A stretch of 38,130 nucleotides of DNA, from the IMG/VR virus record IMGVR_UViG_3300036876_000088, positions 1-38,130 of that record; one strand, given 5' to 3'. This DNA is from a virus. Shown here piece after piece: positions 1 through 38,130 of this stretch (its first letter is position 1; every line of letters begins with the position of its first letter). The position numbers were made by a program, and so were the translations under genes. The notes below the pieces were generated by a model. That model worked only from the letters and a program-made list of their open reading frames with translations. It was not told the DNA's origin and ran no database searches.

Positions 1-595
1 AAGCCATCTGCAGCGCCGCCCCCACGCCTGGAAGTTCCGCGAGGAACCCGCGCAGGTGGCGTGGAATTTTTACGCCGACCTCTTCCCCTAACAGGGCAAT
101 CTCGGCTTTCGCCTTGAACATCGAAACTTCGGTAACTTCGCCAGCCTCAGTCATGGCGGTTCCCATGACGGTTGCGGATGCCTGAACCTCCCGCTGCGCC
201 GCAGCGAGTTCCATTGCCGTCTGCGCGGCGCGGGCCTGGGCCTGGCCGAGCGTCTGGATAACCGATGCGACATCGCCGCCGGTAGCGCGTACCGCCCGCA
301 GCGCCTGTCCCAGGGATTTCTGTGCGACCTCATTGTTGTAGGTCAACCGCGCGACGTTGGTCTGAGCCTCGCTCAGAGTGCTTGCGGCCTGCGTACCCTC
401 TTCCGCGGCTGCCTGCATCGCCACGCCCGCGGCCTGGGCGTTCTGCGCCATGGCATCGAAGGACGCGCCTACAGCGGCGGCGCTCTCCTGCATCGGGGCG
501 AGCTTGGCCGCGCCGTCTGCCCCGAGCTGCTCAAAGGCAGCATCCAGCTCAGTAGTGTCCGCTACGAATTTTAGAGATGCGTCACCGATCTGCAT
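1..595 (-). CDS. Tape measure protein, N-terminal part (cut by window edge)
   Basis: First 198 codons of a phage tail tape measure protein, the scaffold that sets tail length and is threaded through the tail tube. ATG at 595; the frame stays open to the left edge, so the 3' part is missing here. The product begins MQIGDASLKFVADTTEL and is Ala/Gln-rich and helical, typical of tape-measure coiled coil. It ends near PRHLRGFLAELPGVGAALQ, where such proteins normally enter a hydrophobic segment. The C-terminal part of what is almost certainly the same protein is at 36185-38130. It follows a terminator hairpin and the exported-protein gene, not the tail chaperone directly, which is unusual. Seen: composition and order. 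Inferred: identity as tape measure. Confidence 0.85.
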   Translation of the reverse strand, partial: MQIGDASLKFVADTTELDAAFEQLGADGAAKLAPMQESAAAVGASFDAMAQNAQAAGVAMQAAAEEGTQAASTLSEAQTNVARLTYNNEVAQKSLGQALRAVRATGGDVASVIQTLGQAQARAAQTAMELAAAQREVQASATVMGTAMTEAGEVTEVSMFKAKAEIALLGEEVGVKIPRHLRGFLAELPGVGAALQMA

Positions 596-610
596 GAGTG
601 AGGTCCAATG

Positions 611-631
611 AAAAAGCAGCCCGGGGGCTGC
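611..631 (-). terminator. Rho-independent terminator before tape measure
   Basis: On the minus strand a 6-bp stem (GCAGCC/GGCTGC, loop CCCG) is followed directly by TTTTT. It lies between the stop of the exported-protein gene (657) and the tape-measure start (595). It probably attenuates read-through, which could lower tape-measure expression, because no other promoter is obvious between them. Confidence 0.65.
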
Positions 632-656
632 CTAGGTAAAGCTGGATGAGAAGCGG

Positions 657-1376
657 CTATCTTACGTCTGAAACCTTTCCGTCCTTAAACTCGACGGTCA
701 TGTCTTTGTACTTGTAAAGCATCTTCGGACCAAGGTCCACGCGAGTGGCGGGCGGCCCGAGCACTTCCTCCACTTCCCCGACCGCCATGCCGAGACTGAT
801 CTGCTTCACAGCAACTCCGCTGGCGGTGTTGCCGACTTTAGCGGCTGCTGCTGCGGCCTCCTGGCTGTCGAAGACGGTCGCCCAGGCGTCCAGTGCCTTT
901 TCGGCATCCTCCGGACTTGCGGCCTTTATGCGCAGAGTTGCTCTGCCAACCTCCGCCGTCTGGTGCGCGAACGCCCCGATGCCTCGTTCCATCTGATGAG
1001 GATTGGACTGCAACCCCACCCAGTAGTCCCCGCGTCGGACAGCCGCAAAGGTGACGTGGACAGTCTCGCCCCTGCGAAGCGGCTCGGTGTTTATCGGGCC
1101 GCAGTCTGCCATGCCCGCCGCCAGAAACCCGACGTGAATGTCTGGGTGAATCTCGGCAACTGCGCCGCCCTCCATTTTGATGAGAACCGTGGGAAGGTCG
1201 GCATCGTGGAGCCCGGCCACGGCTTCGCGGTCCTGACAAGCACCAACCGCCAGACCGTCTTTGAGCAGAACGAGATACTTATCCTTGTACCTGTTTGAGA
1301 ATGCGTCTTTATCGGCGGAGTAGGCGAACGATGAGCACGCAAGCAGCAAAATCACAACAGTGGAAAGGTGCTTCAT
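657..1376 (-). CDS. Exported protein with C-terminal BamE/OmlA-like domain
   Basis: 239 aa. The N-terminus is a clear Sec signal peptide (MKHLSTVVILLLACSSFAYS, cleavage likely around residue 20), so the product should be exported. The last 50 residues (LGMAVGEVEEVLGPPATRVD and following) match the SmpA/OmlA (BamE-like) repeat: G-M-x-x-x-x-V-x-x-x-L-G-P-P followed by a short beta hairpin. The middle contains paired Cys and an Ala-rich helical stretch. Its ATG overlaps the stop of the HIRAN gene by 4 bp (ATGA), so the two are translationally coupled. An exported protein has no obvious role in tail assembly, so it reads as a cargo (moron) gene acting on the host envelope. That role is inference. 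Confidence 0.8.
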   Translation of the reverse strand: MKHLSTVVILLLACSSFAYSADKDAFSNRYKDKYLVLLKDGLAVGACQDREAVAGLHDADLPTVLIKMEGGAVAEIHPDIHVGFLAAGMADCGPINTEPLRRGETVHVTFAAVRRGDYWVGLQSNPHQMERGIGAFAHQTAEVGRATLRIKAASPEDAEKALDAWATVFDSQEAAAAAAKVGNTASGVAVKQISLGMAVGEVEEVLGPPATRVDLGPKMLYKYKDMTVEFKDGKVSDVR

Positions 1377-2320
1377 ACACCCACCTCTGCCTTCGCCCGC
1401 TTGCGGTGCGGCGCGTGATTCTGGCCGATGATGATATTCACGCCGCGCGTGGGCTTGTCAGGCGTCCCTCCGGTGAGCATTGTGATCCTGGCCTCGACCT
1501 TTGAGCCCCGGTCCATCTGGCCGGCCAGTATCTCCGAAATCTCGGATTGAACATGGCCGAGCATCTCGCCATTTTTCCGGACGATTTTGATAGCCGTTCC
1601 GTTCACACTGTGCGGATTGTCCGGGTCGCGCACCAGGTCGAGCAGCTCGCCAACCTGGCACTGCCGGATGAACTGCTGACGCGAAGTTCCATCGTCATTG
1701 TTGTAGGCGACGCCCATCACCTTCGAGTGCATGACTTTCTTCCACTGAGCTAACCATGCGGCTCGTCCGGTGTCGGTAACAATTTGCATCCCCGCTTGCG
1801 GGGGTGGAGCGGGTGGTGAATTCCATACGATGGCAACGACGATCCGGGGCTTTTCGTCCTTTGTCGCCACGCTTACAACTCGCGCCACGGCGGAAGCGCC
1901 GCGATCCAGCTCATCGGCCAAGCCAAGGGAAGATACCTCGGCATCGACAACTCCACACTCTTCACCGCTGGAACGGACAAACCTGATTGTGTGGGGCCCA
2001 AGCTTGTTGAGTGGATCGCGCGCCAGCCCAAGGAGTTCTCCGACGGTACATGAGGCGGCGGCCTTCATTTGAGAAGTGCGCGTCTCTGGGCTCGGCGCAA
2101 GGAACCTTACGAGCGATGGCGTGCACTTTTCCCATTTCTCAGCCCATTTGTTCAATTCCGCAACAAGCGGGTCTGCAATGGGTGCCGGAGGGACGGACGC
2201 TACTGCATGCGGTGGCTCCGCAACTGTAGGCGATGGAGGCGCTTCAAGATTCAGCGAGGTTGCAGGGCTCGGCGTGACGAGCTTTGCAAACGCAGACCTG
2301 ATCAGGCCCAAATTAAGCAT
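1373..2320 (-). CDS. Tandem HIRAN-domain protein
   Basis: 315 aa from the ATG at 2320, which has a strong Shine-Dalgarno (GGGAGAG) 6 bases upstream. An in-frame ATG at 2359 would add 13 residues but lacks this signal. The C-terminal third carries HIRAN hallmarks: KVMGVAYNNDDGTSRQ, then LVRDPDNPHSVNGTAIKIV, then G-H-V-Q-S-E-I and a DRG-S-x-V-x-A strand. The central part repeats the pattern weakly (LARDPLNKLGPHTIRFV, later LADELDRGASAVARV), suggesting two HIRAN folds. The N-terminus is Pro/Ala-rich. In eukaryotic HLTF this domain binds 3' single-stranded DNA ends; standalone bacterial and phage versions are poorly understood. A second HIRAN gene is at 25009-25458. It lies in the tail module but has no evident structural role. 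Confidence 0.75.
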   Translation of the reverse strand: MLNLGLIRSAFAKLVTPSPATSLNLEAPPSPTVAEPPHAVASVPPAPIADPLVAELNKWAEKWEKCTPSLVRFLAPSPETRTSQMKAAASCTVGELLGLARDPLNKLGPHTIRFVRSSGEECGVVDAEVSSLGLADELDRGASAVARVVSVATKDEKPRIVVAIVWNSPPAPPPQAGMQIVTDTGRAAWLAQWKKVMHSKVMGVAYNNDDGTSRQQFIRQCQVGELLDLVRDPDNPHSVNGTAIKIVRKNGEMLGHVQSEISEILAGQMDRGSKVEARITMLTGGTPDKPTRGVNIIIGQNHAPHRKRAKAEVGV

Positions 2321-2326
2321 TTTGTT

Positions 2327-2353
2327 CTCTCCCAAGAGCGTTTCTCGGGAGAG
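2327..2353 (-). promoter_or_regulatory. Hairpin sequestering the HIRAN gene's Shine-Dalgarno
   Basis: Inverted repeat CTCTCCC/GGGAGAG (7 bp) extended by an inner GAG/CTC after a 2-nt bulge, with a 5-nt loop. In the minus-strand mRNA the 3' arm GGGAGAG is exactly the ribosome-binding site of the gene starting at 2320. Folding would hide it, so translation of the HIRAN/exported-protein pair is probably controlled at this step. Confidence 0.6.
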
Positions 2354-2401
2354 TACCATCTGGGCGGCGAAATGTCCCGCACGAAAGTAACCTGCGACGC
2401 G

Positions 2402-2442
2402 ACGGGTAACGCGCTTTCGCGCTGTCGGCCGCTGGCGCTAGG
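2402..2442. repeat. Type-A palindromic repeat, intergenic copy
   Basis: One copy of an interspersed element with the shared form GGGTAACGC, a small GCG-rich hairpin, then CTGYCGGCCGCTGGCGC. It contains the local palindrome GCGC-TTT-CGCGC and abuts the stop codon of the frameshift-extension frame. Other copies: 3121, 6418 (array), 8031, 8323, 10861, 26236 and 30850. Confidence 0.7.
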
Positions 2443-2736
2443 TCAATGCACCGTTTCCGGCTTGAAGCCCATGCGGGCGAACAACTCGGACTCGGGCACG
2501 CGGCGGTGGATGGGCGCGGACGCGGCGTCGCCATTGTCGTCGGACGGACGATTGATGCGGCGCATGCGGCGATTGCGCATCCGGAACATGAGGGCGAGCA
2601 GCTCCTCCGACCAGCGGCGGTTGATGTATTCGGGAGTCACCCGCCATTCGCAGAGAGCTAGTTCGTAGGCCTCGCCGATGGTGATGGGATCGCCGCCGTC
2701 TTCAGCACCTGGGTCACCATCGTCAGTGCAGAAGCA
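2443..2736 (-). CDS. Tail assembly chaperone, -1 frameshift extension (T-like)
   Basis: Open frame of 97 codons plus stop entered by -1 slippage at 2736-2742. It reads CFCTDDGDPGAEDGGDPITI, then a conserved-looking GEAYELALCEWRVTPEYINR and an Arg-rich segment. Together with the first 118 residues of the upstream frame this gives a 215-aa fusion, equivalent to lambda gpGT. An internal ATG at 2640 could start a 65-aa protein, but the conserved-looking part begins well upstream of it, which favours frameshifting. The role expected from the family is recruiting tail-tube subunits to the tape measure during tail assembly. Confidence 0.75.
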   Translation of the reverse strand, partial: CFCTDDGDPGAEDGGDPITIGEAYELALCEWRVTPEYINRRWSEELLALMFRMRNRRMRRINRPSDDNGDAASAPIHRRVPESELFARMGFKPETVH

Positions 2737-3089
2737 AAAGGGAAGGCCACCAGCATGATCTGCGAGAAGGCCAGCGCCAGCTCCTCTTCGGTAGCATCCG
2801 TCTCGATCACGGCGCGCGGCAGGGTGACGTCGTAGGCGAATACCAGATCGGCGAGCTTCTCCGGAAAGCGCAGGAAGGCGAAGGCAAAGCCGCCGAGAAA
2901 GTTCTCGATGTTGGTGACTTCGCCGCCCAGCTCGCCCACCATGCCGGCGACGGTGGCAATGAACTTCTCACGCCAGCTACGGGCGTTGAGAATCTTGAGG
3001 ATGGGAATCTCGTAGGGCTTGCCGCCAAACTGGACCCGGATGGGCGCGATCGACAGCTTGTCGTCGTCGGTGCGTTCTTTGAGTGCCAT
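2658..3089 (-). CDS. Tail assembly chaperone (G-like)
   Basis: 143 aa from ATG 3089 (MALKERTDDDKLSIAPI). It lies immediately downstream of the major tail protein, the standard position of siphovirus tail assembly chaperones. Its frame overlaps another one, shifted by -1, that stays open to 2443. The slippery heptamer lies at codons 117-118. Most ribosomes should finish this short product and a minority should make the 215-aa fusion. Length and predicted alpha-helical content fit the family. The start was chosen because an upstream extension (to 3671) would run through palindromic repeats. Confidence 0.8.
   Translation of the reverse strand: MALKERTDDDKLSIAPIRVQFGGKPYEIPILKILNARSWREKFIATVAGMVGELGGEVTNIENFLGGFAFAFLRFPEKLADLVFAYDVTLPRAVIETDATEEELALAFSQIMLVAFPFASALTMVTQVLKTAAIPSPSARPTN
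2736..2742 (-). promoter_or_regulatory. Slippery heptamer C_CCT_TTT for -1 frameshifting
   Basis: In the frame of the 143-aa chaperone the codons CCT-TTT are preceded by C, giving a perfect X_XXY_YYZ heptamer (CCCTTTT). Slipping both tRNAs back one base enters the frame that is open to 2443. The zero-frame stop is about 80 bases downstream, so the overlap is the right size for a programmed event. Confidence 0.75.
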
Positions 3090-3120
3090 GGTGCGGGGAT
3101 CTCCTGTAACGCGCAGCTTT

Positions 3121-3156
3121 GGGTAACGCGGTTTCACCGCTGCCAGCCGCGGGCGC
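3121..3156. repeat. Type-A palindromic repeat, intergenic copy
   Basis: GGGTAACGCGGTTTCACCGC followed by TGCCAGCCGCGGGCGC. The internal hairpin is GCGGT/ACCGC. It lies between the tail chaperone start (3089) and the type-B hairpin at 3239-3310. Confidence 0.65.
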
Positions 3157-3238
3157 GTGTGGCTCGCATTCCTCGTCGGGTTCGTAAACTCCGACGTAGA
3201 GCGAGGGAAATGGCATGGGTGGGCCTGAAACCAACTGC

Positions 3239-3310
3239 GGTTGAAAATCTTGGATCGGTGCGTGTCATTCTGAGCGGAGTAGGGGTCCTTCGCTCCGCTC
3301 AGGATGACAC
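3239..3310 (-). repeat. Type-B (HPERSEG-type) palindrome after major tail gene
   Basis: 3262-3310 folds into an 18-bp stem with a single mismatch: GTGTCAT...CTGAGCGGAG pairs with CTCCGCTCA...ATGACAC around a 13-nt loop. It starts 7 bases beyond the major tail stop (3317), so in mRNA it would cap that gene's 3' end. A second, partly degenerate copy (8186-8256) occupies the same relative place downstream of the protease gene. About 28 of 29 bases match in the core GGGGTCCTTCGCT-CGCTCAGGATGACAC. Spurious translation gives peptides such as CHPERSEGP. Confidence 0.8.
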
Positions 3311-3316
3311 TCTTGA

Positions 3317-3913
3317 TTACTCTCCGATTGCGGTGATGTCCACGATCTTGACGAGCTGGGAGCCGAGCGCCTTGGTGGTGTCGGCGAGCAGTTCGATGGA
3401 CAGCGGGACGGTGGTGATGGCCGCGCGCTGGAAGGCCAGCTTGACGGCCGCAGATGCGACGGCTTTGTAGCCAACCAGGTAGCGCGGCAGGCCGGTGGGA
3501 TTGAGTCCCTCGAGGCCGACCATGACTTCGGCGACTGCGCCGCCGCCCAGGTCCATTTCCGTGCTGCCCGGCGTGCCTACGCCCGGCGCGGTGATCGTCT
3601 GGGTATCGGCGGCGATGGCGTTGCCCAGGTTGATCAGGGTCGATTCGGCCAGGACGCACGAGAGGATGCACTTCTCGGAGGCGAGCAGCTTGGCGATCGG
3701 CGAGGCGGACTCATCGATTTTGACGTCGGTCAGCGAAGGCGTGTAGCTGAGGTCGGTGCCCTTTTCGGTGGCGCCGCATTCTTTCCAGGCGGCAACCCAG
3801 GTGAGAACTCCGGTGGTGGCTACGGTCGGAAGGGCCGTCCCGAGCGGGGCGATCAGAATCCTGGCCGATGCGGCCATGACGTTTGCAGAGGTGGTGACGG
3901 GACGGTTTCCCAT
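3317..3913 (-). CDS. Major tail tube protein
   Basis: 198 aa from ATG 3913 with AAAGGA 7 bases upstream. It lies between the tail-completion genes and the tail assembly chaperone, the canonical slot of the siphovirus tail tube subunit. The sequence is beta-rich and small-residue-rich (TTSANVMAASARILIAPLG, later ALGSQLVKIVDITAIGE), with the WKECGATEKGTDLSYTP segment typical of tail-tube folds. A long type-B hairpin sits directly after the stop and may stabilise the transcript of this abundant protein. Assignment rests on position, length and composition. Confidence 0.8.
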   Translation of the reverse strand: MGNRPVTTSANVMAASARILIAPLGTALPTVATTGVLTWVAAWKECGATEKGTDLSYTPSLTDVKIDESASPIAKLLASEKCILSCVLAESTLINLGNAIAADTQTITAPGVGTPGSTEMDLGGGAVAEVMVGLEGLNPTGLPRYLVGYKAVASAAVKLAFQRAAITTVPLSIELLADTTKALGSQLVKIVDITAIGE

Positions 3914-3942
3914 GATGTTTTCCTTTGAGGTGAGAGTTGAAG

Positions 3943-4377
3943 TTAATTTCGGAGCGTCAATCGGTAGTAGCAGAGGACCGAAGTCCACTGGGTATCGGGA
4001 TCGGTGAGGTCCTGGCCTTGCACCTCCTCGATGCAGGAGAGGACGTATCCGGCGGCGCCGAGGTCGATACTGTTCTGCCCGGCGATAAGGTCGTAGAGCG
4101 CCCGATAGATGGCGCGCGCCTGCTGACTGCTGAGCGCCGGGGCCCAGCACTCAACCTGCACCCTGGGCGAGACGATGGGAACCTCGGGGTCGCCGAGGCC
4201 GCCGCCGGTGGAGAACGTGATGGCGCAACCGTTGACCTCGGGCCGGTAGGTCTCGGGCAGCATGCCGCAGTAAATCGCGGGGACGGCGGGAGAGACTCCA
4301 ATGGCATCGCCGAGCAGCGCGGTGAGCGCGGCGTTCGTCCGGAGCCAGGTGGCGAACGTGAGATTGGAATCGATCAT
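3943..4377 (-). CDS. Tail completion / tail terminator protein
   Basis: 144 aa, MIDSNLTFATWLRTNAALTA. It resembles the DUF3168 / HK97 gp11-like tail terminator: an N-terminal helix with LRTNAALTALLGD, then P-A-I-Y and a core with V-Q-V-E-C-W, and a late RLTL strand. It is expected to form a ring that caps the tail tube and joins it to the head. Its ATG overlaps the stop of the gp10-like gene (ATGA). Function is assigned from family resemblance and gene order. Confidence 0.75.
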   Translation of the reverse strand: MIDSNLTFATWLRTNAALTALLGDAIGVSPAVPAIYCGMLPETYRPEVNGCAITFSTGGGLGDPEVPIVSPRVQVECWAPALSSQQARAIYRALYDLIAGQNSIDLGAAGYVLSCIEEVQGQDLTDPDTQWTSVLCYYRLTLRN

Positions 4378-4991
4378 CGAGGTTTCCTTGGTGCGAGTGG
4401 CTTCGTCCGGACGTACTTACGTTTCTGGCGCGCGGGGCCTTTGGAACTCCGGCCGCCGTGCTCTTTTCTGTACTTGCGCTCTTCTTTATCCGCCTTTGCC
4501 ATGGCGGCGTTGCGTTTGGCCATGGCGCGCGATACCTTGCTGGCCTTGTACACCTTCGATTTGTCGTTGACCGCGGACTGCAAGCCCGTGATACCGCCGT
4601 CCTCGATGAGGGTCTCCAGCTCGTCGAGCGCGGCAAAGCGCGTGACGAGAATTTCATTGAGCGCCGGGACCGACTGCTCGAATGCGGGCTGCATGTACGG
4701 CTCGGCCGACATTTTCGCGGTCCCCTTTTCGAGGTAGCCGCCGTGTCCGGAGTTGGAGCGGATGAAAGCTTCGATCTTGTTTCCGCGCTGGCGGGTCAAG
4801 GTGCTGAGCGACTCGGCAGTCGCGACTTCGCCGATTTCGCGTTTTTCGTCGCCCACCTTGCACATGGACTGCGCGGCGGGAAGAACGACGTTATCCATCA
4901 GCTCGCGGACGCCGCCCTTGGCTGCATTGTTGATGCGGGCGATGAGGGTGCCTTGAAGCTGAATCTGCACGTCGAGCGCGAGAAACGGCAT
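4374..4991 (-). CDS. HK97 gp10-like tail-component / joining protein
   Basis: 205 aa. The core contains the family signature GHGGYLEKGTAKMSAEPYMQ and PAFEQSVPALNEIL. This matches HK97 gp10-type proteins that act at the head-tail junction. An extended C-terminus of about 60 residues is very rich in Lys and Arg (KRNAAMAKADKEERKYRKEH), longer and more basic than usual for the family, and might contact DNA in the neck. It overlaps the upstream gene by 1 bp and the downstream gene by 4 bp. Confidence 0.8.
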   Translation of the reverse strand: MPFLALDVQIQLQGTLIARINNAAKGGVRELMDNVVLPAAQSMCKVGDEKREIGEVATAESLSTLTRQRGNKIEAFIRSNSGHGGYLEKGTAKMSAEPYMQPAFEQSVPALNEILVTRFAALDELETLIEDGGITGLQSAVNDKSKVYKASKVSRAMAKRNAAMAKADKEERKYRKEHGGRSSKGPARQKRKYVRTKPLAPRKPR

Positions 4992-5341
4992 CAGATGATC
5001 TCCACGCAGAGCAGGTGTAGCTCGCGGTTGCGGCCGTCGGGGTTAACAACGCCCTTGATATCGAAGATCCGCAAAGTGTCGCCGTCCTGCGAGGTGGCAC
5101 GGCAGGCGGGCGTGATGGTGGCGCGCCAGCCGGAAAAGCCGCGCATGACAATCAGGATGGTGCAGGTGGAAACGATCTTCTGTGCCCGCACCAGCTCGAG
5201 GCCGGTGAGGTCGTTGATGTTGCACTGGCGGTCGGCCAGCGTGCCAATGTCAGTCCACGCGCCGGAGAGCTGGTTGTAACCATCGGGCACGGAAGAGCGC
5301 GACTGGATTGTAGCGCGCTGGCGAAGCGGCCCGGCGCGCAT
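4991..5341 (-). CDS. Head-tail adaptor (gp9/SPP1 gp16-like)
   Basis: 116 aa: MRAGPLRQRATIQSRSSVPD, then G-A-W-T-D-I-G-T-L-A-D-R-Q-C-N-I and a G-D-T-L-R-I-F-D-I strand near the end. N-terminal RAGxLRxR followed by GxW is the signature of the phage head-tail adaptor / head completion family. It stands between the connector (5344) and gp10-like (4991) genes, as expected. A role as a neck stopper ring is inferred from the family. Confidence 0.82.
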   Translation of the reverse strand: MRAGPLRQRATIQSRSSVPDGYNQLSGAWTDIGTLADRQCNINDLTGLELVRAQKIVSTCTILIVMRGFSGWRATITPACRATSQDGDTLRIFDIKGVVNPDGRNRELHLLCVEII

Positions 5342-5343
5342 GA

Positions 5344-6021
5344 CTAAAACCTGTCCGTGTTGAACGGCGCGAGCATGTCGGCGATGTTCAGCGGCATTTC
5401 ATAGGGCTGAGTGCCGGAGACGAGGGCGACAGGTTCGCGGTTCTCGTAGAAGTTGGCAATGACCATCTTGATTGCCAGCTTGATGGCGTTGGGCACGGAA
5501 GCCGCGTCCTCGTAGCCGCAGACACACTGGACGCAGATGCTGTTGCGCTGCGAGGTGTAGGGCGGCCAGATTTTTCCCGGTGCGAGGTAAATGCGTCCCG
5601 GCTCGGTGGCCACGTCCACCAGGTAGATAGACGGATCGAGCGTCTGGGTGGCGCCATTCACATCCACGTAGGTGATGGACTCGACGGACTGGATCGGCGG
5701 CCGATCCAGCTCAAGATAGGAATTGAGCGGCCATTGCTGCGCCCAGCGGCTGGATCCACCGTAGGGAATCGGGACATTCGAGCCCGGATAGTTGAGCCCG
5801 GTCATGAAGCGGCGATCGCGCGGGATGAAATCCTGGAAATAGAAGTTCCAGGTCTGGGTCATGAGGGCGCGGTTACAGTAGTTTTCGACATGCTCGCGCC
5901 CCACCGAAATCAGCGCGGTCACGAAATCCGAATCATCTCCACCATCCAGGCGCAGATAGGTCAAGGCGTCGGCGATGACAACCGGTTCGGCGGTGGGCGG
6001 AGTGATGAGTTTGCTGGGCAT
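5344..6021 (-). CDS. Head-tail connector (gp6-like)
   Basis: 225 aa. It opens MPSKLITPPTAEPVVIADAL and has the helical core L-R-L-D...D-D-S-D-F-V-T-A-L-I...A-R/V-E-N-Y-C-N-R-A-L of phage gp6-like connectors, which bind beneath the portal. The later part has beta strands with R-P-P-I-Q-S-V-E-S-I-T-Y-V-D and a helix AIKLAIKMVIANFYENRE, also typical. It is longer than the roughly 100-aa minimal family members, matching the longer form seen in many alpha-proteobacterial and soil phages. Confidence 0.82.
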   Translation of the reverse strand: MPSKLITPPTAEPVVIADALTYLRLDGGDDSDFVTALISVGREHVENYCNRALMTQTWNFYFQDFIPRDRRFMTGLNYPGSNVPIPYGGSSRWAQQWPLNSYLELDRPPIQSVESITYVDVNGATQTLDPSIYLVDVATEPGRIYLAPGKIWPPYTSQRNSICVQCVCGYEDAASVPNAIKLAIKMVIANFYENREPVALVSGTQPYEMPLNIADMLAPFNTDRF

Positions 6022-6024
6022 GGG

Positions 6025-6381
6025 TTACTCGGAGAGCGAGGCGGCGGCGGCGGCGAGCTGCTCGGCGCTCTGCGCGGTGGGATCAGCTTCGAAGTACTCG
6101 ACGATCCGGGCAAGGCCTGCAACCTGGGCGGCGGTGAGTTTACGGAGTTCGAGCGTGGGCTGCTTGGCGGAGGTGTTCTCGGCGGCCGTTGTGGCACCTG
6201 TAACGTCATTCGAAACCACGGGCGCGGAAACCATGGGCGCGGAAACCACAGGCACGGAAACCACAGGGACGGCTGTGCCGCCGGCGATAAGGCGCGCGGC
6301 GACGTCGTCGGCGACGTCCAGGACGATGCCGTCCGGCATGTAGGCGGTGCCGGACAAACTTGTGAAAATCTTAACCATCAT
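6025..6381 (-). CDS. Hypothetical protein with Val-Pro/Ser repeat linker
   Basis: 118 aa. The N-terminal 35 residues (KIFTSLSGTAYMPDGIVLDV) form a small strand-rich unit seen near capsid genes. The middle is a low-complexity linker VPVVSVPVVSAPMVSAPVVS encoded by an imperfect 15-bp DNA tandem repeat. The C-terminal 45 residues are helical (LTAAQVAGLARIVEYFEADP). ATG-ATG at 6381/6378 with GGAG upstream. Position between capsid and connector suggests a small head accessory or Rho-like N-terminal-domain protein. I do not recognise a specific family. Confidence 0.65.
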   Translation of the reverse strand: MMVKIFTSLSGTAYMPDGIVLDVADDVAARLIAGGTAVPVVSVPVVSAPMVSAPVVSNDVTGATTAAENTSAKQPTLELRKLTAAQVAGLARIVEYFEADPTAQSAEQLAAAAASLSE

Positions 6382-6417
6382 GGGAATAACTCCAAACAGG
6401 TGCGAGCCTCGCAGCCG

Positions 6418-6627
6418 GGTAACGCGCGATGAAGTCGCGCTGCCGGCCGCTGGCGCTCGGTAACGCGCGATGAAGTCGCGCTGCCGGCCGCTGGCGCTCG
6501 GTAACGCGCGATGAAGTCGCGCTGCCGGCCGCTGGCGCTCGGTAACGCGCGATGAAGCCGCGCTGCCGGCCGCTGGCGCCGGGTAACGCGCGATGAAGCC
6601 GCGCTGCCGGCCGCTGGCGCCCGGTAA
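6418..6627. repeat. Tandem array of five 41-bp type-A palindromic units
   Basis: Units start at 6418, 6459, 6500, 6541 and 6582 with an exact 41-bp period, then a partial sixth (GGTAA). Each reads GGTAACGCGCGATGAAG, then a Y-C-G-C-G-C arm, then TGCCGGCCGCTGGCGC. The first three copies carry GTCGCGC and the last two GCCGCGC, so the array grew by duplication in two sub-blocks. There are no unique spacers, so it is not CRISPR. It fills the gap between the capsid stop and the next gene. Confidence 0.92.
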
Positions 6628-6632
6628 AGAAT

Positions 6633-6660
6633 CGGGGCCGGTGTAGCAGGTCCGGCCCCG
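6633..6660 (-). terminator. Hairpin downstream of the major capsid gene
   Basis: Perfect 9-bp stem CGGGGCCGG/CCGGCCCCG with a 10-nt loop. On the minus strand it is followed by ATTCTTT, a weak T-tract. It lies 76 bases past the capsid stop. It could terminate a fraction of transcripts or protect capsid mRNA from 3' decay. A smaller AAGCCA/TGGCTT hairpin is at about 6700-6717. Confidence 0.5.
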
Positions 6661-6735
6661 TGCACAGGAGAAACATGGTGCAAGGTCAACTACCCCACCG
6701 AAGCCAAAGGATGGCTTGAATGGGGCACCCGTTTT

Positions 6736-7995
6736 CTAGGCGTGTTGCGTGAGGGCCACGAGGGCCTTGGTGCTGGCGGAAACCAGGCGGGAGTCACCGC
6801 GGTACCAGGCAATGTAGGCGACCTGGTCGGCGGTGGCGTACAGCTCGTTGAGCCGGCGGACGACGATGCCGCGAACATCGCGAACGATGAACTTGCCGAA
6901 ATCTCCGAAGAGGACGGAGATCGCGGTGGCGGCGACGGTGGCCATCTGCTGATTGGCAATCGCATTGAAGCCGAGCAGCTTGGTGAACTGGCCCGGCAGG
7001 GTGCTGTAATCCAGCAGGTAACGGCCGTTGGAGTCCTTCAACTGGCGGATCATGCGCATGGTGTCGTCGTTCAACATGAATGCACACTTCGGATTGGAGC
7101 GGTACGCCGGATCCACCTTGTGCTGCAGGGTGATCAGCTCGTCGGCCGCGATCAACGTGGGTGACGCCGTGGTGAGCGCGGCGGTGGCTGCGATGGTGAC
7201 ACCCTGGAAGGTGCTGACACCGCTGCCGGTGGTCTGCTTCGCGTTCTGGCGACGGCCGAGGCGCTCGCCGATCATGCTGCCGATTTCGGTATCCAGGTTG
7301 ATGCGGGTGTCTTCGAGCAGCTCGTTGGGGACCAGGATGATGCCCGAATCCATCTTGGAGCTGATCAGCGTAACCTGGCCGAAGGTGATGTCTTGCGCGC
7401 TGGCGGCGACGTTGATGGTGGAATCTTCGCCGGTGTTGCCGGTGTCATCCGTGGTGGGCCAGGGGATGGCGTTGCCGGATTCGGTTTTCAGGATGCGCGC
7501 GGCCTGACGGACGCCGCCGAACGCCAACTGCGCGCGCTCGAGTTCGGCCATGAAGCCCTGCGGAACCAGGTAGCCGCCGCCCGTGGTGGTGACGGTCTGG
7601 GCGCGCTTTTCACCTTTGCCCGGCTTGTCTTCGCGGTATCCCTGCTTCAGGATGCTGCGCTGCTCGGGGCTCAGCTCGTCGTTGCCGAAGCGGAAATATA
7701 CGTCAAATGCTTCCGAGTACTTGCGGACTTCCTCGGCGTTTGCGGCCTTGCGGTCCTCGCCCTTGTTGTCGTCAACCGGGGGAACGATGGCGTCTTTCTG
7801 GGTGGCAAGCTCGCGCTCGCGGGTTTCCTGCTTTTCGTAGAGATCGATGTCGCTCTGCAGCTTGTCGATATCGGCGTCCATGGCGGACACCTGGGTGCGA
7901 ACTTCGGGGGTGAGTTCGCCGGCCATCAGGGCCCGGCAGTCGGCGACGAGTTTGGCACGCTTCTCGCGCAGTTCTTTCGATTTGAGCATCAACAT
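6736..7995 (-). CDS. Major capsid protein, HK97 fold
   Basis: 419 aa. Residues 1-110 form a charged coiled-coil delta/scaffold domain (ELREKRAKLVADCRALMAGE) removed by the prohead protease in this family. The HK97-fold core follows: TTTGGGYLVPQGFMAELERA, then A-R-I-L-K-T-E-S-G-N-A-I-P-W-P, I-L-V-P-N-E-L-L-E-D-T and the C-terminal G-D-F-G-K-F-I-V-R-D-V-R-G segment. It follows the protease gene after a 270-bp gap filled with type-A and type-B repeats. AAGGA lies upstream of the ATG. Confidence 0.95.
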   Translation of the reverse strand: MLMLKSKELREKRAKLVADCRALMAGELTPEVRTQVSAMDADIDKLQSDIDLYEKQETRERELATQKDAIVPPVDDNKGEDRKAANAEEVRKYSEAFDVYFRFGNDELSPEQRSILKQGYREDKPGKGEKRAQTVTTTGGGYLVPQGFMAELERAQLAFGGVRQAARILKTESGNAIPWPTTDDTGNTGEDSTINVAASAQDITFGQVTLISSKMDSGIILVPNELLEDTRINLDTEIGSMIGERLGRRQNAKQTTGSGVSTFQGVTIAATAALTTASPTLIAADELITLQHKVDPAYRSNPKCAFMLNDDTMRMIRQLKDSNGRYLLDYSTLPGQFTKLLGFNAIANQQMATVAATAISVLFGDFGKFIVRDVRGIVVRRLNELYATADQVAYIAWYRGDSRLVSASTKALVALTQHA

Positions 7996-8030
7996 GACGT
8001 TTGTCCTTGGGTAGTGCGGGCTCCACGGTT

Positions 8031-8080
8031 GGGTAACGCTGGGCGTTGGGTAACGCTGCGCCGCCAGCCGCAGGCGGTGG
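8031..8080. repeat. Type-A repeat, paired copies upstream of capsid gene
   Basis: Two GGGTAACGCT starts, at 8031 and 8048; the second continues GCGCCGCCAGCCGCAGGCGG. With the type-B copy at 8186-8256 it fills the 270-bp protease-capsid gap, the same type-B then type-A order (in transcription direction) seen downstream of the major tail gene. Confidence 0.7.
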
Positions 8081-8185
8081 TGCGAGACAGGCGCCCTGCC
8101 GGGTGCTTCATCGCGTGCCCGCCACTGGGCAGACGGCTGCCGCCGTCCGCGGAGTGCGGGATAAACTTGGGGGAAATCTATTTCA

Positions 8186-8256
8186 GGTTGAAAAGCCTGG
8201 AATGGTGCGCAAGAGTTGAGCGGTGCTGGGGTCCTTCGCTGCGCTCAGGATGACAC
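8186..8256 (-). repeat. Type-B (HPERSEG-type) repeat after protease gene
   Basis: Second copy of the element at 3239-3310. It shares the flank GGTTGAAAA and the core GGGGTCCTTCGCT(G)CGCTCAGGATGACAC. The outer arm that would complete the long stem is degenerate here, leaving about 6 bp (TGAGCG/CGCTCA). It starts 10 bases beyond the protease stop. Confidence 0.75.
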
Positions 8257-8265
8257 TCCCAAAAC

Positions 8266-9081
8266 TTATAGCTTCTCGGCGAGTTTGAGGCGCATCTCCA
8301 TGCGCTCCTTGAAGTCGGCGTCGGGTAACGCTTCGCTGCCGGCCGCGGCGCTTCGGGCGGACGCGGCGCTTCGGCCGGCCGCGGGCAGGTGCGCGCTGCG
8401 CTCTTTGCATCTGCAATTTTCGTCGTCGCACTCTTCGTCGGAGCACTCGGCGCAGTTATCGGCGGCGCACTCGGGGCAGTCGCATTCGCAGTCGGCGGCG
8501 GCTGCGCGCAGTTCTTTGGGTATCTCAAGACCCTCAAAGAGCTGGCTGCGAACGCCAACACTCGTCGAGGCGTAGGCCGGATAGGTCACCGGCGAAACGT
8601 CCAACAGGTCCGCGTCGAGGATCTCGCGGAGGTAGGTGGTTACGCCGTCCTTCTTGGTTTCATTCCACTTCTGGCCGCGGGCGATGAATCCGAAGCTGCT
8701 GGCGTCGATGTCGCCACGACCGATGGACTCGATGAGGTCATTCGCTACGGTGGTATTCGGCGGGTCGATCTCGTAACGCAGTCCCTTGTCATCCACCGAG
8801 AGGCGCAGCGTGCCCGACTTCGTGCGTCCGAGCACTTTGCCGCCGTGGTGATTGAAGAGGGCGCGAACGTCCTGCTTCTCCTGCAGGGCGCGGGTGAACG
8901 CCGTGGGGCGAATCACTTCGCTGAACGAAGAGCCGATCTTGGCGGGCTTGTTGAAGACGGCGGCATAGCCCGTGATCATGGTGGGCTTGTCGGCTTCCTT
9001 CTGGACGCGGACCTCAGTGTGCATAAAACGGCGTTCTCGATTATGTTTCATGGATTCCTTTATTGCGCTCGCGCGGCTCAT
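8266..9081 (-). CDS. Prohead maturation protease (HK97 family, S78) with Cys-rich tail
   Basis: 271 aa from ATG 9081, which overlaps the portal stop (ATGA). An alternative ATG at 9051 has a better Shine-Dalgarno (AAAGGA). The core has ITGYAAVFN (35-45), FNHH with the catalytic His at about 78, and IDASSFGF with the catalytic Ser at about 129. It cleaves the capsid delta domain during maturation. After the protease core, residues 198-225 hold nine Cys among acidic residues (CECDCPECAADNC and on), which is unusual and could bind metal. A type-A palindrome is inserted in frame near the end and encodes AGSEALP. Confidence 0.93.
   Translation of the reverse strand: MSRASAIKESMKHNRERRFMHTEVRVQKEADKPTMITGYAAVFNKPAKIGSSFSEVIRPTAFTRALQEKQDVRALFNHHGGKVLGRTKSGTLRLSVDDKGLRYEIDPPNTTVANDLIESIGRGDIDASSFGFIARGQKWNETKKDGVTTYLREILDADLLDVSPVTYPAYASTSVGVRSQLFEGLEIPKELRAAAADCECDCPECAADNCAECSDEECDDENCRCKERSAHLPAAGRSAASARSAAAGSEALPDADFKERMEMRLKLAEKL
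8323..8356. repeat. Type-A repeat inside the protease coding region
   Basis: GGGTAACGCTTCGCTGCCGG followed by CCGCGGCGCTTCGG. On the coding strand it translates as part of AAAGSEALPDADF. The same element gives EAGSEALPG in the terminase at 10861. Confidence 0.8.
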
Positions 9082-10616
9082 ACACACATCTCCTCGAAGC
9101 GCGCGATCGCGCGTTCGGCAAAATCGGGTGAAGCGGGATCGATCTCGGCAATCATGCGGCTGCAGAACTCGCCTGGGGTGAAGTTGAGCAGCGCCGCGCC
9201 TCCGTATTCACTCCTCGCAAACGAGGTGAATGCCGGTGCGTACGCCTCGGCGACTTTGACCGCGTCGCGCTTCTCCCATTTGGCAACCCTCGTCTGAACG
9301 TCATGCAGCCAGGCGACGTGCGCCGCACGATTGGACGCGCTGGCCGAGCCGTCTTTCTGATTGGCGGGCTTGGGAGTTGGCGGAAGCATTCCGCGCTGGA
9401 TCTGCGCGTCGATGATCTTGTCGACCATGTCGAGCGGGGCGAAGCCTTGCTGCACAAAGTGCTGGTCGCCGCCTTCGATGGGGTCCATGTCCTCCCACTC
9501 CAGAATGTTGTTAGCCGAGAATGCTCCCGTCGTCCACATGGCGTTGTAGAACTCGCCGCGGCCCTTGGCGTCACCGCGCTGCAGTCCGTTCAGATCAAGC
9601 TTGGTGTAGAGGTCGGTGGTGTTAGGGAAACACTTGCGGTTAAATTCCTGCTCGATGGCAACTACCCAGGGCGAGATCGTGAACTTTATGAAGCTGAGGA
9701 AAAATGCGTCGGCCGAGGCGTGCGTGGCCGTCTCCGCCAGTCCGACAACTACGCCTGGCACGCGATACATGCGCGCAATTTCCGCAAGACTATGCGTGCT
9801 GGTTTCGATGTACTGCGCGTCCTTCGGCGGAATCGACAGCTGATTCCACTTGAGGCCTCCGCTGAGGACGGGAACCTTGCCGTGATTGCGCGGGCCGCTG
9901 AACTTCGTGAACCATTTATCCTCGACGCTTTCGCGCTGATCCTTGGTGAGCTTGGTGTCGCTGGACAGGTACCCCGAGAGGCGCGAGCCGTTGCCGAAAA
10001 ACGATGCGGAAGCGGATTCCGCGGCCAGGCTCAAGCCGATAGCCTGTCGGTGCTGGGCTATCGGCGATAGACCGGCGATGCCGTCGAGCGAGAGGCAGGG
10101 GACGTGGATCACGTCCGAGCAGTCGAGGGTGTCGCGCTGTCCGTTGCGCCGGGTGACGGCGTAGACCAGGCGCTCCTCATCGAGCGACTCATAGACCTGG
10201 ACGGTCCACGAGGGCAGTAGCCGGAAAAACTTGATACGGTTGGCGCCGTCGCGCACGATCTCCACGTACAGGTTGCCGTAGAGGAGCACGTTGACCATCA
10301 TGGCGACGCGGAACTGATACGAGGTCATGCAGGCGTTGGGCTCAGCGTGGAGCAGGTAATGCTCGGGGCGATCGCTGGCTACCGATCTTTTTTTTCCATT
10401 TTGACGGAGCACGTCCCACGGCACCTGGGCAACCGTTTGAGCTATCGCGTTGATACAGGTATAGACGGGGATGCACTTGAGTGATCCGCGCTCGCTGACG
10501 GCCATACCGGACTCGGTGGGCGACATGCCGAAGGCTTCAAAGAGCCATCCCAGCGGGGCGGAAAGCGTAGAGGTGAGGCCATTGCGGCGCTCGAAAATGG
10601 AGCTAAGAGTTCCCAT
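9078..10616 (-). CDS. Portal protein, HK97 family
   Basis: 512 aa. It forms the dodecameric channel at one head vertex. Recognisable segments: ERGSLKCIPVYTCINAIAQT near 45-65, a Y-G-N-L-Y-V-E-I core strand, DVIHVPCLSLDGIAGLSPIA, and G-L-S-L-A-A-E-S-A-S-A-S-F-F-G-N-G, all typical of the HK97 portal family. It sits between the 57-aa membrane protein and protease genes. The C-terminal 110 residues (after PPTPKPANQKDG) are a helical, less conserved tail that could interact with the neck. The ATG at 10616 follows the small gene's TAG by two bases. Confidence 0.95.
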   Translation of the reverse strand: MGTLSSIFERRNGLTSTLSAPLGWLFEAFGMSPTESGMAVSERGSLKCIPVYTCINAIAQTVAQVPWDVLRQNGKKRSVASDRPEHYLLHAEPNACMTSYQFRVAMMVNVLLYGNLYVEIVRDGANRIKFFRLLPSWTVQVYESLDEERLVYAVTRRNGQRDTLDCSDVIHVPCLSLDGIAGLSPIAQHRQAIGLSLAAESASASFFGNGSRLSGYLSSDTKLTKDQRESVEDKWFTKFSGPRNHGKVPVLSGGLKWNQLSIPPKDAQYIETSTHSLAEIARMYRVPGVVVGLAETATHASADAFFLSFIKFTISPWVVAIEQEFNRKCFPNTTDLYTKLDLNGLQRGDAKGRGEFYNAMWTTGAFSANNILEWEDMDPIEGGDQHFVQQGFAPLDMVDKIIDAQIQRGMLPPTPKPANQKDGSASASNRAAHVAWLHDVQTRVAKWEKRDAVKVAEAYAPAFTSFARSEYGGAALLNFTPGEFCSRMIAEIDPASPDFAERAIARFEEMCV

Positions 10617-10618
10617 GG

Positions 10619-10792
10619 CTATTCGAGGTCCTGACGGCGATTACGGGAGGTCGGCTGCGTAGCGGAGGCGCGAGCGACGAGGAGGCAGAATGCGCCGGCG
10701 ACGGCGAGCCCGAGCGGACGATAAATACACGCGGCTCCGGCGGTGACCAGGAGGAACCCGGCGAGGATGAGCCAGTCAGTCTTATTCTTCAT
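10619..10792 (-). CDS. Small membrane protein between terminase and portal
   Basis: 57 aa: MKNKTDWLILAGFLLVTAGA, then IYRPLGLAVAGAFCLLVARA and a basic tail. It has two predicted membrane segments (residues 7-22 and 29-41) joined by a short turn. Its ATG overlaps the large terminase stop (ATGA) and its TAG is 2 bases from the portal start, so it is embedded in the packaging operon. Small membrane proteins are often found at this position; function is unknown. I do not recognise a family. Confidence 0.7.
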   Translation of the reverse strand: MKNKTDWLILAGFLLVTAGAACIYRPLGLAVAGAFCLLVARASATQPTSRNRRQDLE

Positions 10793-12648
10793 TCGGAGTC
10801 CATGATTTGCTTGAAGTAGGCCTTGCGGGCCTTTTCTGATGCTGAGAGTGCTGGCGAACCGGGTAACGCTTCGCTGCCAGCCTCGGGCGCTTGGCCTATT
10901 TCGTCAATATCCGGGCCGTCGTTCGACTCTGGGAGCGTCCCGGCGCGCGACATGGCCATGATGTAGGCCGCGGCGCCGTCAATCTTCGAATCCGCGTTGG
11001 CGCGATCGGGAATGATTGAATCTTTCCCTACGGAGCGGGCGACGACGTTGGACATCATCCAGGCCATCACCGGATCCCCGTCGTGCTCAACGGAGTTGGC
11101 GCGCACGTTCTTCTCGATCTGGCGCATGGCCGGCGAAAGATTCTCCGCCGACTGGGTGACCTTCACAAATTCGATGGACTGATCCCAGCGCGGATCCTGC
11201 TGCACAAACTGCACGAGCGGCGGCGCGTGGTGAGGATCGAACGCGACCTCTTTGACCAGGTAACGCTCGCAGTCGTCGATCAAATCCTCTTTGATCAGGG
11301 GATAGTCGGTGACGTTGCCGCGCGTCTCGGTGAGCCAGCCATCAGCGACCCATGGAAGATAGTGGGCGTTGCGCTTTTCGCGCACCCGGGCCGAGTTCAA
11401 ATAGTGCTTAGTGAAAACGGCGTATCCGGGCTCACCGTTGACCTCATGACCGAAGACATAAATCTTGGCGGCGATGTCGATTTCGTCGGCGAGGTCGAGG
11501 GCGATGACGCAGGGCTTCCCCTCGAACTGCTTGATGAGAAGCTCGGGGTTGGCGCAGGCCTTCCAGAGTTCGGAGTTGATCCAGGCGTTGCGCGTGTTGG
11601 TCCAGACGTTGAGCTGCTTGTTCTTGAAATCGTTTTGCTTCTCGACGAAGGCGACGGCGGAGGCCTGATCGTCCAGCAGTTTCTGTTTGTCGACGGTAAT
11701 TCCGAGCGACGGCTGCGCTTTTACCAGCGCGGCCTCGGTCGTCCAGTCATCCTCGGGATCGATGGTGTAGATGATGCCGAAGATGCGCTCGTCGACGACA
11801 CTGCCGTCGAGGATCTTCTTGATCTGCTGCTCGGTCTCATAGCACGGGCTGGAAATGTCGTCGCCCGCGGTGGTGATCTCCAGCAGCAGCGGATTGTCAC
11901 GCGCGGCCATGCCCTGGTACATCGCGTTGAGCAGCTCGTAGGAGCCGTGCTCGTGGAACTCCTCAAGGGCGGCGCACGAAGGCGAATCACCGTCGCCCGG
12001 CTTGGCAATGACTGGCTTGAGAATCGAGCCGTCTTCGTCGCGCACCAGCGAGTGGACGTTGACCTTGATGCCGAAATGCTTCTTGAGCGATGGCGACTTC
12101 AGGACCATCGCGCGGCAGGTTTTGAACGCCGTGCGCTTCGCCTGGTCAAGCGAGGTGGCGCCGATGTAGACCTCGGCGGCATACTCGCCGTCGGCGCAGA
12201 ACTTGTAGAGCTCGATGCCGGCGCAGATCGTCGTCTTCGCGGCCTTGCGGGGGACGCAGATGTAGGCGATGCGAAAACGGTAACGATCGGGCCGGGCGCG
12301 CTCAACCCATCCGAAGAGCGAAGCGATGATGAACACCCAGGACGGGGTGAGGGTGATCAGTTCCTTGCGGCGAGCCCAGGCCCCCTTGATATGGGGCAGC
12401 GCCTCGATGAACTCGCAGGCGCGGGAGGCGGATTCCTTGTCGAAGATGAAATCGAACTCGTGCCGGCGGCTGCGCGCGAGATCCTTGAGGTGACGCTGGC
12501 ATGCCTGCTTGACCTGCTTGCAGGCGGGAATCCTGCCGCGGACGACGTCCTGGGCATACTGCCTGGCCAGCGCCGCGAAGTCGCGCTTACTGGCTTCGGT
12601 CGGTAGGCTTTCCGCGTCCAGTGGCAGCGAGGCGTCCGAAGGTGTCAT
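10789..12648 (-). CDS. Terminase large subunit (ATPase/nuclease)
   Basis: 619 aa, the DNA-packaging motor, of the Terminase_1 / YmfN-like family. The Walker A-like motif is VPRKAAKTT (132-140), a variant of the usual RKxGKS. A Walker B-like CAALEEFHEHG is at 225-235 (L-E-E instead of D-E). A coupling segment LLEITTAGDD is near 255-264. The C-terminal RNase H-like nuclease begins VIALDLADEIDIAA near 381, with Asp at 385. It overlaps the small subunit gene by 62 bp. The variable C-terminus contains an in-frame type-A palindrome encoding AGSEALPG. Confidence 0.93.
   Translation of the reverse strand: MTPSDASLPLDAESLPTEASKRDFAALARQYAQDVVRGRIPACKQVKQACQRHLKDLARSRRHEFDFIFDKESASRACEFIEALPHIKGAWARRKELITLTPSWVFIIASLFGWVERARPDRYRFRIAYICVPRKAAKTTICAGIELYKFCADGEYAAEVYIGATSLDQAKRTAFKTCRAMVLKSPSLKKHFGIKVNVHSLVRDEDGSILKPVIAKPGDGDSPSCAALEEFHEHGSYELLNAMYQGMAARDNPLLLEITTAGDDISSPCYETEQQIKKILDGSVVDERIFGIIYTIDPEDDWTTEAALVKAQPSLGITVDKQKLLDDQASAVAFVEKQNDFKNKQLNVWTNTRNAWINSELWKACANPELLIKQFEGKPCVIALDLADEIDIAAKIYVFGHEVNGEPGYAVFTKHYLNSARVREKRNAHYLPWVADGWLTETRGNVTDYPLIKEDLIDDCERYLVKEVAFDPHHAPPLVQFVQQDPRWDQSIEFVKVTQSAENLSPAMRQIEKNVRANSVEHDGDPVMAWMMSNVVARSVGKDSIIPDRANADSKIDGAAAYIMAMSRAGTLPESNDGPDIDEIGQAPEAGSEALPGSPALSASEKARKAYFKQIMDSE
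10861..10895. repeat. Type-A repeat inside the terminase coding region
   Basis: GGGTAACGCTTCGCTGCCAG followed by CCTCGGGCGCTTGG, in the last 40 codons of the large terminase. It encodes EAGSEALPG, nearly the same peptide as in the protease. Confidence 0.8.
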
Positions 12649-13057
12649 CGGCGGCTACTTTCTTGGCAGCGGGCGCGTGGATACGGCTGCGATCGGCGGG
12701 AGTGAGGCCCATTCTACCTAGGAGATTGAGGAGCAGGTTGGCCTCGGCGGCCTTGAGATTCTCGGGCGGCTTGGTTGCGCCCTCGCGTTCGGGGTCGGGA
12801 TCGCCGCCGCGCATGCGTGCGACCAGGTTGCAGTAGAGCTCGACCATGACGCGATCAGAGATTGTCAGGACATTTTCCGGCGCCTGGAGCATCAGCTCGA
12901 ACCAGGCTTCGCGCTGGCCCTTGGTGAAGGTCAGCGGCGGATCGCCGAGAGGTCCGGAGGGGGTCGGCTCACCTTCGCGGGCAGCTCGGCGCTGCGGATC
13001 GTGATCGAACGCGCCGTTTTTCTCCAGGATGTCGGTCGGAGTGCGCGGTCGGGGCAT
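12587..13057 (-). CDS. Terminase small subunit (P27 family)
   Basis: 156 aa. P27-type features are R-P-x-T-P-T-D-I-L at the N-terminus, a helical middle (AEANLLLNLLGRMGLTPADR) and the LTPADRSRI signature. It recognises the packaging site and loads the large subunit. A candidate promoter (13162-13190) and a 178-bp non-coding gap lie upstream, after the HNH gene. In HK97-like phages the cohesive-end site often lies in this area, but I cannot identify it here. Confidence 0.9.
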   Translation of the reverse strand: MPRPRTPTDILEKNGAFDHDPQRRAAREGEPTPSGPLGDPPLTFTKGQREAWFELMLQAPENVLTISDRVMVELYCNLVARMRGGDPDPEREGATKPPENLKAAEANLLLNLLGRMGLTPADRSRIHAPAAKKVAADDTFGRLAATGRGKPTDRSQ

Positions 13058-13161
13058 AATTGGCTCGATTTCGCCCGTCCCCAGCCGCGTTGGCGGACCT
13101 AAGTTACTGATTCTGCGTTCGCGGCTGAGGCGGAATTGTGAAAAAAGTGGAATTTTGCGGA

Positions 13162-13190
13162 AGCGTAAAGCTGGCTGGACGGGCGGTCAA
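13162..13190 (-). promoter_or_regulatory. Candidate late promoter upstream of terminase genes
   Basis: Minus-strand TTGACC, 17-bp spacer, TACGCT (5/6 and 3/6 matches to sigma-70 boxes), about 100 bases before the small terminase start. The surrounding 13058-13235 gap also has a GACCCC/GGGGTC inverted repeat at the HNH stop (13213-13236) and an A/T-rich stretch. It could include the packaging site. Sequence match only. Confidence 0.35.
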
Positions 13191-13235
13191 AGCGCGTGTC
13201 GCGAAAGAGATTCGACCCCACCCTGGGTACGGGGG

Positions 13236-13577
13236 TCATGCTCTTCCGCCAGCTCCGCCGAGTCCGTCGTGATGCTCGCCGCAGAGCGCCTGCAGGTTAC
13301 CTTCGTCACATTGCGCGCCGCCGTCGATCAACCTCACGATGTGGTGCGCGTCCGTCGACGGCTGGTTACAGCCCGCGTCCGCCTCGCATCTTGGATGCCG
13401 CCCGAGATACCACGCCCTGAACTTTCGCCAGCGACCATCGTATCCGCGCGCTGCCGAGTTCGGCCGCGCCTGGTCTTTCTCCCTGCCGCGCTCCTTGCGA
13501 TGCTTCTCGCATATCCCGGAGTCGCTCAGCTCCCGGCATCCCGGATACCTGCACGGGCGCCTCGATCGCATCGGCAT
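13236..13577 (-). CDS. HNH endonuclease next to terminase
   Basis: 113 aa. The HNH fold shows paired Cys (C64, C70, C99), DAHHIVRLIDGG (His 78-79), N94 in GNLQALC and EHH at 101-103. An N-terminal Cys cluster (CRYPGC...CEKH) is another zinc-binding element. HNH proteins beside the terminase are needed in HK97- and phi-type cos phages for packaging-related cleavage. This supports a cos mechanism here, by analogy. Its ATG overlaps the TAA of the upstream frame by 1 base. Confidence 0.87.
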   Translation of the reverse strand: MPMRSRRPCRYPGCRELSDSGICEKHRKERGREKDQARPNSAARGYDGRWRKFRAWYLGRHPRCEADAGCNQPSTDAHHIVRLIDGGAQCDEGNLQALCGEHHDGLGGAGGRA

Positions 13578-14008
13578 TAGGTTTGCGCTGCGACTAAGTC
13601 CGCGCTTCGCATTCCGTCGCCAGCTCGCGCCGCGGCGTCACATCGTAAATCTGTCCGCAGTGTGGGCACGCCATTGCGCCGAGTCTGAAGGTAGGCTGTT
13701 CGTAGCGATACGCCCAGGTGAGTTCGGCGCTTTTGCACTGTGGGCATTCGATCCCGCGCACAAGTTGCCACGGCGGCAGCGTCGTGGCCGCGCCGGCACT
13801 CGCAGCAGAATCGCTCACGGCTTGCGGCGCGGCGCGTGTAGAGTCGCTGACAGTGTTCACAGTATTTCAGCTCCATGCACAAATACTCATCCACTGCGTT
13901 TCCCGCAGTTTGGATGACTTCCACATTGCGCGCCGTCTCCAGCGCCGCTTTTCCGCTCAGTATCGCGTCCGCCCGCAGGTACGCTTCGCTATGGAAGAAC
14001 GAGGTCAT
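13577..14008 (-). CDS. Cys-rich protein overlapping a second zinc-ribbon frame
   Basis: 143 codons from ATG 14008. The first 75 residues look genuine: MTSFFHSEAYLRADAILSGK, then KYCEHCQRLYTRRAASRERF and CCEC, a zinc-finger arrangement. The later part, in this frame, is low-quality (many Arg/Thr/Ala) and overlaps a convincing zinc ribbon in the +1 frame at 13594-13860. Either two genes overlap or one two-finger protein is split by a frameshift (programmed or an assembly error). Its stop overlaps the HNH start, so the frame is at least compatible with translational coupling. Confidence 0.5.
   Translation of the reverse strand: MTSFFHSEAYLRADAILSGKAALETARNVEVIQTAGNAVDEYLCMELKYCEHCQRLYTRRAASRERFCCECRRGHDAAAVATCARDRMPTVQKRRTHLGVSLRTAYLQTRRNGVPTLRTDLRCDAAARAGDGMRSADLVAAQT
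13594..13860 (-). CDS. Zinc-ribbon protein
   Basis: 88 aa from GTG 13860 (GGAG about 10 bases upstream). Residues 38-70 form a classical ribbon: ECPQCKSAELTWAYRYEQPT, then ACPHCGQIYDVTPRREL. The N-terminal 30 residues are low-complexity Ala/Ser and lie over the finger part of the other frame. The ribbon itself is the reason for believing this frame. Possible DNA- or RNA-binding regulator; the partner is unknown. Confidence 0.6.
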   Translation of the reverse strand: MNTVSDSTRAAPQAVSDSAASAGAATTLPPWQLVRGIECPQCKSAELTWAYRYEQPTFRLGAMACPHCGQIYDVTPRRELATECEART

Positions 14009-14228
14009 TTCTCACACTGAAGTTCTCGGGATCGATCTCATCGACCGTTGTGATCGTCATTTTCAGCTTCTGATCAAGCCGCAATTGGTTGGTGTTCGGA
14101 ATCGTCAGATCTCGGCCAAACTGCTCCGCGCCTTCCACTCGGATTCGAGCTCGCTGGGTGCCGTCTTTATGCAGACTGCCGGATCTAACCTCGACTACGG
14201 TGGCCAGCATCACGATTTCAGCGCTCAT
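13989..14228 (-). CDS. Small beta-rich hypothetical protein
   Basis: 79 aa: MSAEIVMLATVVEVRSGSLH, then R-A-R-I-R-V-E-G and a DLTIPNTNQLRLDQKLKMTI strand. Alternating hydrophobic pattern suggests a small OB-like or beta-barrel fold. No family recognised. Its ATG overlaps the preceding stop (ATGA) and its 3' end overlaps the next frame by 20 bp. Confidence 0.6.
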   Translation of the reverse strand: MSAEIVMLATVVEVRSGSLHKDGTQRARIRVEGAEQFGRDLTIPNTNQLRLDQKLKMTITTVDEIDPENFSVRNDLVLP

Positions 14229-14638
14229 CGCCCCATCACCTTTTCCGCCCGCATTTTTTTGACGCGCTTTTTTGCCTCGCGCGGATCCGGGAAAAATGCC
14301 CGTCCGGCAACGATCGTCACCGCAAAGGTGTCATGAACGTGCGGCCACGCTTCGACCTTGTCGCGCGATCGACAGCCGCGCCCGCGAATCACCGCGTCGG
14401 CGTTGCGCTCCATGTCTGATTTTGTGAGGGTGGCAACCGAAGGTATTCCGGCAGCTCGCTCATTGCGGCATTGGTGGTGATTTCCACGCAACTGGAAAAC
14501 CAGTTGCCCATTTTCGGTCTCTTCCATCTCTTCCGCGCGGCCGTCTTCCGCCATCCGGTAGGCGGCGCCAGTAGAGATGAAACGTGAGTGGAATCCGTCT
14601 GTGTCCAGGAGAATTGCTCTGCCAGTGTTGCGAGCCAT
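14225..14638 (-). CDS. Hypothetical protein, first gene after a leader
   Basis: 137 aa from ATG 14638 (MARNTGRAILLDTDGFHSRF); an in-frame GTG at 14671 could add 11 residues. Charged and helical at the C-terminus (DPREAKKRVKKMRAEKVMGR), with RGRGCRSRDKVEAWPHVHDT in the middle. No family recognised. It is preceded by a 12-bp inverted repeat and a candidate promoter, so it is probably the first gene of the transcript leading to the HNH and terminase genes. Confidence 0.6.
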   Translation of the reverse strand: MARNTGRAILLDTDGFHSRFISTGAAYRMAEDGRAEEMEETENGQLVFQLRGNHHQCRNERAAGIPSVATLTKSDMERNADAVIRGRGCRSRDKVEAWPHVHDTFAVTIVAGRAFFPDPREAKKRVKKMRAEKVMGR

Positions 14639-14663
14639 GTATGGGGTCTCTTGATCAGGAGAG

Positions 14664-14720
14664 CGCCACATCTGCGATGTAGGGATTTGGCGGGATATAG
14701 CTGTCCTAGCAGATGTGGCG
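14664..14720 (-). promoter_or_regulatory. Perfect 12-bp inverted repeat in a 5' leader
   Basis: CGCCACATCTGC and GCAGATGTGGCG face each other across 33 bases, ending 26 bases before the ATG at 14638. In RNA this gives a long-range stem enclosing TATATCCCGCCAAATCCC. It may be a structured leader or an operator pair; the sequence alone does not decide. Confidence 0.55.
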
Positions 14721-14799
14721 GCTGAATTTCGCTCAGTGAGGGTTGTTAGCCCAACGTCGGTCGGAAACCGAATTACGAATTGCAGGGTAAGATAATCAA

Positions 14800-14828
14800 T
14801 CTCTAGCAGGTCTCGCCGAATTTTTCAA
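14800..14828 (-). promoter_or_regulatory. Candidate sigma-70 promoter
   Basis: Minus-strand TTGAAA, 17-bp spacer, TAGAGA preceded by TG (extended -10). Transcription would begin near 14793, giving a leader of about 155 bases that carries the inverted repeat at 14664-14720. Confidence 0.4.
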
Positions 14829-14838
14829 GGACATCGAT

Positions 14839-15386
14839 ATGTATCCCATGTGACTTTAGTAAGCCCGCGCAAATTCATCTTCCTGGAGTCGCCCAGCGCC
14901 AGCGTACGCCGAGCGCCCGCAGCCGGCAGAGCCATAGGCTCGTGATCAGCCACCTCCACGCCAGGTGTGAACGCCTGCGTCGTTCGCGCGCCGTTTTTGC
15001 CGTTGCCGTTGTTCTTGCTCTTTGTTCCCTACTTCGTACTTTTCCAGTTCTCTGCGCCGTTGGTTTGGCAGTGGACTTGCGCTCCTTCTTTGCAGAGCAA
15101 GGGGGTTTGGGGGCTTGCCCCCAACGAATGATTGCTCTGCTCGAGATCGCACGCGAAGCGTGCTTCCTTCTCGCTGTTGATCTTCCGAGGTTTCCACAGA
15201 CCAGACGCCCGCATAACAGGGTGTGAATAGGTTTAGGGAATAAGCCGCGAATAACAACCGTGGGGATCTGCTGCTTCTTCCCTTGTTTTCTGTTACTCAA
15301 AGCCTAGTTTGTTCTCATCCTCAGCGTGGTTCTTTATCAGCATCTCTACCCGGAAAGGACCCAGACCGCGCCGCTTTTCCTCTGTC
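14839..15386. other. Repeat-rich non-coding region
   Basis: No gene supported. Open frames here are Arg/Lys/Ser-rich with no family resemblance (for example 14875-15300, needing a TTG start). Visible structure: nested inverted repeats around 15094-15134 (GCAGAGCA/TGCTCTGC enclosing GGGGG-rich and CCCCC-rich arms), and a GCACGC-GAA-GCGTGC hairpin at about 15149-15163. These resemble dispersed bacterial intergenic palindromes. Lying between a terminator plus operator sites and the next promoter, it is a candidate replication origin or regulatory hub. Confidence 0.45.
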
Positions 15387-15490
15387 GTGTCAACCTGGGT
15401 TATCACGGCGCGTCCGCCGCGCCCGCTCGCGTCCTCGTGTCGATCTAGGTTGACACACTCAGCCCGTTCCGTGTCAACCCACGTTGACAC
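15387..15490. promoter_or_regulatory. Three 20-bp palindromic operator-like sites
   Basis: Consensus GTGTCAAC-N4-GTTGACAC. Site 1 (15387-15406) GTGTCAACCTGGGTTATCAC; site 2 (15437-15456) GTGTCGATCTAGGTTGACAC; site 3 (15471-15490) GTGTCAACCCACGTTGACAC, a perfect 8-bp palindrome. Centre spacing is 50 and 34 bp. They lie just past the terminator of the winged-helix gene. Dimeric DNA-binding protein sites (operator or replication iterons) are the likely reading; the adjacent winged-helix protein is a candidate binder. Confidence 0.75.
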
Positions 15491-15539
15491 GCTCGAAAGA
15501 GCCATCTTGCTAACTGCAAGACGCCCTAACGTCGCGCGC

Positions 15540-15572
15540 AAAAAGAGGCTGGAGACACTTCGCCTCCAGCCT
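15540..15572 (-). terminator. Rho-independent terminator after winged-helix gene
   Basis: 9-bp stem AGGCTGGAG/CTCCAGCCT with a 9-nt loop, followed on the minus strand by CTTTTTG. It lies 38 bases past the stop at 15610 and ends the early/middle transcription unit. Confidence 0.85.
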
Positions 15573-15609
15573 TCAACCGCGTCTCTGTAAGTGGGAGTTG
15601 TTTCGGCGT

Positions 15610-16677
15610 TTAGCCCGGTGGTTTCTTCGGAATCGCTGGGAAGAGTGTGCTGATCATGTGCCCCGGAACGCCGGCGAGCTGCAGCCGCTTCCGGCACTCG
15701 CCGCGGAGCGTGCTTTCCAGTTGCCTGGTGCCCGCCCATTCGCGCATCGTGGCCACGTGGAGCTCGGCCGCCACGTCAAACCATGCATTGTCCCGGATAG
15801 GCTTCGCCGCGGTCAGGAAGCGCTCCATCTCGCGCGCGGCCTTGTCCTCGTCAAACTCCCGCCCGGCCACGTAGTAGATCGTGTTCGGCGGCTGCCTCCG
15901 TTTCGCTCCTGCCGTGCCTTCCCGGACCTGCTGGCCGTTGATCTCCAGCCGCGGGGGATAATGCTTCACCTGGAGCAGTCCCAGCGCCTGGTACGTCGCC
16001 AGCGCGCAGCGCACCGCATCCTTGCCGAGCCCGACCCGCGCCCCGATCGTCTGCAGCTGCTCCTGGATCTCGCCCGCGCAGTAGCCATTGGCGTCGAGCT
16101 TGAACAGGTTGAAACTGGCCAGCGCGATCAGCACCAGCTTTTCGTACGGTGTCCCTGGCGTTCGCGGGTCGAGGATCCAAGCCGGCACCTGCACATAGCC
16201 GGCATATTCCGCGCGAACCTCACGCCAGTACACCTTCCATTCCTCGTTCTTGCGCAGCTCGGAGACGGTCGGCATGGAATAGTCGTCCGTGTCCTTGTAT
16301 CGCGCTGCGCCCTCGTCGAAGGCAAACTTGTACACCGCGCCCTTCACCAGTGATCGCGCCGTGGCCCGCTGCGCCAGCCTGGGAGCTTTCCCTGCGTTTC
16401 GGGTGTAGGACTCCGTCCAGGTGTAGCCCATCATCGCCGCCATGTTGGCGTGTGTCTGGGGAAACACCATGGTGCGGTCGGCGCCGTCGCGGGGAACCGC
16501 GCCAGCGAATATCATCGGCGCGACCCAGCGCAGAAAGCGGCTCTTGTCGAGTTCGGCGCGATGTGTGGATTTGACCTCGCGAGGCTTGCCGTCTGCGTCC
16601 CGGCAGTCGGAATACACCAGGCCGGCCATGATCAGAAACGCCTTCGGCCAGCGCACCATCTGGTGTCCGCCGGCCAC
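15610..16677 (-). CDS. Winged-helix protein, possible replication initiator
   Basis: 355 aa from GTG 16677 (ATG at 16659 possible; neither has a strong Shine-Dalgarno). The middle contains a clear wHTH: GEIQEQLQTIGARVGLGKDA, then VRCALATYQALGLLQVKHYP, as in phage replication-initiator and MarR/GntR-like modules. The preceding block EKLVLIALASFNLFKLDANG resembles the start of RepA/DnaD-type wHTH domains. N- and C-terminal parts are helical and unfamiliar. It is the last and largest gene of the early operon and adjoins palindromic sites and a repeat-rich gap. A replication or regulatory role is inference. Confidence 0.65.
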   Translation of the reverse strand: MAGGHQMVRWPKAFLIMAGLVYSDCRDADGKPREVKSTHRAELDKSRFLRWVAPMIFAGAVPRDGADRTMVFPQTHANMAAMMGYTWTESYTRNAGKAPRLAQRATARSLVKGAVYKFAFDEGAARYKDTDDYSMPTVSELRKNEEWKVYWREVRAEYAGYVQVPAWILDPRTPGTPYEKLVLIALASFNLFKLDANGYCAGEIQEQLQTIGARVGLGKDAVRCALATYQALGLLQVKHYPPRLEINGQQVREGTAGAKRRQPPNTIYYVAGREFDEDKAAREMERFLTAAKPIRDNAWFDVAAELHVATMREWAGTRQLESTLRGECRKRLQLAGVPGHMISTLFPAIPKKPPG

Positions 16678-16732
16678 GCCGCGAGCTGTCAGTGACGGCG
16701 GCGCGCAAGCCTGCAGTGCACGGGTCTCCCGC

Positions 16733-17194
16733 TCACCTAATTGGGCTGAGGCAGCTATGACCTACCCCCCCCCCCCCCAGCAACTTTGCTTCCGCCGGGT
16801 TATTCCTTTCGAGCCGCTCCCTTTCCAATCGCTTACTCTCCAAGTGTTCAGTATAAATTTCCCGCGAGCCCCACAGCTTCGAGGAAAACTCGTTGTACAT
16901 CCATGCAACCAGGTGAAAGAGTGTCGCCCGATTGTATTCATCCGCGCGGGAAAGTGCAGCCTGTAGATCGTTGGCGATCACCGCCTGCAGGAAATTGCCC
17001 ACCGGCTGCCCGTGGTCGCGATAGGCCGCGAGCCGCTCCAGCACCACCGGCTCGATGAGCGCGCATCGCGCGCCGCCATATAGCTCGATGGTGTGAAACA
17101 CGATGTTACGCCAGCGCTCGCGTGCAATCGCGTTCTTGGCCTCCGCCGTGTCCGTGACCATTTTGTTTATGGCTGCGATTTCTTCTGGTGTCAC
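16733..17194 (-). CDS. Hypothetical helical protein ending in a poly-G tract
   Basis: 153 aa from GTG 17194 (GGAGG 7 bases upstream, start overlapping the preceding TGA). Helical, charged: VTPEEIAAINKMVTDTAEAK, then ERLAAYRDHGQPVGNFLQAV and a coiled-coil-like ESKRLERERLERNNPAEAKL. A run of 14 G (16765-16778) encodes LGGGG near the end. Changing its length by one base moves the stop: 13 G stops at once, 15 G after two further codons. Family not recognised. Confidence 0.65.
   Translation of the reverse strand: MTPEEIAAINKMVTDTAEAKNAIARERWRNIVFHTIELYGGARCALIEPVVLERLAAYRDHGQPVGNFLQAVIANDLQAALSRADEYNRATLFHLVAWMYNEFSSKLWGSREIYTEHLESKRLERERLERNNPAEAKLLGGGGVGHSCLSPIR
16765..16778 (-). repeat. Homopolymer of 14 G (coding strand)
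   Basis: Fourteen consecutive C on the plus strand at the 3' end of the gene 16733-17194. Such tracts are prone to slippage in replication, transcription and sequencing. A second tract of 11 is at 19577-19587. Confidence 0.95.
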
Positions 17195-17373
17195 CTTTGT
17201 ACCTCCATGGTATCCTCGGGCCGTCCGCCCCACATCGAGCCATCGCCCGGCTGGTGTGCGGCCGCCGCCTGTTTCTCCCGCGCGATCCGCGCGGCCTGCA
17301 GCGCCGAGTACTCGGCCATCCACTCCGCAAATCCGTACCTGCGCTCTTCTCCCAGCATCGATAGCTCGCTCAT
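17191..17373 (-). CDS. Small hypothetical protein
   Basis: 60 aa, MSELSMLGEERRYGFAEWMA, then an Ala-rich helix (QAARIAREKQAAAAHQPGDG). No family recognised. ATGA overlap with the preceding gene and TGA/GTG overlap with the next show that it belongs to the coupled operon. Confidence 0.6.
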   Translation of the reverse strand: MSELSMLGEERRYGFAEWMAEYSALQAARIAREKQAAAAHQPGDGSMWGGRPEDTMEVQR

Positions 17374-17534
17374 CCTTGGACCTCTCTTTTTGCGTTGAAC
17401 GCGTTCAGTTCCTCAATCAAAACCACCTGCAACGTGCGGATGAGATGACCGAGCATGCCGCGACCAACGCGCATGATCATTCGTTCGCGCATCCCCTGCC
17501 GGAATCTCGATGGCCGGCGTTGCGTCGCCTTCAT
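17370..17534 (-). CDS. Small basic protein
   Basis: 54 aa from ATG 17534, the A shared with the preceding TGA. Arg-rich N-terminal half (MKATQRRPSRFRQGMRERMI), then a hydrophobic helix (GHLIRTLQVVLIEELNAFNA). Possibly nucleic-acid binding; not recognised. Confidence 0.55.
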   Translation of the reverse strand: MKATQRRPSRFRQGMRERMIMRVGRGMLGHLIRTLQVVLIEELNAFNAKREVQG

Positions 17535-17692
17535 CACGCCGCCCTCCCAATCTTCATCCGCGTCCAGTCGTACGGGAACTCTTTGCCGCAGTCCAGACAC
17601 ACCACGTATGCGCCGCGCTTCCGGTCCGCCGTCAACGGAAAGCTCGTGTGCCCATGCCAGCAGCCAAACAACAGCTCATAGAGCCAGCTCAT
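17534..17692 (-). CDS. Small Cys/His zinc-binding protein
   Basis: 52 aa: MSWLYELLFGCWHGHTSFPL, later YVVCLDCGKEFPYDWTRMKI. C-x-H-x-H ahead of C-x-x-C suggests one zinc site. This arrangement (GCWHxHxSFPxT...CLDCGKEFPYDW) is common in small proteins of soil bacteria and their phages; I know no function. Overlaps the J-domain gene's stop by 4 bp. Confidence 0.7.
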   Translation of the reverse strand: MSWLYELLFGCWHGHTSFPLTADRKRGAYVVCLDCGKEFPYDWTRMKIGRAA

Positions 17693-18222
17693 CGCACAAC
17701 CTCGGCCTTCGCCGCTTCGCGCGCCTGGAGGATTCGGTGGAACTGTTCCACGTTTCCCCCGTGGTCCGGGTGGCACTTGGATACCTTCTCGCGAAATGCC
17801 TTCTCGATAACCTCGGTCGAGACCTGGATGCTGCCGGAGATCCCCAGCACGTCGCGCCACGGCTCCGACGCCTTTTCCGGCAGCGCCAGGAATCCGGTAA
17901 ACGCCCGGTCGAGGATCTCCGCGCCGCCGTGCCGCTCGATCGCGCGCAGCGCCTCGATCGCGGCGGTGGCCTGCGCTGTGTCCGCCTCGAACTTCACTGT
18001 GACCGTTCCCGCCGAATGGCTTCCCACCTCCGCGGCCTCCTGGCACATTCGGTCCATCCAGCGCGTTGTCAGAAAGAAGAGCGCGGTGCCTCCGACCGCG
18101 AAGAGCATCACGCCAGTCGCGTTGTGACGCCCCACGCTCATCATCCCCGTCAGGAATGCGTACACCACCGCCCAGATCCACCGCGTTCGCCTTAGGGTCT
18201 CTTTCATCGTTGCCATACTCAC
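17689..18222 (-). CDS. Membrane-anchored J-domain protein
   Basis: 177 aa from GTG 18222 (overlapping the previous stop). Two membrane segments at about 14-30 and 38-53 (WIWAVVYAFLTGMM; VMLFAVGGTALFFL), a linker, then a C-terminal J-domain-like segment. The latter is STEVIEKAFREKVSKCHPDH, with the diagnostic H-P-D at 151-153 followed by GGN and a last helix EQFHRILQAREAAK. J-domains stimulate Hsp70 (DnaK) ATPase. Membrane tethering would direct host DnaK to the membrane. Phages exploit DnaJ/DnaK in replication (lambda), but a phage-encoded membrane J-protein is uncommon. Target unknown. Confidence 0.75.
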   Translation of the reverse strand: MSMATMKETLRRTRWIWAVVYAFLTGMMSVGRHNATGVMLFAVGGTALFFLTTRWMDRMCQEAAEVGSHSAGTVTVKFEADTAQATAAIEALRAIERHGGAEILDRAFTGFLALPEKASEPWRDVLGISGSIQVSTEVIEKAFREKVSKCHPDHGGNVEQFHRILQAREAAKAEVVR

Positions 18223-18476
18223 GCCAGTCGTCGGACGTCGCTGTTCGGTTTAGGCTGCACTTCCGGCAGCCCCGGCTTAAAGAAGCCCTTGCCTTCGTCC
18301 CTGTTGCCCGTCACTTCGAGGAACTTCACTTCCACCCTCGCCGTGTCGATCAGTTTCTCCGCCACCTTGCATATTGCCCCGGCGCGTTCTATGTCCATTG
18401 GCTTCTCTTCGTCCTTGAGCGCTTCCAGCGTCTCAAAGAGATGGTTGCGCAGGTCCTGGATTCCGTTTCTCGGCAT
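18219..18476 (-). CDS. Conserved phage hypothetical protein
   Basis: 85 aa from ATG 18476 (GAGGGGAG upstream). NGIQDLRNHLFETLEALKDE, KPMDIERAGAICKVAEKLID and ARVEVKFLEVTG recur, from memory, in hypothetical proteins of many temperate and lytic phages of Proteobacteria. Helical, probably oligomeric. Function not known to me. It overlaps the end of the homing-endonuclease gene by 44 bp. Confidence 0.75.
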   Translation of the reverse strand: MPRNGIQDLRNHLFETLEALKDEEKPMDIERAGAICKVAEKLIDTARVEVKFLEVTGNRDEGKGFFKPGLPEVQPKPNSDVRRLA

Positions 18477-19155
18477 CGATCTCCCCTCGTTTCCGGCACG
18501 TGATCACGCGTTTGATGGAGCCCTTGAGCTGGATTACTTCGACCAGCTCCCTGGGCAACCGGTGGATGGTGTTGCGCCGCATCAGCTCGGCGCGCGTAAT
18601 AAGTTCAAGGTTGGCGTCCATGATGTTGGTCTTGTCGCCATCCTTGAACACGAGAGCGTGGGTGTTAGGCGAGGGAAGCGGCCCGTGCAGCTCCTCCCAG
18701 AGCAGGCGATGCACCTGCCGCCAGTCGCGCGGCGGATAGCCCGTGCCCGAGACCTTCACTTGTAGATAGCCGTCATCGTCGTGGCGCATGCTGCCGATCG
18801 GCTTCCACGTATGCGGCATCTGCCCTTTCTTGAATTGCGTTTCCGCCATGCGTCCGGGCGCGTATCCAGGCGAGCGCACGCCCTTGTTGACCGGGACGTT
18901 CCCCGGCTGGATGCGGTGCGCGATCGCGCTCGGATGCCGTGCGAGCCTTGCCCCCAGCTCGCGGCACACACTCGCCAGAAACTCCGCGCTCTTCTTCAGC
19001 CCCATCGTGCTGGCGTGCGCATACACCTGCGCCACTGATAGCCGCAGCGCCAGTGCTAACGCCCGCGTCGAGCAGTCTGCGTATACTTTGCGCAGCCATG
19101 CCTCTTCGCGTGGAGTCCAGCAATGGCGCTTCGTGGTGTGCGGTCTGCCGGCCAC
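18433..19155 (-). CDS. HNH endonuclease with Myb/SANT-like N-terminal domain
   Basis: 240 aa from GTG 19155, chosen because AGGAGG lies 9 bases upstream; the same frame is open to GTG 19212. N-terminal WTPREEAWLRKVYADCSTRA resembles a SANT/Myb DNA-binding helix set. The C-terminal half is an HNH_3-type nuclease: GYLQVKVSGTGYPPRDWRQV, HRLLWEELHGPLPSPNTHAL, VFKDGDKTNIMDANLELI (H, N and N/H positions), then a short DNA-binding tail. Typical of free-standing homing endonucleases in phage genomes. Inserted between small operon genes. Confidence 0.85.
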   Translation of the reverse strand: MAGRPHTTKRHCWTPREEAWLRKVYADCSTRALALALRLSVAQVYAHASTMGLKKSAEFLASVCRELGARLARHPSAIAHRIQPGNVPVNKGVRSPGYAPGRMAETQFKKGQMPHTWKPIGSMRHDDDGYLQVKVSGTGYPPRDWRQVHRLLWEELHGPLPSPNTHALVFKDGDKTNIMDANLELITRAELMRRNTIHRLPRELVEVIQLKGSIKRVITCRKRGEIDAEKRNPGPAQPSL

Positions 19156-19184
19156 TAAATGCTTCCTCCTTCCGGCGTCGCGTA

Positions 19185-19358
19185 TCACGGGAGCCACCGT
19201 CTTAGCAGCCACTTCAGCATCGCCCGCGCTCCTCTCGTGATACTCTTTTCTTGAATGGTTGCTTTGTTATCCGGCCGGCGGCGCGCTCGAACGCGCTGCC
19301 GGTAGTGTTTATGGGTATCAAATTCGCCCATCCCCTGCCATGCCTCGCCTTGCAACAT
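19185..19358 (-). CDS. Small basic protein
   Basis: 57 aa from ATG 19358 with GAGGAGAAGAA upstream, an excellent ribosome-binding site. Basic: KHYRQRVRARRRPDNKATIQ, ending AMLKWLLRRWLP, a short amphipathic tail. It overlaps the end of the preceding gene by 41 bp in another frame, so one start may be wrong. Not recognised. Confidence 0.45.
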   Translation of the reverse strand: MLQGEAWQGMGEFDTHKHYRQRVRARRRPDNKATIQEKSITRGARAMLKWLLRRWLP

Positions 19359-19569
19359 TTCTTCTCCTCGGTTTGTGATCAACGTCAAAACTTGTCGGCT
19401 CCTCGCGCGGGCCTGCCACGTCGAACGTCGGCATGCGGAACCCCTGCTGGCTCTCCAGTTGCCCCAGCAGCGCGTCCCGCAGTTCGAGCAGCGTCTCGGT
19501 CGGCAGGCTCTTGAGCGTTTCGCGGATCGAACCGCAGCCCGTAATTACAATCGTTCTCGCGTCACCCAT
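19318..19569 (-). CDS. Small hypothetical protein
   Basis: 83 aa: MGDARTIVITGCGSIRETLK, SLPTETLLELRDALLGQLES, then a charged disordered tail. The first half could be a helical dimerisation unit. Its ATG overlaps the stop of the preceding zinc-finger gene by 8 bp. A one-base loss in the 11-G tract just upstream would fuse the two frames without a stop. Confidence 0.6.
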   Translation of the reverse strand: MGDARTIVITGCGSIRETLKSLPTETLLELRDALLGQLESQQGFRMPTFDVAGPREEPTSFDVDHKPRRRNVARRGMAGDGRI

Positions 19570-19750
19570 TACTCTGCCCCCCCCCCCGCACTTGTCGGTC
19601 CAACTCGATCCGCTTCATCGCCGTCAGCCGCGCCTTGCCAACGCCGCCGCAGGTGCTGCACACGCGTACCTTGTACACCGCGTTCGGGTCCGGCTGCAGC
19701 CCCGTTGTGTCGCACGTCGGGCACAGATACACAAAGCGCTTGTGATTCAT
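19562..19750 (-). CDS. Small two-CxxC zinc-finger protein
   Basis: 62 aa from ATG 19750. FVYLCPTCDTTGLQPDP and KVRVCSTCGGVGKARLT form a DnaJ-type zinc-finger pair (C-x-x-C-x-x-x-G twice). A run of 11 G near the 3' end encodes RGGGQ before the stop. Possible regulator or RNA-binding protein; function unknown. Confidence 0.7.
   Translation of the reverse strand: MNHKRFVYLCPTCDTTGLQPDPNAVYKVRVCSTCGGVGKARLTAMKRIELDRQVRGGGQSNG
19577..19587 (-). repeat. Homopolymer of 11 G at a gene boundary
   Basis: Eleven consecutive C on the plus strand, 8 bases before the ATG at 19569. With 11 G the zinc-finger gene stops at 19562. With 10 G (or 13) it would read straight into the 83-aa gene, making a single fusion of about 147 residues. 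Confidence 0.9.
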
Positions 19751-19944
19751 GCCGCCTCCGGTCCCAGGTCCTCTTCGAGCGCGGCCAGCGGCCCAAAGCC
19801 CTCCTCGTAATACTGCTGCCACGTCGCGCGCCTGCTGGGTCCGCTGCGGTCCAGCAGTTGCGCCGCCGCCTCGCGCGAGAAGAAAAAACTCTCCACTGCC
19901 GCTTCCTCCAGTTGCGCGCACCAGGTCTCGTAAGAGTCGGCCAT
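19747..19944 (-). CDS. Small hypothetical protein
   Basis: 65 aa from ATG 19944 (A shared with the preceding TGA). Acidic and aromatic: MADSYETWCAQLEEAAVESF, then EEGFGPLAALEEDLGPEAA. Acidic small proteins in this region can be DNA mimics or inhibitors, but nothing specific supports that here. Overlaps the next gene by 4 bp. Confidence 0.55.
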   Translation of the reverse strand: MADSYETWCAQLEEAAVESFFFSREAAAQLLDRSGPSRRATWQQYYEEGFGPLAALEEDLGPEAA

Positions 19945-20234
19945 CAGTTCAGCCTCGCTCTCTCGGTTGCCTGCCGCCGGTCGCGCCGCGATGTAAGGAA
20001 CGCAGAGCAGGCCTTCAGCATCAGTAGTTGGTCCGGCGTGCACAGCGCGTAATCGGATTCGTTGGCAGGCCTGGCCCGCATTCCCTCCGCAAAGCGCAGT
20101 ACCGCGCCGTAGTCGTTACACACGGTCATATCGCCTTCGCGCGCCGTGCCCTGGCCTTCCTCCAGACACATCGACCAGCACAGAGTTGTGCGACACGCCG
20201 GGCACCGCGTCGGAATCATCTCGTGAACGCTCAC
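19944..20234 (-). CDS. Small Cys-containing hypothetical protein
   Basis: 96 aa from GTG 20234, overlapping the previous TGA. An N-terminal C-P-A-C-R-T-T-L-C-W cluster could bind zinc; later a helical part NESDYALCTPDQLLMLKACS and basic tail. Not recognised. Confidence 0.55.
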   Translation of the reverse strand: MSVHEMIPTRCPACRTTLCWSMCLEEGQGTAREGDMTVCNDYGAVLRFAEGMRARPANESDYALCTPDQLLMLKACSAFLTSRRDRRQATERARLN

Positions 20235-20608
20235 AGCAGCTCCTTTCCGCGCTTCAAATACGCGCATAGCGCGGCGCGCGAGATTCCCAGTTTTTTCGCC
20301 GCATGCTTTTTCACTCCCTTGTTCGCGCGGACTTCCGTCTGCATATTGGCCAGGCGGAATAGCTCAATCCGCTCCGCGTAGTCATAGCCTGCTTCTTTCA
20401 GCTCCCACACGGCCGAACGCATCGCCGCCTCGGCCTTCATCCCAGGCTTACGTTTGCAGTGCAACGGCGTAGCTTCTTTCCTCTCGACCTTCGTGGGTTG
20501 CGCAGGCTGGGCTTTCGCCGGCTGCGCGTGAGCAACGTGCGGCTGCCTCGCGGCCGCCCTCGGCTGGGCAATCGGCGGGTGCGGACGCGGCGCCGTCTGC
20601 GTACTCAT
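20231..20608 (-). CDS. HTH protein with Pro/Ala/Gln-rich N-terminus
   Basis: 125 aa from ATG 20608. The first 50 residues are low-complexity (PHPPIAQPRAAARQPHVAHA). The C-terminal 70 are helical and end in an HTH-like segment, KKHAAKKLGISRAALCAYLK, with the L-G-I-S-R-x-x-L turn of Fis/Psq-type DNA-binding helices. A plausible transcriptional regulator of the phage; target unknown. Coupled by ATGA to both neighbours. Confidence 0.65.
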   Translation of the reverse strand: MSTQTAPRPHPPIAQPRAAARQPHVAHAQPAKAQPAQPTKVERKEATPLHCKRKPGMKAEAAMRSAVWELKEAGYDYAERIELFRLANMQTEVRANKGVKKHAAKKLGISRAALCAYLKRGKELL

Positions 20609-21015
20609 GAGCGCCTCGCGGGATACTTGTGTGCGCACTCGCACAGTTGCAGTGCCTCATCGACCTCGGCGGCGATGTTGGCGCAGTGGCTGCAATCGTT
20701 CACCGTGCACGGCAGGCAGATAGCCTCGGTGGGCTCGTGCTTCGGCGCGTCCGGCTCGATGCAGCGGAACTCAGCTCGCGGCGAGAGGTACAGGTCCATC
20801 TCGCCGGCCCGAGCCACCACGGAACGGACGCGGCCGCGCCGCAGAATCACGAGCGCCTCCGCTCCGGTTGTCCTGGTTGCGCCGGGGAAGGTCGTAACGC
20901 GCACAGGAACACCCTTCATTTCCGCCGCCGGAACTTTGCTCGGGTGCTTTACTCCCTCAATCACAGGGATAGGCGATTTGCTTTTATCGCGGGCCAGCCA
21001 CACGCGGATATTCAT
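20605..21015 (-). CDS. Hypothetical protein with C-terminal Cys cluster
   Basis: 136 aa from ATG 21015. N-terminal part is beta-like (MNIRVWLARDKSKSPIPVIE, KGVPVRVTTFPGATRTTGAE), C-terminal part has CLPCTVNDCSHC and LCEC, a potential zinc-binding cluster. Not recognised. Confidence 0.6.
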   Translation of the reverse strand: MNIRVWLARDKSKSPIPVIEGVKHPSKVPAAEMKGVPVRVTTFPGATRTTGAEALVILRRGRVRSVVARAGEMDLYLSPRAEFRCIEPDAPKHEPTEAICLPCTVNDCSHCANIAAEVDEALQLCECAHKYPARRS

Positions 21016-21389
21016 GCCGCGCCGCCTTCCGCGCGGTCGAGGCAAAAGTGCGCGTGGAATTTATCGAGGTCGGTGGAGTGTTCGCGGCTGAACGTGTAGC
21101 CCATGCGGCCATCGGGATGCAACACGTAGATCAGGTGCGGAGCGAACTCGATCAGGACCGGGCCAACCTCCATCGCGACCTTTCCTGTCCAGAACGGCAG
21201 CGTCTTGACGCACCGCCCAGACAGGCGCTCGTGTGCAAACCTGCTGACATCGGCGGTCGGTTTCGCGCGGTTTCCAGGTTCCGGGCGTTCCCGCTCAAAC
21301 TCCGCGCGAGACTCGCCCACGGTGGGCAATGGCGCAGGCTGCTGGAGATCAAACAGCCCCGGGAGATCCGCACTGGCTATGCGCTTCAT
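21012..21389 (-). CDS. Hypothetical protein
   Basis: 125 aa, MKRIASADLPGLFDLQQPAP, with a charged linker (GESRAEFERERPEPGNRAKP) and a compact C-terminal region containing VGPVLIEFAPHLIYVLHPDG. Family not recognised. ATGA overlap on both sides. Confidence 0.55.
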   Translation of the reverse strand: MKRIASADLPGLFDLQQPAPLPTVGESRAEFERERPEPGNRAKPTADVSRFAHERLSGRCVKTLPFWTGKVAMEVGPVLIEFAPHLIYVLHPDGRMGYTFSREHSTDLDKFHAHFCLDRAEGGAA

Positions 21390-21751
21390 GACGCGCCGCC
21401 CTTCGCGCGGGGAGTCTCCGATTTCATGGCGTCTACTACCCGCTGGCCCTTATAAATTGCGGGCTGGAAGACTTCGGGGTTGGCGGCCACGGCAATTTCG
21501 CCAATCGCGTAGCTCCGCTGAGTCAATGGGTTATTCAGCGCGGCCAGCCCCTCTTTTATAAACTTGCCATTGAGGCGGATGATCGCACGGGCAACCGTCA
21601 CGAGGTCCTCATCGTGGATGGTCTTGAGAAGCACGGCTGCGCGCTGGATGTGAACTTTGAGCTTCTTCGCCTGCTCCTCGGAATACATGTTCTCGGTTGC
21701 GATGGGTTCCCCATTGCGCAGCGCATATCCTTTGGGTAATTTTGGTGTCAT
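21386..21751 (-). CDS. Hypothetical protein
   Basis: 121 aa from ATG 21751. MTPKLPKGYALRNGEPIATE, a helical KKLKVHIQRAAVLLKTIHDE, RAIIRLNGKFIKEGLAALNN and a conserved-looking YAIGEIAVAANPEVFQPAIY. Mostly helical. No family recognised; coupled on both sides. Confidence 0.55.
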   Translation of the reverse strand: MTPKLPKGYALRNGEPIATENMYSEEQAKKLKVHIQRAAVLLKTIHDEDLVTVARAIIRLNGKFIKEGLAALNNPLTQRSYAIGEIAVAANPEVFQPAIYKGQRVVDAMKSETPRAKGGAS

Positions 21752-22083
21752 GACGCACCTGCTTTCGCGCGGGCCGCGTCCACGATAGCGAAACGCGATC
21801 GCACGCGGATGAGGCGCTTCCACGCAGCGTCCGCCAGCGGCTCACTGATCCCGTGCGTCTTCTCGGTGACGCGCTGGTTGAGTACCACGTCCAGCGCCCG
21901 CAGCAGTTCGCCTTCGCGTTCGGCGACGGCGAGGCAAATTGAATTGGTGCAGAGGGTGTGCTGCTCGTTGGCCCAGGCGCAGCCCCCAACGCGGCCGCTC
22001 GCGTATATGATCCCGCAGCCACGCTCCAGAGTGCAGCCGCAGATCGCGCACTTGCCGGAATGGTTGTTAGAGTTGCGCTTCAT
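21748..22083 (-). CDS. Zinc-binding hypothetical protein
   Basis: 111 aa from ATG 22083. KCAICGCTLERGCGIIYASG followed by CTNSICL suggests a zinc site (C-x-x-C ... C ... C). The C-terminal 60 residues are helical. Not recognised. Confidence 0.58.
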   Translation of the reverse strand: MKRNSNNHSGKCAICGCTLERGCGIIYASGRVGGCAWANEQHTLCTNSICLAVAEREGELLRALDVVLNQRVTEKTHGISEPLADAAWKRLIRVRSRFAIVDAARAKAGAS

Positions 22084-22283
22084 GCCGCACCGCCCGCGGC
22101 CAGTTTTCTGTTGGCCTCGACCGCCGCGCTGATCTTGTCCATATTGACAGTGATCTTGCCTACCAGGTGCAGATCGCAGCGCGTCACCCAGAAGTCGCTC
22201 ACCTTGACGGCCGTCACCGAGACGCGCTTGCATCCGAGGTGCGAGCACAGTCCGCTGATCACGATCAGCCGGGCCGCGCTCAT
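22080..22283 (-). CDS. Small hypothetical protein
   Basis: 67 aa from ATG 22283 (GTGGAGGA upstream). RLIVISGLCSHLGCKRVSVT is beta-like with two Cys, then KVSDFWVTRCDLHLVGKITV. Not recognised. Coupled by ATGA to the 55-aa membrane protein upstream. Confidence 0.5.
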   Translation of the reverse strand: MSAARLIVISGLCSHLGCKRVSVTAVKVSDFWVTRCDLHLVGKITVNMDKISAAVEANRKLAAGGAA

Positions 22284-22447
22284 CGCGTCCTCCACTTCGC
22301 GAGCACAAGCGTGAACGCGGTGATCGACAGCGACCAGAGCAGCACCGAGACGATGATGAGGCCGATCAGGCCCTCGCCTGCGTGCAACGTGCGCTCAAGA
22401 AAGTGGGCTCTGCGGACGGCGGGAAGCTCCTGCCATTGGGCGCTCAT
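22280..22447 (-). CDS. Small single-pass membrane protein
   Basis: 55 aa from ATG 22447: MSAQWQELPAVRRAHFLERT, then a hydrophobic segment GLIGLIIVSVLLWSLSITAF and short basic C-terminus KWRTR. One predicted membrane helix, N-out/C-in by the positive-inside rule. Overlaps both neighbours by ATGA, which supports its reality despite its size. Function unknown. Confidence 0.65.
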   Translation of the reverse strand: MSAQWQELPAVRRAHFLERTLHAGEGLIGLIIVSVLLWSLSITAFTLVLAKWRTR

Positions 22448-22704
22448 AGAGCACCTTCCGCTTTTCTGATCGCCTGCTCGGTGATCAGTTGCAGGAGGTG
22501 GACCTTGATCAGCAGCGCGCTGTCCATGTGCGCGTCGGCCAGCAGAAGCGCAGTGGTCAACTCCCTGGTGCGCAGGGCGACGTCGTAAAGCTCAAGCGAT
22601 GCGTCGTGCAGGCTGAGCACGGTCGGACGCTTCGGTTGGGCTGGGGGTGTTTCCGGAGTCTGCTGGATTTGTTCTATCGAGGGCGTTCGGTTTTCGGCGT
22701 TCAC
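22444..22704 (-). CDS. Small helical hypothetical protein
   Basis: 86 aa from GTG 22704, with GGGAG in the loop of a hairpin whose 3' arm contains the start codon (22702-22726). Pro/Gln-rich N-terminus then helices (TVLSLHDASLELYDVALRTR; MDSALLIKVHLLQLITEQAI). Not recognised. Confidence 0.58.
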   Translation of the reverse strand: MNAENRTPSIEQIQQTPETPPAQPKRPTVLSLHDASLELYDVALRTRELTTALLLADAHMDSALLIKVHLLQLITEQAIRKAEGAL

Positions 22705-22726
22705 TGGATTCTCCCAAAGTCCAGTG
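22702..22726 (-). promoter_or_regulatory. Hairpin spanning the start codon of gene 22444-22704
   Basis: CACTGGA/TCCAGTG (7 bp) with an 11-nt loop holding the Shine-Dalgarno GGGAG; the GTG start is the last three bases of the 3' arm. It may gate translation of this gene and the coupled ones behind it. Confidence 0.5.
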
Positions 22727-22789
22727 CCGGTACCGAATTTTCAGAAGAAGCTCTTCGTTCTCCGCGCAACCCGTCGAAAGCGCATCGCC

Positions 22790-22828
22790 TTAGAAGGCAG
22801 ATGCTCTATCCAACCGAGCTACGCTCCC
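22790..22828 (-). other. tRNA 5'-half-like sequence (anticodon UCU)
   Basis: Reads GGGAGCG-TA-GCTC-GGTTGGATA-GAGC-A-TCTGC-CTTCTAA: acceptor arm, U8/A9, complete D-arm with GG in the loop, and a canonical anticodon loop CTTCTAA (UCU, Arg). The 3' half is not a tRNA: no matching CGCTCCC acceptor arm and no T-arm follow. The bases around the anticodon instead form a hairpin (GCATC-T-GCCTT / AAGGC-GATGC). It could be an attachment-site remnant or decayed tRNA; its 5' end overlaps the stop of the zinc-ribbon gene at 22819. Confidence 0.55.
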
Positions 22829-23040
22829 GCAGAAGACGTGGAGGGAACAGAAGAGGCGCTATCTTGATTCGGTCCAACACTGGCGCGTTTTTTGCTCTGC
22901 CGAAGAAACTCGGTCCGGTTCCAATTCAGGCTGTGGCACTTAATGCTCGGGCATCTCACAGGCAGCGTCGTCTTTCGAGGATGCCACTTATGCCCGCAGA
23001 TCAAGCACGTCATCACCGGAATCTGAATCTCATCTGGCAT
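22819..23040 (-). CDS. Small zinc-ribbon protein
   Basis: 73 aa from ATG 23040 (AAGGGA upstream). MTCLICGHKWHPRKTTLPVR then CPSIKCHSLNWNRTEF matches the common C-x-x-C-G-H-x-W-x-P-R ... C-P-x-x-x-C-x-S-x-x-W ribbon of small DNA-binding regulators in bacteria and phages. The C-terminal 25 residues are Ser-rich and run into a tRNA-like sequence. A regulatory role is inference. Confidence 0.7.
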   Translation of the reverse strand: MPDEIQIPVMTCLICGHKWHPRKTTLPVRCPSIKCHSLNWNRTEFLRQSKKRASVGPNQDSASSVPSTSSAGA

Positions 23041-23222
23041 GGCAGTTCCCTTTGTACGTTGCGTTTGCGCTTTCGTCAAGAACTATCTTCCAGATAATGT
23101 TTACGGGTTTCCGCCTGGTAACCCGGCGATAGAGCCTCTTCCGTTCGCCGCGACCGTCTCCGGAGGCTTCTTCCCGAGCTTCAGTTCGAGCTTCGCGGTG
23201 GCCTCGGACTTAGGTTTGGGAT

Positions 23223-23369
23223 TTACGTACTTGACTCCCGTTTCTTTGATTCCGCATCACTTAGCCTCTTTGTGGAAATCTTCCGTTGACGCGGTGGTTT
23301 TTGCTTCGCTTCGGGCCGGTATTTGAGAACAACATCGACGATCTTGTCGAGTATCTTAGGAGGCTTCAT
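23223..23369 (-). CDS. Small basic protein coupled to the transposase
   Basis: 48 aa from ATG 23369, overlapping the transposase stop (ATGA). MKPPKILDKIVDVVLKYRPE followed by Lys/Arg-rich AKQKPPRQRKISTKRLSDAE. Downstream, in the -1 frame, a start-less but protein-like stretch continues (ETGVKYVNPKPKSEATAKLE, to about 23109). This gene might once have been longer or may be frameshifted. Nothing further is supported in 23041-23222. Confidence 0.4.
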   Translation of the reverse strand: MKPPKILDKIVDVVLKYRPEAKQKPPRQRKISTKRLSDAESKKRESST

Positions 23370-24283
23370 TGGATCAACCTCGCATACGTCAGACGCTTAC
23401 CATCCACCGCGTCAATAAACGAATCGAGCCGGTCCAGCGTGTGCCGTTTTACGTCGCCTTCATTCAGCCGGAAGGTGAACTCGTCAACGTATCGGTGAAG
23501 GTGCTTCGGGCTGGCGTGGTGGTAGACGCCGTACATCCCGCGTTTCATCACCGCCCAAACCGACTCAATCGAGTTCGTGTTCACGTCTCCCCGGCTGTAC
23601 TCACCCGCCGAATGCGCCACGGTGTCATGGTCAAAGAACAGACCGCCGATACCCGAATAGCCAGAAGCCTCATCTGTCATCAGTTGGGAGCCAACTTCGA
23701 CGTGCTCCATAATCGCGCCCTGCAAGGCTTCCTTGTCCGTGTTGGCGACCGGGTGAGCGATTACCCTACCGCCGCGCTCACGAAGTCCTACAACGGCTGT
23801 CTTTCCCACGGAACCGCGTCCAGCATTCAGTTTTTTGTGCTCGTGCTTGTTCGCTTCCTTGCCGCCGAAGAAAGCCTCATCTACCTCAACAACACCTTGG
23901 AGTTTGGCGAGTTCACCGCCGCAAGCCTCACGCAAGCGATGGAGCATGAACCATGCCGACTTCTGCTGTACCCCAATCTCTTTGGCGATCTGCATGGAAG
24001 AGATTCCCTTCTGGGCGGTCACGAGCAAGTACATGGCATAGAGCCACTTGTGAAGCGGAATATGGGAACGCTCGAAGATGGTTCCCGTGCGGATCGTGAA
24101 GTCAAGCTGGCACTTGTTACAGCGGTGAAAGCCAGCCTTGCGCGGCGTGATGCGGTCCTGACCGGCACAAGTCGGGCAAGTAACGCCCTTGGGCCAGAGA
24201 CGGCTTTCGAGGTACACTCGCGCCGTTTCCTCATCGGGAAACATCTGGAACAGTTTGAAGGTGCTGATAGTCGATCTACTCAT
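23366..24283 (-). CDS. IS1595-family transposase, operon-embedded
   Basis: 305 aa. N-terminal zinc ribbon (C36-P-T-C39, C55-N-K-C58), HTH region with QKGISSMQIAKEIGVQQKSA, then the DDE-type core: VEVDEAFFGGK (D135), QLMTDEASGY (D204), and NTNSIESVWAVMKRG (N237/E240, K247). This fits the ISXO2-like DDE domain of IS1595. No terminal inverted repeats are visible around it and its stop overlaps the next gene, so it does not look like a discrete insertion sequence. Full length with all catalytic positions. May be a captured enzyme used by the phage, or an old insertion whose ends are lost. Confidence 0.92.
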   Translation of the reverse strand: MSRSTISTFKLFQMFPDEETARVYLESRLWPKGVTCPTCAGQDRITPRKAGFHRCNKCQLDFTIRTGTIFERSHIPLHKWLYAMYLLVTAQKGISSMQIAKEIGVQQKSAWFMLHRLREACGGELAKLQGVVEVDEAFFGGKEANKHEHKKLNAGRGSVGKTAVVGLRERGGRVIAHPVANTDKEALQGAIMEHVEVGSQLMTDEASGYSGIGGLFFDHDTVAHSAGEYSRGDVNTNSIESVWAVMKRGMYGVYHHASPKHLHRYVDEFTFRLNEGDVKRHTLDRLDSFIDAVDGKRLTYARLIQ

Positions 24284-24367
24284 GGCGGGAGTCTTTCTGG
24301 CGGGTTACGTACCGCCCGAGGTTACCAACCTCACGCTCCACTTACCGTGGATGCGGCACAGCGGAGG

Positions 24368-24622
24368 TTAATTCTCGGCCCGTTCAGAAGCCATGTATTG
24401 GCGATACCAAGTGCGGCAGTCGCGCTCGAATGTCGCGGGGGTGGAGGAAACCGTGTTTCCCATAAACCCGCCACCGTAGCAAATCTGCGGTGCGAGAGTG
24501 CCGGTCTTGCCGTTTTCTTCGAGCCTGACGTACTTGGAGTGCCGAGGCTGGCTTTCGTCGAGGTTGCAGTTGAAGGTGAAATCTTGATTAAGCTTGCGGC
24601 TGTGAATTGTGAATGTCGTCAT
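24368..24622 (-). CDS. Hypothetical protein, first gene of the early operon
   Basis: 84 aa from ATG 24622 with GGAG 7 bases upstream and a candidate promoter 40 bases further on. MTTFTIHSRKLNQDFTFNCN, then HSKYVRLEENGKTGTLAPQI and ERDCRTWYRQYMASERAEN. Beta-rich start, helical end. Not recognised. Being first in the unit and small, it could be an early host-takeover protein; that is speculation. Confidence 0.65.
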   Translation of the reverse strand: MTTFTIHSRKLNQDFTFNCNLDESQPRHSKYVRLEENGKTGTLAPQICYGGGFMGNTVSSTPATFERDCRTWYRQYMASERAEN

Positions 24623-24660
24623 TTTCGTTCTCCATGAGGCTGGTTGCCTCTGATGTTTCC

Positions 24661-24689
24661 AAGGTAGTTGATTCCCTCACGTAAGTCAA
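24661..24689 (-). promoter_or_regulatory. Candidate early promoter
   Basis: Minus-strand TTGACT, 17-bp spacer, TACCTT, just upstream of the gene at 24622 in an A/T-rich stretch unlike the rest of the GC-rich window. A second TTGACT lies about 40 bases upstream. It is placed right after the lysis-block terminators, where a new transcription unit should begin. Confidence 0.5.
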
Positions 24690-24787
24690 GGGTTATTTTG
24701 TGAAAATCTCAAATAAAGGGAGTCAAAGACATAATTCCCTTATTTTGCAGCCAGGAGGGAAGCGCGACGGCCGCCGCGCAAAAGCTT

Positions 24788-24819
24788 GAGGCTCCCTGGA
24801 ATCCAGACCAGGGAGCCTC
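24788..24819 (-). terminator. Terminator with 12-bp perfect stem
   Basis: GAGGCTCCCTGG/CCAGGGAGCCTC with an 8-nt loop, followed on the minus strand by AAGCTTTTG. Second of two tandem terminators that end the tail-lysis transcript. Confidence 0.75.
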
Positions 24820-24905
24820 ACCGTGAACTCGTCCAGGTACGCGCCTTGGGAGAAGAGAACCCGGACCGCCTCAGAATAACATGGCGCGGTTCGCGCACAA
24901 GTAAC

Positions 24906-24936
24906 AAAAATGGCTCCGCCGGGGAGGCGGAGCCAT
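24906..24936 (-). terminator. Rho-independent terminator after HIRAN gene
   Basis: 11-bp stem ATGGCTCCGCC/GGCGGAGCCAT with a 5-nt loop, then TTTTG and TTAC on the minus strand. About 70 bases past the stop at 25009. Together with 24788-24819 it should stop transcription firmly before the early promoter. Confidence 0.85.
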
Positions 24937-25008
24937 GGGTAAGCCGAATGCGCTGAGGTGTGCAGACTCGGCGTGTTGGGTTGCTGCCGGCGGTAAGGGG
25001 AGGTTGGC

Positions 25009-25458
25009 CTAGGCCAGCCGGCAGAGCATCAGGGAAACTCCTTGCGTGCGCGGGCCGCCGACACGGGTGGCGATGGCCCACCATCGTTCCCCGCGATCGA
25101 GCGCCGGGGCAAGTTCGCGAGCCAGCTCTCCATCCAGGTGTCCGATCTGTACGCGCTTAATCTCCGGAGCGGTGGCGTGCGCCTCGCCTTTCTTGCGCCG
25201 TCCCGGTTCGGACAGCAACGCCATCACCTTGATCGCGTTGGTATCCCACGTATCCTGCGGGTTGCGCACCAGCTCGACGACGTCAAACTGGCGCATCTTC
25301 TCAATCGCCAACTGGCGCGAGCTGCCATCGGCGTTCGCGTGGGTCACGCCGACGACCTTGGTATGCCGCCGCTCGCTGTGCGCGGGCAGGAGTTGGCCGA
25401 GCAGCGCAAGCTCAACCTTCTGTTCGTCGCGTGCGCGTTCTTCCGGGGATCTCGCCAT
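25009..25458 (-). CDS. HIRAN-domain protein
   Basis: 149 aa. Charged N-terminal helix (SPEERARDEQKVELALLG), then a HIRAN domain: TKVVGVTHANADGSSRQ, VVELVRNPQDTWDTNAIKVM (the NxxDxNAI motif), IGHLDGELARELAPALDRGE and a final strand. Nearly full length for a single domain. It resembles the C-terminal domain of the 315-aa HIRAN protein at 1373-2320, so the phage carries two paralogues. It is the last gene of the lysis block before two terminators. Presumed DNA-end or single-strand binding is from the eukaryotic family; the phage role is unknown. Confidence 0.83.
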   Translation of the reverse strand: MARSPEERARDEQKVELALLGQLLPAHSERRHTKVVGVTHANADGSSRQLAIEKMRQFDVVELVRNPQDTWDTNAIKVMALLSEPGRRKKGEAHATAPEIKRVQIGHLDGELARELAPALDRGERWWAIATRVGGPRTQGVSLMLCRLA

Positions 25459-25466
25459 GGCGTGCC

Positions 25467-25667
25467 TTAAAGAACCGCTTTCAGCCGCGCGATCACCTTG
25501 GCGGCGCCGTTGGAGAAGTCACTGGAAACGGTTCCGGCCGCGGCCTTGATTTCCGCTTCGACCTTGGCAAGTTCGGTTTTTACGTCGGCGAGGGTGGCCT
25601 TTCCTTCGTAAATGGCGAGGGCTCCGACAACCAGAGCCACAACGGCTAGAGCAACAAGTGCGTGCAC
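25467..25667 (-). CDS. Small membrane protein with coiled coil (lysis block)
   Basis: 66 aa from GTG 25667 (AAGGAG 6 bases upstream, decisive for the start). VHALVALAVVALVVGALAIY is one membrane segment, followed by a heptad-like ATLADVKTELAKVEAEIKAA and helical tail. Could be a holin/spanin accessory. Family not recognised. Confidence 0.65.
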   Translation of the reverse strand: MHALVALAVVALVVGALAIYEGKATLADVKTELAKVEAEIKAAAGTVSSDFSNGAAKVIARLKAVL

Positions 25668-25677
25668 GGTATTCTCC

Positions 25678-25908
25678 TTAGCGCTCCGGCTCCTTGTGTT
25701 CGCCGAAACTCTTGAATGCGTTAAGTGCTGAGTTGGTGCCGTAGAGGGTGCCGATAAAAAGGCATACTCCATTTAGTTCGGGGATCGCGTGCGTCCGGTA
25801 CACGATGGCTGTTACCCAGCCGCACACGAATGCGAGGGCAACGCCGCTGGCGACGCGGCTAAAAGAGGGCGAGCCGCCGTCGGTGAATACGCCTTTCCAG
25901 AATTCCAT
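25678..25908 (-). CDS. Putative holin
   Basis: 76 aa from ATG 25908 (GGGAG upstream). Two membrane segments: VASGVALAFVCGWVTAIVYR and LNGVCLFIGTLYGTNSALNA, with a charged C-terminus (FGEHKEPER). Size, two-helix topology and position beside the transglycosylase fit a class II holin-like protein. No specific family recognised. Confidence 0.6.
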   Translation of the reverse strand: MEFWKGVFTDGGSPSFSRVASGVALAFVCGWVTAIVYRTHAIPELNGVCLFIGTLYGTNSALNAFKSFGEHKEPER

Positions 25909-25917
25909 GACATCTCC

Positions 25918-26559
25918 CTACTTATGCGCGATCGCGGCCAGGGTCGCTCCGGCCGCTGTGCCAATCACGATGCCGAGCGCCGTCCACTTGCCGTTGCGCT
26001 TGATCCGCGCGAGCAAGCTCCCGCCCTTGTTCGCCGTCACCGCCGCGTCGCGCTCCTTGGCGGTATCGGAGAGGTTGGCCGTGCAGCTCGCCAGGTCGAT
26101 GCCGTCCTTTTTGCAAGTGGCCTCGTGCGCAACGAACTGCGGAATATCGACCTTGGGAATCACCATGTCGCCAGGCTGGGGCGCATCGGGCAAGGGCTTC
26201 ACTTCCTGTTTTGCCCCCACGTTGGAGGTGGCGACGGGTAACACTCCGCTGCTGGCTGCTGGCGCTTGCACAGGAATTGTCACGATGGTTGGCGCTTGTT
26301 TCATGCCTACCAGCGCGGCGATCAACGCGGCCTGCTGGTCCGGACTCTTCGCCTGGGCGACCTGCTGATCCACTTGCTTATCTGCCGTGGCGGCCGTCTG
26401 GGTGCGCTGCGCGATCTGCGTACCCAGCGTGCTCAGGGTGCTCTTCAGCGCTGCCTGGTCCGCGCTACGCTCTACTTCAGAGCGCCACGCCAGCAGCCCT
26501 ATCAGCAACAGGACGGCGACAGCGATGCCGCCGAGAATCGTTTTTTCTTTCGTTGTCAC
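25918..26559 (-). CDS. Membrane protein of the lysis block, possibly spanin-like
   Basis: 213 aa from GTG 26559 (GGAGGG upstream). N-terminal membrane helix (ILGGIAVAVLLLIGLLAW), a long helical periplasm-type segment (SADQAALKSTLSTLGTQIAQ), a Pro/Ala/Val linker, two Cys (ATCKKDG, ASCTAN) and a second membrane helix at the C-terminus (WTALGIVIGTAAGATLAAIA). The topology recalls Rz-type inner-membrane spanins but with an extra C-terminal anchor. A diverged type-A palindrome in the linker encodes SSGVLPVA. Confidence 0.55.
   Translation of the reverse strand: MTTKEKTILGGIAVAVLLLIGLLAWRSEVERSADQAALKSTLSTLGTQIAQRTQTAATADKQVDQQVAQAKSPDQQAALIAALVGMKQAPTIVTIPVQAPAASSGVLPVATSNVGAKQEVKPLPDAPQPGDMVIPKVDIPQFVAHEATCKKDGIDLASCTANLSDTAKERDAAVTANKGGSLLARIKRNGKWTALGIVIGTAAGATLAAIAHK
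26236..26265. repeat. Diverged type-A repeat inside a lysis gene
   Basis: GGGTAACACTCCGCTGCTGG followed by CTGCTGGCGC. In frame it encodes AASSGVLP, alignable with AAGSEALP in the protease. Confidence 0.55.
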
Positions 26560-26574
26560 AAAACCCTCCGGTGT

Positions 26575-27051
26575 TTAAGTGATTGCAGTTGATGCAGCGA
26601 CTACGGCGGCCGAGGGCTCGTACTTATGCATCAGCGCCAGCACCAGGTCCGGATAGCGCGGATCCGCGCCGCCGTTGTAGATAAGCAGCGCCGCACGCAT
26701 ATCGTTGGGATGGACGCGTACGGCGCGTTCCAGCTTGCGGCAGCCGTATTCGATGCCGACGAGTGGGTCGCACAGCTCGGTGAAGTATTTCCCCTTGAAC
26801 CCGAACTCGCGCGCCGTCTGGCCCATGATCTGCATCAGGCCAAAGCTTTCAGCCGCGTCAATCTCTTCGGTGGTCGGAGTCTGGGGATGCGCGGGGTGAA
26901 TGTAGCGCGCGAAGAACGCGGGCTCATAGCGCGCGGCCCACGGGTTCCAGCCGCCGCTCTCGTGCTCGCAGACCGCGCAGACCAGTTCTTCCGGTAGGGC
27001 GTGTAGCTTCGCCGTGGCTCGCGCCACGCGAATCATTGTTTGAATATCCAA
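26575..27051 (-). CDS. Lytic transglycosylase (endolysin)
   Basis: 158 aa from TTG 27051 with AGGTGA nearby. SLT-type fold: AVCEHESGGWNPWAARYEPA with the catalytic Glu (E31) before Ser, ESFGLMQIMGQTAREFGF (G-L-M-Q-I motif), and NGGADPRYPDLVLAL. Cleaves peptidoglycan between MurNAc and GlcNAc. No signal peptide, so it should need a holin; small membrane genes flank it on both sides. It could alternatively be virion-associated, but the position favours lysis. Confidence 0.9.
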   Translation of the reverse strand: MDIQTMIRVARATAKLHALPEELVCAVCEHESGGWNPWAARYEPAFFARYIHPAHPQTPTTEEIDAAESFGLMQIMGQTAREFGFKGKYFTELCDPLVGIEYGCRKLERAVRVHPNDMRAALLIYNGGADPRYPDLVLALMHKYEPSAAVVAASTAIT

Positions 27052-27105
27052 GCTTCACCTCGGGTAGGAAAAGAGAATCGGATCATTGCGGATAACGCAG
27101 ACTCG

Positions 27106-27336
27106 CTACTGGCCGCCGCGATGGGCGAGTGCGCTCTCGGAGCTGGGGTGGCGCGTGTTGGTCCACCAGTCCCAGATTGCATCGACCTTCGCATCGCGCG
27201 TCTTCGACTGTTCGTGGTAGGCCGCCACCGATACTCGGATATCGCCGATCTTCTCGGAGAGAATCCACGTCGCGGTGACAATGGCGAGGATGATCGTGAC
27301 CGCAACGGCGATCAGACCTACGGTGGCGGGGTTCAT
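27106..27336 (-). CDS. Small single-pass membrane protein (lysis block)
   Basis: 76 aa from ATG 27336 (AGGA upstream). VGLIAVAVTIILAIVTATWI is a membrane segment at the N-terminus, then SEKIGDIRVSVAAYHEQSKT, a helix, and a polar tail. First gene after the fibre terminator. Topology would suit a type III-like holin or a spanin-like protein. Confidence 0.6.
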   Translation of the reverse strand: MNPATVGLIAVAVTIILAIVTATWILSEKIGDIRVSVAAYHEQSKTRDAKVDAIWDWWTNTRHPSSESALAHRGGQ

Positions 27337-27377
27337 GTTGGTTGTCCTGAGATAGGAGAGAATGAGGTGCAATAAAC

Positions 27378-27397
27378 AAGCCATCCGAAGATGGCTT
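27378..27397 (-). terminator. UUCG-loop terminator after fibre gene
   Basis: 8-bp stem AAGCCATC/GATGGCTT closed by TTCG on the minus strand, followed by GTTTATT. A second hairpin, AGCGCCGC/GCGGCGCT at 27405-27430, precedes it, 14 bases past the fibre stop (27444). Together they probably end the tail transcript, partially. Confidence 0.8.
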
Positions 27398-27443
27398 GGA
27401 GTACAGCGCCGCGCGTTTCCGAGCGGCGCTGCCTGTGGTAAAT

Positions 27444-30400
27444 CTACTCGAAGTAGACCAACGGCCAGTTTGCCGAACCCGCCGTGATCGTTCCACAGGT
27501 GAAGCTGTTTGCCATAACGCCCGCCGTCGCCGTGGCCGTACAGGTGCCCATCTTGTTGCTCGATGAGTTAATGATGCTAGCCGCTAGAGCGGTGGCAATT
27601 CCGGCGAGCTGCACCGTCGTCACGCTGGTCGTATATGCAAGGTAATAGGTCCCCGGTGCCAGTGTGACGCTGGCAGTTGCCCCGGAAGAGTTAAGCGTCG
27701 AAGTTGTCAGCACGGCTACAGCCGCGCCACTCACAGCGCCAGTATGCAAAACCAATGTCTTAGTAGAATCAAGCAGAGCAATGTCCACAACTGCGGAAGT
27801 TCCCAAGGTGGTCACGTCGATGGTCGCTTTTGACACGACGCCACCGATCGGCAAATAGAATTGAAGCACCTTGACCGCGTTGGCGGAGCTTGAGATTGCT
27901 ACACCAGCATTTGTGCTTGGCGGCAATCCGCCAACGCCGGTTCCGCCCCAGAAGCCGGATGCGCCGCCGCCATATGTGCCCGCAGCTGGGCATCCAGACG
28001 TTTGCGCGTTGCCAGCCCCATCAGTGCAGAGCGGCGTTCCGTTGACCGTGGAACTCGTGAGGTTGGTTGTCATCACGTTGGTCCCGCTGCCACTCGGGTT
28101 GCTCGGAGCGCCCGCAGTGCATGACCCGTCACTCTTCAGGAAGCCACTGCATGACCCGCCGCCAAACAGCGAGACTACCCCGCCATACGCGGTGATCAGT
28201 TGCCCAGTATAGGCCAGCGTGACGGGCGAGCCCGACGTGCCCGCGTCTGGCAACTTGAAGTACCGTTCTGCCGTGAGCAGGCTGTTATCCAGGTGAGCGT
28301 TATAGCCCGTGTTGACGTTGGTGAAGTACCAGCCGAAGCCGCTGGCGTTTGCGAACTTCACGAAGCCATTTGCCCCGGTCGTAGCATGCTGCGCATTTTG
28401 GATCACGAGACCAGAATTTGCCGCTGTTCCTCCCGCATCGAATACCACGCCCACAGTCCAGTTCTCCTGTGCGCCCGGCGATGTTCCGGCCCATCCGGCG
28501 CCACGAAACGTCGCCAGCGTGCTGCCCTTGTTCGATACGCTGGTTGCGGCGGCCAATGGCAAGAACACGATCGGCGAACTGCCCGCGTCAAATTCTAAAT
28601 AGCAGGTGAACCCCGTCTGGGCGGTCGGCAACGAAGTGTTCGTGTATCCACAGTTGACTTGAATCGGGTAGTTGGCGGGAGCGTAGCTCATCATTGCGAA
28701 GTTGGCATGCGAAGGCAACGTCGTGTTCGCCATGTTGAAAAGACCGCCCATGCCCCAGCAGTTAAAGTTGGTGGCGTTGCAATAGAACGTCGCGCCGGGG
28801 TTGATCGCGCTGCCGTCCGAGAGGTTGGCCGAGTTAAACGTGGAGTTGCCCACGCCGACGCTCGTCGGCGCCGGAGCGCCCACCTGCAGCGGGACGGACA
28901 TTGCGCCGCCGCTCCCACTGCCGCTTACCGGGTTCCCCATCGCGTGCTCGAACGCGTTGGCAATGTGGCGCGCGCCGCATATGTCCGGGTGATGCGGAAG
29001 CGCGTAGCTTTTGTCGCAGCCCTGCGCCGGTGCGGCCAAGAAATCCGTGTTCGGGTCCATTGCGGTGTACAGCAGATCCACGTAGATTGCATTGCCGCCG
29101 TCAGCCACGACCTGCTTCTCTACCCCAATCGTCGCCGTATTAAAGGCCGTCCAGCCGGCCCCGTTCGGGATCATCCCTCCCATAAATACGGATGGCGCAG
29201 TGACGCCGCGCGCGCGCAGAACGGGCGGAAAACCCGCGCCGATGATCCCAACCCAAGCGTCCGCCGCCGTGGCGGATGTCACCACGGCGGAGACCGTGTG
29301 CATGCCAGGAGTGAGCCCGGCGAAGCGCGCGCCGGCGACGGAAACTGGCCCCGCGTTGCGTGGGGTGACACCGCCGTTCTGGCTGCTCAGTGTCGAGCTC
29401 CCCGTGATCGTGTCCGTCCTTGCCGTCCCATCCACTTTCACTTGGAAGCTTCCGGCGCTGGCGTTAAAGAGGTAGTACCAGAAGTCCATCACGCCGTCCT
29501 GGCCAACCCATGCAGTCGAATCGGTCAAACTGGAAGCGTTCGTCGTTGTGATCAAGCCGGGCGCGTCCGCAAACGTAGCGTCAGTGGCCCATGTCCCGGC
29601 CTGCGCGAAAGAGCTCGACTGTGCGAGCACCTTGTTGGTGCTGCTCTGCGTCAGCCATGTAGTGACCGCCCACATATTCTGCCAGAAGCTCGTCAGGTAG
29701 TTGGCCGCCAGCACGCCGCCGGGGCACGCCGCAAGCGAGGTGGTTGTGTAGGAGGTCCAGTAGGTCGGGCTGATGTCCGGCTCCTGATTCAAGTTGCTGC
29801 CGCCCAACGACACGTACGATGCGCCGCTGTAGGACGCAGTGACGTATTTCGCGTAAGTCGTGCTCGACGACCAGGCCGTGAGCGGTTGTGCGCCGCAGGC
29901 GAGGTCGCTGTCGTTGGTTCCGATGCTGAGCGTCGTGACCGGGTTCCCGGTATCCGTTGGGTTGGCCAACATGAAAACGCGGAACGACATGTCCGCCGCG
30001 TCATCGCCGCCGATTGCCCGGTTGTTATACGGGTTACCCGCCGAGTTAATGTCGGAATTGATCTGCGCGACGTAACCCAGCGGGTAGGGCGGCGTTGCAG
30101 CCGTGCCAGTGCCGTAGGCGATGGAGTCGCCGAACGCCTGGTAGCCCCCGGGGTTCGTCGAGACGCCGCCGCCCGCATCGAGCAGAGATCCGGACGTGTA
30201 ATCCATGGTCGGCCCAAGCGTCACGCCGCTCAGCGAGCCTCCCAGGTTGATCTGAATGTCGCCGGGGTTGCCGCCTGGAGAAGAGCCGCCGGAGCCAGCC
30301 GGTCCGGTAGGACCGGCTGGGCCAGCCGGCCCCACAGGCCCCGCCACCACTGCTACGCCCGGCACACCGGGCGGAATGAAGCTATCAAAACTCCAGGTCG

Positions 30401-30824
30401 AGCCGGTGGGCTGCACGCAATCGTAGGCGCTCTTGAACGCACCGAAGCTGCCGAGCACGACCGAGCCGTCGGCGTTATTCGTGACTACGACCTTGCCGCA
30501 TTGATAGGTGGGATTGGTCAGCGAGGCGTCGGCAAAGGCGAGCGCGCCGAGGGTCACCGTCTTGTAGGTCGTCATGATGACGCCGGCGGTTACATCGCGG
30601 CAGACTGGCGAGCTGATGGCCTGGCCACCGCCCGGAAGCAGGATGTTGCCCGTCTGCCCAAACGCGTTCTTGAGCGAAATGCAGAACTCGCCGGACGCCA
30701 GAGGAGCGCCGCTCGCGTCCTTGATCTTCGTCGCGGTGATGGTCGAGTACTGCGCGGTGGACGGCACCGCACAGAGCAGCGTGAACGCAACTGCGAAGAG
30801 CAGGATGCGAAGAACCTTCGTCAT
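27444..30824 (-). CDS. Tail fibre with signal peptide and SGNH-hydrolase domain
   Basis: 1126 aa. Residues 1-24 are a textbook Sec signal peptide (VLRILLFAVAFTLLCAVPST then A-Q), very odd for a virion protein. A beta-rich module follows (25-155), then a collagen-like GPVGPAGPAGPTGPAG (162-177). An SGNH/GDSL-type esterase follows: AFGDSIAYG (S234), IGGDD (271-275), SIGTNDS (N304) and HHPDICGARH (611-620), although the Asp usually found three residues before the catalytic His is replaced. A beta-sandwich insert lies between blocks III and V (about 390-560). The C-terminal part is Ser/Thr/Gly-rich receptor-binding type. Likely deacetylates host surface polysaccharide. Confidence 0.82.
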   Translation of the reverse strand: MTKVLRILLFAVAFTLLCAVPSTAQYSTITATKIKDASGAPLASGEFCISLKNAFGQTGNILLPGGGQAISSPVCRDVTAGVIMTTYKTVTLGALAFADASLTNPTYQCGKVVVTNNADGSVVLGSFGAFKSAYDCVQPTGSTWSFDSFIPPGVPGVAVVAGPVGPAGPAGPTGPAGSGGSSPGGNPGDIQINLGGSLSGVTLGPTMDYTSGSLLDAGGGVSTNPGGYQAFGDSIAYGTGTAATPPYPLGYVAQINSDINSAGNPYNNRAIGGDDAADMSFRVFMLANPTDTGNPVTTLSIGTNDSDLACGAQPLTAWSSSTTYAKYVTASYSGASYVSLGGSNLNQEPDISPTYWTSYTTTSLAACPGGVLAANYLTSFWQNMWAVTTWLTQSSTNKVLAQSSSFAQAGTWATDATFADAPGLITTTNASSLTDSTAWVGQDGVMDFWYYLFNASAGSFQVKVDGTARTDTITGSSTLSSQNGGVTPRNAGPVSVAGARFAGLTPGMHTVSAVVTSATAADAWVGIIGAGFPPVLRARGVTAPSVFMGGMIPNGAGWTAFNTATIGVEKQVVADGGNAIYVDLLYTAMDPNTDFLAAPAQGCDKSYALPHHPDICGARHIANAFEHAMGNPVSGSGSGGAMSVPLQVGAPAPTSVGVGNSTFNSANLSDGSAINPGATFYCNATNFNCWGMGGLFNMANTTLPSHANFAMMSYAPANYPIQVNCGYTNTSLPTAQTGFTCYLEFDAGSSPIVFLPLAAATSVSNKGSTLATFRGAGWAGTSPGAQENWTVGVVFDAGGTAANSGLVIQNAQHATTGANGFVKFANASGFGWYFTNVNTGYNAHLDNSLLTAERYFKLPDAGTSGSPVTLAYTGQLITAYGGVVSLFGGGSCSGFLKSDGSCTAGAPSNPSGSGTNVMTTNLTSSTVNGTPLCTDGAGNAQTSGCPAAGTYGGGASGFWGGTGVGGLPPSTNAGVAISSSANAVKVLQFYLPIGGVVSKATIDVTTLGTSAVVDIALLDSTKTLVLHTGAVSGAAVAVLTTSTLNSSGATASVTLAPGTYYLAYTTSVTTVQLAGIATALAASIINSSSNKMGTCTATATAGVMANSFTCGTITAGSANWPLVYFE

Positions 30825-30849
30825 GGAATACTCCTGAGTTTTTGGGGCC

Positions 30850-30886
30850 GAGCGCCAGCGGCCGGAGCGCGAAAGCGCGTTACCCG
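30850..30886. repeat. Type-A repeat, inverted copy
   Basis: GAGCGCCAGCGGCCGGAGCG followed by CGAAAGCGCGTTACCCG, the reverse complement of the other copies. It lies between the 138-aa gene (stop 30914) and the fibre start (30824), a gap with no other feature. Confidence 0.75.
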
Positions 30887-30913
30887 GCTGTAGGTGCTTC
30901 GTTGAACGTTGAA

Positions 30914-31330
30914 TTACAGGACAGATCGCAGGCGCATGCCGCGGTTGCGGGCGAGGGCCCTTTGCTCGACATCGAGAATAGTGTGTTCGGCGGTGACGCC
31001 GAGCGCCGCGAGCTGCTCGATGTGGCGCGTCTCGAACTTGCGTCCGGGCTTACCGACGTGATCGGCGAGCTGCACGCCGCCCTCGTAGATGGGATGCGGC
31101 AGGATGGCCACCTCGGGATGATCGTGCCACTGGTCCTGGTGTATCTCGTGGCGGAAGAGCGCGTTGATCAGCACCGGCTTTCCCGCGGCAATCCAGCGCT
31201 CACGGTCGCCCGGGATGGCGTCGTCGTAGAGCGGCAGCCAGGTGATGCCGGCGGACGTGTAGAAAAGGTCGAGGTGGGCGTGCACCAGCTCCTCGCCCGC
31301 GATGTAGTAACGCCTTCGCAGATGTTCCAC
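30914..31330 (-). CDS. Hypothetical tail-associated protein
   Basis: 138 aa from GTG 31330 (TAGGAG upstream). MEHLRRRYYIAGEELVHAHL, then DDAIPGDRERWIAAGKPVLI, FRHEIHQDQWHDHPEVAILP with several His, and a charged C-terminus. Located between tail tip and fibre genes, so likely a tail accessory or fibre-assembly protein. Not recognised. Confidence 0.65.
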   Translation of the reverse strand: MEHLRRRYYIAGEELVHAHLDLFYTSAGITWLPLYDDAIPGDRERWIAAGKPVLINALFRHEIHQDQWHDHPEVAILPHPIYEGGVQLADHVGKPGRKFETRHIEQLAALGVTAEHTILDVEQRALARNRGMRLRSVL

Positions 31331-31338
31331 CGGTACTC

Positions 31339-34300
31339 CTAACTCGTATAGAGATGGTTGTGCGACTCGACCCAGGCAACGCCATCGGTCGAAACGTAGT
31401 AGAGATGTGGCGCCGCCAGGCGCAGCCGGATGATCTCGCCCTGGTAGCGCCGGCGCTCGATCCTGGTGGGTGACGTCGTGCCGGTCGGAGTGCGCAGCGT
31501 GGCCAGGGGCGAAAGCTGGTAGGCGCGGATCGCGCCCAGCTCCACGTCGTCCAGCGTATGTCCGCTGGTCATGGGAAGGTCCTGCACGCTGCCCTCAAAG
31601 TCGGCATGGATCCAATCCTCGTGCGGCAGCCGCTCGACCTCCAGCACTTCCAACCATGCGGCGCGCGACCAGAGCAGATCGCCCTTGCGAATGTCTTCAT
31701 GGCGCAGGACGCCGCGGGTGCGCTCGCGGGCCAGCACGTCGATGCGATGGCAGCCGCCGTCTCCGCCACCGCTACCGCCCACGGGCGTGGTGACGCCGGG
31801 TGCGTTGGTGGTGAAGTAAATCGGCGAGTCGCTAAGCGGAACGTGCGTAGGTAGGCTCCAGGCCAGCGCCTCAAGCCGCCCGATCGAAGCCGCCGGGAGC
31901 GACCAGCCTAGCGATCCTGGGCCTCCGATGACGCCTGCAATCAATTGCGTTGTCTCGTCGTAATAGAGTTCCAGGCCGTAGCGCGTGGAGGCCGTGAGCC
32001 CGGTGTCGATAACAATTCCCTCGGCGATGACTACCGTGCGGCCGTCGTTAAAGTTCAACGTGAGGTTCAGGGTGAGCGAGACGCTGGTGTCAGAGATGCT
32101 CAAGACAATTGCCGGGTAGAACGCGAGCGCCAGCGGGCCATACAAGCCCACGCCGCCGTTGCTGCCATTCGCCTGCACCGCCCAGGTCACGTCGTCCACC
32201 GTGAGGTTGACCGTCCCTCCCGAGCCCGCCTGCATGCCGATCATGATTTTGGCGAAGCTCGGCACAAAGTCGTAGGTGCCAACGATGGCGGCAGTCCCGC
32301 CGGTGACGTTGGTGGTCGTCGCGTCTTTTTCCGGGACCTGGTACCAGAGGTTCAGCTTCTGGACGGCGCCGCCGCCGAGCCCGGCCGCCACGGCCACGTT
32401 GAAGTAGCAACTATTGCTCAGATCCGCGTTGTACAGGTGGACGCGGAAGTACACCACGCCGCCCACCGTGGGGTGATCGGTGGAGAACTCGACCGAGCAC
32501 GACAGAAGGTCATCCTGCTTGGCTGCCAGGGGCATGCTGAGGATCGCGGCCTCTCCGCCGGCCGGAACTGCCATTCCCTGCCCGAACGGGCTCAAGAGGC
32601 CCGTTACCTGCGAGAAGGAGGCGCCTGCGGACTGCGTACCCAGCGTCCAGTAGTCGGCGATGGATTGACCGGCGCGCGACCAGCTCGAGAAGTTGCCGTT
32701 ATAGAGAACGTCCACTTCGCTGGCGCCGCCGTTGTCCACCGGGATGTTGGTATTCGTGGTGGCGGGCTGGACGTGGAGCCGCCGCGCGACAATCAGAACC
32801 TGAATGGTCCCGCTGTTCGATCCGTAGAAACCCTCGCCATAGTTGAGGTTATTGGTGACCGTACTCACGATGCCCGTCGCCTGGTCAATCTGCGCGCCGA
32901 AGGAATCGAGGCGGATCCGGGCGTTGGGCCCGGTGGTGCTGAAATCGTAGTGGTAACTCAGCTCATCGCGCGAGTAGGCGTAGCCATCCACCGGCGAGGT
33001 GGGAAGCGGGACCGTCCCGGCATTCGTGCAGCTCGCGGTGAAGTACTCCACGCGCAGCGCCGCGAAGCGGATCGCATCGTTCAAAGCCTTGAGCACGTCT
33101 GTCTTGGGAAACGCACCGGAGAGCAGGTTCGAGTCGGCAATGTCGGTGAAGGCGTTCGCCTCCACGGCTGTGGCAAGCGGATGGCGCTGGCACATGGCGA
33201 CGACGGTGAGGCGTCCGTACACCGTCGGGTATTCCTTGTCGTCGAAAAAAATGGTGGAGACGGTGCAGTTGCCCGTTCCGTCGATCGCGCCCTGGATGCG
33301 TTGAAGCTGGTTGAAGACGTTGGCCGGATTGGTGGCTCCCGCGGGGTCGGTGCCGGGGTAATAAATGGGGTCGCCGAAGTCGGTGACCATCGAGCACCAG
33401 CGCCAGCACCAGGCGAAGGTAACTTCCGCGTAGGAGTATTTGTAGCCGTCCACCGGAGACACGGGCAACGGAACCTGCTCGCCGTTGGTGAACTCGCCCA
33501 TGAAGATGGCTTCGTGTTCGAGCGAGGCCAGCTTGGCGTTGTGATTCAAGGTCTGCGCCAGCAGCTGGGTGATCGCCTTATCCTGGGCGAAGTCAGCATC
33601 CGGCAGGTCGTTCCATGCCGGCAGCGTCGCCGAAACGATGAGGCTCGACATGCGCCGCACGCCGATGGTGAATACCTCGATAATGCCGTCGTTGGTCATG
33701 CTCGCGGAGGTCGTCGAGCCGGACTGGCGGTATTTCACGTAGCTGCTGACCTGGCCGGTGGCCTGCTCGACGAACGCTTCGAAGTACCAGATGCTGCCCG
33801 GCCCGCTGGCCTTGTTGGAAGTAAGCACGGTAGTGGTCACGCCGCTCACCGGATCGGTGGAACTGGTGCTGGTGACGCCGCCGGTCCAGGCGTAATGCCA
33901 CAGATAGATCAGCTCATCCTGCTCGTAGGTGTAGCCGTCCACGGGCGATTGCGGCAGCGTGACGGTGTCGCCGTGCTTGTACTGGCCGACGAATACCTCG
34001 GGGCGAACGATGCCGAATTTGGCGTTGCCCATGATGCGCTGGAAATACAGCCCCATCGCGTACTCGTTGGCTGCGAGCAGCGAATCCGGCAGGTCCACGA
34101 AGCCGGGCGGCGTTGCCAGCGTGAGCAACTGCGCAACCGTGACCGTGCAGAGTCCCGACGTGCTCGGCAGGTAACTGCCGTCGCCGCCGTACTCGGCCGA
34201 GAGTGCATGCGTGAGTGGGATGTTGTCGGTGCCCACGCCCAGTCCGGTCGTGGTCATGTGGGCCGTGGTCACGCCCAACGTGGTGCTCAGCACGCCGGTG

Positions 34301-34437
34301 CCGATCGGGTTCACACCGTCGTAAAACGTCACCGTCCCGGTGGCGGCCGAGGGAGTCACCGTGGCCGTGAGGGTCACGGCGGTTCCATAGCCCGCGCCGG
34401 GTGTCGAACTGGTGAGTACGGTAGTGGTGGCCGTCAT
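31339..34437 (-). CDS. Tail-tip protein with Ig-like domain, repeats and Hint domain
   Basis: 1032 aa. Residues 5-103 are a bacterial Ig-like (Big_5-type) domain: GYGTAVTLTATVTPS, GTVTFYDGVNPIGTG, LSAEYGGDGSYLPSTSG. Three internal repeats of about 155 residues follow, each with P-x-x-S-P-V-D-G-Y-x-Y (SPVDGY at 164, 327, 481). Then comes a beta-rich region and a Gly linker. From C896 to the end is a Hint/intein-like domain: GGCHRIDVLARE, RKGDLLW, LPMTSGHTLDD (T-x-x-H type, H960) and the terminal WVESHN (H1026-N1027) with five residues after. This would allow self-cleavage at Asn. The place in the operon matches central fibre proteins. Confidence 0.75.
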   Translation of the reverse strand: MTATTTVLTSSTPGAGYGTAVTLTATVTPSAATGTVTFYDGVNPIGTGVLSTTLGVTTAHMTTTGLGVGTDNIPLTHALSAEYGGDGSYLPSTSGLCTVTVAQLLTLATPPGFVDLPDSLLAANEYAMGLYFQRIMGNAKFGIVRPEVFVGQYKHGDTVTLPQSPVDGYTYEQDELIYLWHYAWTGGVTSTSSTDPVSGVTTTVLTSNKASGPGSIWYFEAFVEQATGQVSSYVKYRQSGSTTSASMTNDGIIEVFTIGVRRMSSLIVSATLPAWNDLPDADFAQDKAITQLLAQTLNHNAKLASLEHEAIFMGEFTNGEQVPLPVSPVDGYKYSYAEVTFAWCWRWCSMVTDFGDPIYYPGTDPAGATNPANVFNQLQRIQGAIDGTGNCTVSTIFFDDKEYPTVYGRLTVVAMCQRHPLATAVEANAFTDIADSNLLSGAFPKTDVLKALNDAIRFAALRVEYFTASCTNAGTVPLPTSPVDGYAYSRDELSYHYDFSTTGPNARIRLDSFGAQIDQATGIVSTVTNNLNYGEGFYGSNSGTIQVLIVARRLHVQPATTNTNIPVDNGGASEVDVLYNGNFSSWSRAGQSIADYWTLGTQSAGASFSQVTGLLSPFGQGMAVPAGGEAAILSMPLAAKQDDLLSCSVEFSTDHPTVGGVVYFRVHLYNADLSNSCYFNVAVAAGLGGGAVQKLNLWYQVPEKDATTTNVTGGTAAIVGTYDFVPSFAKIMIGMQAGSGGTVNLTVDDVTWAVQANGSNGGVGLYGPLALAFYPAIVLSISDTSVSLTLNLTLNFNDGRTVVIAEGIVIDTGLTASTRYGLELYYDETTQLIAGVIGGPGSLGWSLPAASIGRLEALAWSLPTHVPLSDSPIYFTTNAPGVTTPVGGSGGGDGGCHRIDVLARERTRGVLRHEDIRKGDLLWSRAAWLEVLEVERLPHEDWIHADFEGSVQDLPMTSGHTLDDVELGAIRAYQLSPLATLRTPTGTTSPTRIERRRYQGEIIRLRLAAPHLYYVSTDGVAWVESHNHLYTS

Positions 34438-35798
34438 GCGAAGGTTGCCCCAGTGGTTCCGTCCGACTGTTTGCCGGAGTCATTGGTCACGAAGAGGTAC
34501 TGCGCCTTCTCTGGCGCGGTGGCCGCGGTAAAGGCCGGCGTCCCGTTGGGCGCGATCTGCGCGTCACCGTAGGCCTGCAAGGCGCTGGCGTCGATCACCG
34601 TCCACTCGATGGTGCCCTTGAGCGGAGACGGCTTCTTGCCGATCACCTGGAAGAGCCGGTTGACGATGCCCAGCGCCCCGGTGGCGCGGTTGGGAACCTT
34701 GGAGTGGGTGAGGGTCACGAAGTCGCCGATGACGACCAGCGCCGGATCCCACATTGATTCCAGGGTGAGCTGCGGATTCTTCCACGCGTACCGGTTGAAG
34801 ATGCCCAGGCTCACCATGGCCGCCAGCGCGTATCCCTGGAAGCCGCTGCGTACGCCCTGCGACTGGATGGTGAGCTGGCCCTGCTGTCCGAAGCGCTCGA
34901 CGCTGGCCTCGCTGATCTGGTTGGTCTCGGCGCCCATGCCGCCGCCGCTGGTGTCGGAATCGAACTGATACTGCACCGTGTTGTAGAGGTCGGCCTCTTC
35001 CCAGACGGGTACGGCGGTGAGGTTGTTTTCGTTGTAGGCAAACACCGGCGTGATGACGCCCGGCGCGGGCTGCATGAATCCCACGGTGTAGCGTCCGAGG
35101 TTGTCGGTCCAGCCATAGCCGCCCAGCGGCTTGAGCAGTTCGTTCTCGATGAAGCTCTTGGCTTCCGGCGCGGAGCTAAGCGAGAACTGCATCTCCACGC
35201 CCGCCCACAGCGTATTGCGATACGAGTCGATGGTGGCGATGTCGATCTCGTGATCGGCAAAGCCAACCTGGGCGCTGAGCACGGCGTAGAGAATGTCCAT
35301 CGGGTTGCCGATGATGGTCAGCGGGTTGGTGCTGGAGATCGGCGTGCCATCATCGCCGTAGAGGTAGATCACCTGCTGGTTCAGGCGATTGTAATCCGTG
35401 CAATTGAAGTCGTAGGTCAAGCCGTCGTCGTTGCTGTTCACCGTGTCGATGATGCCGGTGAAAAGCGTCACGAAGTCGGCTTCGAGCAGCCCGGCGAAGC
35501 CCTGTTTCAGGGTGATTACCTGGCCTTCGAAAAGGAAGGTCGGAAAGTCGGAGGTGATCAGCCGCTCGTAATCGAGGATGGTGATGACGAACTCGGAGAG
35601 CGAGGAGCTGCAGTTGACCGGGTCCACGCTCTGGTCGATATCGCCGATGCCGTCGTCCTTGATCCACGCCTTGCGGCCCAGCGGATCGCCGGCGGCGGTG
35701 CTGAACGCCTTGCCGTAGCCGGAGATCTCGACGAAGTACACGAGAGGCCGGTTCAGCCGGGCCAGCGCGGCCTGGTAGTTTGTGGTGGCAGCGATCAT
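34434..35798 (-). CDS. Tail hub / baseplate protein
   Basis: 454 aa from ATG 35798, overlapping the preceding stop (ATGA). MIAATTNYQAALARLNRPLV, YERLITSDFPTFLFEGQVIT, ADFVTLFTGIIDTVNSNDDG and a late VVIGDFVTLTHSKVPNRATG are in keeping with hub-type baseplate proteins (gp27/DUF2163-like domains, with a beta-strand duplication). Its place between the distal tail and tail-tip genes supports this. It should close the end of the tail tube. Confidence 0.72.
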   Translation of the reverse strand: MIAATTNYQAALARLNRPLVYFVEISGYGKAFSTAAGDPLGRKAWIKDDGIGDIDQSVDPVNCSSSLSEFVITILDYERLITSDFPTFLFEGQVITLKQGFAGLLEADFVTLFTGIIDTVNSNDDGLTYDFNCTDYNRLNQQVIYLYGDDGTPISSTNPLTIIGNPMDILYAVLSAQVGFADHEIDIATIDSYRNTLWAGVEMQFSLSSAPEAKSFIENELLKPLGGYGWTDNLGRYTVGFMQPAPGVITPVFAYNENNLTAVPVWEEADLYNTVQYQFDSDTSGGGMGAETNQISEASVERFGQQGQLTIQSQGVRSGFQGYALAAMVSLGIFNRYAWKNPQLTLESMWDPALVVIGDFVTLTHSKVPNRATGALGIVNRLFQVIGKKPSPLKGTIEWTVIDASALQAYGDAQIAPNGTPAFTAATAPEKAQYLFVTNDSGKQSDGTTGATFA

Positions 35799-36184
35799 CC
35801 GAGCACAACTTTCCGGAAGTTCAAGGTGAACTTGTAGTACTGGAGGATGGCGAACTCGGGCTTCCAGGTTGTGTCCTCGAGCGTGTAGAGGAACGAGTTG
35901 TCGATGTCGGCGTCGGGAAACCAGTTGAACTGGCCGCCCTCGAGCGCCCACTCCATGAAGGCATCGAAGGCGGCGATGTCGTCGCCGACCTGGACGTAAT
36001 TCATCAGGATCGGCATGAGCCGGTCGGTGCGCAGCCAGACGCTCTGCTTCACGCCCGCCGTCGAATACACGTCGGTGCGCGTGGCCGTCAGCGACTTGAA
36101 CGGCTTCGAGGTCGGCGGCAACTGAAAGAGCACGGTGCCCGGCGGGTTGATGCCGTCGTTCCAGGTGATCTTCGGATAGGCCAT
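35795..36184 (-). CDS. Distal tail protein (Dit-like)
   Basis: 129 aa. MAYPKITWNDGINPPGTVLF, TATRTDVYSTAGVKQSVWLR, AAFDAFMEWALEGGQFNWFP, and KPEFAILQYYKFTLNFRKVV. It follows the tape measure directly (TAA then ATG). Size, W/F-rich beta strands and position resemble small distal-tail / tail-attachment proteins. A more specific name is not justified. Confidence 0.7.
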   Translation of the reverse strand: MAYPKITWNDGINPPGTVLFQLPPTSKPFKSLTATRTDVYSTAGVKQSVWLRTDRLMPILMNYVQVGDDIAAFDAFMEWALEGGQFNWFPDADIDNSFLYTLEDTTWKPEFAILQYYKFTLNFRKVVLG

Positions 36185-38130
36185 TTAGGAACGCCTCACG
36201 GTGCGCCGCGCTTCGGAGGCGAGCAATCGCTTGCCTCCGTTGACGCGGGTGTTGACCTGGTCGATTACGGTGTCGAGCACGTCGGGACTCACGATGCCCT
36301 TGAGATTGGGGAAGTGGAAATGCGAGTCTCCGCCGCCCCCGCCGCCGCTGGCTTGCATGCGCTCGGTGATGGCGTCGGCGATGGCCGACATGGCGCGCGG
36401 ATCGTCGAGCGGCAGCGCGGCTTCGCGCGAGCCTTCGGAGGCGCTGTTGATGCTGTCTCCAATCACGGCCAGGGTCGGTGAGCTGACAAGGCCGCCAGTG
36501 GCGAAGCGCTGGACGTTGACCGTCTGTGAAGGATTGTTGCCGGCCGTTCCCGCCGAGCCGCTGATGCCGTTGCCGCTGGCAGGCGTGGCCGTGCTGGAAG
36601 AAGAGGAGCTACCGCCAGAAGAACCACCGCTGCCGCCGCTCATGGCCATCGCGCCGAGTCCGGCAGCGACGGCGCCAGCGGCAAACTCGGCGGCTGCGAC
36701 GAAGTGTCCAGCGGCGTACTGCTCAAGGGCTGGATTTGCGAGGTCTCCGAGTCCCATGGCAGTCTCGTAAATTGCCTGGACGATGCACATCGAGGAGATG
36801 GATGAGAGGACGGAAGCCGCCATCTTTTCCATCGCTTTGCCTATGCCCTCGCTGCCGGTCTCCGCCGCCGCGACCGCCTGGCCGATGCCCTGGGCAAACT
36901 CCTCTCCGATCACCGACGCGGCGGTTTTGAATGTAGTCGTGCCGTCGGCAACGGTCCTCGCAAGATCGTGGAACTCCGCCCTCAGTTTTTCCGTCTTAAC
37001 TTTTGGGGTAGCTCCAGCCAGTTTCTCGATGCTCTTGGTGAGGAGGTCTAGGTCCTTCTGTAGCGCGACAGTGGCTACCCCGGCCTGCTTCTTGGCATTG
37101 ATATCGGCCTGGAGAGCCTTCTGATACGCGACCATCCAGTCGAGCTGGCTGGCCATGCCTGTGCCGGCTGCCCGCGCCACAATCTCGTAGTCTTCCCTGG
37201 CGTGCCGCGCCATCTCGTCATACATGGTGATGCCGGTCATGCCGAGGGCTTTGTATGCGGCTTCCAAAGCGGTGACAACCGCGAGCTGCTTTTTTTCCTC
37301 CTCGGTCAGCTCGACGGTTGCGGGGACGGTCGCGGCGATGGTTTCGACGATGCGTTCCTTGATCGACTTCTGTAATGCCTCGAAATTCGCGCGCGCCTCC
37401 GCGAGTTTGGCCAGGTGCTCCGTTTCGAGCGACTCGATCCCGGCGTTTTGCGCGATGATTCGCGCGGCGTTTTTCGTGGGGTCTTTTTCCAGAAGCGCGA
37501 GCAGTTCCTGCTGATAGCTCAGCTCGGCGTTGTACTTCGCCTGGGCCGAGTCTCGCGTCATCTGCAGCTCTAGCGTGGCCGATATCTGCCCCTGCGCGAG
37601 CAGCAGCTTGCCGGTGGCCGCCCAAAGGTCGGCGTTGGCGTCTGCGCTCCTCTTATTCGCGGCCAGCTTCGCTTCCGCGATGGCTGTGGCGATGGCAACC
37701 ATTTCTTTGCCGTGCTGTGCGGCCTTGGCTGCTTCCTCATGGTCGTACTCTTTGGACAGATTTGCCTGCTCCTGCTGCTGAGTCTTGATGGTGGAGGTGA
37801 GGAGCAGAAGTTGCCCACTCAGCCGGTTCATCTCCGCCTGCGACGCTTCGCTCAGGCCCAAGCCCTCTTTCATAAAATCGCGGAACCTGGTCAGCCTGTT
37901 TTCGAGGTCGTTGACCGAGAGCTCGTTTTTCCTGATCGAGTCATTCAGGTCCATGAACTCTTTTTTGATCTTCGCGGTGCCGCTGAGGCCAATAAACCCG
38001 TACGCCTTTTGGAGATCTTCGAGCTTTTTGACCTGGTCGGCGAGCGATCCGTTGATCTTGATCTGCTCCTCGTACTCAGCCTTCATTGCCTCCGTGTAAA
38101 CGAATTTGTCCCCGATGAACGCAGAGAGTT
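36185..38130 (-). CDS. Tape measure protein, C-terminal part (cut by window edge)
   Basis: 647 codons plus stop, frame open to the right edge; it starts LSAFIGDKFVYTEAMKAEYE, which is not an N-terminus. Long alpha-helical, coiled-coil-rich region (ELSVNDLENRLTRFRDFMKE; LAANKRSADANADLWAATGK), then a short membrane-like stretch (AEFAAGAVAAGLGAMAMSGG), a Ser/Gly linker and a conserved-looking C-terminal domain with SAIADAITERMQASGGGGGG. The N-terminal 198 residues are at 1-595. Total length would be at least 845 aa, consistent with a tail of roughly 130 nm at the usual 0.15 nm per residue. Confidence 0.87.
   Translation of the reverse strand, partial: LSAFIGDKFVYTEAMKAEYEEQIKINGSLADQVKKLEDLQKAYGFIGLSGTAKIKKEFMDLNDSIRKNELSVNDLENRLTRFRDFMKEGLGLSEASQAEMNRLSGQLLLLTSTIKTQQQEQANLSKEYDHEEAAKAAQHGKEMVAIATAIAEAKLAANKRSADANADLWAATGKLLLAQGQISATLELQMTRDSAQAKYNAELSYQQELLALLEKDPTKNAARIIAQNAGIESLETEHLAKLAEARANFEALQKSIKERIVETIAATVPATVELTEEEKKQLAVVTALEAAYKALGMTGITMYDEMARHAREDYEIVARAAGTGMASQLDWMVAYQKALQADINAKKQAGVATVALQKDLDLLTKSIEKLAGATPKVKTEKLRAEFHDLARTVADGTTTFKTAASVIGEEFAQGIGQAVAAAETGSEGIGKAMEKMAASVLSSISSMCIVQAIYETAMGLGDLANPALEQYAAGHFVAAAEFAAGAVAAGLGAMAMSGGSGGSSGGSSSSSSTATPASGNGISGSAGTAGNNPSQTVNVQRFATGGLVSSPTLAVIGDSINSASEGSREAALPLDDPRAMSAIADAITERMQASGGGGGGDSHFHFPNLKGIVSPDVLDTVIDQVNTRVNGGKRLLASEARRTVRRS

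Follow-up and report, generated by a model that had tools for sequence, protein, structure and literature searches.

A predicted C-terminal intein-type (Hint) domain in a phage tail-tip protein, and its co-inherited partner gene

Hint domains are known from inteins, Hedgehog and secreted bacterial proteins. Among them, A-type BILs end in HN without a nucleophile at the following (+1) position, form an N-terminal thioester, cyclise the terminal Asn and mostly cleave (PMC4031507, PMC7664689), and their flanks can also be joined when a free amine attacks the thioester (review, PMC4031507). In phages, tailspikes carry C-terminal chaperones that remove themselves (PMC6872550), and fibres are paired with tip proteins, as in S16 gp37-gp38 and Mu Tfa (PMC6630733, PMC7289586). 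No report of a Hint domain fixed at the end of a phage tail tip together with its own partner gene was found in the open-access literature.

The window, i.e. the whole 38,130-nucleotide stretch analysed here, comes from an IMG/VR virus record and belongs to a siphophage of soil bacteria with HK97-type head genes (portal, protease, major head protein and terminase). After the tape measure gene, genes for proteins of 129 aa and 505 aa precede that of a 1032-aa protein (31339-34437), composed of an Ig-like Big_3_5 domain (residues 8-102), a fibre body built of a triple P-x-SP-x-DGY-x-Y repeat, a Gly linker and a C-terminal Hint domain. The first-pass annotation had placed this protein at the tail tip, which is supported in the window phage by the gene order, with the tape measure nearby, and in relatives by the same domain terminating central-tail-fibre-J and GTA-hub proteins. 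The features of the locus are as follows:

36185-38086: tape measure protein
31339-34437, minus strand: tail-tip/central fibre protein of 1032 aa, read as an ORF
31753-31779, minus strand: Gly-rich linker GGSGGGDGG, residues 887-895, before Cys896, read from the sequence
31357-31752, minus strand: Hint domain of subtype B, residues 896-1027, from profile, fold and conservation
31750-31752, minus strand: Cys896, putative N-terminal nucleophile (intein C1), present in 14/14 members of both subtypes and superposed on residue 1 of solved inteins
31558-31569, minus strand: TSGH, residues 957-960, block B T-x-x-H (T957, H960), with T-x-G-H in 5/5 of subtype B
31405-31407, minus strand: His1011 (in PHLYY), block F-like His, 5/5 in subtype B
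31357-31362, minus strand: H1026-N1027, block G HN, 14/14 members
31342-31356, minus strand: C-terminal tail HLYTS, five residues with His at +1, read from the sequence
31336-31340, minus strand: Shine-Dalgarno AGGAG overlapping the stop codon of the tail protein, read from the sequence
30914-31330, minus strand: subtype-B partner protein with GTG start, about 138 aa, always directly downstream of the subtype-B Hint
27444-30824, minus strand: 1126-aa fibre-like protein, the gene after the partner, with a collagen-like GPAGP stretch and a weak GDSL-lipase match

All the residues on which the first-pass annotation had based its proposal of a Hint domain were found in place, namely a Cys896 following the Gly linker, the TSGH block and an HN followed by exactly five residues, and the C-terminal stretch from Cys896 does comprise 137 residues. 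Cys896 is the sole Cys beyond residue 677 of the tail protein, and a Gly-rich linker before Cys1 is found in the relatives as well. The pattern exceeds chance, because its start and end are shared by relatives of no more than 29-38% identity and by a second subtype. Two features overlooked in the earlier reading were the co-inherited partner gene and the missing +1 nucleophile.

The Hint link became visible only once relatives had been gathered, since direct scans with the window domain were empty: there was no match to the domain alone in Pfam, NCBIfam, PHROGs or by phmmer against the PDB, and single-sequence scans recovered no relatives. The route to the relatives was the neighbouring 505-aa protein, which led to L002, a locus with a homologous tail protein ending GGGDGTC...LIHN-TFVLPC, after which profile scans with the fibre body found relatives both with and without the Hint end. 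A Hint profile search, as the first-pass annotation had suggested, thus came out empty for the window sequence and positive for the profile that includes relatives: the subtype-B profile ranked Hint structures first in the PDB (8w20, E 0.0018; the BIL 2lwy, 0.011; the gp41-1 intein, 0.025). The L042 domain matched Pfam Vint at 0.0023, under the curated cut-off, a three-row profile singled out a ribonucleotide-reductase intein among 392 genomes, and the L047 domain matched the NrdA inteins of Acinetobacter phage KARL-1 (E 3e-6) and Shewanella phage Thanatos (1e-5) in alignments that stop at the HN. As a side observation, the annotation of the KARL-1 nrdA intein (L062) consists of split genes, and a separate hypothetical ORF lies between the two parts of NrdA; an insert, unnamed in the record, is likely to interrupt the intein there.

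An AlphaFold (AF2) model of the window domain was of moderate confidence (pLDDT 68.9, pTM 0.69), with the lowest pLDDT over model residues 71-93, a stretch that takes in part of the TSGH block. Its best structural match was the gp41-1 intein, with Z 14.7 and 1.8 A over 115 residues; in the superposition Cys896, model residue 9, lies on residue 1 of the intein and Asn1027, model residue 140, on its terminal Asn. The best 50 rows from Foldseek and VIA were all Hint, intein, BIL or Hedgehog structures, and many matches in a viral structure library were proteins from phages and large viruses whose names likewise denote a Hint or an intein. Fold, profile and intein homology therefore lend strong support to the Hint/intein-like domain of the first-pass annotation, and the C-terminus of the tail tip is, on profile and modelled fold, a genuine intein-type domain.

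The domains fall into two subtypes, A with nine members (L002, L011, L020, L027/L034, L029, L035, L036, L037 and L041) and B with five (the window, L042, L043, L047 and L050). Each subtype was aligned on its own, because a naive MAFFT alignment that placed the window together with subtype A got the second half wrong; hhalign then joined the two alignments and showed the subtypes to be related (E 1.2e-10, probability 97%, in a single comparison). Leave-one-out HMMs recovered every member, the window at E 3.4e-21. Throughout both subtypes only 5-8 residues follow the HN (14/14) and there is no endonuclease insert. Subtype B retains the full catalytic set in 5/5 members (Cys1, T-x-G-H, block-F His and terminal HN), and its +1 residue is H, F, M, I or L, with a nucleophile (Cys/Ser/Thr) in 0/5. 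Subtype A begins with Cys-Pro, ends in HN plus 6-8 residues and keeps Cys1 and HN in 9/9; its block-B Thr is absent in 9/9, its block-B His is lost in 4/9 (Tyr or Arg), and its +1 residue is Pro in two members and Thr in L002, L029 and L035. Catalysis is therefore not conserved over the entire module, given these block-B losses and the two HN-Pro ends. Selection on the domain is purifying (dN/dS about 0.06 for the L042/L050 Hint), and conservation is higher in the Hint than in the preceding 300 aa, at 84% vs 77% between L042 and L050 and 73% vs 51% in a subtype-A pair. Separately, an acidobacterial protein (L048, 1210-3141, minus strand) carries a divergent C-terminal Hint (SCFWGQ...LAHN-LKELG; Pfam Hint 0.0092) and neither of the known partners follows it in the adjoining stretch, which points to further subtypes. 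The candidates L022-L026, L033, L038-L040 and L044-L046 were rejected because, as far as examined, they match unrelated frames or enzymes by chance; L040 happens to encode a protein similar to an ISXO2/IS1595-like transposase (305 aa, by eye) whose gene lies inside the window phage genome at 23366-24283 on the minus strand.

At least three unrelated tail scaffolds carry the Hint at their C-terminus, namely the triple-repeat fibre (window, L002, L011, L020 and L029), proteins matching central tail fibre J (L027 and L047) and proteins with the GTA hub C-terminal domain Rcc01698 (L042 and L050, the latter also matching Phage-tail_3). The window and the L020 prophage of an Acidobacteria MAG share 69% identity in the fibre body, yet have different Hint subtypes, and nine fibre homologues are without a Hint (L004-L008, L017-L019 and L021). 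The spread over several scaffold families, together with the Hint-free homologues, marks the Hint as a C-terminal cassette which is gained, lost and exchanged between unrelated phage tail proteins. All genome matches for the module were in Acidobacteriota, in phages and prophages. The domain had been called rare for a phage tail tip; this agrees with its absence from 50,697 GenBank phages at tblastn sensitivity, where only the NrdA inteins were found, but not with its recurrence in acidobacterial phages and prophages.

Directly downstream of each Hint is a small partner gene, encoding about 110 aa behind subtype A and about 120-145 aa behind subtype B. Pairing followed subtype without crossing in 9/9 (A) and 5/5 (B), although sampling was mainly of one bacterial order and these are related members, not independent events; the nine Hint-free homologues have neither partner. 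With the L020 partner as query, 298 genomes gave only sites beside subtype-A Hints and one weak, stop-containing match, whereas partner B as query in the same order gave only two genomes, in both of which subtype B had been found before. When viruses were scanned with partner B, a new contig, L050, emerged, in which a subtype-B Hint lies just upstream. The overlap of AGGAG with the stop codon, as read from the sequence, would couple translation of the window partner to the tail gene. No relation between partners A and B was found by hhalign, nor was there a Pfam or PHROG match; the partner-B model was confident, at a pLDDT of 88.6, and its fold gave no clear match (best PDB Foldseek E 0.49, Z at most 4.1), so that a cap or chaperone role would rest on position and co-inheritance. 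In L036 the subtype-A partner (1887-3377) is enlarged by an insert of a few hundred residues and by a long extension at its C-terminus. Both additions abound in Gly, Ser, Thr and Val and resemble fibres in composition, which suggests that adhesin-like domains can be carried by the partner itself.

The fibre-like protein encoded after the window partner (27444-30824) has an apparent Sec signal peptide at its N-terminus (MTKVLRILLFAVAFTLLCAVPSTAQ), and like-placed proteins with a similar hydrophobic start follow the partner in L020, L042, L047 and L050; the gene is an uncertain member of the Hint module. Signal peptides are odd on phage structural proteins, and those of this type may be borrowed N-termini of secreted host proteins.

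These comparisons establish that the domain is a Hint by homology and fold, which of its residues are conserved, how the module is built and that the partner is inherited with it; cleavage, its timing and the role of the partner are what we infer from them. The window subtype has the A-type BIL signature, with a C-terminal H1026-N1027, no Cys, Ser or Thr at +1 and a distribution scattered over non-homologous proteins, and is predicted to be cleavage-competent and no canonical splicer. Autocleavage at Cys896 and Asn1027, which the first-pass annotation had raised, is plausible given the catalytic residues in all subtype-B members, and since C-terminal cleavage would free almost nothing, with five residues after the HN, the Gly895-Cys896 bond is the meaningful one. 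Once the domain had folded, Cys896 would attack the Gly895 carbonyl in an N-S acyl shift aided by Thr957 and His960, and hydrolysis of the thioester would leave the fibre terminating at the Gly linker. Asn1027 could cyclise and the five-residue tail be shed, and the partner, whose gene comes next and is translationally coupled, would bind the Hint or the freshly processed tip as a chaperone or cap, so that the module may serve to trim the tail tip, or to cap it, while the tip is being assembled. The A-type BIL signature, the purifying selection and the better conservation of the Hint than of the fibre favour self-cleavage in tip assembly, and a domesticated mini-intein of this kind, self-cleaving at Cys896 with the partner as chaperone or cap, is tentatively preferred at somewhat under an even chance. 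If active, it would provide tail fibres with a second self-trimming chemistry independent of the S74 chaperones, and the function of BIL domains, long an open question, could be tested in virions. The module is also a marker for the tail-tip complexes of little-studied Acidobacteriota phages.

Proline after the HN should hinder Asn cyclisation. Its occurrence in two subtype-A members, together with the persistence of module and partner despite the decayed block B, is what would be expected of a structural pseudo-enzyme, in which the Hint fold is a docking platform for the partner at the tail tip and nothing is cleaved in the virion; the large insert and extension of the L036 partner would likewise suit a surface-exposed structural part. 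Docking alone is possible on these grounds at least in subtype A, but the Cys1 and terminal HN kept in 14/14 members are unneeded for a docking fold, and subtype B, including the window, has lost none of its catalytic set, which makes this reading a somewhat unlikely one for the module. A protein ligase, in which an amine resolves the thioester at Cys896 so that Gly895 becomes covalently joined to the partner, a virion protein or the host surface, would draw on the amine-driven joining by A-type BILs and would account for a dedicated partner always being encoded by the adjacent gene. Studied BILs, however, mainly cleave, no residue or peptide stood out as a conserved acceptor, partner N-termini start with Met, and nothing points to the host surface, so that the covalent attachment to it once proposed finds no support. 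Ligation is accordingly regarded as improbable, and its specific form as an intein-derived phage ligase, passing the Gly895 thioester to the dedicated partner (or to a fibre attached to it), as slightly more so; if it were true, virions would have a covalently swappable tip.

The retained C1 and HN and the homology to phage NrdA inteins could also denote an ordinary splicing intein, a selfish element near the 3' end of a tail gene. Its position at the extreme C-terminus in every case, the want of a conserved +1 Cys, Ser or Thr and of an endonuclease insert, the differing host proteins and the coupled partner gene all stand against this. In the window, a canonical class 1 intein was rejected on the His at +1 and on there being no C-extein beyond five residues; normal splicing is impossible without a +1 nucleophile, and intein splicing, rejected on anatomy, is left with a very small probability. 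Hint domains precede C-terminal toxins in polymorphic-toxin proteins, and by that precedent the module could be a remnant of such an architecture, in which a pretoxin Hint releases the toxin and the small gene after the Hint gene is the immunity gene. Here the scaffolds are tail proteins, the 5-8 residues past the HN are all that remains in each of the 14 members, and no toxin domain follows the Hint; toxin release, equally rejected on anatomy, is scarcely credible.

The proposed self-cleaving mini-intein can be set beside the described systems. The mini-inteins of phage NrdA (KARL-1, Thanatos and Vibrio phage SUMAE) and gp41-1 share its fold and, for L047, about 30% identity over most of the Hint up to the HN, but lie inside enzymes and have Cys or Ser at +1, whereas the subtype-B tail Hints have neither. 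The Hedgehog autoprocessing domain is likewise a C-terminal Hint after a Gly-Cys junction in which only the N-terminal acyl shift would be useful; the tail Hint differs in having no sterol-recognition region and in keeping the terminal HN. Peptidase S74 chaperones would act alike, as self-removing C-terminal domains on tail fibres, but are unrelated in sequence, with no Pfam match to an S74 domain in the C-terminal region of the tail protein. The S74 chaperones use Ser/Lys-type chemistry, whereas that proposed for the tail Hint is a Cys thioester. In S16/T2 gp37-gp38 and Mu tail fibre-Tfa, a tip protein and a small downstream gene are similarly co-inherited with the fibre C-terminus, and no sequence or fold link of the partner to gp38 or Tfa was found by Pfam, PHROG or PDB fold search; this parallel and that to the S74 chaperones would be analogies, not memberships. 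The A-type BILs (2lwy of Clostridium thermocellum and the Tetrahymena BUBL BIL2, 6y75) are alike in Hint fold, Cys1, TxxH, HN and absence of a +1 nucleophile, and are also mobile between non-homologous host proteins, but the tail Hint, with its putative autocleavage, is distinguished from them by being always C-terminal on phage fibres or hubs, with 5-8 residues behind it and a subtype-matched partner.
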